Part shown: positions 1 to 64,000 of the stretch, in pieces
How the letters are laid out: every line of letters starts with the position of its first letter
Position numbering within the stretch: the first letter of the stretch is position 1
DNA from: Erwinia tracheiphila
GTDB taxonomy: Bacteria; Pseudomonadota; Gammaproteobacteria; Enterobacterales; Enterobacteriaceae
Direction of reading: 5' to 3'
DNA: 64,000 nucleotides
NCBI RefSeq assembly: GCF_021365465.1
Contig: NZ_CP089932.1
Location: 1,302,001-1,366,000, forward strand
Notes under the pieces: model-generated
What the model saw: the letters and a program-made list of their open reading frames with translations, nothing else
What the model was told of the DNA's origin: nothing
Database searches by the model: none
Translations under genes and position numbers: made by a program

Positions 1-1125
1 GAAAATCACCAGTCAGCAAAATTTGCTGAGATTGCTGAGGATACAGGGAATAAGAATTTGCGCGTGGCGCGTGTCGATGCCCGCTTCGATCCCACTATCT
101 ACATAGCGATCGGTATGTCTAATCTGTTGGCGGTAGGCGGCGGTAGCTGGCTGGTCTGGCACGGTGAAATGACGCTTGGGCAGTTAACCAGCTTTGTGAT
201 GTATCTGGGTCTGATGATCTGGCCTATGCTCGCGCTGGCGTGGATGTTTAATATCGTGGAGCGCGGTAGTGCAGCATGGGTAAGGATAGCGCCGCTGCTG
301 GCAGAAGTCCCGACGGTCAAAGACGGCAGCGAGACGTTACCCAAAGAGCGAGGACAATTACAGATTGCTATCCGTGAATTTTTTTACCCCGGTGCAAAGC
401 AACCGGCACTGCGCCAGCTGAATGCCAGCCTTAAGCCGGGCGAGATGCTCGGGCTTTGCGGTCCAACCGGCGCGGGAAAAAGCACCTTGCTTGGCCTAAT
501 TCAACGACATTTCGATATCGGTCAGGGTGACATTCGTTATCATGGTATACCTCTTTCTTCATTAAGGCTGGACAGCTGGCGCAGCCGCATAGCCGTAGTC
601 AGCCAGACGCCTCTTCTGTTTTCCGATTCGGTTTCAAACAATATCGCCCTTGGTCGGCCAGCGGCTAGCCGGAGCGATATTGAACAGGCCGCCCGACTTG
701 CCAATGTGCATGACGATATTATGCAACTGCCGCAGGGCTACGACACTGAGGTGGGAGAGCGAGGAGTGATGCTGTCCGGCGGCCAAAAACAGCGTATTTC
801 GATTGCAAGAGCACTGCTGCTAAATGCTGAAATACTCATTCTCGACGATGCGCTTTCCGCTGTAGATGGTCGGACTGAATATCAGATTTTACAAAACCTT
901 CGTTGGTGGGGGGCGGGGAGAACGATAATCATCAGTGCGCATCGCCTGTCTGCATTGAATGAAGCCAGTGAGATTCTGGTTATGCAAAAAGGCACAGTGT
1001 CACAGCGTGGTCAGCATAGTGAACTGATGGAGCAAAACGGTTGGTATCAGGACATGTATCGTTATCAACAGCTGGAAGCCGCTCTGGACAATGACGGGGC
1101 TGATAAGGACATTGCTCATGGCTAA
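1..1125 (+). CDS. mdlA: MdlA, ABC exporter half-transporter (5' end outside window)
   Basis: The reading frame is open from base 1, so the gene begins before the window; about 374 codons of the C-terminal part are present. The last transmembrane segments are followed by a nucleotide-binding domain with Walker [10 protein letters not shown], signature LSGGQKQR and Walker [11 protein letters not shown] with the H-loop ISAHR. It is very similar to the multidrug-resistance-like ABC half-transporter MdlA and is expected to pair with MdlB in the inner membrane. The substrate is not known from the sequence. The stop codon overlaps the start of mdlB, which indicates translational coupling. Confidence 0.95.
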
Positions 1126-2896
1126 TTTGACAGAACTCTTGCCAACTCTGAAAAGGCTGCTGCGCTACGGGCACCCCTTCCGAAAATCGCTTGGCCTCGC
1201 CGTGCTGCTTCTCTGGATTTCGGCGGCAGCTGAAGTACTTGGCCCCGTGCTTATCAGCTATTTTATCGATCATATGGTGGCGAAACATCATATGCCGGTG
1301 GGGTTAGTGGCTGGACTTGCAGCAAGTTATATCCTGTTACAGGTGCTGGCAGCCTTACTGCATTATTCACAATCATTGCTGTTTAATCAGGCAGCGGTGG
1401 GTGTGGTTCAACGTTTGCGAACGGATGTAATGGATGCTGCGTTGCGTCAACCTCTGAGCTCGTACGATACCCAACCTGTTGGGCAAATCATTTCGCGTGT
1501 GACCAATGATACTGAAGTTGTCCGCGATCTGTATGTCACCGTGCTCGCCACGGTGCTGCATAGTGCTGCGCTTGTTAGTGCAATGCTGGTGGCCATGTTC
1601 AGCCTCGACTGGAGAATGGCGCTGGTGGCCGTGGCTATTTTCCCTGCGGTAATCGTCGTGATGATCATTTATCAGCACTACAGCACCCCGATCGTCCGGC
1701 GAGTACGCAGTTATCTGGCCGATATCAATAACGGCTTTAACGAAGCTATCAATGGTATGAGCGTTATCCAACAGTTTCGCCAGCAGGCCCGCTTTGGTAA
1801 GCGCCTGTGCGAGGCTAGCCGCCTGCATTATCAAGCGAGGATGGAAACCTTGCGCCTGGATGGCTTTCTTCTGAGGCCTTTACTCAGTTTGTTTTCCGCG
1901 CTGATTCTCTGTGGCCTGATGATGTTATTTGGCTTTTCGGGCCAGGGCAGGATTGAAGTGGGCGTGCTTTATGTGTTTATTAATTATCTGGGGCGTCTGA
2001 ATGAGCCACTGATTGAGTTAACGACCCAGCAGTCGATGCTGCAACAGGCGTTAATAGCCGGGGAGCGTATTTTTGAGTTAATGGACGCACGACAGCAATC
2101 CTATGGCAACGATGATCGGCCGCTTAATTCGGGGCGGATCGAAATAGACGGTCTGAATTTTGCCTATCGTGCTGATTATCAGGTGCTCAGGGGCGTCAAT
2201 CTTGTGATTCCACCCCGTCATTTTGTTGCATTAGTTGGCCATACCGGAAGTGGAAAAAGCACGCTTGCTAATTTGATTATGGGCTATTATCCCCTTCTGG
2301 AAGGTGAGATTCGTCTTGACGGCAGGCCAATAAATTCGCTTTCGCAACGCGTTCTCAGAAAGGATATGGCATTGGTTCAGCAGGATCCGGTTGTGCTGGC
2401 GGACACGTTCTTTGCCAATGTTACACTGGGCCGTGATATCAGCGAGGATGTGGTATGGCAGGTGCTGGAAACCGTGCAACTGGCTGACCTGGCCAGACAC
2501 TTGCCTGAGGGTATTTATACTCATCTCGGTGAACAGGGTAACACCCTCTCTGTAGGGCAAAAGCAATTGCTGGCTATGGCCAGAGTACTGGTCGCCAGCC
2601 CAAAGCTTTTAATCCTTGATGAAGCCACTGCTAATATTGACTCCGGCACTGAGCAGGCAATTCAAAAAGCACTACATTTGGTTCGTCAACAAACCACATT
2701 AGTGGCGATTGCCCATCGTCTTTCCACAATTATCGAAGCGGATACTATCTTTGTTCTTCACCGTGGTCGTATTGTTGAACAGGGAACCCACAGACAGCTA
2801 CTGGATGAGCATGGCCGCTATGCGCAAATGTATCAGTTACAGCTGGCTGGAGCAGAGCTGGAAACAAATGAAACGCCTCAGCTTGCCCCAAAATAA
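1118..2896 (+). CDS. mdlB: MdlB, ABC exporter half-transporter
   Basis: A 592-residue ABC half-transporter: an N-terminal six-helix exporter domain (about residues 1-310) and a C-terminal ATPase domain with Walker [10 protein letters not shown], signature LSVGQKQ, Walker [10 protein letters not shown] and H-loop IAHRLST. Length matches the MdlB family. I chose ATG 1118 because it follows an AAGGA ribosome-binding site and starts at the usual family N-terminus; it overlaps mdlA by 8 bases. It probably forms a heterodimer with MdlA. The upstream in-frame ATG at 1091 would add an unconserved extension. Confidence 0.95.
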
Positions 2897-2944
2897 GGCA
2901 AATAACTATCCCGGAAGATCAGACTGCACATATCTGTAACGCAA

Positions 2945-2961
2945 TGCACTATAATTGTGCT
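2945..2961 (+). promoter_or_regulatory. NtrC-type enhancer site upstream of glnK
   Basis: TGCAC-N7-GTGCT is a near-perfect match to the NtrC dyad TGCAC-N7-GTGCA. It lies about 110 bases upstream of the -24 element of the sigma-54 promoter, a normal distance for an NtrC activator site. This fits nitrogen-limitation control of glnK-amtB. Confidence 0.75.
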
Positions 2962-3069
2962 ATTCGGGGCTGTCGCCCTGAGACTGTTCAGTGTGAATTT
3001 TCTTTAATGCCACTCTTGGATGCAGAGCATGACTGGCTAATCGTCTGGAAATTGCAGTTTTTAAATTTA

Positions 3070-3085
3070 TGGCACAGCCTTTGCT
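3070..3085 (+). promoter_or_regulatory. Sigma-54 promoter of glnK-amtB
   Basis: TGGCACAGCCTTTGCT has the invariant GG at 3071-3072 and GC at 3083-3084 separated by exactly ten bases, the sigma-54 -24/-12 geometry. Transcription should start near 3096, leaving a leader of about 45 bases before glnK. Confidence 0.9.
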
Positions 3086-3139
3086 TTGTTGATTATGTAT
3101 CGGGTAAAACAACCATTTTCAGTACCTGGGGGGGATCGT

Positions 3140-3478
3140 ATGAAGCTGGTTACCGTGGTAATCAAACCGTTTAAATTAGAGGATGTGCGTGAAGCACTCT
3201 CTTCCATAGGTATTCAGGGGCTGACCGTAACGGCAGTAAAAGGTTTCGGCCGCCAGAAGGGGCATGCCGAGCTCTATCGCGGTGCTGAATACAGCGTGAA
3301 CTTCCTGCCTAAGGTAAAAATCGACATTGCCATTACAGACGATCAGCTTGATGAAGTCGTTGATGTTATCAGTAAAGCAGCCTACACCGGGAAAATTGGT
3401 GACGGTAAAATTTTTGTTGCAGAGCTGCAGCGAGTTATCCGCATTCGCACGGGCGAAAATGATGAAGCTGCGCTGTAA
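3140..3478 (+). CDS. glnK: GlnK, PII nitrogen signal protein
   Basis: A 112-residue PII protein starting MKLVTVVIKPFKLEDVREAL. The T-loop contains the uridylylatable tyrosine in GHAELYRGAEY (residue 51 by family numbering). The protein senses 2-oxoglutarate and ATP/ADP and blocks the ammonium channel AmtB by inserting its T-loop. ATG 3140 gives the exact family length; an upstream ATG at 3086 would place the start in the promoter region. It is cotranscribed with amtB from the sigma-54 promoter just upstream. Confidence 0.97.
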   Translation: MKLVTVVIKPFKLEDVREALSSIGIQGLTVTAVKGFGRQKGHAELYRGAEYSVNFLPKVKIDIAITDDQLDEVVDVISKAAYTGKIGDGKIFVAELQRVIRIRTGENDEAAL

Positions 3479-3508
3479 AGGCTAAGAATTGCAATGGGAT
3501 GGATTAGA

Positions 3509-4798
3509 ATGAAGAAAAAACTTGCTGTATTTGGTCTTGCAGGTCTGGCCCTGTTACCGTCGCTTGTGATGGCCGCAACAGCACCAGTGGTAGATAAAGC
3601 GGATAATGCCTTTATGATGATTTGCACCGCACTGGTGCTGTTTATGACTTTACCCGGCATTGCATTGTTTTACGGTGGTCTGATCCGCACAAAGAACGTT
3701 CTTTCGATGATGACACAGGTGTCGGTCACTTTTGCGATGGTGTGCGTTTTATGGATGCTCTATGGCTATTCACTTGCTTTCAGTGAAGGCAACGCCTTTT
3801 TTGGTGGTTTCAGCATGGCTATGCTGAAAAATATTCAGCTCACCGCGCTCGTAGGCACGTTTTATCAATATATTCACGTATCTTTTCAGGCCTCCTTCGC
3901 CTGTATCACTGTCGGGCTGATTGTTGGTTCGATAGCCGAGCGCGTGCGGTTTTCCGCTGTGTTAATTTTTGTAGCTATTTGGTTAACCTTTTCCTACTTA
4001 CCTATTGCGCACATGGTATGGTCAGGTGGTTTGCTGGCGCAGGATGGAGCACTGGACTTTGCTGGCGGTACTGTTGTTCACATAAACGCAGCGGTAGCTG
4101 GCCTGGTTGGTGCTTATCTGGTGGGCAAACGTGCTGGTTTTGGTAAAGAAGCCTTCAAACCTCACAATCTGCCAATGGTATTCACTGGAACGGCGATCCT
4201 CTATGTTGGTTGGTTCGGTTTTAATGCGGGTTCCGCAAGCGCCGCTAACGAAATTGCAGGTCTGGCATTTCTGAATACCGTGATGGCAACGGCAGGGGCG
4301 ATGCTCAGTTGGACGTTTGGAGAATGGGCGTTGCGTGGAAAACCGTCTTTGCTGGGCGTTTGTTCGGGTGCAATTGCTGGCCTGGTCGCGGTTACCCCTG
4401 CTTGCGGTTATGTCGGAGTGGGAGGTGCGCTAATTATTGGTCTCGTCGGTGGGCTTGCTGGTCTGTGGGGCGTCACTACGTTGAAAAAGTGGCTGCGTGT
4501 CGATGATCCTTGTGATGTGTTCGGCGTACACGGCGTGTGTGGAATTGTGGGCTGTATTTTGACAGGTGTCTTTGCTTCTTCTTCATTAGGAGGAGTAGGC
4601 TATGCGTCAGGTGTGACTATGGGGCATCAGGTTTGGATTCAATTGTTAAGCGTGGGCGTGACCATTGCCTGGACGGGTGTGGTAGCTTTCATTGCTTTCA
4701 AAGTGGCTGACATGATTGTTGGTCTGCGAGTTCCTGAAGATCAGGAGCGCGAGGGTCTGGATGTCAACAGTCATGGTGAAAATGCCTACAACCACTAA
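3509..4798 (+). CDS. amtB: AmtB, ammonium transporter
   Basis: A 429-residue ammonium channel with a cleavable signal peptide (AAA-rich end ...LVMAA) followed by eleven predicted membrane helices. Conserved motifs include DKADNAFMMICTALVLFM, the twin-histidine pore region (HMVWSGG and FGVHGVCGIVG) and the C-terminal GLDVNSHGENAY tail that contacts GlnK. I prefer ATG 3509, preceded by GGGATGGA, over the ATG at 3494, which would lengthen the signal peptide by five residues. It is the second gene of the glnK-amtB operon. Confidence 0.96.
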   Translation: MKKKLAVFGLAGLALLPSLVMAATAPVVDKADNAFMMICTALVLFMTLPGIALFYGGLIRTKNVLSMMTQVSVTFAMVCVLWMLYGYSLAFSEGNAFFGGFSMAMLKNIQLTALVGTFYQYIHVSFQASFACITVGLIVGSIAERVRFSAVLIFVAIWLTFSYLPIAHMVWSGGLLAQDGALDFAGGTVVHINAAVAGLVGAYLVGKRAGFGKEAFKPHNLPMVFTGTAILYVGWFGFNAGSASAANEIAGLAFLNTVMATAGAMLSWTFGEWALRGKPSLLGVCSGAIAGLVAVTPACGYVGVGGALIIGLVGGLAGLWGVTTLKKWLRVDDPCDVFGVHGVCGIVGCILTGVFASSSLGGVGYASGVTMGHQVWIQLLSVGVTIAWTGVVAFIAFKVADMIVGLRVPEDQEREGLDVNSHGENAYNH

Positions 4799-4827
4799 GT
4801 GGATAAAAGACAGTAACTTTTAAAAAG

Positions 4828-4848
4828 ACGGCCCCGATTTGGGGCCGT
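4828..4848. terminator. Bidirectional terminator between amtB and tesB
   Basis: An 8-bp perfect stem ACGGCCCC/GGGGCCGT with loop GATTT. On the minus strand the stem is followed by CTTTTTAAAA, a good U-tract for the leftward tesB transcript; on the plus strand it ends amtB with a weaker T-rich tail. Confidence 0.85.
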
Positions 4849-4859
4849 AAACCTCTCTT

Positions 4860-5729
4860 TCAGCTGGCTGACTGACGTATACGCATTAAGCCTTCCTGTA
4901 CCGTTGAAGCAACCAGCGTTCCATCTTGAGTATAAAACTCCCCATGCACCAGGCCTCTGGCACCTGAGGTCGAGGAACTTTCAATGTTGTAAAGTAGCCA
5001 CTAGTTTAAATCCGCGTGACGATGGAATCACATCGAATGGTCAATCGTCACGACCTGCATGTCTGGCTCAAGAAAACCTTTACCATGAGGTCGCAGTGCT
5101 ACCGGCAAAAAATTCAAATCGGAAGCATACCCCAGTAAATATTGATGAATATGCTTCTTTGTCGGTAGTACTCCATTTGCACGGATCCAGACACAACGTA
5201 CGGGTGGAGCAATTTCACCCTTAAGTGGGTTATGAAATTTTACCGGTCGTATTTCCAATGGTTTCTCTGCAAGAAATTTCTCTTTTACGCGCACTGGAAT
5301 AGAATGAGCAAGCTCTCTGGCAATATCGCTTTCATTAGGGAGAGCGTCGGGGCCCGGCACATCAGGCATGGCTTTTTGATGATCCAGGCCAACTTCAGGA
5401 GTCTGGAAAGAAAGGGTCATAAAGAAGATGGGATGCCCATTTTGTGTTGCGCTGACGCGTCTGGTACTGAAACTTTGCCCATCACGTAATGTATCCACCT
5501 CATAAATAATGGCTTTTTGGCTGTCTCCGGGGAGTAAAAAGTAGCTGTGAAGGGAATGGATAACTCTCTCCGATGGGGTAGTTTGCCTGTCCGCGTGAAG
5601 AGCCTGTCCAATAACCTGTCCTCCGAATAACTGGCGCAGGCCGATGTCTGCACTCTGGTCCCGAAACAGGCTCTCATCCAGTTTTTCCAACTCAAGCAGG
5701 TTTAATAAGTTCTACAAGGCATGACCCAT
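4860..5729 (-). pseudogene. tesB: tesB (acyl-CoA thioesterase II) broken by three in-frame stop codons
   Basis: Read from ATG 5729 to TGA 4860 the frame is collinear over 289 codons with acyl-CoA thioesterase II (double hot-dog fold), without any frameshift. It contains three premature stops: TAG at 5714-5712 (codon 6, where the family has Lys), TGA at 5030-5028 (Trp after IDHSM) and TAG at 5003-5001 (Glu in the motif LNEWLLY). The last 46 residues after the third stop are still recognisable ([18 protein letters not shown]). The longest open piece, 5690 to 5028, lacks both the normal start and the C-terminal active-site region. Loss of function is near certain and the decay appears recent. 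Confidence 0.93.
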
Positions 5730-5951
5730 TGGTTTTTTTCCTTCATCATCGACGCATAAAATAGTGTGGGGATCCGATTACTTTTCGTCAACCGGGCCTG
5801 AAGTGATTTGTTTCCGTGGAGGAGGAATTTGGGGCCTCCCGGAAAATATTATTAACCTGTGCCAGGATTTAAGGTGGGATGACAGAACATTTCTGCCACT
5901 TTTGGCGCGCTAAAATAACGCTCGTAAATTGATCACATGGAGACTTAATCA

Positions 5952-6511
5952 ATGAAACTCTGGCCAGTACTCACACTGGTACTGTTCTGACTATTGCGCT
6001 CGCGGGCTGTGTGAATAAAGGTCAAGATGTTGCAACTGCGTCCCTCGCTTCGCAGGTGGCAGGGTAATCATCAACACTGCGCCAGCCAAACGTTAGCGGT
6101 TCTGTTTATGTTCGGCAGAAGGCTGCATTGCCGCCTGGTGCGGTGCTGACTGTAATGCTATCAGATGCTTCCGTTGCCAGTGCACCTTCTAAAGTGATTG
6201 CACAGCGTTCGCTCAGAACAGGGGATAAGCAGGCACCGTTCAATTTTATCCTGCCGTTTAACCCTGCTGATATTCAGCCAAATTCACGCATTTTGCTTAG
6301 TACAGTGATTGCCGTTGACGGTAAGATGGTTTTTATAACTGAAACGGTTAAAACGGCTGTGACAAATGGGGCAACAAAAGAAGAGTTGGTGCTTGTTCCT
6401 GTTCCTTCTGTTGCTTTACCTTCTCAGAACGAGGCCACAACGACTGTCCCCTCGACATCGCCCACGCAGGTCACGCCTTCTGCTTCAGTTCCTGCGCCGT
6501 CATCTCTGTAA
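5952..6511 (+). pseudogene. ybaY: ybaY-like lipoprotein gene, frameshifted and with a nonsense codon
   Basis: The start MKLWPVLTLVLF (ATG 5952) is in a different frame from the continuing lipoprotein signal IALAGC-VNKGQ, so there is an indel near 5985-5992. A TAA at 6065-6067 then stops the second frame. The rest (6128-6511) encodes the YbaY domain (PPGAVLTVMLSDASVASAPSKVIAQ) and the Thr/Ser/Pro-rich tail TTVPSTSPTQVTPSASVPAP. The family is an outer-membrane lipoprotein of unclear role. Two independent lesions make it a pseudogene. Its 3' end overlaps the convergent atl gene by 41 bases. Confidence 0.88.
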
Positions 6512-6818
6512 CTTCCCAGCGGTAACGCCTGAGGACAATTTTTCCCTCAGGCGTTACTTCGATTCCCTCTGCCATCAATGCCTGACGTTGGCGAGCAAGA
6601 TTATCACCTGATAGTGAAATTTTACCCATTCTATTAATTACGCGGTGCCAAGGTAATTTACTCTCGGGGGGAAGCCGTTTTAATACGCCACCTACCTGAC
6701 GGGCTGCGCGGGGTGAACCTGCGAGGCAGGCAATTTCTCCGTAAGTGGTCACTTTACCATAAGGTATGGCGGCAACAATTTGCCAGATACGCTGGCGGAA
6801 ATTATCCTGGATTGTCAT
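6471..6818 (-). CDS. atl: Atl (YbaZ), alkyltransferase-like DNA repair protein
   Basis: A 115-residue protein of the MGMT-like family. The alkyl-acceptor motif PCHR of true methyltransferases is replaced by PWHR (LPWHRVINR), the hallmark of alkyltransferase-like proteins, which bind O6-alkylguanine and hand it to nucleotide excision repair. The RAARQVGG DNA-binding helix is present. The last dozen residues (TEMTAQELKQKA) extend past the usual end and run into the 3' part of ybaY on the other strand, probably because an original stop was lost. Confidence 0.92.
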   Translation of the reverse strand: MTIQDNFRQRIWQIVAAIPYGKVTTYGEIACLAGSPRAARQVGGVLKRLPPESKLPWHRVINRMGKISLSGDNLARQRQALMAEGIEVTPEGKIVLRRYRWEVTEMTAQELKQKA

Positions 6819-7028
6819 AGCTACGCATTCTCAGAATGCCAAAATAAGTGAAACAGATAGCATTGGAGATATTTCATACAGTTATATCATTAAATTAGTG
6901 CAGTCAGGGAGCGTCAGAAAAAAAGATTGCAGAAGTGCACAAGAAACAAACGGTTATCTGCCATATACTTGCAATTGCTGCAGCGTTCATTGATAATACT
7001 TCTGCTCCAGAGAATGGGGCTTTTCAAT

Positions 7029-7142
7029 GGAGACCCGGTTGGTTCTCCCGCAACACTAATCTGTGAACTCGGTCAGGTCCGGAAGGAAGCAGCCGCAGCA
7101 GACGTCGTGTGTGCCGGGATGTGGCTGGCAGGGCCTCCACCA
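7029..7142 (+). ncRNA. ffs: 4.5S RNA of the signal recognition particle
   Basis: The segment carries the highly conserved SRP54 (Ffh)-binding hairpin, GGTCAGGTCCGGAAGGAAGC at 7071-7090, and the paired distal sequence GTGTGCCGGGATG. The ends GGAGACCC and GGGCCTCC form the terminal helix with one A-C mismatch. Position between atl and hha/tomB agrees with the enterobacterial order. The RNA partners with Ffh to target membrane proteins. The ends are set by comparison with the 114-nt E. coli RNA. Confidence 0.96.
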
Positions 7143-7172
7143 ATTTATCGCCCCGCCGCACATTTTTTAATC

Positions 7173-7391
7173 CTAACGTATGAATTTCCAGACTGAAACA
7201 GGCACCTTATCGTAAAGCTTATTCATAGTGAGTTCAGCCAGGCGATGGTCAGCAGCAGAATAAAATACTGCCAGCTCATTGTCGGATAATTCGTATTTGT
7301 TCTTTTCTATAACGCGTTCCAGGGTGTCGATAGAACGACACTTTCTTAAACGCATAAGATAATCAGTTTTAGTAAGAACTTTGTTTGTCAT
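7173..7391 (-). CDS. hha: Hha, H-NS-associated gene modulator
   Basis: A 72-residue Hha/YmoA protein ([25 protein letters not shown], ending PVSVWKFIR). Hha binds H-NS and strengthens silencing of horizontally acquired genes; overproduction is toxic and is opposed by TomB. It lies 24 bases downstream of tomB in the same orientation, the conserved two-gene arrangement. Confidence 0.97.
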
Positions 7392-7415
7392 TGTTAAGCC
7401 GTTGAAAAAAAGGTT

Positions 7416-7796
7416 TTAAAACGAGTGGCTCGCAGGATTGGCAACTTGAGCGCACTCCTCTGCAAAAATGCTAAACAACCCTTCAGCTGATTTTCGCCAG
7501 CGTTGCAGTTCCTGAACATTAATGCCGTAATTACTAAAGAGCATAAAAGTGTCATCAAGATATTCATCAATCTGACTAATCAGATCGCTATCTTCAATAT
7601 GTTTAATTTTGTAATTCATGGTAAATGAGGCTATGTGCTCAATCAAATCGTTAAGCTGTAAATTGCTGGCAGAAGTCGGATCGTTAATCCATCCATGATG
7701 GCTGTCACCTATTGTTGTCATGCTTTCATCGTACAAATTTTCACACAAGAATTTTAATTGTGCAATATCATGCCTTTTTGGTGAATACTCGTCCAT
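7416..7796 (-). CDS. tomB: TomB, antagonist of Hha
   Basis: A 126-residue protein beginning MDEYSPKRHDIAQLKFLCENL, matching the TomB (YbaJ) family along its full length. ATG 7796 follows GGAGGGGAAAAAG, a strong ribosome-binding site; the longer GTG frame starts inside that site and is unlikely. TomB neutralises Hha, in part by oxygen-dependent oxidation of a conserved Hha cysteine (family knowledge). Confidence 0.95.
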   Translation of the reverse strand: MDEYSPKRHDIAQLKFLCENLYDESMTTIGDSHHGWINDPTSASNLQLNDLIEHIASFTMNYKIKHIEDSDLISQIDEYLDDTFMLFSNYGINVQELQRWRKSAEGLFSIFAEECAQVANPASHSF

Positions 7797-8535
7797 CTTT
7801 TTCCCCTCCACAGCGAGTTAGAGGTGCCATTAGTTTAGTCTTTTACTAATAGTGTGCCAGGAGGCGATATTTAAGCCTCTTACACTGACATAAATTTAAT
7901 AACCTGATTAAACGATTTTTTTATACGCAGCATTTTATCAGCAATACAAGGGTATAGTGACATTATAAATTAATAAAATCCACAGGTTAGCGAGCTATTC
8001 GGACTTCATTACTTTTGATATTACTTATCCATGTGCGGATTGAAATTTGTATTTAGGATGCTTTCATTAAAGTGGCATAGCATCTTATAGCGTGATTCAA
8101 AGCAATATTCTACATAAACAATTCAAATGTTGTCGTAAAAATAATGTATTTTCATTGAAATCATGAGGAATGCGTTGTTTGCGCAACTTTTATTTTGGGA
8201 ATTATCTGCTGAATAGTTTCATAAAAAGTACTTTTCCATGATTAACGTTCACAGACCATGAAATAGCGCTGTATATTTCTTCTCCATGTGGCGTAATGAA
8301 TATTTATATCGATAATTGTTGTTTTGCTCAGAATTATCAAGTGCTTTAAATTAATACCAACACCATCTTTATGATTTAACTATCGGTTATTCCAGCAGAT
8401 AATACCTATTTTTGTGACAGGTGAATACCCTGCTCAAAGATTATTTACATTAATACAATTTACCTTCATCCTACCCAAAGAAATACTTAGATACAATTTA
8501 TTTACACTCAGAGGTTCGTTCTTAACATAAAATAC
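7797..8535. other. AT-rich intergenic region upstream of tomB-hha
   Basis: About 740 bases with no convincing gene on either strand. It is clearly richer in A+T than the flanking coding DNA and must hold the tomB-hha promoter (leftward) and the promoter of the zinc transporter operon (rightward). No clean terminator or small RNA was recognised. Confidence 0.6.
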
Positions 8536-8550
8536 TGTTATGTTATAACA
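8536..8550 (+). promoter_or_regulatory. Zur box upstream of the zinc ABC transporter
   Basis: TGTTAT-GTT-ATAACA is a perfect 6+6 inverted repeat with a 3-base spacer and matches the Zur core (TGTTAT-n3-ATAACA) used upstream of znuA/znuCB and rpmE2-rpmJ2 in enterobacteria. The same 15-mer in reverse complement precedes rpmE2 at 15972-15986. It predicts derepression in zinc starvation. Confidence 0.88.
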
Positions 8551-8690
8551 TATTGGGTATGCGAAATGGTTTTCCGTTCATCTTTAATTCAGCGAGGGAC
8601 CTTATTCACGCATTCTGCAGTGGTCAGGATCGCTGTTGCATCTCTGCTCTCCTTGATTCTTCTTATATCGACATATTGGGCTGTTTGCGG

Positions 8691-9377
8691 ATGATCCATT
8701 TGAATAATTTGACCGCGGGCTATCGTGGTAAAGCCGCTACTCCCGTTCTGGAAGGACGATTTTTGCACGGGGCTATGACAGCACTGATCGGCGCTAATGG
8801 CTCAGGGAAGTCTACTTTGCTTAAAACAGTGGCTGGCTTGTTACGCCCGGTATCTGGTTCTGTTACTCATAACTACTCCCCAGGGGATGTGGTTTTTTTG
8901 CCGCAGCAATCCGAAATCGAAAGAGGCTTTCCGGTTAGTGTGTTTGATCTTGTTGCAATGGGATGCTGGAGACAATGCGGTTGGTTTGGCGCAATGAATC
9001 GCTCTGTGCGGCAGTCCGTGATGGGGGCACTGGAGAAAGTCAATATGCAGGATTTTGCGCTGATGCCGCCGGGTGAACTCTCAGGCGGTCAATTGCAGCG
9101 TGTACTTTTTGCTCGCCTGCTCGTTCAAAACGCTTCTCTATTATTACTTGATGAGCCTTTTACCGGCATTGACAGCGAAACAACAGCGATGCTGCTTACA
9201 CTTTTGGAGGAGCGGCATCAGGCTGGTTGCACCCTGATTGTGGTACTGCATGATTTGGTCGCCGTTGAAAAACATTTTTCGCAAACGCTGAAACTTTTGC
9301 CAAACCGTGCTGAATGGTTATCTGGTAGTAAGAGGGTTACGTCACCCAATGTTAATAATGTAGTGGGGTTTAAATGA
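8691..9377 (+). CDS. Zinc-type ABC transporter, ATP-binding protein
   Basis: A 228-residue ABC ATPase: Walker A GANGSGKST, Q-loop LPQQSEIERGFPVSVFDLVAMG, signature LSGGQLQR, Walker B LLLLDEPFTGID and H-loop VLHD. It belongs to the metal-uptake group (ZnuC/SitB/AztA-like). ATG 8691 starts at the usual MIHLNNLTAGY; the frame is open upstream to 8553 but that part has no family match and would begin right after the Zur box. It overlaps the permease gene by four bases (ATGA). With the Zur box, zinc is the most likely substrate. Confidence 0.92.
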   Translation: MIHLNNLTAGYRGKAATPVLEGRFLHGAMTALIGANGSGKSTLLKTVAGLLRPVSGSVTHNYSPGDVVFLPQQSEIERGFPVSVFDLVAMGCWRQCGWFGAMNRSVRQSVMGALEKVNMQDFALMPPGELSGGQLQRVLFARLLVQNASLLLLDEPFTGIDSETTAMLLTLLEERHQAGCTLIVVLHDLVAVEKHFSQTLKLLPNRAEWLSGSKRVTSPNVNNVVGFK

Positions 9378-10246
9378 GCTTGCTGCTAACTGCGCCATTT
9401 GTTGAATTTGGCTTTATGCGCAGAGCGCTGGTGGCCTGTGTTGCACTGTCGCTTAGTGCAACTCCCTTGGGGGTTTTCCTGCTATTACGCAGAATGAGCC
9501 TTGTCGGTGATGCGCTTTCTCATGCGGTTTTGCCGGGGGCGGCTATTGGTTATTTGATATCAGGGCTTTCGCTGGTGGCGATGGGGACGGGCGGCATTAT
9601 CGCAGGCCTGTCGGTTGCCTTACTTTCGGGAGCGGTCAGTCGTTTTACGCCACTGCGGGAAGACGCCAGCTTCGCGGCTTTTTACCTCGGCTCGCTGGCC
9701 CTGGGAGTTACGCTGGTTTCATTACGTGGTTCCAGCATCGATCTGCTCCATGTCCTTTTTGGGTCGCTTCTGGCTGTTGATAACCCATCCATTATCCTGG
9801 TCAGCGGCGTTGCTTCCTTCACTCTGTTAGCATTGGCATTAATTTACCGTCCTTTAGTTATCGATGCTTTCGACCCCGCTTTTTTGCATGCTCAGAGCCG
9901 TTGGGTCCCTCCGTTGGTTCACAGCATCTTCCTCATGCTGGTCGTCACTAATCTGGTTGCTGGCTTTCAGGTACTAGGTACCTTGATGTGTGTTGGATTA
10001 ATGATGTTACCTGCCGCTGCCGCGCGTTTCTGGTCTGTGAGATTACCTGGTATGATTTTTACAGCGATGCTCCTCGCGTTAATCGCCAGTTTCACCGGGT
10101 TGATTGCCTCCTGGTATTGTTCGTTACCCGCCGGACCAGCTGTAATACTCAACGCCGCCATATTGTTTTTTATTTCAATTTTAATTGGGCCATGCGGTGG
10201 AATCTTCCGCAAACGGCCTTTTTCTATTGGTAAGGAGAAAGCATGA
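9374..10246 (+). CDS. Zinc-type ABC transporter, membrane permease
   Basis: A 290-residue ABC-3 family integral membrane protein with about eight hydrophobic helices. The conserved metal-permease segments GDALSHAVLPGAAIGYL and VLGTLMCVGLMMLPAAAARF are clear. It starts inside the ATPase stop codon and its own stop overlaps the binding-protein start, giving a tightly coupled three-gene operon. Confidence 0.93.
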   Translation: MSLLLTAPFVEFGFMRRALVACVALSLSATPLGVFLLLRRMSLVGDALSHAVLPGAAIGYLISGLSLVAMGTGGIIAGLSVALLSGAVSRFTPLREDASFAAFYLGSLALGVTLVSLRGSSIDLLHVLFGSLLAVDNPSIILVSGVASFTLLALALIYRPLVIDAFDPAFLHAQSRWVPPLVHSIFLMLVVTNLVAGFQVLGTLMCVGLMMLPAAAARFWSVRLPGMIFTAMLLALIASFTGLIASWYCSLPAGPAVILNAAILFFISILIGPCGGIFRKRPFSIGKEKA

Positions 10247-11121
10247 AGATGTTACCCGTTACGCTAGCGGTTGCGGCGTTTTTTGTCTCCCCTTTTGTGC
10301 TGGCAAATACGGTCAATACGGTAGCCAGTTTTTCAGTTCTGGCTGATATAGTTAAAGAAGTTGGCGGCGAGCATGTGAAAGTGAAAAGCCTTGTCGGCTT
10401 CGACGGCGACCCGCATAGTTTCGAACCTACACCTCAGGACTCACAGGTCCTGCTAAAAGCGGATGCGGTTTTTGTCAGCGGGCTGGGTATGGAGGGCTGG
10501 ATGGATCGTTTGATTTCTGCTTCCGGATACAAGGGTAAAGTGATTGTTGCATCTCAAGGGATCACAACCCGAACGATGGAAGACGAGGGTAGAATTGTTA
10601 CCGATCCACACGCATGGAACAGCATGAAAAATGGTGAGGTATACGCAACAAATGTGATGAATGCACTTATTGCTATCGACCCCGAAGATGCAGATTATTT
10701 TCGGCAGCGCGGTTTGGCCTATATCACTGAATTACAGAAGCTTGATGACTGGGCGAAAACGGAATTCGCCGCAGTGCCTGCAGAAAAACGTAAAGTGTTA
10801 ACCAGCCATGATGCTTTTGGTTATTTTGGTCAACGTTATGGTGTAAGTTTCTTATCGCCTGCCGGTTTTTCTACTGAATCAGAAGCAAGCGCTTCAGATG
10901 TTGCTGGCTTAATCACCCAGCTGAAAAAAGAACATATTCACAGCTATTTTATTGAGAACCAGACCGATCCTCGCTTGGTGAAACAGATCGCGTCTGCCAC
11001 GGGGGCTAAACCCGGCGGGGAGTTATACCCCGAAGCATTAACTAAAAAAGATGGTATGGCGAACAGTTATATTGCAGCGTTCAGGCACAACGTCAATGCC
11101 ATGGTTGAGAGCATGAAATAA
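10243..11121 (+). CDS. Zinc-type ABC transporter, periplasmic metal-binding protein
   Basis: A 292-residue cluster A-I solute-binding protein with a signal peptide ending FVLA-NTVNTV. Metal-ligand motifs are GDPHSFEPTPQD, the second histidine in TDPHAWNS, a third in TSHDAFGYF and an acidic ligand near the C-terminus. The long histidine-rich loop of ZnuA is absent, as in AztC-like proteins. The gene closes the operon; the 177 bases after it contain no recognised gene before the insertion at 11306. Confidence 0.93.
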   Translation: MKMLPVTLAVAAFFVSPFVLANTVNTVASFSVLADIVKEVGGEHVKVKSLVGFDGDPHSFEPTPQDSQVLLKADAVFVSGLGMEGWMDRLISASGYKGKVIVASQGITTRTMEDEGRIVTDPHAWNSMKNGEVYATNVMNALIAIDPEDADYFRQRGLAYITELQKLDDWAKTEFAAVPAEKRKVLTSHDAFGYFGQRYGVSFLSPAGFSTESEASASDVAGLITQLKKEHIHSYFIENQTDPRLVKQIASATGAKPGGELYPEALTKKDGMANSYIAAFRHNVNAMVESMK

Positions 11122-11298
11122 GTCAGCAGGACAGGGAAGCCCTTTTTAGTGGCTCTGAACAGAGCACAACGGTAGTCAGCTGTTGAAAGATAGTAATGAG
11201 AAATGTGCAGGAATGGTGTTGTAATTGCGAGCGATGGCAAAATACTGTCCTTTACAATTTATGAATTACAACAGCTGGCGTATCAGGCCATCGGCTCG

Positions 11299-11305
11299 TT
11301 TAAGG
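11299..11305 (+). repeat. Target-site duplication, left copy (TTTAAGG)
   Basis: TTTAAGG abuts the outer left inverted repeat at 11306; the identical heptamer at 15516-15522 abuts the outer right end. A 7-bp duplication is also seen for the third copy of this IS type at 35759-35765 and 36948-36954 (GATAAAC), which supports the length. Confidence 0.85.
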
Positions 11306-12505
11306 TGTATTAGCTCAGACCTGATCTGACCGTTACCGGTTATTTATACAGGTGTCTGTCAGATTATATCTGGCTTAAATTCTTCTCAGCCCGGATAGGT
11401 TTTCCATCAAGTAACGTTTCCATTGGCGTCCGCCCACAGCACATTTTTCCCTGATGGTTCGCTCATTATTATAGTGGGCCAGCCATTCATCAAGATCCGA
11501 TTGTCGTGTGGCGATATCGCCATACAGTTTTTTGCGGAACGCCACCTGATAAAACGCCTGCAATATCGTTCTGTGAAAGCGCTCACAGATACCATTGGTC
11601 TGCGGAGACATCGTTTTGGTTTTTGTATGCTCAATATCATTTATCGCCAGATAAAGCTGATAGTCATGCTGTTCCACCTTGCCACAGTACTCCGTGCCTC
11701 TGTCTGTCAGTATCCTCAGTACTGGCAGGCCCTGCGACTCGTAAAACGGTAACACGCGATCGTTCAGCAGGTCAGCCGCAGTAATCGGCGTTTTGGTGAC
11801 ATACAGCTTGCAGTGAGCGACCTTTGAATATGTATCCACGAACGTTTGCTGATAAATACGACCGGCTCCTTTCAGGTTGCCCACGTAGAACGTGTCCTGT
11901 GAACCCGGATAGCCGGGATGAGCCGTTTCAATTTCGCCACAGACGTCGTCATCACTGGCCTTACGTTACAATGCCACTATCTGGCTGTCGCTCAGTTCGA
12001 TACCCTTACGGGCCACTTTTTCTTCCAGCGATTTCAGGCGTTTTTTGAAGTTCTCAAGGTTATGGCGCAACCAGACAGAACGGACAGCACTTCCTGAGAT
12101 AAAAACGCCCTGTTTACGTAATTCATTACTGCTCCGGTGCTGGCCATGGGCGGGAAAAGCAACGGCATAATCAACAACAGCCTGCTCAGTGGCATCATCG
12201 GTGCAATTCTTAAGGTCAGTGACGCGGCGACTGCGATTTATCAGCGCATCCACGCCGCCATTATCGACCAGTTCGCGATAGCGGTAAAAGGTCTCGCGTG
12301 AGACGCCCATGATTTTACAGGCTTTCGACACGTTACTGAGTTCTTCAGCCAGATTGAGCAAACCGGCTTTGTGTTTAATGACGGGATTGGTAGAATGAAA
12401 CATGAGAGTGACCTTGTGTTTTGTATAAGGCTTCGACACCCATATCAAAATCGGTAACTCTCAACTTTTCAAGGTCATGTGTCAGATTAAGTCGCGACTA
12501 ACACA
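11306..12505 (-). mobile_element. IS481-family insertion sequence, left copy
   Basis: 1200 bp with imperfect terminal inverted repeats: TGTATTAG...GAC...ATCTGAC at the left end and, read from the right end, TGTGTTAG...GAC...ATCTGAC. It is about 99% identical to 14316-15515 (roughly nine substitutions and two compensating one-base indels by eye). One transposase frame, leftward, is interrupted. Confidence 0.9.
11364..12403 (-). pseudogene. IS481-family transposase, left copy (nonsense plus frameshift)
   Basis: The frame begins MFHSTNPVIKHKAGLLNLAE with the helix-turn-helix SKACKIMGVSRETFYRYRE, then stops at TAA 11968-11966 after SQIVAL where the family has Glu. The same frame continues with the DDE catalytic core (QTFVDTYSKVAH, LTDRGTEYC, NGICERFH). 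Near 11449-11459 one base of a CCC run is missing, so NNERT is followed by IREKCAVGG in place of the expected HQGKMCCGR, and the end is out of frame. The right copy carries the identical TAA. Confidence 0.88.
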
Positions 12506-12567
12506 CACCCTCAACAAAAAAAGAACGACCTCGAGTTAATAAAAAAAGTCATAGCTACCAAATAGCA

Positions 12568-12593
12568 AACGGGAGTGGTTCTCCACTCCCGTT
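12568..12593 (+). terminator. Strong hairpin, possible terminator
   Basis: An 11-bp perfect stem AACGGGAGTGG/CCACTCCCGTT with a four-base loop. The plus-strand side is followed by a T-rich run (ACAATTTCATTTATTTTTT), so it would end rightward transcripts. Confidence 0.65.
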
Positions 12594-12715
12594 ACAATTT
12601 CATTTATTTTTTGATTCTTTTAAAACCTCAACCATCCGGTCAGGCATCATAGGGGTTTATGGAGCAGTGGAATCCAAAAGATAGTTAAAAGGTTAAATTG
12701 AGTGGTCAATAACTT

Positions 12716-12853
12716 TTAAATCAATCTGTTGCGGTTAATGGCTTTTTTTGCTCTAAAAATAGCCAGCATGAGTACAGCCAACTTAGCTACCATAATTGAG
12801 ATAGCCAAGAGCACAAATTCACGATGTAAATTGGCTGGTTTATTTTTGGCCAC
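12716..12853 (-). CDS. Possible 45-residue membrane peptide
   Basis: A GTG-started frame, MAKNKPANLHREFVLLAISI followed by a second hydrophobic stretch (VAKLAVLMLAIF) and a basic tail KKAINRNRLI. It has the shape of a single-span membrane peptide. There is no good ribosome-binding site and I recognise no family, so it may be chance. Confidence 0.25.
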   Translation of the reverse strand: MAKNKPANLHREFVLLAISIMVAKLAVLMLAIFRAKKAINRNRLI

Positions 12854-13042
12854 TTAAAATGGCTGCTTAACGGCGGTTACTGTTCCACTGAGCCTCAAAC
12901 CCCTAATACCCCAAGAGAAGCAATATCATCATACGGATATCTAACCACTAAATAACATTGGTGAAAGGCATAAAATTGACATTTTCACTTTGGAACATTG
13001 GATCACATTTCAAACTTACATTAGCATGAACTGCGGTCAGGC

Positions 13043-13063
13043 AGAGGGCAAAATCAGCCCTCT
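13043..13063 (-). terminator. Hairpin downstream of the immunity-like gene
   Basis: AGAGGGC/GCCCTCT, a 7-bp stem with a 7-base loop, 49 bases past the stop of the leftward immunity-like gene. It is a plausible terminator of the toxin-immunity transcript. Confidence 0.5.
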
Positions 13064-13111
13064 TTCGTGGTCAGGCACAGAGCGAGCAGGCCGCTCTGGC
13101 TTTTAGCTGTT

Positions 13112-13546
13112 TCATTCAGGCCAGTTAATCATCTCGTCGAGGCCGGACAGTAACGCCGGAAAGTAGCTCTGGTCAATGTAAAATGTGTCCGTTACTTTGA
13201 TGCTTTCTGCATGATCTTCTGGTCTCAAGACCAAATTAACTTCGACATGCTCTGAGTGAATTTTAATGAAAGAAATATTCATCCTGTTTTCCAGACTATC
13301 AAAATTTACAGTAAATGATTCATTTACAGAAACTATGCTTTGATAGATATTTTCAACTCCATTTTTTAATTGTGAAAGTTCATAAACCGTAAATGCTGTT
13401 TTAAATTCCGTTTTCAATTCAGGCACACTAAATTCAATCCATGCGTTTATCCAGTCATCATTATCTGGATTACACTCTCTTTCATAAGGAGTAACTTTTA
13501 GCTGTCTGTTTCCACAAATAATTTCGATCATAGTAATCTTTTTCAT
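13112..13546 (-). CDS. Putative immunity protein of a polymorphic toxin (WapI-like)
   Basis: A 144-residue acidic cytosolic protein with no signal peptide. The pattern DDWINAWIEFSVPELKTEFKTAF followed by a long helix and strands resembles small WapI-type immunity proteins; this is recollection and not a search result. Its ATG (13546-13544) overlaps the TGA that the upstream toxin-like gene would use in its restored frame (ATGA), the usual coupling of toxin and immunity genes. The frame is intact, so protection may outlive the toxin. Confidence 0.6.
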   Translation of the reverse strand: MKKITMIEIICGNRQLKVTPYERECNPDNDDWINAWIEFSVPELKTEFKTAFTVYELSQLKNGVENIYQSIVSVNESFTVNFDSLENRMNISFIKIHSEHVEVNLVLRPEDHAESIKVTDTFYIDQSYFPALLSGLDEMINWPE

Positions 13547-14213
13547 TTATATAAAAAATGGCTAACTGTCCAGTCTTTTTCTCTGACAACGACTTCCAAC
13601 ATGTATTTTTTGTAGATATATGTTTTTTTGCCTTGTCTTCTATAAGTCTGTATATATCTGTTTCATAACGAAAATAACCCGGTTTTTTTTGGGGATCAGG
13701 CATTCGTTTGCCATAGTGAATAGCTTTCTCCTGAAGCTGCAAAGGCACATAGCGCCCGGAGTTATACATATGTTTCGCAGCGGTTTCTGTCATTTTTAGT
13801 TTACGAGCTGACAGACCAACTTTTAACCGACTTCTTAAAAAACTGACCGTTCCCTGACTGAGCTTTACCGTGAGAGCCGTTCTGACTCCGCTTTGCAGTA
13901 GCGCCCTGCCAGCTAAGAAGATGCGGAAAATACCGGCCGCAAGTAACGCAATATCGGTTGGATCAATCAGCGGTGATTCCAGCGGAGCTTCTTCCAGTGT
14001 GACAAAAGTTCCATCGGTGTCATAAATTCGCCAAAGACCAAGGGCTTGTGAAACGGAATAACCGATACACATCCCGCTTTCGTCATCGGTTATGGGTTTG
14101 GCATTGTGGGGTAAAAGTAGCGGACGGATTTCAAAAAATTCCCCCTGGGGCAATGGGGAATGAAATATGTAATATCGACCGGGTTCTTCTGTGGTTGCAA
14201 ATCCTGTTGCCAT
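13543..14213 (-). pseudogene. Toxin-like effector gene, frameshifted at a run of seven A
   Basis: From ATG 14213 (ribosome-binding site AAGGGAA) the frame encodes an N-terminal domain (about 1-150, with a hydrophobic segment DIALLAAGIFRIFLAGRALL) and a C-terminal domain starting TETAAKHMYNSGRYVPLQLQ and YGKRMPDPQKKPGYFRYE, typical of small RNase-like polymorphic-toxin tails. At 13629-13623 seven A (minus strand) put the frame out by one and the ORF runs on to 13482. With one more A the frame reads LEVVVREKDWTVSHFLYK and stops at TGA 13545-13543, exactly overlapping the immunity ATG. No secretion signal is seen; delivery (type VI or other) and nuclease activity are inferences. Confidence 0.65.
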
Positions 14214-14315
14214 AAAATATTCCCTTGTGGTAAATCAGATCCAGAGAAATCATATAACACTTTCTTGAGTACTACATCAATAGTTGATGCAGGCCATCAG
14301 CTGGCTACTATTATG

Positions 14316-15515
14316 TGTATTAGCTCAGACCTGATCTGACCGTTACCGGTTATTTATACAGGTGTCTGTCAGATTATATCTGGCTTAAATTCTTCTCAGC
14401 CCGGATAGGTTTTCCATCAAGTAACGTTTCCATTGGCGTCCGCCCACAGCACATTTTCCCTGATGGGTTCGCTCATTATTATAGTGAGCCAGCCATTCAT
14501 CAAGATCCGATTGTCGTGTGGCGATATCGCCATACAGTTTTTTGCGGAACGTCACCTGATAAAACGCCTGCAATATCGTTCTGTGAAAGCGCTCACAGAT
14601 ACCATTGGTCTGCGGAGACATCGTTTTGGTTTTTGTATGCTCAATATCATTTATCGCCAGATAAAGCTGATAGTCATGCTGTTCCACCTTGCCACAGTAC
14701 TCTGTGCCTCTGTCTGTCAGTATCCTCAGTACTGGCAGGCCCTGCGACTCGTAAAACGGTAACACGCGATCGTTCAGCAGGTCAGCCGTAGTAATCGGCG
14801 TTTTGGCGACATACAGCTTGCAGTGAGCGACCTTTGAATATGTATCCACGAACGTTTGCTGATAAATACGACCGGCTCCTTTCAGGTTGCCCACGTAGAA
14901 CGTGTCCTGTGAACCCGGATAGCCGGGATGAGCCGTTTCAATTTCGCCACAGACGTCGTCATCACTGGCCTTACGTTACAATGCCACTATCTGGCTGTCG
15001 CTCAGTTCGATACCCTTACGGGCCACTTTTTCTTCCAGCGATTTCAGGCGTTTTTTGAAGTTCTCAAGGTTATGGCGCAACCAGACAGAACGGACAGCAC
15101 TTCCTGAGATAAAAACGCCCTGTTTACGTAATTCATTACTGCTCCGGTGCTGGCCATGGGCGGGAAAAGCAACGGCATAATCAACAACAGCCTGCTCAGT
15201 GGCATCATCGGTGCAATTCTTAAGGTCAGGGACGCGGCGACTGCAATTTATCAGCGCATCCACGCCGCCATTATCGGCCAGTTCGCGATAGCGGTAAAAG
15301 GTCTCGCGTGAGACGCCCATGATTTTACAGGCTTTCGACACGTTACTGAGTTCTTCAGCCAGATTGAGCAAACCGGCTTTGTGTTTAATGACGGGATTGG
15401 TAGAATGAAACATGAGAGTGACCTTGTGTTTTGTATAAGGCTTCGACACCCATATCAAAATCGGTAACTCTCAACTTTTCAAGGTCATGTGTCAGATTAA
15501 GTCGCGACTAATACA
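14316..15515 (-). mobile_element. IS481-family insertion sequence, right copy
   Basis: 1200 bp, same orientation and about 99% identical to 11306-12505. Both ends start TGTATTAG. Its outer right end is followed by TTTAAGG. It forms the right arm of the composite transposon. Confidence 0.9.
14374..15413 (-). pseudogene. IS481-family transposase, right copy (nonsense plus frameshift)
   Basis: Same layout as the left copy, including the identical in-frame TAA at 14978-14976 after SQIVAL. Here HQG is intact but one A is missing from the following A-run, giving GKCAVGG for the expected GKMCCGR; so this copy has its own C-terminal frameshift, a few bases from that of the left copy. The catalytic Asp, Asp and Glu motifs are all present. 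Confidence 0.88.
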
Positions 15516-15522
15516 TTTAAGG
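15516..15522 (+). repeat. Target-site duplication, right copy (TTTAAGG)
   Basis: Matches 11299-11305 exactly and marks the right border of the composite transposon, 14 bases before the rpmJ2 stop codon. Confidence 0.85.
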
Positions 15523-15536
15523 AAATATCATTTCTG

Positions 15537-15680
15537 TTATCGTTTCTTTTTCTTTCTTCCCTGTACCGCTTTGAAGCGTGGGTTGCTTTTGCAAATAACG
15601 TATATGCGGCCATGCCGACGCACCACTTTACAATCTTTATGGCGTTTTTTGGCTGATGCTAATGAGCTAAGAACCTGCAT
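15537..15680 (-). CDS. rpmJ2: Ribosomal protein L36 paralogue without zinc site (RpmJ2/YkgO)
   Basis: A 47-residue protein: [20 protein letters not shown], then [23 protein letters not shown] and a basic end. It lacks the full Cys/His zinc knuckle of the standard L36, so it can replace the zinc-binding form and spare zinc. It lies 12 bases after rpmE2 and shares its Zur box. Confidence 0.93.
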
Positions 15681-15692
15681 AATATCGTCTCC

Positions 15693-15950
15693 TTATTTTG
15701 CGCCAGAGAAAAAGCGACCAAAGCGCTGATTGAAACGGCGAGCGCTACCTTCTTTTGCAAATTCTTTTTGCTTACCGGTGTAGTAGGGATGCGAAGCGGA
15801 GGATACATCCAGTGTTACATAAGATAATATTTTTCCATTGAGCTCTACCGTCCGTTCAGTTCTGACAGTGGGACCAACAATAAAATAAGTATCAACACTG
15901 GTGTCGTGAAATGCCACGATGCGGTAATCAGGATGAATGTCTTCTTTCAT
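15693..15950 (-). CDS. rpmE2: Ribosomal protein L31 paralogue without zinc site (RpmE2/YkgM)
   Basis: An 85-residue type-B L31 ([44 protein letters not shown]). It lacks the CxxC zinc ligands of the A form. Under zinc starvation it replaces the zinc-containing L31 on ribosomes. The start has AGAAGAA upstream and the gene is preceded by a perfect Zur box. Confidence 0.95.
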
Positions 15951-15971
15951 AATTCTTCTCTTGAATTGAAA

Positions 15972-15986
15972 TGTTATAACATAACA
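15972..15986 (-). promoter_or_regulatory. Zur box upstream of rpmE2-rpmJ2
   Basis: TGTTAT-AAC-ATAACA, the exact reverse complement of the box at 8536-8550. It lies 22 bases upstream of the rpmE2 ATG, so it overlaps the likely promoter. Confidence 0.9.
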
Positions 15987-16069
15987 ATATTATGCGTTCT
16001 GAAAAAATAGATTGCAACCAAAAAAGGGAGTGACAGAAACTGAATCTGTCAGGCAGGTCTTCAAAGAAG

Positions 16070-16095
16070 AAAGGGGCTGTATGAGCAGCCCCTTT
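16070..16095 (-). terminator. Terminator of acrAB
   Basis: AAAGGGGCTG/CAGCCCCTTT, a 10-bp stem with a 6-base loop. Read leftward it is followed by the T-rich CTTCTTTG. It lies 57 bases past the acrB stop. Confidence 0.8.
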
Positions 16096-16151
16096 GATAT
16101 TTATTTACAGCCAGGTATCAGGGATGTTCTGGCAGATGGGCATGCTTCAAT

Positions 16152-19100
16152 TCATCCTTTGTTCTTGCCAAAGCGTCTGCGTACCACTACAAAAAATACC
16201 GGGACAAAGAAAATTGCCAGTACCGTCGCGGTAACCATGCCGCCCATGACACCTGTTCCCACCGCGTTTTGCGCACCGGAACCTGCGCCTGTACTGATAG
16301 TCAGCGGAAGCACGCCAAGAATGAAAGCAAGTGAGGTCATCAGAATCGGGCGTAAACGCATACGCACCGCTTCAAGGGTTGATTCCACAAGGCCTTTACC
16401 TTCTTTCTCCATAAGATCCTTGGCGAATTCCACGATCAGGATGGCATTCTTTGCTGACAACCCAATAGTTGTCAGCAGGCCAACAACAAAGTAGACGTCA
16501 TTGCTCAACCCACGAAGAGTGGTGAAGATAAGCGCCCCGATAACCCCCAGGGGGACAACAAGCATTACCGCAAAGGGAATTGACCAGCTTTCGTACAGCG
16601 CGGCCAGGCAAAGAAACACCACAATCAATGAGATCGCATACAGTGCCGGCGCCTGATTACCGGACAGACGTTCCTGATAAGACATCCCCGTCCAGTCATA
16701 GCCAATCCCTTGCGGTAATTTGGATGCCAGTTGTTCCATTAGCGCCATCGCTTCACCGGAGCTTTTGCCAGGTGCAGCCTGGCCAAGCAGTTCCATCGAT
16801 GGCAGGCCGTTGTAACGTTCCAGACGAGGTGAGCCGTATTGCCATTTAGCCGAAGCAAACGCGGAGAATGGCACCATTTGACCCGACGAACCGCGTACAA
16901 ACCACTTATCAATGTCGTTTGGCAGCATACGTGAATCGGCCGTACCCATCACATACACTTTCTTCACACGACCACGATCGATGAAGTCATTGACGTAGGA
17001 ACCGCCCCAGGCAGCGCCAAGCGTGGTATTGATGTCAGAAATTGATACGCCAAGTGCTTCTGCTTTCTCCTGATCAATGGCCAATTTGTACTGTGGAGTA
17101 TCCTCCAGGCCATTTGGCCTGACGCCCACCAGCGTATCGGGATGTTGAGCGATCATACCAAAAAGCTGATTACGTGCCTGAGTCAAGGCATCATGGCCTA
17201 AGTTAGCCTGGTCAATAAGCTGAAAGTCAAAACCCGTGGCATTGCCCAGCTCAATAATGGCAGGCAGGTTGAAGGGAATGACCATACCGTCTTTAATGGC
17301 ACCAAATGCTCTCATGGCGCGACCTGCAATACCGTCAACTTTATTGGCTGCACCGCTACGCTCACTCCATGGCTTGAGGCTGACAAAGGCAATTCCCGTA
17401 TTTTGACCACGACCGGCAAAACCAAAGCCATTCACGGTAAAAACTGACTTCACATTGTCTTTTTCATTTGTCAGGAAGTAATCGGTGACCTTGTTCAACA
17501 CAGCCTGAGTGCGCTCCTGTGTTGCACCCGCAGGTAACTGAGCCTGTGCCAGTAGCAGCCCTTGATCCTCTTCTGGCAGGAAGGCTGAAGGCAATTTTAT
17601 AAACAGCCATGCCATGCCCAGCACTATCACCAGATAGATCACCAGATAGCGGCCAGTGCTGCGAATAATATGGTCTACGCTGTCAGTATAGTGATGAGTG
17701 CTCTTGTCAAACATGCGGTTAAACCATCCGAAGAAGCCGGTCGTTTTGCCATGTTCACCTTTGCTGATTGGCTTAAGCATGGTGGCGCAGAGCGCAGGCG
17801 TGAGGATCATGGCCACAACCACGGACAATACCATCGCGGAGACGATGGTAATGGAGAACTGGCGATAAATAACCCCAGTAGACCCCCCGAAGAAAGCCAT
17901 CGGAATAAATACGGCAGAAAGTACCAAAGCGATACCCACCAGCGCACCTTGTATTTGTTCCATCGACTTGCGAGTGGCTTCTTTTGGCGGCAGACCTTCC
18001 TCAGCCATTACGCGCTCAACGTTTTCCACCACCACAATTGCATCATCAACCAATAATCCTATTGCCAACACCATGCCGAACATTGTCAGCGTATTTATCG
18101 AATAGCCAAAGGCACTGATAATGGCGAACGTCCCAAGCAGCACAACGGGCACCGCTATTGTGGGGATAAGGGTGGCACGAAAATTTTGCAAAAAGAGGTA
18201 CATAACGATAAACACCAGCACGATTGCCTCGAGCAGGGTTTTCACCACTTCCATAATTGAAATTTTAACAAATGGCGTGGTGTCGTAGGGATAAACAACC
18301 TTAAGGCCCGATGGAAAGAACGGCTCAAGTTTGGCCAGCTGTGCCTTTACCGCATCCGCAGTATCCAGCGCGTTGGCACCTGTTGCCAGTTTAATACCAA
18401 TACCGGAAGCAGGTTTGCCGTTGTATCGTGCAATGACCTCGTAGTTCTCACCTCCCAGCTCAATTTTTGCAATATCTTTCAGCAGAACTCGCGAACCATC
18501 AGCGTTAACTTTAAGCAGGATTTTGCCGAATTCATCGGTCGACGTCAGACGGGTTTGAGCAATAATTGACGCGTTTAACTGCTGGCCAGGAACCGGGGGA
18601 GAGCCACCCAACTGACCTGCGGCAACCTGTGAATTTTGTGCGGTAATCGCACTAATGACATCAATGGGCGTCAGCTGGTAGTTATTGAGCTTGTGCGGAT
18701 CCATCCAGATGCGCATCGCGTATTGAGCACCAAATATTTGGGTATCGCCCACGCCAGGTGTTCGGCTGATAGCATCTTTAATATTCGACGCCACATAGTC
18801 AGCGATATCATTTTGCGTCATGCTGTCACTGTCGCTGACAAAGCCTGCCACCATCAGAAAACTGCTGGAGGACTTTTGAACGTTTATGCCTTGCTGTTGA
18901 ACTTCCTGTGGCAGTAACGGCGTGGCCAGCTGCAGTTTATTCTGCACCTGAACCTGAGCAATGTCCGGGTCCGTACCTGACTGGAAAGTCAGCGTAAGTT
19001 GTAATGTACCGGATGAGTCACTGTTAGATGACATATACATCAGGCCATCAATGCCGTTCATATTTTGCTCAATAACCTGCGTGACTGAATCCTGTAATGT

Positions 19101-19265
19101 TTTTGCATCGGCACCCGGATAAGTGGCGGTTATCTGTACCGCGGGGGGGGCAACATTAGGATATTGCTCGATAGGGAGTTTCAAAATCGAGAGCACGCCT
19201 GCCAGCATAATAATGATGGCGATAACCCACGCAAAAATAGGGCGGTCGATGAAGAACTTAGCCAT
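16152..19265 (-). CDS. acrB: AcrB, RND multidrug efflux pump
   Basis: A 1037-residue RND transporter. The proton-relay aspartates lie in [18 protein letters not shown], the lysine in [14 protein letters not shown] and the arginine in [14 protein letters not shown]. Two large periplasmic loops flank twelve membrane helices. It exports drugs, bile salts and plant phenolics as a trimer with AcrA and TolC. The C-terminus ends [11 protein letters not shown], about a dozen residues shorter than the E. coli protein. It starts with a good AAGGAG, 16 bases after acrA. Confidence 0.97.
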
Positions 19266-19281
19266 GCTTCAACGGCTCCTT

Positions 19282-20466
19282 TTAAGACTGAGCATGTACA
19301 GATTTTGCCTTGTCGGCATTGTCTGTACTCACTTCTTGCGGTGTAACCTGAATACCCGGTTTGGCCCGTTGGATACCCGTGGTAATCACTTTGTCGCCTG
19401 CTTTTAATCCATCAGTAACCAGCCACTTATCGCCAATTGCCTGTTCTGCTGTCAGGTTACGCACGGCAACTTTGTTGTCTGCCTCTACCACCATAGCCGT
19501 TGCCTGACCGGTTGGAGTCCGGGTCACCGCCTGCTGTGGCACTAACAATGCGTTTGGATTGGTTCCTTCGTTGAGGCGTGCACGAACAAACATGCCCGGC
19601 AGTAAAGTGTGGCCCGGGTTAGGAAACACGGCTCGCAGCGTGATAGAGCCGGTGGTTTCATCAACGGTGACGTCTGAAAACTCCAGAGTGCCGGTCTGAG
19701 AATATTCGCTGCCGTTTTGAAGCAGCAGCTTAACCTGAGCTTTACCACCAGTCTGCTGCAGCTTGCCAGAACGGAGTTCCGCACGCAGGCGTGTGTAGTC
19801 TTCGCTCGACTGGGTAACGTCGACATAAATTGGGTCGAGTTGCTGAACGGTCGCCAGCGCCGTGGTTTGAGCATTTTGTACCAGAGCACCTTCGGTTACT
19901 GACGATCTACCGATGCGACCATTGATAGGGGAGGTTACTTTTGTAAAGGCCAGGTTGATGCGGGCTGTTTCCACACTGGCTTTGGCAACCTCTACTGCTG
20001 CGGCAGTCTGACTCGCGGTAGCAACAGCAGTGTCATAATCCTGCTGGCTGATATATTTCGTACCGAGCAAGGGCTTATAACGTTTTACCGTAAGTGCTGC
20101 GATTTCTGCGTTAGCTTGTGCCTGAGCTAAATCCCCTTTGGCGCTGTCATAGGCTGCCTGATAGGTGGCTGGCTCGATCTGATAAAGCGATTCTCCTGCT
20201 TTAATATCGCTGCCTTCAACAAAATTGCGTTTCAGGATAATACCTGAGACCTGAGGTCGAACTTCTGCAATACGGAATGATGAGGTTCGTCCAGGGAGAT
20301 CGGTTGTCACCGTCAGCGGTGCGGTTTTGAGCGTAACCACCCCGACTTCAGGTGCCTGCTGCTGTCCGGCCTGTTGTGTGCTTTTATTATCACATCCTGT
20401 CAGCAGCATACTTCCTGAAAGTATCAGAACGGCTGCCAGAGGTATCAACCCTCTGTTTTTGTTCAT
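19282..20466 (-). CDS. acrA: AcrA, periplasmic adaptor of the AcrAB pump
   Basis: A 394-residue membrane-fusion lipoprotein. The signal peptide ends in the lipobox LLTGC (Cys acylation site), then come the lipoyl halves (TDLPGRTSSFRIAEVRPQVSG), an alpha-hairpin rich in Ala/Gln and the beta-barrel domain. It bridges AcrB and TolC. It is preceded by GAGG and lies divergent from acrR. Confidence 0.97.
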   Translation of the reverse strand: MNKNRGLIPLAAVLILSGSMLLTGCDNKSTQQAGQQQAPEVGVVTLKTAPLTVTTDLPGRTSSFRIAEVRPQVSGIILKRNFVEGSDIKAGESLYQIEPATYQAAYDSAKGDLAQAQANAEIAALTVKRYKPLLGTKYISQQDYDTAVATASQTAAAVEVAKASVETARINLAFTKVTSPINGRIGRSSVTEGALVQNAQTTALATVQQLDPIYVDVTQSSEDYTRLRAELRSGKLQQTGGKAQVKLLLQNGSEYSQTGTLEFSDVTVDETTGSITLRAVFPNPGHTLLPGMFVRARLNEGTNPNALLVPQQAVTRTPTGQATAMVVEADNKVAVRNLTAEQAIGDKWLVTDGLKAGDKVITTGIQRAKPGIQVTPQEVSTDNADKAKSVHAQS

Positions 20467-20554
20467 AAATAAACCTCGAATGTCCGATATTGATTGTTCA
20501 ATGGATCTTAAATAAATAACCCATTGCTGCGTTTCAATTATAGTCGTGTTATGT

Positions 20555-20578
20555 TACATACATTCGGAAATGTATGTA
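20555..20578. promoter_or_regulatory. AcrR operator in the acrA-acrR intergenic region
   Basis: A perfect 24-base palindrome, TACATACATT-N4-AATGTATGTA, as in the AcrR operator of E. coli. It lies between the divergent genes so repressor bound here can control both acrAB and acrR. Confidence 0.93.
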
Positions 20579-20605
20579 AGCACACCTCTTAGTAAAAATC
20601 CCCGT

Positions 20606-21247
20606 ATGGCACGAAAAACCAAACAACAGGCATTAGAGACGCGTAATCAAATTATTGATGCGGCGATTGAAAGGTTCTCTGAATACGGTGTATCAAAAAC
20701 GTCGCTTGCCGATATTGCTGATACGGCTGGTGTGACGCGAGGTGCAATTTACTGGCATTTCAAGAACAAAGCCGACTTGCTGAATGAAATATGGTCTCAG
20801 TCGGAATCCGGTCTTGAAGACTTAGAACTTGAGTATCAATCAAAATATCCTTTCGATCCACTGTCGGTGATGAGCTCAATGATTTCAGCCGTTCTGCAAG
20901 CAACAGTGAGAGATGCGCGTCGGCGCGCGCTTATGGAAATTATTTTTCATAAGTGTGAATTTGTGGGCGAAATGGCTACCCTGCAGAAGATGCAACAGAC
21001 ATTATATCTTGAGTGCTACGAGAAAATTGAAGCGGTTATCCGTCAGTGCATAGCAGCAGGGCAGCTCCCATCCGATCTGGATACGCGGTGTGCAGCAGTT
21101 GTTATGCGGGGCTACATTACCGGCCTTATGGAAAACTGGTTGTTTATGCCCGAAAGCTTTAATCTGGCTGCGGATGCTCCCCAGCTGGTCGAGATATTGA
21201 TCGATATGCTAAAACACAGCCCTTCGCTTCGTACTGGCCAACACTAG
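20606..21247 (+). CDS. acrR: AcrR, TetR-family repressor
   Basis: A 213-residue TetR-family protein with the N-terminal helix-turn-helix [20 protein letters not shown] and a helical ligand-binding domain ([18 protein letters not shown]). ATG 20606 begins [16 protein letters not shown] as in the family; the ATG at 20546 would start ahead of and read through the operator. Its stop codon overlaps that of the convergent rsmS by three bases. Confidence 0.95.
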
Positions 21248-21399
21248 CCGTTCTCCGTCACCGCGAGCTTCTTTTCATAATCGTGCTTAACGATAGCAAG
21301 TGCCGCCAGAACGGTATGGGCCGGGATGGCGTTTTCCTCAAGAAGCATGATTAAATCAACGGCCAGCTTTATTTCTTCTGAAGCGGTTTCAAGTGACAT
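21244..21399 (-). CDS. rsmS: RsmS (YbaM), small pleiotropic regulator
   Basis: A 51-residue protein: [20 protein letters not shown], then [24 protein letters not shown]. It matches the RsmS/YbaM family, small helical proteins linked to secondary-metabolite and exoenzyme control in soft-rot bacteria. It has a TTGAGGA ribosome-binding site. In E. coli it follows priC directly; here a split membrane gene lies between. mscK, which separates acrR from ybaM in E. coli, is absent. Confidence 0.9.
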
Positions 21400-21894
21400 T
21401 GTGTTCCTCAACGCATTTCATATACGTAATTTTTTAATAACCAGCACCATCATTAATGCGCCAGTAAGAGAAATTAATAGCGATCGCAAATCAAACCGGG
21501 TCAAGGTGCCATAATCGAAAAAAGGGGAGCGTTCAGAATTCTGTGTCACGGTAAAAATATTACAGCGTAATCACGTTATTCAGTCGCCCGTCAAAATAGA
21601 TGGCTAACTGCGACAATGTCAAATTCCAGTTCTGGATCGGCATTGTCCACTTCTCCTGCGCATTCAGCAGCCCCAGATAAAGCAGCTTCAACAGGCTGTT
21701 TTCATTAGGGAACGCGCCCTTGGTTTTCGTCAGCTTCCTGAACTACCGGTGAACCGACTCAATGGCATTGGTCGTGTAAATCACCTTGCGGATATCTGCG
21801 GCATAGCGGAAGTACGCCGACAGATTTTCCCATTTCCGACGCCACGACTGGATAACCACCGGATACTGCTGACCCCAGCGGGCTTCCAGTTCAT

Positions 21895-23346
21895 GGTTAG
21901 GAGATTGAATCGCTTCTTTTGATATCGCCTGACCATGAAAAATGACACTGTCTACTCCATTGCTGCTGCTGATCTGTGTGGGTCTTGATATAAAAATGCC
22001 ATCTTCGCTGTATTTTCAACCTGAAACCCATTTTTCAGGTGCACCGATCCAGTTCCGGCATCCGCAGCCATCGTTTTTTCGCCATCTGATGCAGCCTGTC
22101 AGAGAGCATTTTTGTGGCGTGTTCACCCGCCACGGCTCCGGAAAAATGCAACCGGCCTTTACAGAGGATGCACTGATACGGATCTGTGCCCAGGAAGCCT
22201 TTCATCAGTACCGCGAACCCGGGGCGTTTAGGTTTTTCCCGTACCGTCATCTCCAGCGCTTCGTAAACCTTCGGCAGCAGCGTGCCCCGCTTTCGGTTGG
22301 CCAGAAAGCCGGAGTAGCGCACCATCTTAAAATGCCGCGCCGGAATGTGGCTGATATAGCGCCCGATCATCTATTCCTGACTCAGCGTCTGGCGTTTATG
22401 TTTTCCCGTGCGGTGATCGAGGTAGTGGTGGACTACCGCGCCTCCGCCGTAGTGTCGCAGACGGGAAGCCGACACCGGCGGGCGCTTCAGGTAGCGGCCG
22501 AGGTATTTCACGCTGTGCCAGGCTCCCCGGGTCTTCTTCGCGAAGTGTACCTTCCAGTGTCGGCCATATTGTGCCTTCAGGTAACGCCGCCACTGGCGCT
22601 CATCGCGGATGTGGCCCAGACCCGGCAGCATGCCGGGCATGATCCGGGCGTAGCTGTCGCGCAGCAGTCGGATAACAGCACCACGCCAGATTTCCTCAAC
22701 GGCCTTCTTTTTAAAGAAGAGGCTGCGCCAGACGCGGTGCTTAACGTCGAGACCGCCCCGCGTGACGGAGACGTGGATATGCGGATGCTGATTGAGCTGG
22801 CGACCATAGGAGTGCAGGGCGCAGAATATGCCGACCTCAATGCCCTGTGTACGTGCCCACTTCAGCATGGCGCGGGTGGCGCAGCGGAACAGGTCGTTGA
22901 GCAGCGGCCTGTTATAGTTAAAGAACGGCCAGAGCAGGTGTGGCATAGTAAAAGTGATGTGTTGCCATTCGCAGTCGGGCAGAATGTGCTGCTGCTCAGC
23001 AATCCACTGCCCAGTGGACTTCATGCCGCAGGCGCTGCATGCCTTTGACTTGCAGCTCTGGCAGAAGAAGCGGGAGTGGGTACAGCCCGGCGAGGCACAG
23101 CAGTAGCGGCGAACGCCCATTGCGCAGGTTCCACAGGCGAGCATGCGCTCAACACAGAGGCGGTTCCACTGGCTGACGCTGTCACCGTGCTTCCCGAGGT
23201 AGTAGTTCCAGCCGTCATAGACGGTGAACAGGAGTTTGGCGGGACGCGGGATATACATGATGCTGAGTATAAAGCGGTGCTCCGGCCATGCAAAGCATCG
23301 GAACGGCGAAGCCGTGACGCTCGCCCTGTAAGGGCGCTACGTTCAT
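21895..23346 (-). mobile_element. IS91-type element nested in the IS256 transposase
   Basis: It interrupts the IS256 transposase between ALDE and LEAR. The hexamer ATGAAC (GTTCAT on the plus strand) occurs at both junctions, consistent with the GAAC/GTTC target preference of rolling-circle IS91 elements. The ends are placed to within a few bases. Confidence 0.75.
22035..23258 (-). pseudogene. IS91-type Y2 transposase with an in-frame TAG
   Basis: The frame starts MYIPRPAKLLFTVYDGWNYY. It has a zinc-finger region (CGTCAMGVRRYCCASPGC, FCQSCKSKACSACG), the HUH motif HPHIHVSVTRGG and the tyrosine region HSVKYLGRYLKRPP. At 22373-22371 a TAG replaces the expected Glu codon after QTLSQE; the same frame continues with MIGRYISHIPARHFKMVRY to 22035. 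A single nonsense change separates the two parts. Confidence 0.85.
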
Positions 23347-24415
23347 CCAGCGCGGTTTCCGCCGCGGCTTTCGATACCGCACGGTAAACCGGCTTCAGGT
23401 CGGCCATGAAGGCTTTATGGTGCTTCGACGCTATGTATTTAATGGAGTTTCGTATCTGGTGAATGATGCACAGCTGGACTTCGGTTTGCGGGTAGATGCT
23501 GTTTATCACTTCCGGGAAGCCGGTCAGCCCATCCACGCAGGCAATCAGTACGTCCTTTACGCCCCGGTTTTGCAGGTCGCTCAACACTGACAGCCAGAAG
23601 TTGGCACCCTCACTTTCAGACAGATACAGCCCCAACACTTCCTTTTTACCGGAAAGGTTCAGCGCCAGCACGGTATACACCGCCTTGCTGACGTAGCGGC
23701 CTTCCTCGCGGATCTTATAGTGAATGGCGTCCAGCCAGACAAAGGGATAAACCGACTCCAGCAGGCGCTGCTGCCACTGTTTGAGTTCAGGGATAACCTT
23801 GTCGGTGACGGCGCTGAGCGTGGCGGTGGAAACGCTGAAAGCGTACAGGTCTTCGATCTCCCGGCTGATGTCGGCGTAACTCATGCCCAGCGCGAACAGG
23901 CGAATAATCTTCTGTTCGATCTCGTCCGACAGCGTGGTCTGGTGCTTCTTCACCAACTGAGGCTCGAAGGTGCCGTTGGTGGTTTTGATGGTCTTTTTAC
24001 CGGAACCGTTTTTACGGTTGGCTTCAACATCCGCAGCCAGATGGGAGTCCAGTTCGGCGGCCAACGCCGCCTCGGTTAACTGTTTGATTAACGTGGTTAG
24101 GATACCATCTTTACCGGTCAGGGCCTGACCGGATTGGAGTGCTTTCAGCGCTTTGTCGAAATCAAAGGGTTGGGACATGTATCATTCCTTTTTTGAGTAT
24201 ATTACTGGAATGACACAGAATTTTTAACGCTCTCGAAAAAAGTGCTGATATACCCTCCGGTCAGTCCGCCAACAAGGGGCAACATCAACGTGGCGATGAA
24301 CCCTCCCGGTCTGCCATGAAAAAAACGGCGTGTAAAAAAACCAACCAGCAGGCCAATAATGACCCATGAAAGAAGCCCCATTGGTTAACTCCCATTAAAA
24401 TCTAATGTGTGGCAG

Positions 24416-24946
24416 CTACTGTTCACTTTTTTCAATAGCCTGCTCAATGCGTTTTAATGCCTGCAGGCAGCGCTGCAAGCGTCCCTCTTGCGCGGCTATT
24501 TCTCGTTGCAGTTTTTGTTGCCCGCTTAAGGTATCCTGGTAAGCAAGCTGACTTTCCCGATCAGCTATCGCCGCACGCAGTCGTCTTTCATAATCCTGAT
24601 GTTTTGCCAGTTTTTCATACAGACTTTCCTCTTCAGGTACTGTCTGCAGATCTTTTTTGCGTAACGACTGCGTTGCCACTTCCCGCTGCAGGGCACCGAT
24701 CTGCCGTACCATTCGTTCTGCCAGCCAGGCGACGCTTTCACTGCTGCCACTGATGCTGCTTTGTTTCAGCATCGCCAGACTCTGTCGGACTTCTTGCAGA
24801 CAGTCTCCAAGACGGATACTGTTACAGTGAAACAGTTGACCATCAAAACGTGCGCTGGAGGCTTTTTCATGCGCGTGGGGAGCCAGTGTGTGCACCAATT
24901 GCTTTATCTGGGCTGCCAGTTGTCCAAGCAGATATTCTCTTCTCAT
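24416..24946 (-). CDS. priC: PriC, primosomal replication protein N''
   Basis: A 176-residue helical protein. ATG 24946 (MRREYLLGQLAAQIKQL) follows GGGAGGGAG and gives the family length; the frame is open further upstream but would overlap apt. Conserved pieces are ARFDGQLFHC, SVAWLAERMVRQIGALQREV and YERRLRAAIADRESQLA. PriC helps reload DnaB at stalled forks. It is divergent from apt. Confidence 0.9.
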   Translation of the reverse strand: MRREYLLGQLAAQIKQLVHTLAPHAHEKASSARFDGQLFHCNSIRLGDCLQEVRQSLAMLKQSSISGSSESVAWLAERMVRQIGALQREVATQSLRKKDLQTVPEEESLYEKLAKHQDYERRLRAAIADRESQLAYQDTLSGQQKLQREIAAQEGRLQRCLQALKRIEQAIEKSEQ

Positions 24947-25150
24947 TTCATTTACTCCCTCCCTCTTTCGGTATGATAGCTCTGACGGTGATGTTTTGCT
25001 TTCTGAGGTTGCAATTAGAAGAGGGTTTGCATAAATTTGTTCGCTTTCGTACGCGGCTTCCCCTGAATGAACGGCAATACTCTGCGAATGGGTTTCGTCA
25101 GAGTCACTGAAGCTGCGTGAGTCAGATTGGTATTTATCAGGCATAAAATT

Positions 25151-25702
25151 ATGACCGCAACAGCGCAGCAGCTCGAATTCCTGAGAAACAGTATTAAAAG
25201 TATCGCGGATTATCCCAGGCCCGGCATCCTGTTTCGTGATGTCACCAGTTTGCTGGAAAATCCTGAAGCCTTTGCTCTCAGCATTAAATTATTGGTGGAG
25301 CGTTACCGCGATGCGGGTATTACCAAAGTTGTAGGAACCGAGGCGCGCGGATTTTTGTTTGGTGCCCCGGTCGCATTAGGACTGGGCGTCGGCTTTGTGC
25401 CGGTGCGCAAACCCGGAAAGCTGCCACGTAAAACTTTTTCAGAAAGCTATGAGCTGGAATACGGTACTGATCGGCTTGAACTACATTGTGATGCGATTAC
25501 TGCAGCAGACACCGTGCTGGTCGTTGATGATCTACTGGCTACTGGCGGCACCATTGAAGCAACCGCTAAACTGATTCGCCGTGCCGGTGGAGAAGTCAAA
25601 CATGCCGCCTTCATTATTAATCTGTTTGATTTGGGTGGAGAGCCGCGTTTGAATGCAGCAGGAATTGAATGTTTCAGCCTGGTCAGTTTTCCGGGGCACT
25701 GA
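25151..25702 (+). CDS. apt: Apt, adenine phosphoribosyltransferase
   Basis: A 183-residue purine salvage enzyme: adenine + PRPP to AMP + PPi. The PRPP-binding motif [13 protein letters not shown] and the catalytic-loop region [20 protein letters not shown] are intact. ATG 25151 ([15 protein letters not shown]) gives the family length; the ATG at 25127 adds eight unconserved residues. In E. coli ybaN precedes and dnaX follows apt; here ybaN is missing and an autotransporter gene lies between apt and dnaX. Confidence 0.96.
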
Positions 25703-25836
25703 GTTGTCAGATATCAGCATAAGGGCTGCATCCTTTTTAAGCCTGGCCTGCAATCACGTTTTGTCAACGTCATCATCAGCGTCTGGCTCTGTCGGGATCT
25801 CTGCAGGAAAGTAAACGTTTCAGGGTGTGCCAAAAG

Positions 25837-25871
25837 AAAAAAATCCGCCTTTTGTAAAGGCGGATTTTTAC
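25837..25871. terminator. Bidirectional terminator between apt and the autotransporter
   Basis: A 12-bp stem AAATCCGCCTTT/AAAGGCGGATTT with a three-base loop. T-rich tracts on both sides (AAAAAAA before, TTTTT after) make it work for both the leftward autotransporter gene and rightward apt. Confidence 0.9.
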
Positions 25872-25873
25872 TA

Positions 25874-28800
25874 TCAGAACTTCAGATTAAATGAGGCAGA
25901 AATGGTTTGCGAAGTTTCGTTCGACGACTTCTGGATACCATAGTTGAGGCCATACGTCATTTTATCTTTTTGCAGTAAGAAACCTACATTGGCGTTGTAA
26001 GCTGAACTGTCAGCGATACGAGACTCGCCATAAGCCGACCCCGTTACCCCCGCCATTGTTACCGTTGTACCCGCTGTCGTATCACCGCCGGTGGCTACCC
26101 AGGACAAATCCAGAGAAGGTTTCAGCGTATAACCCGAGTCGTTTTTATATTCTTTGGTAAAACGGACACCCAACGGAACAGACCATAATGATTGAGAGCT
26201 GGAACCGTTCTTAAAGAACTCTTTTCCTTCACTTTTGGTTTTAAAGGCTTTGTTTTTCAACTGGGTATAGCGGAACCCAATATACGGCATAATATCAACG
26301 TATTTATTTTCAAACACGTATTCGCGCGTAAGACCCGCACTGATGATAGTCGATTTACCATCCCCGGACAACGTTGAGTAACCCGTAACCGGATCGAGTG
26401 ATTGCTTGATGCTGTGGCTAACGCTTGAGTAGTTAATATCGCCGATAAGATTCCAGCTACCACTGATCCAGCTGCCGTAGAGAGAGGCTCCCCAAAAATC
26501 GAGTTCGTTTTTTACCGGGTAGAGGTTGCCAGTCGAACGACTTTTACCTTTACCCATATTCAAAGCTCCCCCGGTTTTGAGTATCCCGCCCTTATTTGTC
26601 AGTAAGGTATCTTCAGCACCGATAAAGATGCCCCCAAGCCAGGTGTTGGTTTTCGCATTAAAGCCACTGCTGTTGTAACCGGAAAGCTTGCTGTTGTCAT
26701 AAAGCAGAGACGTCCACAAATTAAAACCCTCTTCCAAAGGTGTCCCCTGAAAGAAATGTTGACCCATGGATAAATGGTGTGACAAGGTTTTAGCAGTGGC
26801 GGACATGACTCTGAAGCTGGTACCTGCAACATTGGCTATAGAGGCAAGATTGATCGCCGATTCAATGAGGCGGGCTGAGGTGCCTGAATCGCTGACATAG
26901 CGCACATCCATGGCTTTAGAGATGAACTCCTGAGCGGCATTATCTGAGGTTACGTTGACGCCGATCTGTTCGCTCATTGCATTGAGCAGGGCAGCTGTAC
27001 CGCCTGAAATTTCTGGAAGTGTGGTACTCAGATCAGCGCTGTTAAGGGTGATCACCGTTGAATCTGCGCTGGCGGTCTGTGTTGCGGTCAGCAGCCTGCT
27101 GGTGGTGCTGATATTGGACTCCTGCCATGTGGCAGATTCCGACAGGCCCGAGCTGGTAACGGCAGTAAAGGACTCTCCTGCGGTGATACTGTCATCTGTT
27201 AAAACCAGCAAATAGGCACCGGAGTCGATTTGAGCCGATCCCATCGCCAGTGCAGCATTACCTGAATCAATATAGGATCGAGCATTTAACACCGTCAGAG
27301 AGGAGGTACCCAGACCTGACGTGCTTTCATCTCCCCCTACGCGCCAGTTCAGATCGGTGCTGGAAAGATCGAGGGTGGTGTCTCCACTCAAGACCAGCGT
27401 ACCGTTGAACGATACAGCGAGATTATTTTGCAATAGCGCAACTTTTTCCTGCCAGCTGTTGGCATTCAGTTCCGTTGGGCCAAAAATAGCGGTACCGTCA
27501 CCGCTTATAATCAGGGTTCCTTCATTTGCTTCCAGCGTTTTAGTGGCGTAGATACCCCCATCGATGGTCATAGTGCCATTGTTCAGCACCGAGCTGCCCA
27601 CCTGAAAGGTCCCGCCACTTTGTAAAAATTGATTTTCTGTGGTTGTCAGGGTATCCGTTAAGCTGCTCCAGAGATTTGCCACTCCCAGCGTCAGTGTGCC
27701 TGCTGTGAATGCGCCGCTGCGGATATCCAAAATACCTGTGCCTCCCACGCCAGCGGTCTGTGCCAGGGAACTGCTGTCCAGCACGCCATCATGACTGCCA
27801 TTTTGCCCACCAATTTGAATATCACTGGCAATTTGACCTCTGCCACTTAAGAAAACAGCTGTACCTGTTCCGCCATTGCCTGCTTCACCTCCATTACCCG
27901 AGCGGCCTTTGACGCCATTGTTGGTGCCTCCATCACCTGCATTTCCCCCCTGGCCTCCCAGCGTCAGCGTTCCTTTATTATTGATTACGCCGGAGGTAAA
28001 GGTGAGGGCACCTGAGGAGCCGTCACTGCCATTGCCGCCGTCACCCGCAGCATTGCTTCCTTGCAGATTCCCTCCGTTTCCCCCGTTTCCCCCGTTACCA
28101 CCCACATGGATGCCGGAAGTGACCGTGAGGCTGCCGTTGTTAAATGTAACGGTGCCTGTACCAGCAGAACCGCCATCACCTGCGGAGCCTCCCTGGCCGC
28201 CTGCAGCTCCCGATCCTGCAGAACCGGAGGTACTGGCTGTGCCGGATGAGCCCGTAATACCGCCGCTACCGCCGCTACCACCGTTACCACCGTCGCCCCC
28301 AATGGCGACTGACTGTGCGCTAACCACACTATTCGTCACGGTCAGACTTCCGTCACCACCATCACCACCATTTGCGCCCTGACCGCCATTGCCGCCTGTA
28401 CCACCAGCCCCGCCGTTACCATCATCCCCTGTGGAGGTGGCACTTTCGGACGTGACTCCCGCATCTCCCCTCTGGCCTCCAGTTGCGCCATTACCCCCGG
28501 ATGAGCCAGATCCAGCCGAACCGCCGACGGATAGTGTGTTCCTGACATTCATTGTGCTGTTGTTCAGCATCAGACTTCCGCTGCCTCCAGCACCCCCTCC
28601 GGCACCATCTCCACCGTTACCTCCGGTACCGCCATTACCCCCGTTTCCGCCATTCCCGGCAAGGCCGCCTGGTGCACGAGTACCGTTAGCCCCGGCTATA
28701 CCGCCACTACTACCTGTGCCGCCGCTCCCCCCTATCTTGCCGTCCTGGCCGTCACTGGCATTGCCGCCCGCAGCACCGACGAAACCGCTAAAAATGGTGA

Positions 28801-29428
28801 AATTGCTTTGATTTACGGTAAGCGTGCCGGTGCCGCCTGCAGCGCCATTACCCCCGTTACCCCCGTCAGAGCCGTTGCCGCCGTTCCCACCATTGCCGCC
28901 GTCTCCCCCGTTCCCTCCCATGCCGGTTGTGCCACCATCGCCGCCGTTGCCCCCGGCTCCTCCTGTACCACCATAAGTACCTGCAGACGCCTCGCCAGCT
29001 TCACCACCTTCACCGCCGCTTCCACCAATCTGCAGAAGTCCCAACGTGCCTCTGACATTGCGTAACGTGGACGTTTTGTCGTCGCCCACCGTACCCGTAT
29101 TTCCTTTTGTACCCGCGCTGCCGCTGGCTCCATCACTCCCATTTACGCCGTTACTTCCATCTCCGCCGCTGGTGGTGATTCTGGCATTAGAGCCGTTGCT
29201 GCCATCACTGCCATTCGTGGCGTTTCCTGCGTTGCTTGCTGAACTGCCGCTTCCGCCAATGCCGCCATCGGTGCCGATAACCACGTCATCAACGGCATAG
29301 GCCATATTCATTGTGCCTGATAAAGGAAGGCTGATAATAGCCAGCGTATGCATCGCTTTAATTAAAGGGTGTTGTTGGGATGTTTTATTTGAGGAAGTGG
29401 CTCTCTTTTGGGTGTGCTTTATTTCCAT
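25874..29428 (-). CDS. Large glycine-rich autotransporter
   Basis: An 1184-residue type Va autotransporter. An extended signal peptide of about 45 residues ends AYA-VDD. The next 500-550 residues are dominated by GGNGGDGG-type repeats interrupted by six or seven short beta-modules of the form G-LTV-NxS-...-VGG (for example GTLTVNQSNFTIFSGFVGAA and GSLTVTNSVVSAQSVAIGGD). A beta-helix-like part follows, then a C-terminal beta-barrel of about 280 residues ending ASFNLKF with the terminal Phe needed for outer-membrane assembly. The frame is open throughout. The role is unknown; adhesion or surface coating is an inference. It interrupts the conserved apt-dnaX neighbourhood. Confidence 0.88.
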   Translation of the reverse strand: MEIKHTQKRATSSNKTSQQHPLIKAMHTLAIISLPLSGTMNMAYAVDDVVIGTDGGIGGSGSSASNAGNATNGSDGSNGSNARITTSGGDGSNGVNGSDGASGSAGTKGNTGTVGDDKTSTLRNVRGTLGLLQIGGSGGEGGEAGEASAGTYGGTGGAGGNGGDGGTTGMGGNGGDGGNGGNGGNGSDGGNGGNGAAGGTGTLTVNQSNFTIFSGFVGAAGGNASDGQDGKIGGSGGTGSSGGIAGANGTRAPGGLAGNGGNGGNGGTGGNGGDGAGGGAGGSGSLMLNNSTMNVRNTLSVGGSAGSGSSGGNGATGGQRGDAGVTSESATSTGDDGNGGAGGTGGNGGQGANGGDGGDGSLTVTNSVVSAQSVAIGGDGGNGGSGGSGGITGSSGTASTSGSAGSGAAGGQGGSAGDGGSAGTGTVTFNNGSLTVTSGIHVGGNGGNGGNGGNLQGSNAAGDGGNGSDGSSGALTFTSGVINNKGTLTLGGQGGNAGDGGTNNGVKGRSGNGGEAGNGGTGTAVFLSGRGQIASDIQIGGQNGSHDGVLDSSSLAQTAGVGGTGILDIRSGAFTAGTLTLGVANLWSSLTDTLTTTENQFLQSGGTFQVGSSVLNNGTMTIDGGIYATKTLEANEGTLIISGDGTAIFGPTELNANSWQEKVALLQNNLAVSFNGTLVLSGDTTLDLSSTDLNWRVGGDESTSGLGTSSLTVLNARSYIDSGNAALAMGSAQIDSGAYLLVLTDDSITAGESFTAVTSSGLSESATWQESNISTTSRLLTATQTASADSTVITLNSADLSTTLPEISGGTAALLNAMSEQIGVNVTSDNAAQEFISKAMDVRYVSDSGTSARLIESAINLASIANVAGTSFRVMSATAKTLSHHLSMGQHFFQGTPLEEGFNLWTSLLYDNSKLSGYNSSGFNAKTNTWLGGIFIGAEDTLLTNKGGILKTGGALNMGKGKSRSTGNLYPVKNELDFWGASLYGSWISGSWNLIGDINYSSVSHSIKQSLDPVTGYSTLSGDGKSTIISAGLTREYVFENKYVDIMPYIGFRYTQLKNKAFKTKSEGKEFFKNGSSSQSLWSVPLGVRFTKEYKNDSGYTLKPSLDLSWVATGGDTTAGTTVTMAGVTGSAYGESRIADSSAYNANVGFLLQKDKMTYGLNYGIQKSSNETSQTISASFNLKF

Positions 29429-29899
29429 TATGTATATTCCATTATGTTTTTGTTAAGGAGGTGTCAGCGTGTCCGTAGCGCTGTAAATAAGGAGTCTGCG
29501 TTTTTGTTTTGAGGTTTTTGATTTAAATGAATTTTTATTTCCTGTTTCTGTTCATTTACTGGTCTTGCCGTCATCCTGATGTGGTGTGAATTTCAAATTA
29601 ATATATTCAAAAATCACCCAAGTTATTTTAATTGTGGCTAATGTAAATTGATACTTTTTATTTTAATGTCTTTCTGGTTGTTATTGTTTTTTTTGGCTCT
29701 GACGTTTCTTTTGTATGGTTGTTTTTTTTTAATCTTTTTATTTCTTTCCAAATGAATGCTGCCAGCGGCAGGATATGAGCAAAATTTATAGGAATGGCAT
29801 TAGCCGTGCTGGTACACTGTTGTAGCAGGTTGAATTGAGGCTAAATCACGCCGACGTGCGATTTGGATAAATGATTTTTTAATTAACGATGATGTATTA
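29429..29899. other. T-rich intergenic region upstream of dnaX
   Basis: About 470 bases without a recognised gene. It is rich in T runs on the plus strand (several of 6-8 T near 29680-29750) and must carry the leftward autotransporter promoter and the dnaX promoter. In E. coli the apt-dnaX gap is short, so this came with the autotransporter insertion. Confidence 0.55.
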
Positions 29900-31840
29900 A
29901 TGAGCTATCAGGTACTGGCGCGCAAGTGGCGTCCTCAAGCGTTTACAGATGTTGTTGGGCAGGAACATGTTCTGACCGCGCTGGCGAATGGCCTGTCTCT
30001 TGGTCGTATTCATCACGCTTATCTTTTTTCAGGCACCCGTGGTGTGGGAAAAACCACGATTGCTCGCCTGTTAGCGAAAGGGTTGAACTGTGAAACGGGA
30101 ATTACTGCGACGCCCTGTGGTCAGTGTGATAACTGCCGGGAAATTGAGCAAGGGCGTTTTGTTGATTTAATAGAGATAGATGCTGCTTCCCGTACCAAAG
30201 TTGAAGATACCCGCGACCTGTTGGATAACGTTCAATACGCCCCTGCTCGGGGGCGCTTTAAAGTTTACCTGATTGATGAAGTCCACATGTTGTCACGCCA
30301 TAGTTTCAATGCGCTGTTGAAAACGCTGGAAGAGCCACCCGACCATGTGAAATTTTTGTTGGCCACCACTGATCCGCAGAAATTGCCGGTGACGATTTTA
30401 TCGCGTTGCCTGCAGTTTCACCTGAAGGCGCTCGACGCTGTCCAGATCCGCGGACAACTTGAGTATGTTTTGCAGCAGGAAAACATTTCTGCAGAAGTCA
30501 GAGCGCTGCAGCTGCTGGCCAGGACTGCCGATGGCAGTATGCGGGATGCCTTGAGTCTTACCGATCAGGCTATTGCTATTGGCGCGGGGCAGGTAACCAC
30601 CGCGACGGTCATCGATATGCTTGGCACGCTTGATGATGAGCAGCCACTTGCCCTTATTGAAGCCCTGGTGAGGGCGGAGGGTGAGAAAGTGATGTCTCTG
30701 CTTAATCAGGCGGCGTCGAGAGGCGTTGAATGGGAAGCGTTGCTGGTGGAAATGCTCACGCTATTGCATCGTGTGGCGATGATTCAGCTTGTCAGTTCAG
30801 CGCCGGATGATGAGTTTGCCGCTGCCGGGTCACGCCTGCGTGAGCTGGCCAGAGTGCTGCCCCCGGCAGAGGTCCAGCTCTATTATCAGACCTTGCTGGT
30901 AGGACGTAAAGAACTGCCGCTGGCACCGGACAGGCGTATGGGTGTGGAAATGACCTTGCTGCGTGCGCTGGCTTTTCATCCAAAACAGCTGATAGCTGAA
31001 CCCTCGCCCTCCGCTGCCAATATCGTTTCAGAACGGCCCATTCCCCGCCAGCCTGAACCTGGCACAGAGACGCCTTTGGCAGTCACAGCTGTCACGCCTG
31101 CCGCTGTTCAGAGTGAACCTGTCGGGAGTTTACCCGATACCACCAGCCAGCTATTACAGGCGCGGACGCAGTTGATGCGCCAGCAGGGAGTGACTAAACC
31201 AAAAAAGAGTGAGCCGGCGGCGCAGGGATCGCAGTCGGCTGGCTTGGCACTGGAGCGTCTGGCGGCTGTGGGCGAGCGGGGCAGGAAACGACAGACTACG
31301 CCTGAGCCTGCAGAACCCGTAAAAAAAGAGGTGTATCGTTGGAAGTCTCAGAGCGCCGAAGCAGAGCCTGAAGGCGTTATCGCCACGCCAAAATTGTTGC
31401 GTACGGCCCTGGAACATGAAAAAACGCCTGAGCTAATAAATAAACTGGCGACCGAGTCAGAACTGCGCGATGCGTGGGCAGGGGAGATAGCCACGTTGAC
31501 GTTACCGAAACTGGTCCGGCAGCTGGCGCTCAATGCGTGGAAAGAAACGCTGGAAAGTGGCATTGTGCTGCATCTGCGCAGCAGCCAGCGTCATCTGAAT
31601 TCCCCCTCTGCACAAAAGGTATTACGCGAGGCGCTCAGTCAGTTAGCAGGACATCCGGTTGAATTAACCCTGATTGAAGACGATAATCCCGCAGTCTTGA
31701 CCCCGCTGGAATGGCGTCAAAAAATTTATGAAGAGAAGCTGGCGCAGGCGCGTCAGTCCATCACTACGGATAGCCATATTCAAACTCTGCGTCAGTTTTT
31801 TGATGCAGATGTCGATGAAGAGAGTATTCGTCCAATTTAA
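29900..31840 (+). CDS. dnaX: DnaX, DNA polymerase III tau subunit (gamma by frameshift)
   Basis: A 646-residue clamp-loader ATPase: Walker [10 protein letters not shown], zinc-binding cysteines [22 protein letters not shown] (DExx) and the sensor-1 region [18 protein letters not shown]. The C-terminal third binds DnaB and the polymerase alpha subunit. A conserved -1 frameshift signal at 31185-31240 would yield the shorter gamma form, ending GAG-TGA at 31207-31212 after about 437 residues. It starts an operon with ybaB and recR. Confidence 0.97.
31185..31240 (+). promoter_or_regulatory. Programmed -1 ribosomal frameshift element in dnaX
   Basis: All three E. coli-type parts are present: the upstream Shine-Dalgarno-like AGGGAG (31185-31190), exactly ten bases before the slippery heptamer A-AAA-AAG (31201-31207, in register with CCA-AAA-AAG), and a stem AGCCGGC/GTCGGCT (31212-31218 with 31234-31240) downstream. 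After slippage the reading is GAG then stop TGA. Confidence 0.9.
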
Positions 31841-31883
31841 AATGCGGCGCGTAAGAGTGCAGCCCGAGCGGAGAGAGAGAACT

Positions 31884-32213
31884 ATGTTTGGAAAAGGCGG
31901 ACTGGGAAACCTGATGAAACAGGCCCAGCAAATGCAGGATAAAATGTCACAGGTACAGGAAGAAATTGCTGCCATGGAAGTCACCGGTGAGTCAGGTGCC
32001 GGCCTGGTTAAGGTCACCATTAACGGTGCCCATAACTGCCGCCGCGTGGAAGTTGATCCAGGCCTGTTGGAAGATGATAAAGAGATGCTGGAAGATTTGG
32101 TTGCAGCAGCATTCAATGATGCCGCGCGCCGCATCGCGGAAGCGCAAAAAGATAAAATGGCGGCGGTATCCAGCGGCATGCAGCTGCCGCCTGGCTTCAA
32201 GATGCCATTCTGA
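31884..32213 (+). CDS. ybaB: YbaB/EbfC, nucleoid-associated protein
   Basis: A 109-residue DNA-binding protein ([20 protein letters not shown]...PPGFKMPF). ATG 31884 follows GGAGAGAGAGA. It forms dimers with a tweezer-like fold that bind DNA. Its TGA stop overlaps the recR ATG by one base, so translation is coupled. Confidence 0.97.
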
Positions 32214-32818
32214 TGCAAACCAGTCCGCTCCTCGAAAGCCTGATGGAGTCGCTGCGCTGTCTGCCGGGCGTTGGGCCGAAATCGGCTCAACGCATGGCGT
32301 TTCAGTTGTTACAGCGGGATCGCAGTGGAGGCATGCGTCTTGCTCAGGCTTTGACGCGTGCCATGTCAGAGATTGGCCACTGTGCAGACTGCCGCACTTT
32401 TACCGAGCAGGAAATTTGTACTATCTGCGCGAATCTACGCCGTCAGCAAAATGGCCTCATTTGTGTGGTGGAAACCCCGGCAGATATTCATGCGATTGAG
32501 CAGACAGGGCAATTTGCCGGACGTTATTTTGTCCTGATGGGGCATCTTTCTCCTCTGGATGGGATTGGTCCGATTGATATTGGCCTGGATCGGCTGGAAC
32601 AGCGGCTGGAAAAAGAAACTCTCAAGGAAGTGATCCTTGCGACTAATCCCACGGTGGAGGGGGAGGCAACCGCTAACTATATTGCTGAAATGTGTGGTCA
32701 GTATGGTGTTGAAGCCAGCCGCATTGCCCACGGCGTGCCGGTTGGCGGCGAGCTTGAGATGGTTGACGGTGCCACGCTGTCTCACTCTCTGGCCGGACGA
32801 CACAAGATCAAATTTTAG
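32213..32818 (+). CDS. recR: RecR, recombination mediator
   Basis: A 201-residue RecFOR protein: an N-terminal helix-hairpin-helix ([14 protein letters not shown]), a four-cysteine zinc finger ([18 protein letters not shown]), a Toprim domain starting [14 protein letters not shown], and the Walker B-like end. It helps load RecA at gaps. It is the third gene of dnaX-ybaB-recR. Confidence 0.97.
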
Positions 32819-32825
32819 TCATTCA

Positions 32826-32847
32826 ACGGCACGTTATCTCGTGCCGT
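32826..32847 (+). terminator. Hairpin after recR
   Basis: ACGGCACG/CGTGCCGT, an 8-bp stem with loop TTATCT, just past recR. The following bases are not T-rich and form the start of the htpG promoter, so termination may be partial. Confidence 0.5.
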
Positions 32848-32874
32848 CTTGAAATCCTTGCAATAGCCCCCATT
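32848..32874 (+). promoter_or_regulatory. Sigma-32 heat-shock promoter of htpG
   Basis: CTTGAAA (32848-32854), a 13-base spacer, then CCCCATT (32868-32874), an almost ideal sigma-32 promoter. It lies about 45 bases upstream of the htpG start and fits heat-shock induction. Confidence 0.92.
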
Positions 32875-32918
32875 CTTCACCTCAACTTAATACAAACCGT
32901 ATTTCAGATGAGGTAGCA

Positions 32919-34796
32919 ATGACTATGAAAGGACAAGAGACTCGTGGCTTCCAGTCAGAGGTAAAACAGCTTCTGCACCTGATGATCCACTCGCTCTATT
33001 CAAATAAAGAAATTTTTCTGCGTGAATTGATTTCCAATGCCTCTGATGCTGCTGACAAACTGCGTTTTCGTGCATTGTCTGCGCCTGATCTCTATCAGGG
33101 CGATGGCGATCTTCGCGTAAGAGTGTCTGTTGATAAAGAAAAACGTACACTGACGTTAAGTGATAACGGCATCGGGATGACCCGCGAAGAAGTTATAGAA
33201 AATCTTGGCACTATTGCTAAATCCGGTACCAAATCTTTTCTGGAATCATTAGGATCGGACCAGGCGAAAGACAGCCAGCTGATTGGTCAGTTTGGTGTCG
33301 GTTTTTATTCTGCTTTTATCGTGGCGGACAAGGTCTCTGTTCGTACCCGTGCCGCTTCTGCCAGCGCGGATGAAGGCGTGTTTTGGGAGTCGGAGGGCGA
33401 GGGTGAATACACCATCGCTGATATCAACAAAGACGATCGCGGCACTGAAATCACCCTGCACCTGCGAGAAGGTGAGGATGAATTTCTTGATACATGGCGA
33501 GTGCGCAGCATTATCAGTAAATATTCGGACCACATTGCGCTGCCGGTTGAAATTGAATCTCGCAACGAAGAAGATGACACCACCAGTTGGGAAAAAATCA
33601 ACAAAGCGCAGGCGCTGTGGACACGTAATAAGTCAGAAATCAGCGATGACGAATATAAAGAGTTTTATAAGCACGTTTCTCACGATTTTGCCGATCCCCT
33701 GGCCTGGAGCCACAATCGTGTGGAAGGCAAGCAGGAATATACCAGCTTGCTGTATATTCCGACCCAGGCTCCCTGGGATATGTGGAACCGCGATCATAAA
33801 CACGGACTGAAACTCTATGTTCAGCGCGTGTTTATCATGGACGATGCAGAACAATTCATGCCGAACTACCTGCGCTTTGTTCGCGGGCTGATTGACTCCA
33901 GCGATCTGCCACTGAATGTTTCCCGTGAAATCCTTCAGGACAGCCGCATTACCCAGAATTTGCGCAATGCTTTGAGCAAGCGCGCCCTGCAAATGTTGGA
34001 AAAAATCGCGAAGGACGATGAGGCACAATATCAGCAGTTCTGGCAACAGTTTGGCCTGGTGCTAAAAGAAGGCCCGGCTGAAGACAGCGGCAATAAAGAA
34101 ACCATTGCGAAACTGTTGCGTTTTGCATCCACCAGCAGCGAGGGCTTTGCGCAGACCGTATCGCTGGAGGACTATGTCAGCCGCATGGTTGAAGGGCAGG
34201 AGAAAATCTACTACATCACTGCCGACAGTTATGCCGCAGCGAAAAGCAGCCCGCATCTGGAGCTGTTCCGCAAAAAAGGCATCGAAGTGCTGTTGCTGTC
34301 AGACCGTATTGACGAGTGGATGATGAGCTATCTCACCGAGTTTGATGGTAAGAGCTTCCAGTCTGTTAGCAAAGCAGATGAGGCGCTGTCAAAACTGGCC
34401 GATGAAGAAGAGAGCGAAGAGCAGAAAGAGGCAGAGAAAGCGCTTGAACCTTTTGTTGAGCGCGTTAAAACGCTGTTGGGCGATCGCGTGAAGGAAGTCC
34501 GTCTGACTCACCGCCTGACCGATACGCCAGCAATTGTTACCACCGAGGCCAACGAAATAAGCACGCAAATGGCGAAACTCTTTGCTGCTGCGGGCCAGAC
34601 CGCGCCGGAAGTGAAGTACCTGTTTGAGCTGAATCCAGAGCATGCGCTGGTCAAACGTGCGGCTGATACCCAGGACGATGAGCGTTTTGCCGAGTGGATT
34701 GAGGTGTTGCTCGACCAGGCCATGTTTGCCGAACGCGGCACCCTTGACGATCCAAACCTGTTTATTCGCCGTCTGAATAAACTCCTGCTCGGTTAA
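32919..34796 (+). CDS. htpG: HtpG, Hsp90-family chaperone
   Basis: A 625-residue Hsp90. GHKL ATPase motifs are [18 protein letters not shown] and [11 protein letters not shown]; the middle-domain arginine region ([13 protein letters not shown]) and the C-terminal dimerisation domain are complete. GAGG precedes ATG 32919 by five bases; a second ATG at 32925 (MKGQETRGF) is the start used in E. coli and is equally possible. Confidence 0.97.
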
Positions 34797-34828
34797 AAGT
34801 AGCGTGCCGGCCCACCGTTAACCGTGCC

Positions 34829-34880
34829 AGGGCAGTCATTCTGCGCAGGATCCTGCACAAAATGACTGCCCTTATTTTTT
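34829..34880 (+). terminator. Rho-independent terminator of htpG
   Basis: AGGGCAGTCATT/AATGACTGCCCT, a 12-bp stem with a 20-base loop that holds its own small hairpin, followed by TATTTTTT. Confidence 0.93.
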
Positions 34881-35094
34881 CAGCGGCCGCCTGCTTTGGG
34901 AAATTAACCCGGTTACTTTTTTGCATGAAAATCCTGCCACCGCGTTTCGCTGGCTTATATTGGTTGCTATAACCAGGTATCTGCCAGAGTTTCGACGATT
35001 ATCTACCTCCGTCCGTGGTAAAGGATAACTGCCCTTCCTTGTGGAGACAGGATCATGATGGTATGTTCTTGCCCTCAATAACACGATAGTTTAA

Positions 35095-35763
<669 letters not shown>

Positions 35764-35765
35764 AC

Positions 35766-36947
35766 TGTATTCGTCGCGACGTAATCTGACAGCGGACCCT
35801 GAAAGATTGAGGGTTACCGGTTTTGATATGGGTGTCGAATCCTTAAACAAAACGCGAGGTCACCCTCATGCTCCATACTCACAATTCCATCATCAAACAC
35901 AAAGCCGGCCTGCTCAATCTCGCCGAATAACCCGGTAACGTCTCAACAGCCTGCAAGAGCACGGGCGTGTCACGCGACACCTTCTACCGTTATCAGGAAC
36001 TGGCTGCTGAAGGCGGCATTGACGCGCTGGTTAACCAGAACCGCCGGGGTCCCAACCTGACGAACCGCGCCGACGAAGCCACTGAACGCGCGGTTGTTGA
36101 ATATGCCGTTGAGTTCCCGGCCCCCGGGCAGCACCGGACCAGTGATGAGCTGCGTAAAAAAGGCGTGTTTACCTCCGGCAGCGGCGTGCGCGCCATCTGG
36201 CAACGACACGATCTGGAGAACTTCCGTAAACGCCTGAAGGCGCCTGAGGAAAAGCTCGCCAGAGAAGCCATCGTGCTTACCGGTGCCCCAATCGCCGCGC
36301 TGGAGAAAAAGGCGCATGATGATGAGGCCAGCGGCGAAATCGAGACGGCTCATCCGGGTTATCCCGGGTCGCAGGACACCTTCTGTGCTGGCGATCTGAA
36401 CGGTGTGGGCCGTATCTACCCGCAGACGTTCGTGGATACGTACCCGAAAATGGCGCACTGCAAGCGGTATACGAGTAAAACGCCGAACACTGCCGCCGAC
36501 TGCCGTTCTGTGAGGCTCAGGGGCTGCCGGTGCTGAGAAGACTGACCGACAGGGGAACGGAGTACTGTGGTAAGGTGGAGCCGCATGATTACCAGCTTTA
36601 TCTGGCCATCAACGATATCGCCCATACGAAAACGAAGGCGATGTCCCCACAGACCAACGGCATCGGTGAGCGCTTCCATAAAACGATTTTGCAGGATTTT
36701 TATCAGGTCACGTTCCGCAAGAAGTCATATGGGGAGCTGGAGAGCCTGCAAACGGATCCGGACAACGGGTTGTGGCATGACAATAATGAGCGGGCTCATC
36801 AGGGGAAAATGTGCTTCGGGCGAACGCCAGTGTCCACGTTACCTGATGGAAAACGGGTCCGGGCAGAAAAGAATCTGAACCGGATGTAATCCGACAGGCA
36901 CCTGTATAAATAACCGGTAATGGTCAGAACAGGTCTGAGCGGGTACA
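35766..36947 (+). mobile_element. IS481-family insertion sequence, third copy (degenerate)
   Basis: About 1182 bp, related to but clearly diverged from the two copies at 11-15 kb, and in the opposite orientation. The ends start TGTATTCGTCGCGAC and, from the right, TGTACCCGCTCAGAC. A 7-bp direct repeat GATAAAC flanks it (35759-35765 and 36948-36954). It sits between the adk stop and the original adk terminator. Confidence 0.88.
35868..36889 (+). pseudogene. IS481-family transposase, third copy (multiple lesions)
   Basis: The start MLHTHNSIIKHKAGLLNLAE is stopped at once by TAA where the family has Glu. The HTH (KSTGVSRDTFYRYQE) and first half run to about 36500, where a deletion removes the LLNDRV region and shifts the frame. 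The last part (LTDRGTEYCGKVEPHDYQLY to GKMCFGRTP) is in another frame and keeps the correct C-terminus. Confidence 0.85.
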
Positions 36948-36960
36948 GATAAACCCTCTC

Positions 36961-36985
36961 GGGGCCAGACCAATCTGGCCCTTTT
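36961..36985 (+). terminator. Original adk terminator, displaced by the IS
   Basis: GGGCCAGA/TCTGGCCC with loop CCAA followed by TTTT. It lies 14 bases after the IS and ahead of hemH. It probably once followed adk directly. Confidence 0.85.
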
Positions 36986-37068
36986 GAAGCAATTGGTTTC
37001 CCCTGCACCATTTTCCGCTAGAATAAGTCTCGTTTTCATCATTCACTATGCCCGCATAAGGAATAACA

Positions 37069-38028
37069 ATGAGGCAAGACAAACCCGGAGTGCTGTTGGT
37101 TAATCTTGGCACCCCAGATGCGCCAACCGCGCCTGCGGTGAAACGCTACCTGAAACAATTCCTGAGTGACAGACGCGTCGTGGACACGCCGCGCTGGCTG
37201 TGGTGGCCAATACTGAATGGTGCCATTCTGCCGCTGCGTGCGCCGCGCGTATCCAAACTCTATGCGTCAGTCTGGATGGACGAAGGTTCACCGTTATTGG
37301 TCTACAGCAAGCGTCAGCGGGATGCACTGGCAACCCGCCTGGATATGCCAGTGGAACTCGGCATGAGTTATGGTAATCCCAGTCTTAAAAGTGCGCTCGA
37401 CAAGCTGATGGCGCAGGGGATAACCCGACTGATCGTGCTGCCGCTGTATCCACAGTTTTCGTGCTCTACCGTTGCTGCCGTTTGGGACGGAATTACCGAT
37501 GTTTTCGCTGGCTACCGCAGTCTGCCTTCCGTACAGTTTATTCGTGACTATGCCGAGCATCCTGCCTACATCGCTGCATTAAAAGCCTCGGCTGAACGCT
37601 CATTTGCACAGCACGGCAAACCGGATCTGCTGGTCATGTCTTTCCATGGCATCCCGCAACGCTTTGCCAACCAGGGAGACGATTATCCACAGCGTTGCCA
37701 TACCACCTTTGATGCACTGGTCTCTGCACTGGGCCTGAACAGTCAGGATGCGATGCTGACCTTCCAGTCGCGCTTTGGCCGCGAGCCCTGGCTGATGCCT
37801 TATACCGATGAAACCATGAAATCATTGCCTGCCAAAGGGATCAAACATGTTCAGATTATGAGTCCGGGGTTTTCCTCCGATTGTCTGGAAACGCTGGAAG
37901 AGATTAGCGGAGAAAACTGCGAGATATTCCTCCATGCTGGTGGAACCAAATTTGAATATATCCCGGCGCTTAATGATGACCCACTGCATATCGATATGAT
38001 GGTTGAACTGGTTAACAGCCAGCATTGA
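37069..38028 (+). CDS. hemH: HemH, ferrochelatase
   Basis: A 319-residue enzyme that inserts Fe2+ into protoporphyrin IX, the last step of heme synthesis. It shows [13 protein letters not shown], the active-site histidine in [11 protein letters not shown] and the acidic [15 protein letters not shown] region. It begins [10 protein letters not shown] as in related enterobacteria. A hairpin (TAACACAGG/CCTGTGTTA, 38033-38072) follows the stop. Confidence 0.97.
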
Positions 38029-38109
38029 TATGTAACACAGGGATGCGCGCGCACCGCGATATTCCTGTGTTATCATCCCCCGACTGTTTTCTTTCCTGTT
38101 AGCGCCATA

Positions 38110-39418
38110 ATGAAATTTCCAGGCCAGCGTAAATCAAAACACTACTTTCCCGTCAGCGCCCGCGACTCCCCTCTTACAGCAACTACAGCCAGAAAATATC
38201 GAAATACCCGGTAGCTGGATTGTCGGGATTGATCAAACGCTGGTTGATATCGAAGCCAAAGTCGATGACGCTTTTATCGCCCGCTATGGTCTGAGCGTTG
38301 GTCATTCTCTGGTGATTAAGGATGATGTTGCAGAAGCGCTCTATGCAGAATTGACGCGTGAAAACCTGATCACTCACCAGTTTGCCGGTGGCACTATAGG
38401 CAATACGTTGCACAATTACTCGGTTCTGGCCGATGACCGCTCCGTACTGTTGGGCGTAATGTGCAATAACGTGCAAATTGGTGGGTATGCCTATCGTTAT
38501 CTCTGCAACACCTCCAGCAGAACCGATCTTAATTATTTGCAAGGTGTTGATGGTGCCATAGGCCGCTGTTTCACGCTGATTGGTGAACATGGTGAACGTA
38601 CCTTTGCTATCAGTCCAGGGATGATGAATCAACTGCACAAGCAAAGCATTACCGAAGAGGTCATTGCCGGGGCGGCGGCTCTGGTACTTAGCGCGTATTT
38701 GCTGCGGTGCAGGCCTGGGGAGCCGATGTCTGAAGCCACCATGCAGGCGGTTGCCTTTGCTAAAAAGCATGATGTCCCGGTGGTGCTGACGCTCGGCACC
38801 AGATATATCGTTGGTGACGATCCGGGTTTCTGGCAGAATTTTTTGCGCGAGCATGTATCGGTACTGGCAATGAACGAAGAAGAAGCGGAAGCGCTAACGG
38901 GCCTTGGCGACCCGCTTCAGGCGGCGGACAGTGTGCTGGAATGGGTTGACCTGGTACTCTGTACTGCCGGGCTTAATGGGCTTTATATGGCTGGATTTAC
39001 CGAAGAAGAAAGTCGGCGCAAAACACAGCATCCCTTATTGCCCGGCGTCATCGCCGAATTCAACCAGTATGAATTTAGTCGCGCCATGCGTCGGTATGAT
39101 TGTCAGCAGCCGATGCGCATTTACTCACACATTGCTCCTTACATGGGTGGGCCGGAAAAAATCATGAATACCAATGGTGCAGGAGATGGCGCACTGGCGG
39201 CGCTGCTGCATGACATTACGGCAAATAATTACCACCGCCTGACTGTGCCCAACTCCGGCAAACATGGCCGCCAGTATCTGACCTACTCCTCACTGGCTCA
39301 GATTTGCAAATATGCTAATCGCGTCAGCTACCAGGTTTTAAACCAGCACTCGCCGCGTTTAAGTCGTGGGCTGCCGGAGCGTGAAGACAGCCTTGAAGAG
39401 TCTTATTGGAAGCGGTAA
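38110..39418 (+). pseudogene. gsk: gsk (inosine-guanosine kinase) with an early frameshift
   Basis: ATG 38110 opens a normal N-terminus (MKFPGQRKSKHYFPVSARD), but one extra base in the run at 38165-38172 shifts the frame after about 19 codons and a TAG follows at once after NTR. Removing one base restores PLLQQLQPENIEIPGSWIVG and the complete rest of the kinase (PfkB family, NTNGAGDGALAALLHD). Everything downstream is intact, which suggests a very recent mutation, translation from an internal start, or a sequencing error. The enzyme phosphorylates inosine and guanosine. Confidence 0.85.
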
Positions 39419-39434
39419 CCCACCGCGCCCGCCC

Positions 39435-41117
39435 TCAAATAGGGCACTCCTGTGATGGGGCGTTTGGGGTAATTTGCATCAGATTCAGCATAGTGTTGGC
39501 AATTTCTCTTTCGCCCATAACCACCTGATCGGCCCCGCGCTCGGTGATGTATTCCACTTCATCATCGTGGTGAGCGCGGGCGATAATGTCAATGGTTGGG
39601 TATTTTTCCCTGGCTGCAGTAACAATTTCCCCGGCCTCGTAGCCGTTCGGGATGGTCAGCAGCAGCCAGCGGGCGCAGTCGAGACGTGCCAGTTCCATAG
39701 TTTCCGGGCGGGCAGCATTGCCGAGTACCGCGCAAATTCCCTGTTGTCGGAGCGCTTCCACGCGCGTGCGGCTATTTTCTACCACGACAACCGACACGCC
39801 GCTGTCGATTAATCTCTGTCCAAGCATGCTGCCGACACGACCAAAACCAACCACCACAGCGTGATGGCAAATATCCACGGGTATTTGTTTTTCTTCTTCG
39901 ATGTTCTCTTCTATCAGCTGCTCTTCAACGGATTCCGTTTTGTCGAGGTAGCGCTGCAAAAGAGCAAACAGAATGGGATTGAGCATAATTGACAGAATCG
40001 CACCCGCCAGTACCAGGTTGCGACCCTCGCTGGTCAGCAGGTTAAGTGAGATTCCCAGCCCGGCAAGAATAAAAGCGAATTCACCAATCTGTGCAAGGCT
40101 TGCCGAAATAGTCAATGCAGTTCGACGGGAATGCCCAAACAGGCGTACCAGCACTAGGGCTGCAACAGATTTGCCGAGCACAATAATCGCCAGCACGCCG
40201 ATAACGGCGAGAGGTTCATTTAACAGGACCATGGGATCAAACAGCATACCGACTGACACAAAAAACAGTACGGCAAAGGCATCGCGAAGGGGAAGGGTAT
40301 CATGGGCGGCACGATGACTTAACTCGGACTCATTGAGCACCATTCCGGCAAAGAATGCACCAAGTGCGAAAGAGACATCAAATAATTCAACCGCGCCGAA
40401 AGCGATCCCTAAAGCCAGTGCCAGCACGGCGAGCGTAAACAGTTCACGTGAACCGGTGGCAGCGCTGCGGGCGAGTATCCACGGTATGACACGACGCCCT
40501 ACTACCATCATCAGCACCATAAAGGCGACGACCTTACCGATCGTTATCAGCAAATCCAACAGGATCGCGCTGGCGCTGGCTGTGCCTTCCTCGAACATCC
40601 CTGCAATGGCTGGCAGTAGCACAAGTGCCAGCACCATGACCAGGTCCTCCACAATCAGCCAGCCAATGGCGATTTGCCCACGGGTACTGTCAATAAGCTG
40701 ACGTTCTTCCAGCGCCCGCAACAGCACTACTGTACTGGCAGTAGAGAGACAAAGGCCAAACACCAGCCCAGTCAGCCATGACCAGCCCATTGACCAGGAG
40801 AGCAGCATCCCCAGCAATGTGGCAACGGCTATCTGCGCAATGGCACCGGGAATCGCAATTGCCTTTACGGCCATTAAATCCTTGAGTGAAAAATGCAGGC
40901 CGACACCAAACATTAGCAGGATTACGCCCAGTTCTGCCAGCTCCGGTGCAAGGTTTGTATCCGCGACAAATCCCGGCGTAAAAGGGCCAGAAAGCACCCC
41001 TGCCAGCAGATAACCCACAAGGGGAGAGATACGCAGCTTATTGGCCAGCATGCCCAGCAGGAAAGCGAGAACCAGCCCGCCGACAATGGTAGTGATGAGC
41101 GGTGTGGTGTGATGCAT
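39435..41117 (-). CDS. ybaL: YbaL, CPA2-type cation/proton antiporter
   Basis: A 560-residue membrane protein: an N-terminal Na+/H+ exchanger domain of about twelve helices (residues 1-390) and a C-terminal RCK-N domain with the Rossmann motif VVGFGRVGSMLG and VVVENSRTRVEALRQQG. It is a KefC-like potassium/proton antiporter homologue. AGAGGGAGAC precedes ATG 41117. It is convergent with gsk. Confidence 0.94.
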   Translation of the reverse strand: MHHTTPLITTIVGGLVLAFLLGMLANKLRISPLVGYLLAGVLSGPFTPGFVADTNLAPELAELGVILLMFGVGLHFSLKDLMAVKAIAIPGAIAQIAVATLLGMLLSWSMGWSWLTGLVFGLCLSTASTVVLLRALEERQLIDSTRGQIAIGWLIVEDLVMVLALVLLPAIAGMFEEGTASASAILLDLLITIGKVVAFMVLMMVVGRRVIPWILARSAATGSRELFTLAVLALALGIAFGAVELFDVSFALGAFFAGMVLNESELSHRAAHDTLPLRDAFAVLFFVSVGMLFDPMVLLNEPLAVIGVLAIIVLGKSVAALVLVRLFGHSRRTALTISASLAQIGEFAFILAGLGISLNLLTSEGRNLVLAGAILSIMLNPILFALLQRYLDKTESVEEQLIEENIEEEKQIPVDICHHAVVVGFGRVGSMLGQRLIDSGVSVVVVENSRTRVEALRQQGICAVLGNAARPETMELARLDCARWLLLTIPNGYEAGEIVTAAREKYPTIDIIARAHHDDEVEYITERGADQVVMGEREIANTMLNLMQITPNAPSQECPI

Positions 41118-41337
41118 CTGTCTCCCTCTATCGTAAAAATGTGTCCGAATGTAAGAATTGATTGTATTGCATAATACTATTTCTTACCCAAAATTTTTAT
41201 GTAAAGAGGAATAAAAAGAAAAAATATACCGAAATTTGCTTTTAATGCTGATTTTCGATGGTTATCTAAGTGAATGGGTTATTTATAGGGAGAAAATGAC
41301 ACGGCATAGAAATTAATTCCCATGCCGTTTTGCGATT

Positions 41338-42537
41338 TTATCCCTTATTGTCTGGGAGTAATACCGTGAATACCCCTAACAGAGGCAGGTAGGCGCAAAT
41401 TTGGTAAACATAATTGATACTGGTATGGTCGGCCACGATACCCAGTACGGCAGCACCCAATCCCCCCATACCAAAAGCGAAGCCAAAGAATAATCCAGAA
41501 ATCATGCCAATACGGGCGGGGAGCAGCTCCTGGGCATACACCAGAATCGCTGAAAACGCGGAGGCAAGAATAAAACCAATAACGACTGACAGCACGCCTG
41601 TCCACATAAGCGACGCATGAGGCAGCAGTAGGGTGAAAGGCGCAACACCCAGGATTGAAACCCAAATCACCTGCTTGCAGCCGACTTTGTCGCCAACGGA
41701 GCCGCCTATAATTGTTCCCGCTGCCACCGCAAAGAGAAAAGCGAAAAGATGTAACTGCGCATTTTGCACCGACAGGCCAAATTTATTTATCAGGTAGAAG
41801 GTGTAATAGCTGCTCAGACTGGTGAGGTAAAAATATTTTGAGAAGATCAACAATAGCAAAATAGCGATGGCAAAGGCGACCTTTCTTCCCGGAAGCGCTG
41901 ACGTGACTGACGCTGGATGTCCGGCTTTTGCCACGCGATGGCGTGCCTGATACCAGCGACTGACCTGCAACAGCAAAACGATGGCCAGCAGCGCCGTCAG
42001 AATAAACCAGGCAATGTTTCTACGCCCGTAGGGGGCAATTAGCACGGCTGCCAGCAATGGCCCAAGCGAACTGCCAAGATTACCACCGACCTGAAAAAGT
42101 GACTGTGCCAGGCCGTGACGCCCTCCTGATGCCATTCTGGCCACGCGCGATGATTCCGGATGAAACACGGATGAGCCGATGCCCACCAGCGCGGCTGCCA
42201 GCAATATCAGATAGAAACTACCGGCGACTGCCAGCAGGCCCAGTCCACAAAGTGTAAAAGTCATACCAACGGGAAGAGACCAGGGCTGGGGAAACTTATC
42301 AGTGTAAAGACCAATAAGCGGCTGCAGCAACGACGCTGTGACCTGAAAAGTCAGCGTGATCAGGCCGATTTGTACAAAAGTCAGAGAAAACTCACTTTGC
42401 AAAAGGGGGTAAATTGCCAGAATAAGCGATTGCAACATATCGTTAAGCAGATGGGCGACACTGATTGCACCGAGAATACGGAAAGTGGTTTTCCGTAACG
42501 CGGTTGGGGAGAAGGGGGAGACCTGTTCACTGACCAT
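41338..42537 (-). CDS. fsr: Fsr, fosmidomycin resistance-type MFS exporter
   Basis: A 399-residue major facilitator protein with twelve hydrophobic segments and the MFS loop motif GLYTDKFPQPW between helices 2 and 3. Sequence and position (between ybaL and ushA) match Fsr, which exports fosmidomycin. The 220-base gap to ybaL is AT-rich and has no gene. Confidence 0.93.
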   Translation of the reverse strand: MVSEQVSPFSPTALRKTTFRILGAISVAHLLNDMLQSLILAIYPLLQSEFSLTFVQIGLITLTFQVTASLLQPLIGLYTDKFPQPWSLPVGMTFTLCGLGLLAVAGSFYLILLAAALVGIGSSVFHPESSRVARMASGGRHGLAQSLFQVGGNLGSSLGPLLAAVLIAPYGRRNIAWFILTALLAIVLLLQVSRWYQARHRVAKAGHPASVTSALPGRKVAFAIAILLLLIFSKYFYLTSLSSYYTFYLINKFGLSVQNAQLHLFAFLFAVAAGTIIGGSVGDKVGCKQVIWVSILGVAPFTLLLPHASLMWTGVLSVVIGFILASAFSAILVYAQELLPARIGMISGLFFGFAFGMGGLGAAVLGIVADHTSINYVYQICAYLPLLGVFTVLLPDNKG

Positions 42538-42608
42538 TGCATTAACCTGCCGTAAATTTTAATTATTACTTAAAGTAATATTTTTTAACGTTTTTTAACA
42601 AGGAAAAC

Positions 42609-44264
42609 ATGATGTCGTTTTTGAAAAAAAATGTGTTGCCAACACTCGCGCTGACCATTTTTATCACACCGCTGGCTGCCCAGGCGTGGGTTAAAGATAA
42701 GGTTTATAAATTCACTGTCTTGCACACCAACGATCACCATGGCCGCTTTTGGCAAAACGAGCATGACGAATATGGTCTGGCAGCGCAAAAAACCATGATG
42801 GATCAAATTCGTTATGATGTTCAGGCGCACGGCGGTGCGGTGCTTATCCTCTCAGGAGGAGATATCAACACCGGCGTACCAGAATCTGACCTGCAGGATG
42901 CGGAGCCAGATTTTCGTGGTATGAATCTGGTGGGCTACGATGCAATGGCAATTGGTAACCATGAATTCGATAATCCCCTGTCCGTGCTGCGGCAGCAGCA
43001 GAAGTGGGCTAAGTTTCCGCTGCTTTCTGCTAATATTTACCAAAAAAGCATCGGCAAACGCTTGTTCCAGCCTTATGCATTGTTCAACCGGATGGGGCTG
43101 AAGATTGCCGTGATTGGTCTGACCACGGATGACACCGCAAAAATTGGCAACCCGGAATATTTTACCGACATGGAATTTCGTAAACCGGCCACGGAAGCGA
43201 AAGAGGTTGTGGAGCAATTGCGTAAAAAAGAGAAGCCGGATGTGGTTATTGCCGTCACCCATATGGGGCACTATGACAATGGTAACCACGGCTCGAATGC
43301 CCCCGGCGATGTGGAAATGGCGCGCGAACTTCCGGCGGGTTATCTGAATATGATCGTTGGAGGCCATTCGCAGAATCCGGTTTGTATGGCAAAAGAAAAC
43401 GTTAAACAGGCGGATTACGTGCCGGGCACGCCCTGCAAACCGGATCGCCAAAATGGAACCTGGATTGTCCAGGCACATGAATGGGGTAAATATATTGGCC
43501 GTGCCGACTTCACTTTCGTCAACGGTAATCTGACGCTGGAACACTATGAACTTGTGCCAATCAATCTGCGCCACAAAGTTAAAAATGCCGATGGCAGCAC
43601 CAGCCTGGTAAATTACACTCAGGAGATTGCAAAAAACCCGGGGATGCTGAAATTGCTTACGCCCTTTCAGAAAAAAGGCGAAGCGCAGCTGGGTATAAGT
43701 ATTGGCAGTGTAAAAGGGGAGCTGGAGGGAGACCGGAGCAAGGTGCGCTTCAGACAAACCAACCTGGCGAGAATGATGCTTATGGCGCAGATTGAGCGCA
43801 CCGGTGCCGATTTTGCAGTGATGAGCGGAGGTGGCGTTCGTGATTCCATTGCATCCGGTAAAATTACCTACAAGGACGTGCTGAAAGTACAGCCTTTTGG
43901 TAACACCCTGACCTATGTCGACATGACAGGCAGTGAGGTGGAGAAATATCTGGCGGTGGTCGCTAACATCACGGTTGATTCCGGTGGCTATGCGCAGTTT
44001 GCCAATGTCAGCCTGCGCGCCGATGGCAAAGGCGTCAGTGAAGTTAAAATCAAAGGCGATCCGATCCAGTCTGACAAGACGTACCGCATGGCAACCCTGA
44101 GTTTCAATGCCACCGGAGGGGATGGCTATCCGGCAGTCAACCTGTTGCCGGGCTATGTCAATACGGGATTTGTTGATGCGGAAGTACTGAAACAGTATAT
44201 CCAGAAGCACTCACCACTGGATGCCGCGGGTTATGCGCCAGAAGGTGAAATTGTTTATAACTAG
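42609..44264 (+). CDS. ushA: UshA, periplasmic UDP-sugar hydrolase/5'-nucleotidase
   Basis: A 551-residue periplasmic metallophosphatase. The signal peptide ends AAQA-WVKDK. Metal-binding motifs are VLHTNDHHGRF, GGDINTG, GNHEFDNP, THMGHYDNGNHG and GGHSQNP; the C-terminal nucleotide-binding domain ends GYAPEGEIVYN. It hydrolyses nucleotides and UDP-sugars. AAGGA precedes ATG 42609; ATG 42612 is an alternative. Confidence 0.97.
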   Translation: MMSFLKKNVLPTLALTIFITPLAAQAWVKDKVYKFTVLHTNDHHGRFWQNEHDEYGLAAQKTMMDQIRYDVQAHGGAVLILSGGDINTGVPESDLQDAEPDFRGMNLVGYDAMAIGNHEFDNPLSVLRQQQKWAKFPLLSANIYQKSIGKRLFQPYALFNRMGLKIAVIGLTTDDTAKIGNPEYFTDMEFRKPATEAKEVVEQLRKKEKPDVVIAVTHMGHYDNGNHGSNAPGDVEMARELPAGYLNMIVGGHSQNPVCMAKENVKQADYVPGTPCKPDRQNGTWIVQAHEWGKYIGRADFTFVNGNLTLEHYELVPINLRHKVKNADGSTSLVNYTQEIAKNPGMLKLLTPFQKKGEAQLGISIGSVKGELEGDRSKVRFRQTNLARMMLMAQIERTGADFAVMSGGGVRDSIASGKITYKDVLKVQPFGNTLTYVDMTGSEVEKYLAVVANITVDSGGYAQFANVSLRADGKGVSEVKIKGDPIQSDKTYRMATLSFNATGGDGYPAVNLLPGYVNTGFVDAEVLKQYIQKHSPLDAAGYAPEGEIVYN

Positions 44265-44345
44265 TTAAATATAAAGGCGTTTTTCTTTCATTGGTATGAT
44301 TGAAAACCGCCAGTTGTGTCCTTTATAAATATCTTTCTGCAAAAC

Positions 44346-44534
44346 TTACACCGCAATAAATGTCCAATTCTTGCTCCTGTCATCATTGTATTTATCGGTC
44401 ATTTGCTGGTTTTTATACCCGGGTAAAGACTTGGTATCGGCGCCCCGATCGCCATAAGCACAAGTCCGCGCAAGCCTGTCGGCGGATTGAGTGCCCCGGA
44501 CTGGTGGAACGTCTGACGAGACCCGGTAATTCAC
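44346..44534 (-). pseudogene. Prophage tyrosine integrase, C-terminal remnant
   Basis: The end of this frame, ADTKSLPGYKNQQMTDKYND followed by DRSKNWTFIAV, matches the C-terminus of lambdoid tyrosine recombinases: LLGHK (here altered to LPGYK) and the catalytic tyrosine in MTDKYNDDR. Only about 45 residues are recognisable. An attachment site would be expected just beyond it, toward ushA. Confidence 0.6.
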
Positions 44535-44628
44535 GTACCGGCAGAAACGGAGAAAAACATTTCTGGTGTGTCACTGCCAGAGGTTTGCTGTACGCGAAGA
44601 ACGTGACTAATCCGAAAAGCCCAAAGGC

Positions 44629-44844
44629 TTGTTACATGAGCATGCCAGCGGTGTAAGTTGCACAGACAATGACGCGATGATTGTTGATACGTGCGTAGGC
44701 AGGCTGAAACAAAAGCGCCCCGATGAATATGCTTTGCTGGTGGACCACTGCATCCGGGATATTTCAACGCGGGCGACAGGCAGAAAGCCGAAGCTGTCAG
44801 AGGGTATGATCCGCATAAAGTTTCAGATGGCTGAAGGGTTTATC
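44629..44844 (+). pseudogene. Phage antitermination protein Q, C-terminal remnant
   Basis: The frame CTDNDAMIVDTCVGRLKQKR through YALLVDHCIRDISTRATGRK to KFQMAEGFI has the pattern of lambdoid Q antiterminators (DDAMI...RL...LLVD...AEG). It is cut off by the left end of the IS3-family fragment at 44845. The preceding 44560-44640 region (VTARGLLYAKNVTNPKSPKA in another frame) recalls the end of a phage antirepressor. Confidence 0.55.
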
Positions 44845-45605
<761 letters not shown>

Positions 45606-45610
<5 letters not shown>

Positions 45611-46125
45611 GTTTATCCGCAGACACATATCCAGCTGTGCATCATTCATATGGTGCGCAACAGCCTGAAATACGTGGCATGGAAGGACTACAAGGCCGTC
45701 ACCAGCGGTCTGAAGAGGATTTATCAGTCTCCGACAGAAGAGGCGGCGTTGACAGGGCTGGATGTGTTCGCAGAAATCTGTGACGACAAGTACCCGCAAA
45801 TCAGCAAAAGCTGGCGTGGCCACTGGGAAAACCTGAATACGTTCTTCAGTTACCCGGCGGATATCCGCAAGGCCATCTACACCACGAACGCCATCGAATC
45901 GCTGAACAGCGTGATCCGTGCTGCGATAAAGAAACGCAAAGTGTTCCCGACAGACGACTCGGTGCGTAAGGTGATTTATCTGGCAATCAGGGATGCGTCG
46001 AAAAAATGGAGTATGCCGAACCAGAACTGGCGGCTGGCGATGAGTCGTTTTATTATCGGGTTTGGTGACCGCCTGAGCGCTCACCTTTAATATGGTGGCA
46101 GTTACACAGAATGACTGACAGGCCC
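45606..46125 (+). mobile_element. IS256-family fragment (3' half), fused to the IS3 fragment
   Basis: From [20 protein letters not shown] to FGDRLSAHL (stop 46090) this is the C-terminal 160 residues of an IS256-family transposase different from the one at 21-24 kb. A terminal repeat (GTTACACAGAATGACTGAC) follows. The join lies in AACGTTTATC, which both parents share. The N-terminal half and left end are missing. Confidence 0.82.
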
Positions 46126-46140
46126 TGCCCCGGTAATGAT

Positions 46141-46707
46141 TTATGGAAAAAGTTCATGCAGCATTTTTTCTTTACCCAAAGTGAATACTAAAAAATCACT
46201 CTCTTTAAATTTATTTTCTTTGATGAGTTGTTGTTTCACTGTGCTAAATTTTTTTGTGTCGGTAAAGAAGAGTGCAGTTACATAATCTGAATCAATCAAA
46301 TTCTGTTGTTCAGAAAGGTGTACAACATCTTCGTAGCAGCCACTATCCTTGTCTCCTAATCTTTTTTTTAACATACATTGTGTCAGTAAATATGTGCGAG
46401 TTGGTTTTTTTTTATAGAGAATTTTAAGAAATTCAATTCCTTCTTTATAGTGTTTTTCGCCTATGAGACTATTTGTGTACATTAACAGGATGTCGTTGTT
46501 TTCAGGGTGTTTTTTGCGGATTGAATTGATTTTTGAAAGGATTTCATTACTCTGACTGGAGTCCGCCATAACTAATTTTTCAACTAAAGCAGCTACCTCG
46601 GCTGTAGGGCTATTTTTGATTAAAAGAGGTTCGGGATAAGAATTTGTATAGCTGCACAGAAGAAAAAAAAGTGCCATTACTCTGAAAGGGAATAATATTA
46701 TTTTCAT
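46141..46707 (-). CDS. Secreted or periplasmic protein of unknown function
   Basis: 188 residues with an N-terminal signal peptide (KIILFPFRVMALFFLLCSYT) and a helical, lysine-rich body that looks TPR-like (HPENNDILLMYTNSLIGEKH, YKEGIEFLKILYKKKP). ATG 46707 lies one base after the stop of the upstream gene, so the two are co-translated. A periplasmic partner or immunity protein of that gene is possible; I recognise no family. Confidence 0.6.
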   Translation of the reverse strand: MKIILFPFRVMALFFLLCSYTNSYPEPLLIKNSPTAEVAALVEKLVMADSSQSNEILSKINSIRKKHPENNDILLMYTNSLIGEKHYKEGIEFLKILYKKKPTRTYLLTQCMLKKRLGDKDSGCYEDVVHLSEQQNLIDSDYVTALFFTDTKKFSTVKQQLIKENKFKESDFLVFTLGKEKMLHELFP

Positions 46708-46708
46708 A

Positions 46709-47152
46709 TTAAACCTGCCTGAATTTATCCAGTGAGATATAATGCATTGCTTTCTTGGGGACTGGAGCCAGTGAACCCGTACACCCTGTATTTAAAACGT
46801 ATCCGGTTTCTATTTTTAAAACTGGCTGAATGTTTTTACTCGCTTTTATAGTAAACTGGGTTCCCCCAATAAGAATTTCATCCTGTGTGAGAGCAAAAGA
46901 TCTATCCCTGGAATCTAAAACGTGTTTTTTATTATCGATATTATTCTCAACTGTGCACCAGGGGTTAATCACGCCGGAACCATAGGCTCTGGCTGCATTA
47001 CATAACATCGATGCGGATAAAAATAACTTTTTCCCTTCTTTTACATCGTTTTCAGTAACATTCAGAAGCAAAGTATAAGATGCATGTAAAGCACCGACCC
47101 CTTCAAGAGCCAGGTAACCTAAAGTCGAAAACCTGAACGATTTTGTTGCCAT
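46709..47152 (-). CDS. Unknown 147-residue protein, first gene of a two-gene cassette
   Basis: MATKSFRFSTLGYLALEGVG at the start, no signal peptide, several cysteines (Cys at SMLCNAA, NPWCTV and NTGCTGS). No known domain is recognised. It is followed after one base by a gene for an exported protein. The pairing (cytosolic-looking protein plus signal-peptide-bearing partner) in an IS-rich area is compatible with an effector-immunity pair, but this is inference only. Confidence 0.5.
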   Translation of the reverse strand: MATKSFRFSTLGYLALEGVGALHASYTLLLNVTENDVKEGKKLFLSASMLCNAARAYGSGVINPWCTVENNIDNKKHVLDSRDRSFALTQDEILIGGTQFTIKASKNIQPVLKIETGYVLNTGCTGSLAPVPKKAMHYISLDKFRQV

Positions 47153-47384
47153 TGTATCCTCCTTGATAAAATCAATATAGCTCCCAACACCTTTCCCGGA
47201 ACAGTTATCCTCTGAAACGCCAAGGTTTATCTTTGTGAATCTATGTTAATGTGCTCTTTATGTAAACATAAATTTGTCAGCGATATTTGATTTTTATTAT
47301 CATTTTCAATGAATTAACGTTTATCTCTCAGATAATCGTACCGGTCATAGTGCTTGGTCGAGATTCCTGGTTTTTTGTGATTTT

Positions 47385-47581
47385 GCAGCCATGAGAAACA
47401 TCGCTGGCAACGGTTATACGGGATACTGAATACCATGCCGCATAACGTTTCAAACGGTAATGCGGAGGTACTAAATAGTAAAATAAGATTGCTGAGAATA
47501 AATACCAGGCGTTACCGGAACAGGGATCATCTCACAGTGGCAGTGGTGTTCCACTACGGTAGGCTGAATATGGCATTATGA
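47385..47581 (+). pseudogene. ISL3-family transposase, C-terminal fragment
   Basis: The frame HRWQRLYGILNTMPHNVSNG continues NAEVLNSKIRLLRINTRRYR and VVFHYGRLNMAL, the characteristic ISL3 end (NG-AE-NSKI...RARGF...FH-G). Only about 65 residues remain and an in-frame TGA lies upstream near 47385. No terminal repeats were recognised. Confidence 0.65.
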
Positions 47582-47596
47582 TTTACAGTTGTTATA

Positions 47597-47902
47597 CTAC
47601 TTTAGTGGGAAATACGGTATGCCACAATTGTTTGATTTTATTGTTGAATCTTGATAAGGATTTTTTGTTATCTCCAGCTCTCCTAAAAGAGAACGCACAG
47701 ATACTAATTCTTTTGCTGTCATCCTCACCTTTGCCTCGCCTCTGTTAGCAGGGCGGATATCATTCTGGCTGGAACAATAAACACGAAAATCGCCGAGACG
47801 TCCCTGCTTAAAATTAACATCTGTATTTTTAATATTCTGTTGGTTGTTGGTTGCTGGTTTGCTGCTGGAAAGACCAGAAGAAACCCCGAAGCATGTTGGC
47901 AT
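47597..47902 (-). CDS. Small unknown protein with Ser/Asn-rich N-terminus
   Basis: 101 residues: MPTCFGVSSGLSSSKPATNN and a basic C-terminal half. AAAGGAAAAG precedes the ATG, so translation is plausible. The Ser/Asn-rich start would suit a secreted effector, but there is no family match. A 46-bp tandem duplication covers its ribosome-binding site and first codons. Confidence 0.45.
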   Translation of the reverse strand: MPTCFGVSSGLSSSKPATNNQQNIKNTDVNFKQGRLGDFRVYCSSQNDIRPANRGEAKVRMTAKELVSVRSLLGELEITKNPYQDSTIKSNNCGIPYFPLK

Positions 47903-47984
47903 ACTACTTTTCCTTTATTAATCAAAATGGGCTAAAGTATGTTGGCATGCTATTTTTCCTTTTTCAATCAAAACAGGCTTAGGT
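47893..47984. repeat. Imperfect 46-bp tandem duplication over a gene start
   Basis: Two units, 47893-47938 and 47939-47984, both beginning ATGTTGGCAT and sharing TCCTTT, ATCAAAA and GGCT in register. Each unit contains, on the minus strand, a ribosome-binding site and an ATG-CCA-ACA start. The upstream copy opens a short MPTYFSPF frame, the inner copy the 101-codon gene. Confidence 0.8.
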
Positions 47985-48165
47985 TAAGAGTATCATTTTA
48001 AAATCAGGGATTGTCTATTAGGGTATAACCTGACAGCCCCTGAAGTATTAAGAATACACAAAAGAATGCTCTACTCACCACAACAAGGGAAAACCCTGAA
48101 TTTAACATATTTTTTAAAGGCTATTTTACTGCATTCACCTTCTTGTCCTTTTGTACAGGCGTCTG

Positions 48166-48765
48166 GGTCGTGACGCAGATTTATTGATAATGATGAAGAG
48201 TAAGATACCAACCGATGATCTTATCGTGCATTTCCTCTGACTTAGAAAAGCAAATTGTTCTGCGGGTCAGTCGTTTGATATGTGTGCGAAGATTAAGATT
48301 ATGTCGTTCTGTCCGTTGGGTATATTTCTTGCTCACCACGTGGCCTGTTGCACTTAACAGAACTTTATAAACCGGCCAGGCATCTGTCATATAAAAGGCA
48401 ATGTTAAATTTGCTTAACAGGGCCGGCAATCGTCGCAGGGTCGGGGCATTTCTCGGGCCGAAGACGTGGGCCAGAGCACGTTTGCGGATACGGTCATAAG
48501 CATAGAACAACCACCGGGGATTGCTTTTACACCGCACGTAAGACCATTGTTCACTGGCTTCACAGCAGATAACAACCTCCGTTTCGGGGTCGATATTCTC
48601 AGCTACCTGCTTTGGGGAAATTTTTTTACGTGCCGCAGAACCGTATTGAGGCTGATACCGAGAATCTGTGCGGTATCGCGACATCCGGAACCATTCATGG
48701 CCATATTAACAATGGTCTGGTGTGTGTCTGGTTTGGCACCGGAGTAGCTAAAGTTGAGCAGAAAG
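48166..48765 (-). mobile_element. IS1-family remnant
   Basis: Contains intact insB and the last 50 or so codons of insA (GAKPDTHQTIVNMAMNGSGC, RDTAQILGISLNTVLRHV). The left end and the zinc-finger half of insA are missing; the sequence joins directly to a truncated effector-like gene near 48765. The right end beyond insB reads GGTCGTGACGCAGATTTATTG. Confidence 0.8.
48181..48684 (-). CDS. insB: IS1-family InsB (transposase catalytic part)
   Basis: A 167-residue DDE transposase domain: VICCEASEQWSYV, RWLFYAYDRIRKRALAHVFG, MTDAWPVY and YTQRTERHNLNLRTHIKRLT, ending KIIGWYLTLHHYQ. In IS1 the active enzyme is an InsA-InsB frameshift fusion; since insA is truncated here, this ORF is probably not functional on its own. 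Confidence 0.85.
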   Translation of the reverse strand: MSRYRTDSRYQPQYGSAARKKISPKQVAENIDPETEVVICCEASEQWSYVRCKSNPRWLFYAYDRIRKRALAHVFGPRNAPTLRRLPALLSKFNIAFYMTDAWPVYKVLLSATGHVVSKKYTQRTERHNLNLRTHIKRLTRRTICFSKSEEMHDKIIGWYLTLHHYQ

Positions 48766-49576
48766 CAAAGTTTGAATATTCTTTGAAAGCCACTTTTCTA
48801 CACTCGCCTTCACGCCCTGTCGAACAGGCATTGACCACATCATTCGTCGTTCCGGCAAATGAAAAGCCAATACCAATATACCCCCCTGCCTTAAGGAAAC
48901 GCGCTGCTTTTGCCGCATTACCGACATAATATGAATAGCCCGGAATACCACTCATCCCGGCCGTTGACCATTCATGCACAATAGACTTGCTGGAGAGGTT
49001 TAACGCCCGTTTCATGCTTTCATACTGTCGGAACTTAACCGTATGGCGAGCCAGCGATTTTAACAGCGGTTTGTTAACCAGCTCCTTCAGCTGATTGAGC
49101 AGCTGATTACGTTCAACAAAAAACTGCTGGCTGATCAGCGTTCCCTGTGTACGGAACTGGTTCTGATAGCTGGCCTCAACTTTTTTAAGCGTCTGCCCGA
49201 TGCTGTTGAAGTATTTTTCACCGGCGTCCCCGGCCGTACTGAAAACTTTTTCCCCGATGCCGGTCAGCGCGGCGATGGTGCCGTCATGTCTTTGCATAAA
49301 CCCGGCGGCGTCAGCGTCCACCCCGATAAGGGCCGCACTGGTGGCATTTTTGGTCTGCCGCAGCGTGGTAAGCATATGCGCGGTCAGGGGGGCGGGGGTG
49401 TCGGGGTCGGCCACAATCAGAATCTGTCCCGGCTTCAGATAAGGTGTATCCGCATTGAGTTTCATAAAGAGGCTGGCAGCAGGGGAACGAACATCCCTGA
49501 ACAGTTGCCGCGCCTGATTATCCAGCGATCCCTGTCTTTCGACGATACAGTATCCGGGTGCAATATTACGGGCCAT
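48766..49576 (-). pseudogene. Effector-like gene truncated by the IS1 remnant
   Basis: MARNIAPGYCIVERQGSLDN starts a protein with a LysM-like segment (LKPGQILIVADPDTP), a helical middle and the beginning of a glycine-zipper region (FLKAGGYIGIGFSFAGTT, CSTGREGECRKVAFKEYSNF). I recall a family of type VI-associated antibacterial effectors with this start and a glycine-zipper C-terminus; the C-terminal part is gone and the frame runs 24 codons into the IS1. Assignment to secretion system is inference. Confidence 0.55.
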
Positions 49577-49800
49577 GAGTCCTTTCTCCGTCCGGGTGGA
49601 TGTCAGTGATGATTGCCGTGGGTGGGTCCTGCCACGGGTTTAATCAAAACCGCGGTAAATATAAATAATTCTGCTGCGTTACGCAAAACGTGTTGTATTA
49701 CTGGTAGGTGTGGTTGACAGCAGGTCAATGCAGAATGTCGGGCTATAAGGTATTGTTTATCTTTATCGCCCTTTTGCAGTGGGCACGTTTGGGGGTTATC

Positions 49801-50133
49801 GTGAACAAAATGACAGTATACAGAATCCCTCTTGGGAATAGTAAATCCGGTGATCTTGAGGGTGCTAAAACGCTATTCGAGAATAATGAAAAAATGTTTG
49901 AAAATACTCTTCTATCTAAATACGCCGAGGATTATCGTTATTTTATGCTGCACGAAACATTTACGGTTTTATCTGTCACACATGACATGATTGAATATAC
50001 CTGTAAGCTGAATTTCTATGCCGGTTGCACCGATCAGAACGAAACCTTTGATGAACATGCGAGTGTCAGGTATCGAATCGAAGACGATCATATTGTTTTC
50101 GAATTAGATGAAACTGTCTGGTATCCGCAATAA
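49801..50133 (+). CDS. Unknown 110-residue protein
   Basis: GTG 49801 has GGGGG six bases upstream and starts MNKMTVYRIPLGNSKSGDLE; ATG 49810 is an alternative. The protein is acidic (FENNEKMFENTLLSKYAEDY; ending HIVFELDETVWYPQ) with no signal peptide. Its size, acidity and place next to a truncated effector gene are compatible with an orphan immunity protein, though it is on the opposite strand. No family recognised. Confidence 0.5.
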   Translation: MNKMTVYRIPLGNSKSGDLEGAKTLFENNEKMFENTLLSKYAEDYRYFMLHETFTVLSVTHDMIEYTCKLNFYAGCTDQNETFDEHASVRYRIEDDHIVFELDETVWYPQ

Positions 50134-50746
50134 AAATTTAAATGATTGAGGGCTTCCTTTGATGCTGAATTACCCCTGTTAAATCAACGCGGACACCCTG
50201 AATTTTTTCCAAGTTTTGGTGAAGTGGTCAGAAAACAGCTCGTGAATTGTATTTACGCTCCGAACACTTCGAACGAAAGTGTAGAATTGACCCGTTTTCC
50301 ATTCCTCCCGCCGATCAGATAAAACAAGTTTTAAATAGCTGCACGGAATAGTGCTCCGATTTTCACCAATCCTCAGTACACAGGGAATGGTGCCCTGAGT
50401 TGAGGCATCCAGTCATCATATGAGATTGTCGGTCTCCAGTCCTGACGGGACAGATATTATCCAATTTTAGCAACTGTCGCGGTATCAGATGCAGCTATTT
50501 TATTGATAGTGAATATCAGCTGTCATGGGAATCCACGTTTGTGTTGAGGAGGATGATCAAAACGATGTCATTAATAGCAGGAGAAATGGGGTTCATGGTG
50601 AAAAATCAGCGGCAGGATATAGGCTCATCATTAACAATATTTAACTTTCAGATATTATGTTCTTTTGGGGATGTATTCCACTTATTAATGGTGCTGGCTG
50701 AACCACAATTATGAGTGGTGCAGTAAATATATTCGTATTATTCTGT
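50134..50746. other. Intergenic region without recognised genes
   Basis: About 610 bases with frequent stops in all frames. Short stretches look like decayed coding sequence but I could not assign them. It ends in the octanucleotide array. Confidence 0.5.
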
Positions 50747-50834
50747 TGCGCTAATGCGCTAATGCGCTAATGCGCTAATGCGCTAATGCGCTAATGCGCT
50801 AATGCGCTAATGCGCTAATGCGCTAATACGCTAA
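50747..50834. repeat. Octanucleotide tandem array (TGCGCTAA)10 plus one variant
   Basis: Ten perfect copies of TGCGCTAA (50747-50826) followed by one TACGCTAA copy. It is in non-coding DNA 232 bases upstream of the chitin-active oxygenase gene. Perfect arrays of this length are prone to slipped-strand copy-number change. Confidence 0.97.
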
Positions 50835-51065
50835 TACCTTTAAAAATAGTAAGTCATTTTTTACTGGTTTGCTGTCAAAAATTGGAATTGCATCTCTTAG
50901 CCTTTTCTTTATTAATTAAGTTGATTATCACAATGGCACGATTATCTATTTTCATAAATAATTATCGGATCAAAAGATAATTGACTTCCCTCATTTATTG
51001 CTGAACAGATGAAAGCCAAGCCATCTTAGCACATTACATAAATGTTAATTTCAAAGGTAAACAAT

Positions 51066-52664
51066 ATGAAACCACGTTTAAAATACCCTGAATGGAAGGC
51101 ATCAGGATTTTTGCTGTCAGGAATGATGATATCGTTCTTTTCCCTCTGGCTCCCTGTCAAACAGGCTGAGGCCCATGGTGCAGTGGGCTACCCCATAGCC
51201 CGGCAATATCAGTGTTTTGTTGAAGGCGGGTTTTGGGGTAATCCGGCAAATATTCGTTCTGCCGATTGTCGGCAGGCGATTCTTAATGGTGGTGCTAACC
51301 CGCAGTGGCCTTTCCAGCAGTGGAATGAACTTTCCGCGAATCCGACTAACCCAGGAGATTTTGAAACGGTAAAACGTGCAGTGCCTGATGGCTTACTTTG
51401 TGCGGGAGGCGACCCCAGAAAGAGAGGGCTTGATGACACTCCCACAACATTGTGGCGCAAAACGAAAATCACGCCGGACAACGGATATTTCCAGTTGCGC
51501 TGGGATAACACACAGGCTCACAATCCCTCCAGGATGTATATTTACATCACCAAGCCCGGCTACAATCCGACGCAGCCCCTGCACTGGGACGATTTGGAAA
51601 AAATTTATGATCAACAGTCACCTGCTCCAGTCCCTGCAAATAATACCGGCCATGTTGCAGGTACAGTAGGCACTTTCTATCTGCTTAACGTCAAAATTCC
51701 CGAAGGCCGCACTGGCGATGCTATTATTTACAGTTGGTGGCAACGTGAAGATGCAGGCAACGAAGGTTTCTTCAACTGTAGTGATGTGACTATCGAACCT
51801 GAACAGGGCGTGTCTTTTCCCTGGAAAGACGGTGGTCGATATTACACGCCAGATCTTCGGCCTGCACCAGGTGACAGTGTGCAGTTCCGTGTGATGGGGG
51901 GAAATACACAGGGACTTGAAGCGGTCAATGTGCGCTTGCCAATTACCTCGCACAATCAGGCAAGTAACGTCTGGACCAATGAATTGGCAAACGTATTGAA
52001 TGCGCAATATGCCAGTCTGGTCAGGGTCGGTGTGCGCAATGGAAATCAGATTGGTTATTTAGCCACGGATTTTGCGGCGAATAAAATATGGTTACTGAAA
52101 GGTTATAGTAGCGCCCTGGATATTATTCCTGGCAGTCCGGCACCGGACCCAACACCCGAGGCAGCGCCCATTGCCCGCATTACCGCACCCGCCAGCGTAC
52201 AGGCCAGTACCATGGCAAGTTTCTCCGCGAGCCAGTCAACAGGCCAGCATATCAGTTACAAATGGGCGTTCCGTCACTTTGTTCCTGCATCAAGTATTGG
52301 TGAGAGCGTTTCGGTGAAAGCAGAAGATTCGACGACAGAGTTGATCGGTAGCGTTTCGCTTACCGTCACGGACAGCCACGGCCGTCAGGCTACTTCTGAA
52401 AAAACGGTGCGTATTATTCCCCAACCCTCTCCGGGCCAGTATCCGCAGTGGAGTCGCGCAGATGTGTCATCCTATCATGCAGGCACCATTGTCACAGGAC
52501 TGGACGGACATGCCTGGGTTTGTAAACCTTTCCCATACTCCCAATGGTGTTCACAGAGCGTACCGACCAGTTGGACCGATCAGAACTGGGCATATGCACC
52601 CGGTAGCCATGCGGCAAATGCGTTAGCTGAGGAGAACCGTGCCTGGACAGCGTTATTACATTAA
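51066..52664 (+). CDS. AA10 lytic polysaccharide monooxygenase with chitin-binding modules (GbpA/CBP-like)
   Basis: A 532-residue exported protein. The signal peptide is cut at AEA-HGAVGYP, leaving an N-terminal histidine, one half of the copper histidine brace; the second is in NTQAHNPSRMY. An AA10 domain (to about residue 200) is followed by a GbpA-like middle domain, a PKD-like domain (PIARITAPASVQASTMASFS) and a C-terminal CBM5/12 (PQWSRADVSSYHAG...WVCKPFPYSQWCS). It should oxidatively cleave chitin. ATG 51066 has AAGG eight bases upstream. Confidence 0.9.
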   Translation: MKPRLKYPEWKASGFLLSGMMISFFSLWLPVKQAEAHGAVGYPIARQYQCFVEGGFWGNPANIRSADCRQAILNGGANPQWPFQQWNELSANPTNPGDFETVKRAVPDGLLCAGGDPRKRGLDDTPTTLWRKTKITPDNGYFQLRWDNTQAHNPSRMYIYITKPGYNPTQPLHWDDLEKIYDQQSPAPVPANNTGHVAGTVGTFYLLNVKIPEGRTGDAIIYSWWQREDAGNEGFFNCSDVTIEPEQGVSFPWKDGGRYYTPDLRPAPGDSVQFRVMGGNTQGLEAVNVRLPITSHNQASNVWTNELANVLNAQYASLVRVGVRNGNQIGYLATDFAANKIWLLKGYSSALDIIPGSPAPDPTPEAAPIARITAPASVQASTMASFSASQSTGQHISYKWAFRHFVPASSIGESVSVKAEDSTTELIGSVSLTVTDSHGRQATSEKTVRIIPQPSPGQYPQWSRADVSSYHAGTIVTGLDGHAWVCKPFPYSQWCSQSVPTSWTDQNWAYAPGSHAANALAEENRAWTALLH

Positions 52665-52886
52665 CAGGATGCTAAATATATCCCGGTGCTTTGCAAGTCA
52701 TACGCAGGCCCGGGATGCAAAGGGTATGAAAGGAAAAAAGACAACGGTTTTGCAGATGTGACAGAGTGACGATAAATTTTTGTCTCAGCAGAATCGCTGT
52801 AGGGCCGTAACCGGAAAAGCAATGACGATCGCAGGCGTTTAATGTGAATGCTGACTCGCGTTGGACGTCTTTTAATCGAAATAGAT

Positions 52887-52918
52887 AATACGTTTACCTG
52901 AATCTGGGTAAACGTATT
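52887..52918. terminator. Hairpin between the oxygenase and ligase genes
   Basis: AATACGTTTACC/GGTAAACGTATT, a 12-bp perfect stem with an 8-base loop, between two convergent genes. It probably terminates both. Confidence 0.75.
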
Positions 52919-52964
52919 AAAAAATAGCGATGGATAACAGACTGAGAGGGATACCCCCGCAGCA

Positions 52965-54251
52965 TTATGATGGTGATTGATCTGCTGGCGAATAGCGACT
53001 GGCACGAACTAACAGAATCAGTGTACTGAATACCACCACATATTCCACGGAGATAAACAGGACATCCGTCATGCCGTACAGCAAAGCAGATAGTGTAACA
53101 ACAGAAATTGGATTGCCTAAAAATCCCCTCAAGCCATTGTCGAATAGTAATTTGCCAAAGAAAAATAAAAGTACTATTACCCCGGCAATACCGAAAAGCG
53201 ACGCGTATTGAATAAACTCATTGTGTAAATGAACATCAATATAATCGAGGGCAAAAGAGTTGGGGTTGTGGGATGCAACCAGCCATTCCTTTATGATAGT
53301 GTTACGCGTTATTTGTGTTTCGCCTAACGGGTTTTCTGCGATAGCCACCATTCCAGACTTCCACATGGTAAAGCGTGAACCTAACGATGTATGATCGTCT
53401 CCCTCATTAAATTTCAGGATTTCCTGTTTTGTAGTATCAAAACGGGAGGCGATAATGTTCTTGCCTAATATGCCAACGACGCAAAAAGATATAATTATCG
53501 CGCTGATGGGAACCAGTTTAAGCGACTTGCTTTGGCATAATGTTTTAATGATGAGCAGCAGACCAAGAGTAATATGAATAAACATGGCAGAACGCGTTTC
53601 TGTCAGAAATATTATATAGACTGAGAGTAAATAGGCGAACAGGATGCTGATATGCCTGAGTGATACTCTGTTAATGCGATTAAGCATTATCATCATCGTG
53701 AGCGCCATTGCACTGTACGCATAAGCGGTCATTGTCGCACGATTAATGCCGAGCGTGATTCTTTCTATACCGTTAATGTGCTGCCAGATTCCTCCAGCGC
53801 TGGAAAAAATAAAAGCAGCCGCAAATGAAATCCATGCCAGCTTACACAGTAGCGGTTGGCTGATAAATTCCTCGCGGATACCCCAAAGGATAAACATTGA
53901 AATAAGAGTGGCAAGAAACCAGCGTTTCGCCGGTGTAAAAAGTAGTCCATTGTCAACATCGGCTACGGCATAATGTGCGGCAATAACCGACCATACAGCA
54001 TACATTACCGATAAGGCAAAAAATGGAAGAACAATTTTTGTTGATGTTATTGCTGATTTGGTTTTTCGATAATTAATGAAAATACCAACTATACTCAGAT
54101 AGCTGCAAAAATAAAAGGCAATACGACAAGATTTCTCACTAATAAAGCTTAGGGGAAGTGTTAAAAAAAGAAGTGTGATAGCAACAATAAACAGCGAGCG
54201 AGTCAGGCGTTCATGCATGGAATAGCGTTTAAATACGGCCAGGTAAGACAT
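52965..54251 (-). CDS. O-antigen ligase/polymerase family membrane protein
   Basis: A 428-residue protein with about twelve membrane helices and a large periplasmic loop near the C-terminus. Family landmarks are FLTETRSAMFIHI and the loop motif DVHLHNEFIQYASLFGIAG with the conserved His. This is the WaaL/Wzy fold that joins O-antigen to lipid A-core or polymerises glycans. TTGGGA precedes ATG 54251. No other LPS genes are nearby, so the exact substrate is open. Confidence 0.8.
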   Translation of the reverse strand: MSYLAVFKRYSMHERLTRSLFIVAITLLFLTLPLSFISEKSCRIAFYFCSYLSIVGIFINYRKTKSAITSTKIVLPFFALSVMYAVWSVIAAHYAVADVDNGLLFTPAKRWFLATLISMFILWGIREEFISQPLLCKLAWISFAAAFIFSSAGGIWQHINGIERITLGINRATMTAYAYSAMALTMMIMLNRINRVSLRHISILFAYLLSVYIIFLTETRSAMFIHITLGLLLIIKTLCQSKSLKLVPISAIIISFCVVGILGKNIIASRFDTTKQEILKFNEGDDHTSLGSRFTMWKSGMVAIAENPLGETQITRNTIIKEWLVASHNPNSFALDYIDVHLHNEFIQYASLFGIAGVIVLLFFFGKLLFDNGLRGFLGNPISVVTLSALLYGMTDVLFISVEYVVVFSTLILLVRASRYSPADQSPS

Positions 54252-54515
54252 TATTATTTTCCCAAGTAAAGCTGTATAACTATATTGAGTGATTACCTTG
54301 TTTATTTATACCGTTCTCAGCGAGCTTGTGATGCTTGTCATATGCTATTCTCAGTAGAGTTCAGGCTAAACATTATTCCACATCCCGAAGATGAAGACGC
54401 CTGTTTATAGCTTATGCACAAGCAAAAATCAAAAGAAGCCAGTGCATCGTCCGTGATGCCGTCGGCGGGCCTTCATCAAAGCATACGGCTGCCTGTTACC
54501 CAGTCGCTGCTGACA

Positions 54516-55355
54516 TCAAACCAGTTTATCTACCAGCGCCTCACTATGACACATATGACTGGAGGCCCGCGCCGGGTCGCGTTGTACCAGTCCCATAAAC
54601 AGCAGATCGGTAAGGATCAGCTGTGCTGCCGTTGATGAAATAGTCGCGCGGCGGCTGCTTTGTTCTTCTGCTACCGTATAAAGACAATGGGTGGCCGACT
54701 GCTGTAACGTGTTTGGGGTAAAGTCGGTAAAAGCCAGCACATTCGCACCAAGACGTTTTGCTTCCTGCGCAGCCAGATTGATTTCACGCCGCTCTCCGGT
54801 ATAGGAAATCGCCAGCAGCACATCGTTGACGTCCAGTACCTGAACGCTGGCCAGCAAGGCGTGCATATCCTGTTCAGCAACTGCGTTGATACCAATTTTC
54901 ATGAGCTTCCATGAAAAGTCTTTAGCGACCAGACCGGACGTCCCAATCCCGACCAAAACAATACGTCTGGCTTCTTTTAACAGCCGTAAGGTTTCCAGCA
55001 GCATCTCTTCGCTATTGATATTAAGTGTTGCTTTGATTGCGGACTGTTTTTCCACCAGCAGTTTTTCACCGACGGCTTTTAGCGGATCGTCGCTGAGGAT
55101 GAGATTGTGGACGGTGATGGCCTCTTTAGCGGTCGGCGCGTCGCTCAGTGCCATCTTAAGGGCAGGGAAGCCCTTGTAGCCAAGTTTTTGGGCAAATTTC
55201 ACCACGCTTGACTGACTTACACCCGATTCCTCTGCCAGCTTTTGCGAGCTGAGATAGCGCGCCCGCTCAGGTTGCGATAACAGAAAGTCTGCCAGGCGAC
55301 GCTCATTTTGCGCCAGGGATGCATAGAGCTGGCGGATACGTAACAGTGAACTCAT
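54516..55355 (-). CDS. yfhH: YfhH, RpiR-family regulator (MurR-like)
   Basis: A 279-residue transcription regulator with an N-terminal RpiR helix-turn-helix (EESGVSQSSVVKFAQKLGYK) and a C-terminal SIS sugar-phosphate domain (VLVGIGTSGLVAKDFSWKLM). It ends CHSEALVDKLV, like YfhH. ATG 55355 with CCGGAG upstream is preferred to the earlier ATG at 55379. It is divergent from murQ, so it may regulate it, as MurR does in E. coli. Confidence 0.88.
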   Translation of the reverse strand: MSSLLRIRQLYASLAQNERRLADFLLSQPERARYLSSQKLAEESGVSQSSVVKFAQKLGYKGFPALKMALSDAPTAKEAITVHNLILSDDPLKAVGEKLLVEKQSAIKATLNINSEEMLLETLRLLKEARRIVLVGIGTSGLVAKDFSWKLMKIGINAVAEQDMHALLASVQVLDVNDVLLAISYTGERREINLAAQEAKRLGANVLAFTDFTPNTLQQSATHCLYTVAEEQSSRRATISSTAAQLILTDLLFMGLVQRDPARASSHMCHSEALVDKLV

Positions 55356-55547
55356 CAATCGAAATCTCCGGCAGGACATGCCAACATAGACGGTGCTTCG
55401 GGCAGCGCCTTGAACACCGCCTGAAGTGATTCAGCCCCTGATGGGGCAGAAACGCACCTGATTTTTAACAGGCAGATATCCGACCCTATGAATATAATAT
55501 TCAACACGTTATTTGCATTAAGAATTAAAAATTCAGTTGAGGATAGC

Positions 55548-56441
55548 ATGAATCTTGCTTCACTGGTTTCTGAAACACGCAATGCTGACACGATGGAACT
55601 CGACAATCTTTCCACGCTGGAGATGGTCACTAAATTCAACCAGCAGGATGCCACCGTCGCCATAGCGGTAAGCAAAACTCTGCCTGATGTGGCACGAGCG
55701 GTGGATGCAGCCGCGCTTTCATTGAGTGAGGGAGGGCGTCTGATTTACGTCGGCGCGGGCACCAGCGGGCGGCTTGGTGTACTGGATGCTTCTGAATGCC
55801 CACCTACCTTTGGTGTTCCTCACGGCGTGGTTGTCGGGCTGATTGCCGGAGGCCCCGGTGCGATGCTTAAGGCCGTGGAAGGGGCTGAGGACGACCCACA
55901 GCTTGGCATTGACGATTTGTCCGCACTCAATCTCACGGCGCGGGATATGGTCGTGGGCATTGCGGCTTCCGGGCGGACACCTTACGTTATTGGCGCATTA
56001 CGCTTTGCCCACCAGCTGGGTTGCCGCACGGTGGCACTGTCCTGCAATCCTGATTCACCGATTGCGCAGGAAGCAGACATTGCCATTTCTCCGGTGGTGG
56101 GACCGGAAGCCCTGACAGGTTCAACACGTCTGAAGTCAGGCACCGCACAGAAGCTGGTGTTAAATATGCTTTCTACCGGCGCGATGGTGAAAACCGGCAA
56201 GGTTTATCAAAACCTGATGGTGGATATGCAGGCGACTAACATTAAGTTGGTTGATCGTGCCAGCCGTATGGTTTGCGAGGCCACCGGCTGTGCGGTTGCA
56301 GACGCCGTCGCCGCCCTCAGGCAGTCAAACTATGCGGTGAAAACCGCCATTTTAATGATCCTGAGTGAAGTGACGGCAGCGCAAGCTGAAACGTTACTGC
56401 TTAAACACAAAGGCTTTCTGCGTTCAGCATTGCGTGATTAA
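55548..56441 (+). CDS. murQ: MurQ, N-acetylmuramic acid 6-phosphate etherase
   Basis: A 297-residue SIS-fold etherase that converts MurNAc-6-P to GlcNAc-6-P and lactate in cell-wall recycling. Motifs are [32 protein letters not shown] and [17 protein letters not shown] 55548 follows GAGGATAGC; the earlier ATG at 55488 adds an unconserved extension. No murP transporter follows, so the substrate may come from anhydro-MurNAc recycling. Confidence 0.95.
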
Positions 56442-56679
56442 CAGCAGATTTGGCGTACAGCGAGCAGGCCTGTTAACAGGCGTCGTTAAAGCACCGGGTG
56501 GTTGCGTATTGATCAATGTCTACACTTAAGGCGGTGCCATTAATGATGGCGGTGCAGGTTGGCCGCTGTGTAAGGTACACAGCATGTGCTGATCCATGAT
56601 GGTATCAAGACTGCCTGAAATGAGACGGTATTACGGAATCGGCGTATTAATGGGATTTAATCATCCTGAGGAGCTATGT

Positions 56680-57318
56680 TTGAGCACTGGTCAGCAACGG
56701 CGCGTGGTGTTTTTTGATCTTGACGGTACGCTTCATCAGCAGGATATGTTCGGCACCTTTTTGCGCTATTTGCTCTGGTGTCACCCGCTGAATTTGCTGC
56801 TGGTTATTCCACTTTTACCGATTGTGGGTCTCTGGCTTCTGGTAAAAGGGCGCGCGTCACGTGGGTCTGTCAGTCTGTTACTGTGGGCGATAACCGTGGG
56901 GCACAGCGAAACGAATATCCAGCGGAAAGAAAAGCAGTTTGCAAAATGGTTTCGTCAGCGGGTGACCGCTTTTCCGGTAGTACAGCAGCGACTGACCGAT
57001 TATCTGGACAGCCCGGACGCTGACGTCTGGTTGATTACGGGGTCGCCTCAGCCGCTGGTTGAACAGGTTTACTTTGATGCGCCTTTTATGCCAAAAGTGA
57101 AACTGATTGGCAGTCAGATGAGCCGCCGTTATGGCGGGCGGGTAATGGCCATGCGCTGTCTGGGCCATGAAAAAGTGGCGCAGCTTGAGGGGAAACTCGG
57201 CACACCTTTACAGCTCTACAGCGGCTACAGTGACAGTAAGCAGGATAATCCGCTGTTATTCTTCTGCCAGCACCGCTGGCGCGTGACGCCTCACGGGGAA
57301 CTGCAACAGCTTGAGTAA
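56680..57318 (+). CDS. pgpC: PgpC (YfhB), phosphatidylglycerophosphatase C
   Basis: A 212-residue HAD-family phosphatase. Motif I is FFDLDGTLHQQD, motif II LITGSPQPLV and the C-terminal motif YSGYSDSKQDNPLL. It makes phosphatidylglycerol from its phosphate. I chose TTG 56680: it has GAGGAG six bases upstream and gives MSTGQQRRVVFFDLDG, the family N-terminus and length. The in-frame ATG at 56650 has no such site. Confidence 0.9.
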   Translation: MSTGQQRRVVFFDLDGTLHQQDMFGTFLRYLLWCHPLNLLLVIPLLPIVGLWLLVKGRASRGSVSLLLWAITVGHSETNIQRKEKQFAKWFRQRVTAFPVVQQRLTDYLDSPDADVWLITGSPQPLVEQVYFDAPFMPKVKLIGSQMSRRYGGRVMAMRCLGHEKVAQLEGKLGTPLQLYSGYSDSKQDNPLLFFCQHRWRVTPHGELQQLE

Positions 57319-57359
57319 ACGGGTATACTCCCCGCCGTTTCAGGCTCGAAATACGGTGA

Positions 57360-57869
<510 letters not shown>

Positions 57870-57879
57870 GCTTTCTGGA

Positions 57880-59340
57880 TCAGTTAAGCGCAATCGTCGG
57901 TTCAACGACCGGATAGCCGCTGGCTCGTTCCGCGTCTTTGGCCGCCTGTTGTGCCATTCTGTGTTCCTGGTCCTGCAAATACCCCACCAGACTTGACTGA
58001 TAGATACGGATATTTTCCACATAGTTGTAGGCTTCCTGGCCTCGCGCGTAGCCGTAGGTCGTCTGGCTGTAATAGCGTTTCTGACTGAGCATCGGCAGGC
58101 GAAGCTTAACGTCTGCCCAGCTGTCCGGGTTGCCTTTCTGCTTTTCAGTCAGTTTGCGCGCGTCCAGCATATGCACATAGCCCATATTATACGCGGCCAG
58201 TGCAAACCAGATCCGTTCATCCTCTGGTATTCCCGTCGGGACTTTTGCCATCATTCGGATCAAATACGCATTGCCACCCCGAATACTTTGCTCGGGATCG
58301 GTACGATCACTGATGTTAAGGCTTTGTGCAGTATTGAGGGTTAACATCATCATTCCCCGCACGCCCGTGGGAGAGGTTGCCTGTGGGTTCCAGTGTGACT
58401 CCTGCCAGGAGATAGCGGCCAGTAAGCGCCAGTCAATCTCACTGGCATATTTCTGAAACAGAGGCTGAATGCAGGGCAAGGTACTGTCAATGGCGCGCAG
58501 AAAGGTACGCGTATCGACATAATCAAAGGTGCCAACGTGACCCAGATATTTTTCATCCAGGCGAGCCAGTGTTCCTTCTTCGTTCATACTATTGTAGTAA
58601 TCAAGCATGGCAGCGGCAAAACTGTCATCTCCCTCGTCCCCTGGCATATACCAGGTAACCGGCTCTTCATCGGTGATATCAAAGGCCACGGCAAGCTGTG
58701 GATGGATACGCTGCAATAGCGCAATGGAAACCGAATCACCTACCGTGTAGTCAATTTTACCTCCAGCCACGTCCTCAAGCAGGGCATTGGGGCTTTTATC
58801 GGTGGAAATAGCCCAGTCCAGGTCGGGATACTGATTTTGTCTGATGTTGCGCAGTGTGGAAAGATAAGCGGAGTCGGAGGCAACGGTAAGTCGCCCTTTC
58901 AGCGCACCGAGATTCTGCGGGCGCACCTTACCCATTCGATACACTAACTGCTGAGAGACAGAATAATAGGTGGGCCCGGTACGGAAGTGTGACCCCCGTT
59001 CGCCGGTGTAAATCAGGCCGGCTGCCAGAATGTCCGCTTTACCGTTCTCAAGATCGTCGAACAATTTGCTGAGATTCTGACGAACCGTGACATGCAGTTT
59101 AACATTGAGATAATCAGCAAAACCCTTCGCCATCTCGTAATCCATTCCCGTCGGTGCATGACCAGCGGTATTATATGTCAGCGGTGAGGCGAGGGCGCTC
59201 ACACGCAATACTCCCCGAGATTTGATCTGTTCTACCCGATTTTGCACACCGCCATACCAGGCGATCGACGGCCACAACGCCAGCGCAAGCGCCAGGGTGA
59301 TCAGCCCGATGAACAGGTAGTTTATTTTGAGACGTTTCAA
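57880..59340 (-). CDS. mltF: MltF, membrane-bound lytic transglycosylase F
   Basis: A 486-residue protein with an N-terminal membrane anchor/signal ([18 protein letters not shown]), a solute-binding-like domain (residues about 40-265) and an SLT domain with the catalytic glutamate in [13 protein letters not shown] and the motif GVRGMMMLT. It cleaves peptidoglycan glycan strands. It is convergent with tadA and divergent from purL. Confidence 0.95.
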
Positions 59341-59505
59341 ATGGTTATCTCTCGATTGCGCCCAAGCTTCTGCCTCTACCAGCAGTATTTATAGTCTCTA
59401 ATGCGCCCTGAGCGAGGTGCATTTTGCGCAACTCCGTTACCTCACGCAATAAAATTCATTCAGCATTGCGTGATTTTCAGACAATTTGGGGTGCTGATAA
59501 ATCAT

Positions 59506-59521
59506 GCGCAAACGGTTTCGT
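59506..59521. promoter_or_regulatory. PurR operator upstream of purL
   Basis: GCGCAAACGGTTTCGT matches the PurR consensus ACGCAAACGTTTGCGT at 13 of 16 positions. It lies 90 bases upstream of purL, the standard place for purine repression. Confidence 0.87.
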
Positions 59522-59610
59522 AACGGATGGGGATTCTCTATAATGGCGTCCGTTTTCCCTGTTGCGCCCAAAGAAGCGTCCTCTGGCGTTTCGAAGACGA
59601 GAGATCTTTC

Positions 59611-62600
59611 ATGATGGAAATACTGCGTGGTTCGCCGGCTTTGTCGGCATTTCGTATCAATAAATTGCTGACCCGCTTTCAGGATGCTCACCTGCCGGTG
59701 AGTGACATTTACGCTGAGTACGTCCATTTTGCCGATGTCAGCGCGCCGTTCACCGCTGATGCAAAAGCTCGACTTGAGCGCCTGCTGAAATATGGTCCCT
59801 CTCTCGCCGGGCATGTGCCGGAAGGTCGTTTATTACTGGTGACGCCGCGCCACGGCACTATTTCTCCCTGGTCCTCAAAAGCGACCGATATTGCCCATAA
59901 CTGTGATTTGCCACAGGTGCTGCGTCTTGAACGCGGGCTGGCTTTCTATGTGAAAGCCCCACAGCTGAGTGAAACACAGTGGACGTCGCTCGCCGCTTTA
60001 CTGCACGACCGCATGATGGAGGTTGTGCTCAACGAGCTGGCGCAGGCTGAAGAGCTTTTTGTTCATCACCAGCCTGCCCCATTACACAGTGTGGATATAT
60101 CAGGTGGAGGCCGTGGCGCGCTTGAGGAAGCTAACCGCAGGCTGGGACTGGCGCTGGCCAGTGATGAAATTGACTATCTGCTGGCGGCATTTGAAACGCT
60201 GGGACGCAATCCGAATGACATTGAACTCTATATGTTTGCCCAGGCTAACTCAGAGCACTGTCGCCACAAAATTTTTAATGCCGACTGGATCATCGACGGC
60301 AAGGCACAGCCGAAGTCGCTGTTCAAAATGATCAAAAATACCTTTGAACACACGCCGGATCATGTGCTGTCAGCCTACAAAGACAATGCGGCGGTGATGG
60401 AAGGGGCTGAGGTCGGGCGTTTCTATACTACTCGCAGCGGACAGTATGATTTCTATCAGGAAGAGACGCATATCCTGATGAAGGTGGAAACACACAACCA
60501 CCCGACTGCCATCTCTCCCTGGCCAGGTGCGGCGACGGGGTCAGGCGGTGAAATCCGCGATGAGGGTGCCACGGGACGGGGGGCGAAGCCCAAGGCCGGA
60601 CTGGTCGGCTTTTCCGTGTCCAACCTGCGTATTCCCGGTTTTGAACAGCCGTGGGAAGAGGATTTTGGCAAACCGACGCATATTGTTACTGCTCTGGATA
60701 TCATGACAGAAGGGCCGCTGGGCGGGGCGGCGTTCAACAATGAGTTTGGTCGCCCGGTGTTGAATGGCTATTTCCGCACCTATGAAGAACGGGTTAACAG
60801 CCACCACGGGCCGGAGCTGCGTGGCTATCACAAGCCGATTATGCTGGCGGGCGGAATCGGTAATATCCGTGCCGATCACGTTAAGAAAGGTGAAATCAGT
60901 GTCGGTGCCAAACTGATCGTGCTCGGTGGCCCGGCGATGAATATTGGTCTTGGCGGCGGTGCCGCTTCCTCTATGGCCTCCGGGCAGTCGGATGCGGATC
61001 TCGATTTTGCCTCGGTGCAGCGTGATAACCCGGAGATGGAACGACGCTGTCAGGAAGTGATTGATCGCTGCTGGCAGTTGGGTAGCGACAATCCGATCCT
61101 GTTCATCCACGATGTCGGGGCCGGCGGTCTTTCCAATGCGATGCCGGAACTGGTCAGCGATGGCGAACGCGGTGGGCGTTTTAATCTGCGTGATATCCCC
61201 AGCGATGAGCCGGGCATGAGCCCGTTGGAAGTATGGTGTAACGAATCGCAGGAGCGTTACGTGCTGGCGGTGGCACCTGAAAAACTGGCAGAATTCGATG
61301 CGCTTTGTCAACGTGAGCGTGCGCCCTATGCGGTGATTGGTGAAGCCACTGAAGAAATGCACCTGTCGCTTTCGGACAGCTATTTTAATACTAAACTGAT
61401 CGATATGCCCCTGGATGTTCTGCTGGGCAAAACCCCAAAAATGACCCGTGATGTCGCCACGCTGAAAGCGAAAGGGGAGCCACTGTGTCGCGAGGCGATT
61501 GCCATTGCGGATGCCGTGAAACGCGTGCTTCATTTACCTGCCGTGGCAGAGAAAACCTTTCTGGTGACCATTGGCGATCGTACGGTGACGGGCATGGTCG
61601 CCCGCGATCAGATGGTCGGCCCGTGGCAGATCCCGGTGGCTAACTGCGCGGTGACTACCGCCAGCCTTGACAGCTATTACGGTGAAGCGATGGCGCTGGG
61701 GGAACGCGCGCCTGTCGCACTGTTGGATTTTGCCGCGTCCGGTCGTCTGGCGGTGGCAGAAGCCATTACCAACATCGCAGCTACGCAGATCGGCTCGCTA
61801 AAGCGCATTAAGCTTTCCGCTAACTGGATGGCGGCAGCCGGTCATCCGGGAGAAGATGCCGGGTTATATGAAGCGGTGAAAGCCGTGGGCGAGGAGCTTT
61901 GTCCGGCGCTCGGTATCACCATCCCGGTCGGTAAAGACTCTATGTCGATGAAAACGCGCTGGCAGCAGGGCAGCGAGCAGCGGGAAATGACCTCGCCTCT
62001 GTCGCTGGTGATTACCGCCTTTGCCCGTGTGGAAGATGTCCGTCGCACCGTCACGCCGCAGTTGCAATCCCGGCAGGATAACGCGTTACTGCTGATTGAT
62101 TTGGGACAGGGTGAGAACGCGCTCGGGGCGACAGCCCTGTCTCAGGTTTACCGACAGCTGGGTGACAAACCTGCCGACGTACGCGACGTGCAACGTCTGG
62201 CTGGCTTCTTCAACGCAATTCAGGTACTGGTCTCGGAAGGGAAACTACTGGCCTATCACGACCGTTCGGATGGCGGCTTGCTGGTGACGCTGGCTGAGAT
62301 GGCCTTCACAGGGCACTGCGGCCTGGAAGTGGATATTTCCGCGCTGGGTGACGATGTGCTGGCTGCGCTGTTCAATGAAGAGCTGGGTGCGGTGATTCAG
62401 ATTGCTGCTGGTGATCGTGCGGCGGTTGAGCAGTGTCTGGCTGCGCACGGGCTGGCGACATGCGTGCATTATATGGGCAGCGCACAGGCCGGCGATCATT
62501 TTGTTATTACCTCTGGCGATACCACCGTATACAGTGAAAGCCGTAGCACACTGCGTACCTGGTGGGCGGAAACTACCTGGCAGATGCAGCGCCTGCGCGA

Positions 62601-63498
62601 TAACCCGGACTGTGCCGATCAGGAACATGAAGCGAAGAAAAACGATGACGATCCGGGTCTGAATGTCGCACTGAGCTTCGGGCCGGAGGAGGATATCGCG
62701 GCACCCTTTATCGCTACGGGTGTACGTCCGAAAGTCGCTGTACTGCGTGAGCAGGGGGTGAACTCTCATGTTGAAATGGCGGCGGCTTTCCACCGTGCGG
62801 GTTTTGATGCTGTTGATGTGCACATGAGCGATTTACTGTCCGGTCGCCTTGGGCTGGAAGACTTTCAAACGCTGGTGGCCTGTGGTGGTTTCTCTTACGG
62901 CGATGTACTGGGCGCGGGTGAAGGCTGGGCCAAATCCATTCTGTTTAATAACCGCGTTCGTGATGAATTCGAAACTTTCTTCCATCGTCCACAGACGCTG
63001 GCGCTGGGCGTCTGTAACGGTTGCCAGATGATGTCCAACCTGCACGAACTGATCCCAGGCAGCAGAGCCTGGCCACGTTTTGTGCGCAATCAGTCAGAAC
63101 GTTTTGAAGCACGCTTCAGCCTTGTGGAAGTGGCGGCGAGTCCGTCACTGCTGCTGGAGGGTATGGTTGGGACGCGCATGCCGATAGCGGTTTCTCATGG
63201 CGAAGGTTTTGTTGAAGTGCGTGATGAGGCGCATCTGGCGACGCTGGAACATAAAGGACTGGTGGCGCTGCGCTTTGTTGATAACTTCGGTAAGGTCACG
63301 CAGCAGTATCCGGCTAACCCAAATGGTTCGCCAAATGGCATTACCGCCGTGAGCAATGAAAGTGGCTGCGTTACCATTATGATGCCTCACCCTGAGCGCG
63401 TTTTCCGTACGGTCAGCAACTCCTGGCATCCGGCTGAGTGGGGCGAAGACAGCCCCTGGATGCGTATTTTCCGTAATGCGCGTCGGCAGCTGGGCTAA
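59611..63498 (+). CDS. purL: PurL, phosphoribosylformylglycinamidine synthase
   Basis: A 1295-residue large-type FGAM synthase, fourth step of purine synthesis. It has the N-terminal domain, two AIRS-like halves ([58 protein letters not shown]) and a C-terminal glutamine amidotransferase with the nucleophile in [10 protein letters not shown] and the His/Glu pair in [11 protein letters not shown] 59611 ([14 protein letters not shown]) is the family start. The frame is intact. Confidence 0.98.
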
Positions 63499-63549
63499 GT
63501 TCTGACGAGAGTTCGACATCTTATTGATGCAAAAAGGTAACTCACAGGC

Positions 63550-64000
63550 TAATGCCGATCATTTAAGGATCGGTTGACCGATCCGGTTGATGCGGTAAAA
63601 AGGGTTCTATGTCCATCATGGAACCCTTTTTAAATCGAACTTTCCCAGGCCCCCGGCATCATCAATGCCGCCACTACTGAGCGCGCCCGTAGTCTCGCCG
63701 AGCTTATTCAGCAGGCGCTCACCCTGACCGATACCGTTACTTTGCGTAAACGTTCCCTCGAATCCATGATTTGGCCTGTCGTTGGGATGTCCATTTTTTG
63801 CGATCGTCCGATGACCGAGATCGTCAATCTAATGGATATTACTGACCGGGCCGGAGCTCCCTTTACCGCTCGCAGCGCTGTCATTCAGCGCCGTAAGACT
63901 CCGGGTGAAAGGGATCCCGGAAGAAACGGTGGCAAGACTGCTGACCCGCAGGGTGGACGGTAAAGAGAGGCAGGTGCTGACGTCACTGACAGACCCGAAT
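63550..64000 (+). mobile_element. IS4-family element, internally deleted, running off the window
   Basis: The left end TAATGCCGATCATTTAAGG resembles the IS4 terminal repeat. A frame from about 63657 reads AIINAATTERARSLAELIQQ to TLRKRSLESMIWPVVGMSIF and FTARSAVIQRRKT, an IS4 transposase N-terminus. Then at about 63902 it jumps, in another frame, to VKGIPEETVARLLTRRVDGK and ERQVLTSLTDPN, a region normally some 150 residues further on. So the middle of the gene is deleted. Confidence 0.75.
63597..63631 (+). terminator. Strong hairpin-T terminator just inside the IS4 end
   Basis: AAAAAGGGTTC/GAACCCTTTTT, an 11-bp stem with a 13-base loop. It lies 100 bases after purL and within the IS4-like end, so it may stop purL transcription or shield the transposase from it. 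Confidence 0.8.

Follow-up and report, generated by a model that had tools for sequence, protein, structure and literature searches.

A 4.2-kb unit at positions 11299..15522 of the window (the whole 64,000-nt stretch of Erwinia tracheiphila DNA analyzed here) consists of two same-direction 1200-bp IS481-family copies around 1.8 kb of cargo, which carries a toxin-like and an immunity-like gene. Its outer repeats fit those of the other IS481 copies in this genome, all 11 aligned congeners have the empty site, both IS copies share a transposase stop, and the toxin reading frame is broken. We consider it probable that this composite IS481-type unit inserted as one between two housekeeping genes, a znuA-like gene and rpmJ2, and insertion in one piece is the simplest reading of the arrangement.

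Architecture of the unit

The two IS copies (11306-12505 and 14316-15515) are 99.1% identical by BLAST; 15 of the 1200 alignment columns differ, with 6 of these 15 inside one 8-column slip. The left copy starts with TGTATTAG after TTTAAGG and ends with CTAACACA before CACCCTC, and the right copy starts with TGTATTAG after TATTATG and ends with CTAATACA before TTTAAGG. Hence the outer flanks (11299..11305 and 15516..15522) are equal at 7/7 bp and sit exactly at the IS ends, whereas the inner flanks differ. A third IS copy in the window (35766-36947), at 74% identity, is flanked by GATAAAC at each end. These results bear out the initial annotation, which had described, from sequence, two same-direction copies of 1200 bp and about 99% identity, outer TTTAAGG on both sides with unlike inner flanks, and a 7-bp duplication around the third copy. 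As in a composite transposon, the cargo lies between two copies of one IS, a single target repeat stands outside both copies, and the site is found empty elsewhere.

To the left of the unit lies the gene for a znuA-like zinc-binding protein (PF01297; 10243..11121, + strand). To the right, a short gene named rpmJ2 in the initial annotation, part of a conserved block in the congener alignment, separates the unit from the gene for type B ribosomal protein L31 (15693..15950, − strand). The cargo begins with a stretch (12506..13111) that opens on CACCCTC, contains no ORF of at least 70 aa and resembles DNA in other genomes that lacks a clear gene. The immunity gene (13112..13546) and the toxin-like ORF (13482..14213) follow, both on the − strand, and they are the only ORFs of at least 70 aa between the IS copies. 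The remaining stretch, upstream of the toxin-like ORF (14214..14315), is common to paralogous cassettes as far as 14312 and ends in TATTATG. An Rfam scan of 11000-16200 gave 0 matches at the gathering score, and scanning the cargo for promoters and terminators gave counts close to those of shuffles.

The transposase, encoded on the − strand, places both copies in the IS481 family, and relatives of these copies carry the annotation IS481 family transposase. NF033577 is the top NCBIfam match for both halves of the protein (profile positions 2-116 and 140-271 of 284). At 89.1 and 148.9 bits, each half scores below the 224-bit cut-off because the gene is split. An in-frame stop at an identical position in the two copies leaves open stretches of 196 and 164 codons, and neither copy has the open frame of a self-sufficient element. 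Transposition would therefore have required transposase in trans. A source exists, since the frame has at least 340 open codons in 39 of the 43 complete IS481 copies of this genome, a copy number that is a lower bound (the best 40 of 140 candidates were scored) and includes some copies from stretches examined for other reasons. Four incomplete or end-damaged copies (1982106, 3850878, 2460055 and the third copy in the window) were omitted from the counts. Among five complete copies read in other genera, three have 365 open codons and two are broken.

IS481 family elements have the ends 5'-TGT...ACA-3' and short target repeats. In keeping with this, all 43 complete copies start with TGTA and end with TACA or CACA, and most have short target repeats (below). 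The inner end of the left copy is altered (CTAACACA, where 41/43 copies have CTAATACA), and this alteration might favor use of the outer ends.

Target repeats and the insertion site

Of the 43 complete copies, 31 are flanked by perfect 7-bp repeats that follow the pattern NNTNANN. TTTAAGG fits this pattern. For two 7-mers drawn from the composition of the repeats, the probability of a match is 0.0022. The genome has a single instance, on the forward strand, of TTTAAGG joined to this IS end. In addition, among the ten neighboring IS481 pairs less than 8 kb apart, only this pair has identical outer flanks with neither copy having a repeat of its own. The inner junctions, whose comparison had been proposed from the outset, gave a divided answer: TATTATG, at the right copy, is target-like (score 4.85), and CACCCTC, at the left copy, neither fits the pattern nor scores as a target (−4.87, versus 1.26 to 6.72 for real repeats). 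Part of the unit's history has therefore been lost.

Another pair, 207059/209015, also lacks repeats of its own, and its outer flanks match at 6/7 bases (CTTTATC/CTTTATG). An inversion through recombination of the two copies accounts exactly for all four of its flanks, and such recombination has very likely occurred in this genome. Separately, in a run on 42 copies, the 12 complete copies without their own repeats yielded two more end-to-end matches, between distant copies.

We searched 36 congeners, one genome per species, and aligned 11 of them at the locus. In 11/11, the znuA-like gene and rpmJ2 are adjacent, with neither IS nor cargo between them. Relatives of the toxin region are present in four congeners, in all cases away from this locus. 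The initial annotation had called for a search for this empty site, which was thus found, and had held that cargo at the locus without the IS copies would count against it, which none of the 11 shows. It had also suggested looking for the same unit elsewhere. That search came back empty: there is no second copy in the genome itself, and across 392 family genomes, this one among them, with two candidates scored in each, only the window locus spans an inner junction among the matches listed. Neither a donor site with both IS copies and the cassette nor, in the other species compared, a single IS between the znuA-like gene and rpmJ2 was seen.

The toxin-immunity cassette

The toxin-like ORF (243 aa) matches its family to about residue 198 and departs from the family reading frame near 13620. 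Here one frame encodes family residues 1-198 and another encodes 173-224, and the predicted product has other sequence in place of the conserved C-terminal end. In the family representative P0001, the C-terminal domain has a BECR-type fold, as in the RNase toxins CdiA-CT NC101, BrnT, colicin E5 and RelE, with CdiA-CT NC101 as the nearest solved structure. CdiA-CT itself forms the tip of a long protein that is secreted. The window copy lacks a complete domain of this kind and is probably inactive. Across 72 aligned relatives, selected by whole-length similarity, the C-terminal domain is conserved, and we have dropped the polymorphic-toxin label that was first attached to the cargo. Database comparisons gave little else. 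Pfam returned 0 matches up to E = 1 for the window toxin protein and two intact paralogues, a MuF domain included; the PDB gave no useful match to the family by sequence; and a BFVD fold search gave none at E ≤ 0.001. PADLOC matched neither P0001 nor the immunity protein, and PHROGs matched none of P0001, P0026 and the immunity protein.

The immunity gene is open (144 aa) and matches the WapI-like profile PF24716 at 62.9 bits, against a cut-off of 27. Of its counterparts at eight other loci, six exceed the cut-off, one scores 24.9 bits and one has no match. The window gene may still confer protection against related toxins. The original description of the cargo as toxin-immunity-like thus suits the family, with its RNase-type fold and WapI-like partner, but the toxin copy in the window is broken.

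The two-gene cassette was found at 37 genome loci and 51 viral-contig loci with varied neighbors; therefore, IS481 may be an incidental vehicle for it. Twice in this genome, cassette relatives lie ∼340 bp after a pIV secretin remnant from a filamentous phage. The toxin family matches three plasmid records and no INPHARED phage record. No IS481 was seen near the cassette in 88 loci, many of which end early at contig ends; in a single case (genome G108), a 109-bp IS remnant lies ∼80 bp from the cassette. Tentatively, the cargo may represent an undescribed free-standing toxin-immunity cassette, comprising the WapI-like partner and a 224-aa protein whose N-terminal half is conserved and whose putative RNase domain resembles CdiA-CT(NC101). 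It would then occur in carriers as different as tailed prophages, filamentous-phage remnants, a type III secretion-like locus and, here, an IS481 composite unit driven in trans by other copies, and the cassette itself, rather than any single vehicle, would be the unit of spread.

Routes of arrival and known systems

In the explanation we favor, the cassette would first have become bracketed, at a donor site, by two copies of one IS. Their outer ends would then have served to insert the whole 4.2 kb into the gap between the znuA-like gene and rpmJ2, where TTTAAGG would have been duplicated. The whole unit would have moved in a single transposition, with transposase supplied in trans by an intact related IS481 copy, and the CACCCTC junction would reflect deletion or rearrangement beside the left IS. 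Insertion of an IS-cargo-IS unit is supported by an outer 7-bp repeat that is common to both sides and typical of this genome's IS481 repeats, the empty site in all 11 aligned congeners and the location of congener relatives off the locus. Against it stand the missing donor, the lack of a second site among the matches listed, two interrupted transposases, the atypical CACCCTC and recombination between IS copies elsewhere in the genome. Of the earlier statement that the unit most simply moved as one, the insertion is supported by repeat and empty site, and a single-step move is the simplest reading, although recombination with a resident IS would give the same product.

In that alternative, which we rate as rather unlikely, a lone IS first inserted between the znuA-like gene and rpmJ2, creating TTTAAGG, and a circle carrying an IS and the cassette (an excised chromosomal segment, phage or plasmid) was later taken up there through RecA recombination of its IS with the resident one. 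This would yield exactly the observed structure; its second step needs no working transposase, in keeping with the stop in both copies; CACCCTC is no obstacle; and the 207059/209015 inversion provides a precedent. Yet it requires two events and an unseen circle, and no single-IS site was seen in the other species. It is improbable that the cassette instead came with a prophage or other element since lost, with IS copies arriving or duplicating later and deletions producing the present junctions. The 51 viral-contig loci, the two relatives near pIV remnants and the left inner stretch without a recognizable gene are compatible with such a history; however, the cassette provides the only ORFs of at least 70 aa between the IS copies, and the outer repeats lie exactly at the IS ends. 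Two independent insertions around a cassette already at the locus, with outer flanks matching by chance, are more improbable still. The target-like TATTATG would suit them, but the probability of the outer match is ∼0.002, both copies lack a repeat of their own, CACCCTC does not resemble a target and the cassette is at the locus in 0/11 aligned congeners. We reject this explanation on the repeat statistics.

Under the favored one-piece insertion, the unit offers a well-documented case in which a toxin-immunity cassette, elsewhere often beside phage genes, passed to IS-driven movement and then decayed, its toxin broken and its immunity gene still open. Transposition in trans versus recombination becomes a concrete question in view of the empty site, the repeat statistics and the common transposase stop. 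As a mobile element, the unit represents no new class.

Temperate phages carry the MuF polymorphic toxins, described for Firmicutes phages (PMC5576092); toxins on temperate phages are common to both cases, but no Pfam domain was found in the present family. CdiA-CT/CdiI of E. coli NC101 (PDB 5I4Q, 5I4R) has an immunity protein listed as all-helical (PMC9086364), unlike the free-standing 224-aa protein with a WapI-like partner seen here. In Rhodococcus equi, the IS481-family transposase of TnRErm46 mobilizes passenger genes and generates short direct repeats (PMC6794481). TnRErm46 is a unit transposon with one internal transposase and a resistance gene within one pair of ends, whereas the present unit has two full flanking IS copies, each with both ends and both broken. 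Tn5564/IS5564 of Corynebacterium, compared by its table row, is an IS481-family element tabulated with a named transposon and passenger genes (PMC8304765), and its cargo is resistance rather than toxin-immunity. Also comparable are the Ralstonia T6SS clusters aux8 and aux12, whose toxin and immunity genes lie between IS1021 copies and for which the authors suggest composite transposons (PMC11481896). The present unit resembles them in having such genes flanked by copies of one IS, and differs in its IS481 family, two-gene cassette, broken toxin and visible 7-bp outer repeats. Given these published IS1021 composite transposons and IS481-family transposons with passengers, the initial remark that this is not a well-described vehicle was too strong. 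The unit adds a new case to a known type of event; less expected is the family to which its cassette belongs.

Map of the unit and its empty site

Two 1200-bp IS481-family copies, arranged as direct repeats at 11306-12505 (left) and 14316-15515 (right), are 99.1% identical by BLAST, with differences in 15 of 1200 aligned columns. Each abuts an outer TTTAAGG (11299-11305 and 15516-15522), and the inner flanks are CACCCTC for the left copy and TATTATG for the right; the initial annotation had described both the pair, as about 99% identical, and its flanks correctly. The copies enclose about 600 bp in which no ORF reaches 70 aa, together with two minus-strand genes, one a toxin-like frame of 243 aa and the other encoding a WapI-like immunity protein of 144 aa. 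The segment at 12652-12904, with no clear gene, is 81–82% identical to DNA of two other genomes (G036 and G067), and shorter matches are found in G029, G030 and G001.

A znuA-like gene lies on one side of the unit and type B ribosomal protein genes on the other. Across 37 genomes of the genus (own included), the left neighbour was matched in 33 and the right in 36. In all 11 aligned congeners (11 of 36 were aligned), the znuA-like gene is followed directly by the ribosomal genes, without IS or cargo, which is the empty site that the initial annotation had proposed to look for. Some congeners outside these 11 (e.g. G013, G014 and G028) have the two neighbour matches about 1.4 kb apart. DNA of the cargo's toxin region is matched in four congeners: in three (G015, G016 and G025) the matches are located away from the znuA-like gene, and the fourth (G032) has no znuA-like match and carries its cassettes on contigs other than that of the ribosomal-gene match.

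Target repeats and origin

The genome holds at least 43 complete IS481 copies (best 40 of 140 candidates scored). Perfect 7-bp direct repeats surround 31 of the 43; of these 31 repeats, 30 have T at position 3 and 30 have A at position 5. The third window copy has GATAAAC on both sides, in line with the duplication noticed earlier. When flanks are scored by their fit to the base preference of the 31 perfect repeats, which span 1.26 to 6.72, TTTAAGG (2.03) and TATTATG (4.85) fall within the range and CACCCTC (−4.87) far outside it. The probability that two 7-bp repeats drawn from the observed composition agree by chance is 0.0022. Among 10 neighbour pairs less than 8 kb apart, only the window pair combines identical outer flanks with copies that both lack their own repeat. 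A near case, 207059/209015, has outer flanks alike at 6 of 7 bases, yet an inversion accounts exactly for all four of its flanks. There (G000:C1:207059-210215 in the own genome; loci L023 and L053), opposite copies lie 756 bp apart, and the flanks CTTTATC, CATAAAG, GATAAAG and CTTTATG are those expected if recombination inverted the intervening segment.

We consider transposition of the whole unit a fairly probable origin. On this reading, the IS would already have been broken when two of its copies came to flank the cassette, whose type is often seen close to phage genes, and the entire IS-cargo-IS segment would have inserted between the znuA-like and ribosomal genes, duplicating TTTAAGG. The outer repeats and the empty site speak for the original proposal that the 4.2-kb unit moved as one, but the same map would result had an IS-cargo circle integrated into a resident IS by RecA-mediated recombination, a route we regard as rather unlikely. 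TATTATG, the inner flank of the right copy, resembles an original target repeat; homology to two paralogous cassettes ends at 14312, at this inner flank. The left inner junction is unlike a target repeat, suggesting a deletion or rearrangement in the DNA beside the left copy. The inner end of that copy is itself altered, reading CTAACACA versus CTAATACA in 41 of 43 copies.

Both copies of the pair carry the same in-frame transposase stop, leaving stretches of 196 and 164 open codons, and at least 340 codons are open in 39 of the 43 complete copies of the genome. Five complete copies from other genera (85–88% identical) have 365 open codons in three cases and are broken in two. The shared stop is therefore most likely older than the divergence of the window pair. 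Movement, if by transposition, would therefore have used a transposase in trans, for which a subgroup of 36 complete copies in the same genome (with identities to the first member of at least 99.75%) is a possible source. This subgroup, at 36 places, resembles a recent burst and shares about 79% identity with the window pair.

The cassette and its relatives

The cargo does comprise two genes, as first annotated, and the partner is WapI-like, but the toxin-like frame is broken: it agrees with its family as far as about residue 198, beyond which it diverges. Family residues 1-198 and 173-224 occur in different frames at this locus, so the conserved end with V211, W216 and F221 is lost. Three of five toxin-family loci in the genome are open and two broken (the window locus and 2481631). 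In a 368-aa protein (P0028), a toxin-like and a WapI-like part share a single reading frame, as a natural fusion or a sequencing artefact.

Two open paralogous cassettes (L049:6223-8233 and L051:12248-14388) lie about 340 bp after remnants of filamentous-phage pIV secretin genes. A filamentous phage of this sort may have carried the cassette along. On a viral contig (L166:3673-7853), it has a tail sheath gene on one side and a tail fibre assembly gene on the other, a type of position where accessory genes are carried in P2-type phages. In an uncultured Erwinia (L063:9310-11548), it follows an FlhB/SctU-family gene that is divided between two frames; the surroundings are presumably a type III secretion cluster. 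In another genus, about 80 bp separate a cassette from a left-end remnant, 109 bp long, of the same IS subgroup (94%; L233:8038-8146).

Relation to known systems

In the part of the open-access literature sampled, no toxin-immunity cargo was met in a composite unit of the IS481 type. The initial view that such a composite is not a well-described vehicle nevertheless needs tempering, as both halves of the idea are already published: IS-flanked toxin-immunity clusters, as in the Ralstonia aux clusters that lie between IS1021 copies (PMC11481896), and passenger-bearing transposons of the IS481 family (PMC6794481; also a table row in PMC8304765). The step from these to an IS481 composite with toxin-immunity cargo is small, and the less expected part is the toxin-immunity cassette family itself.
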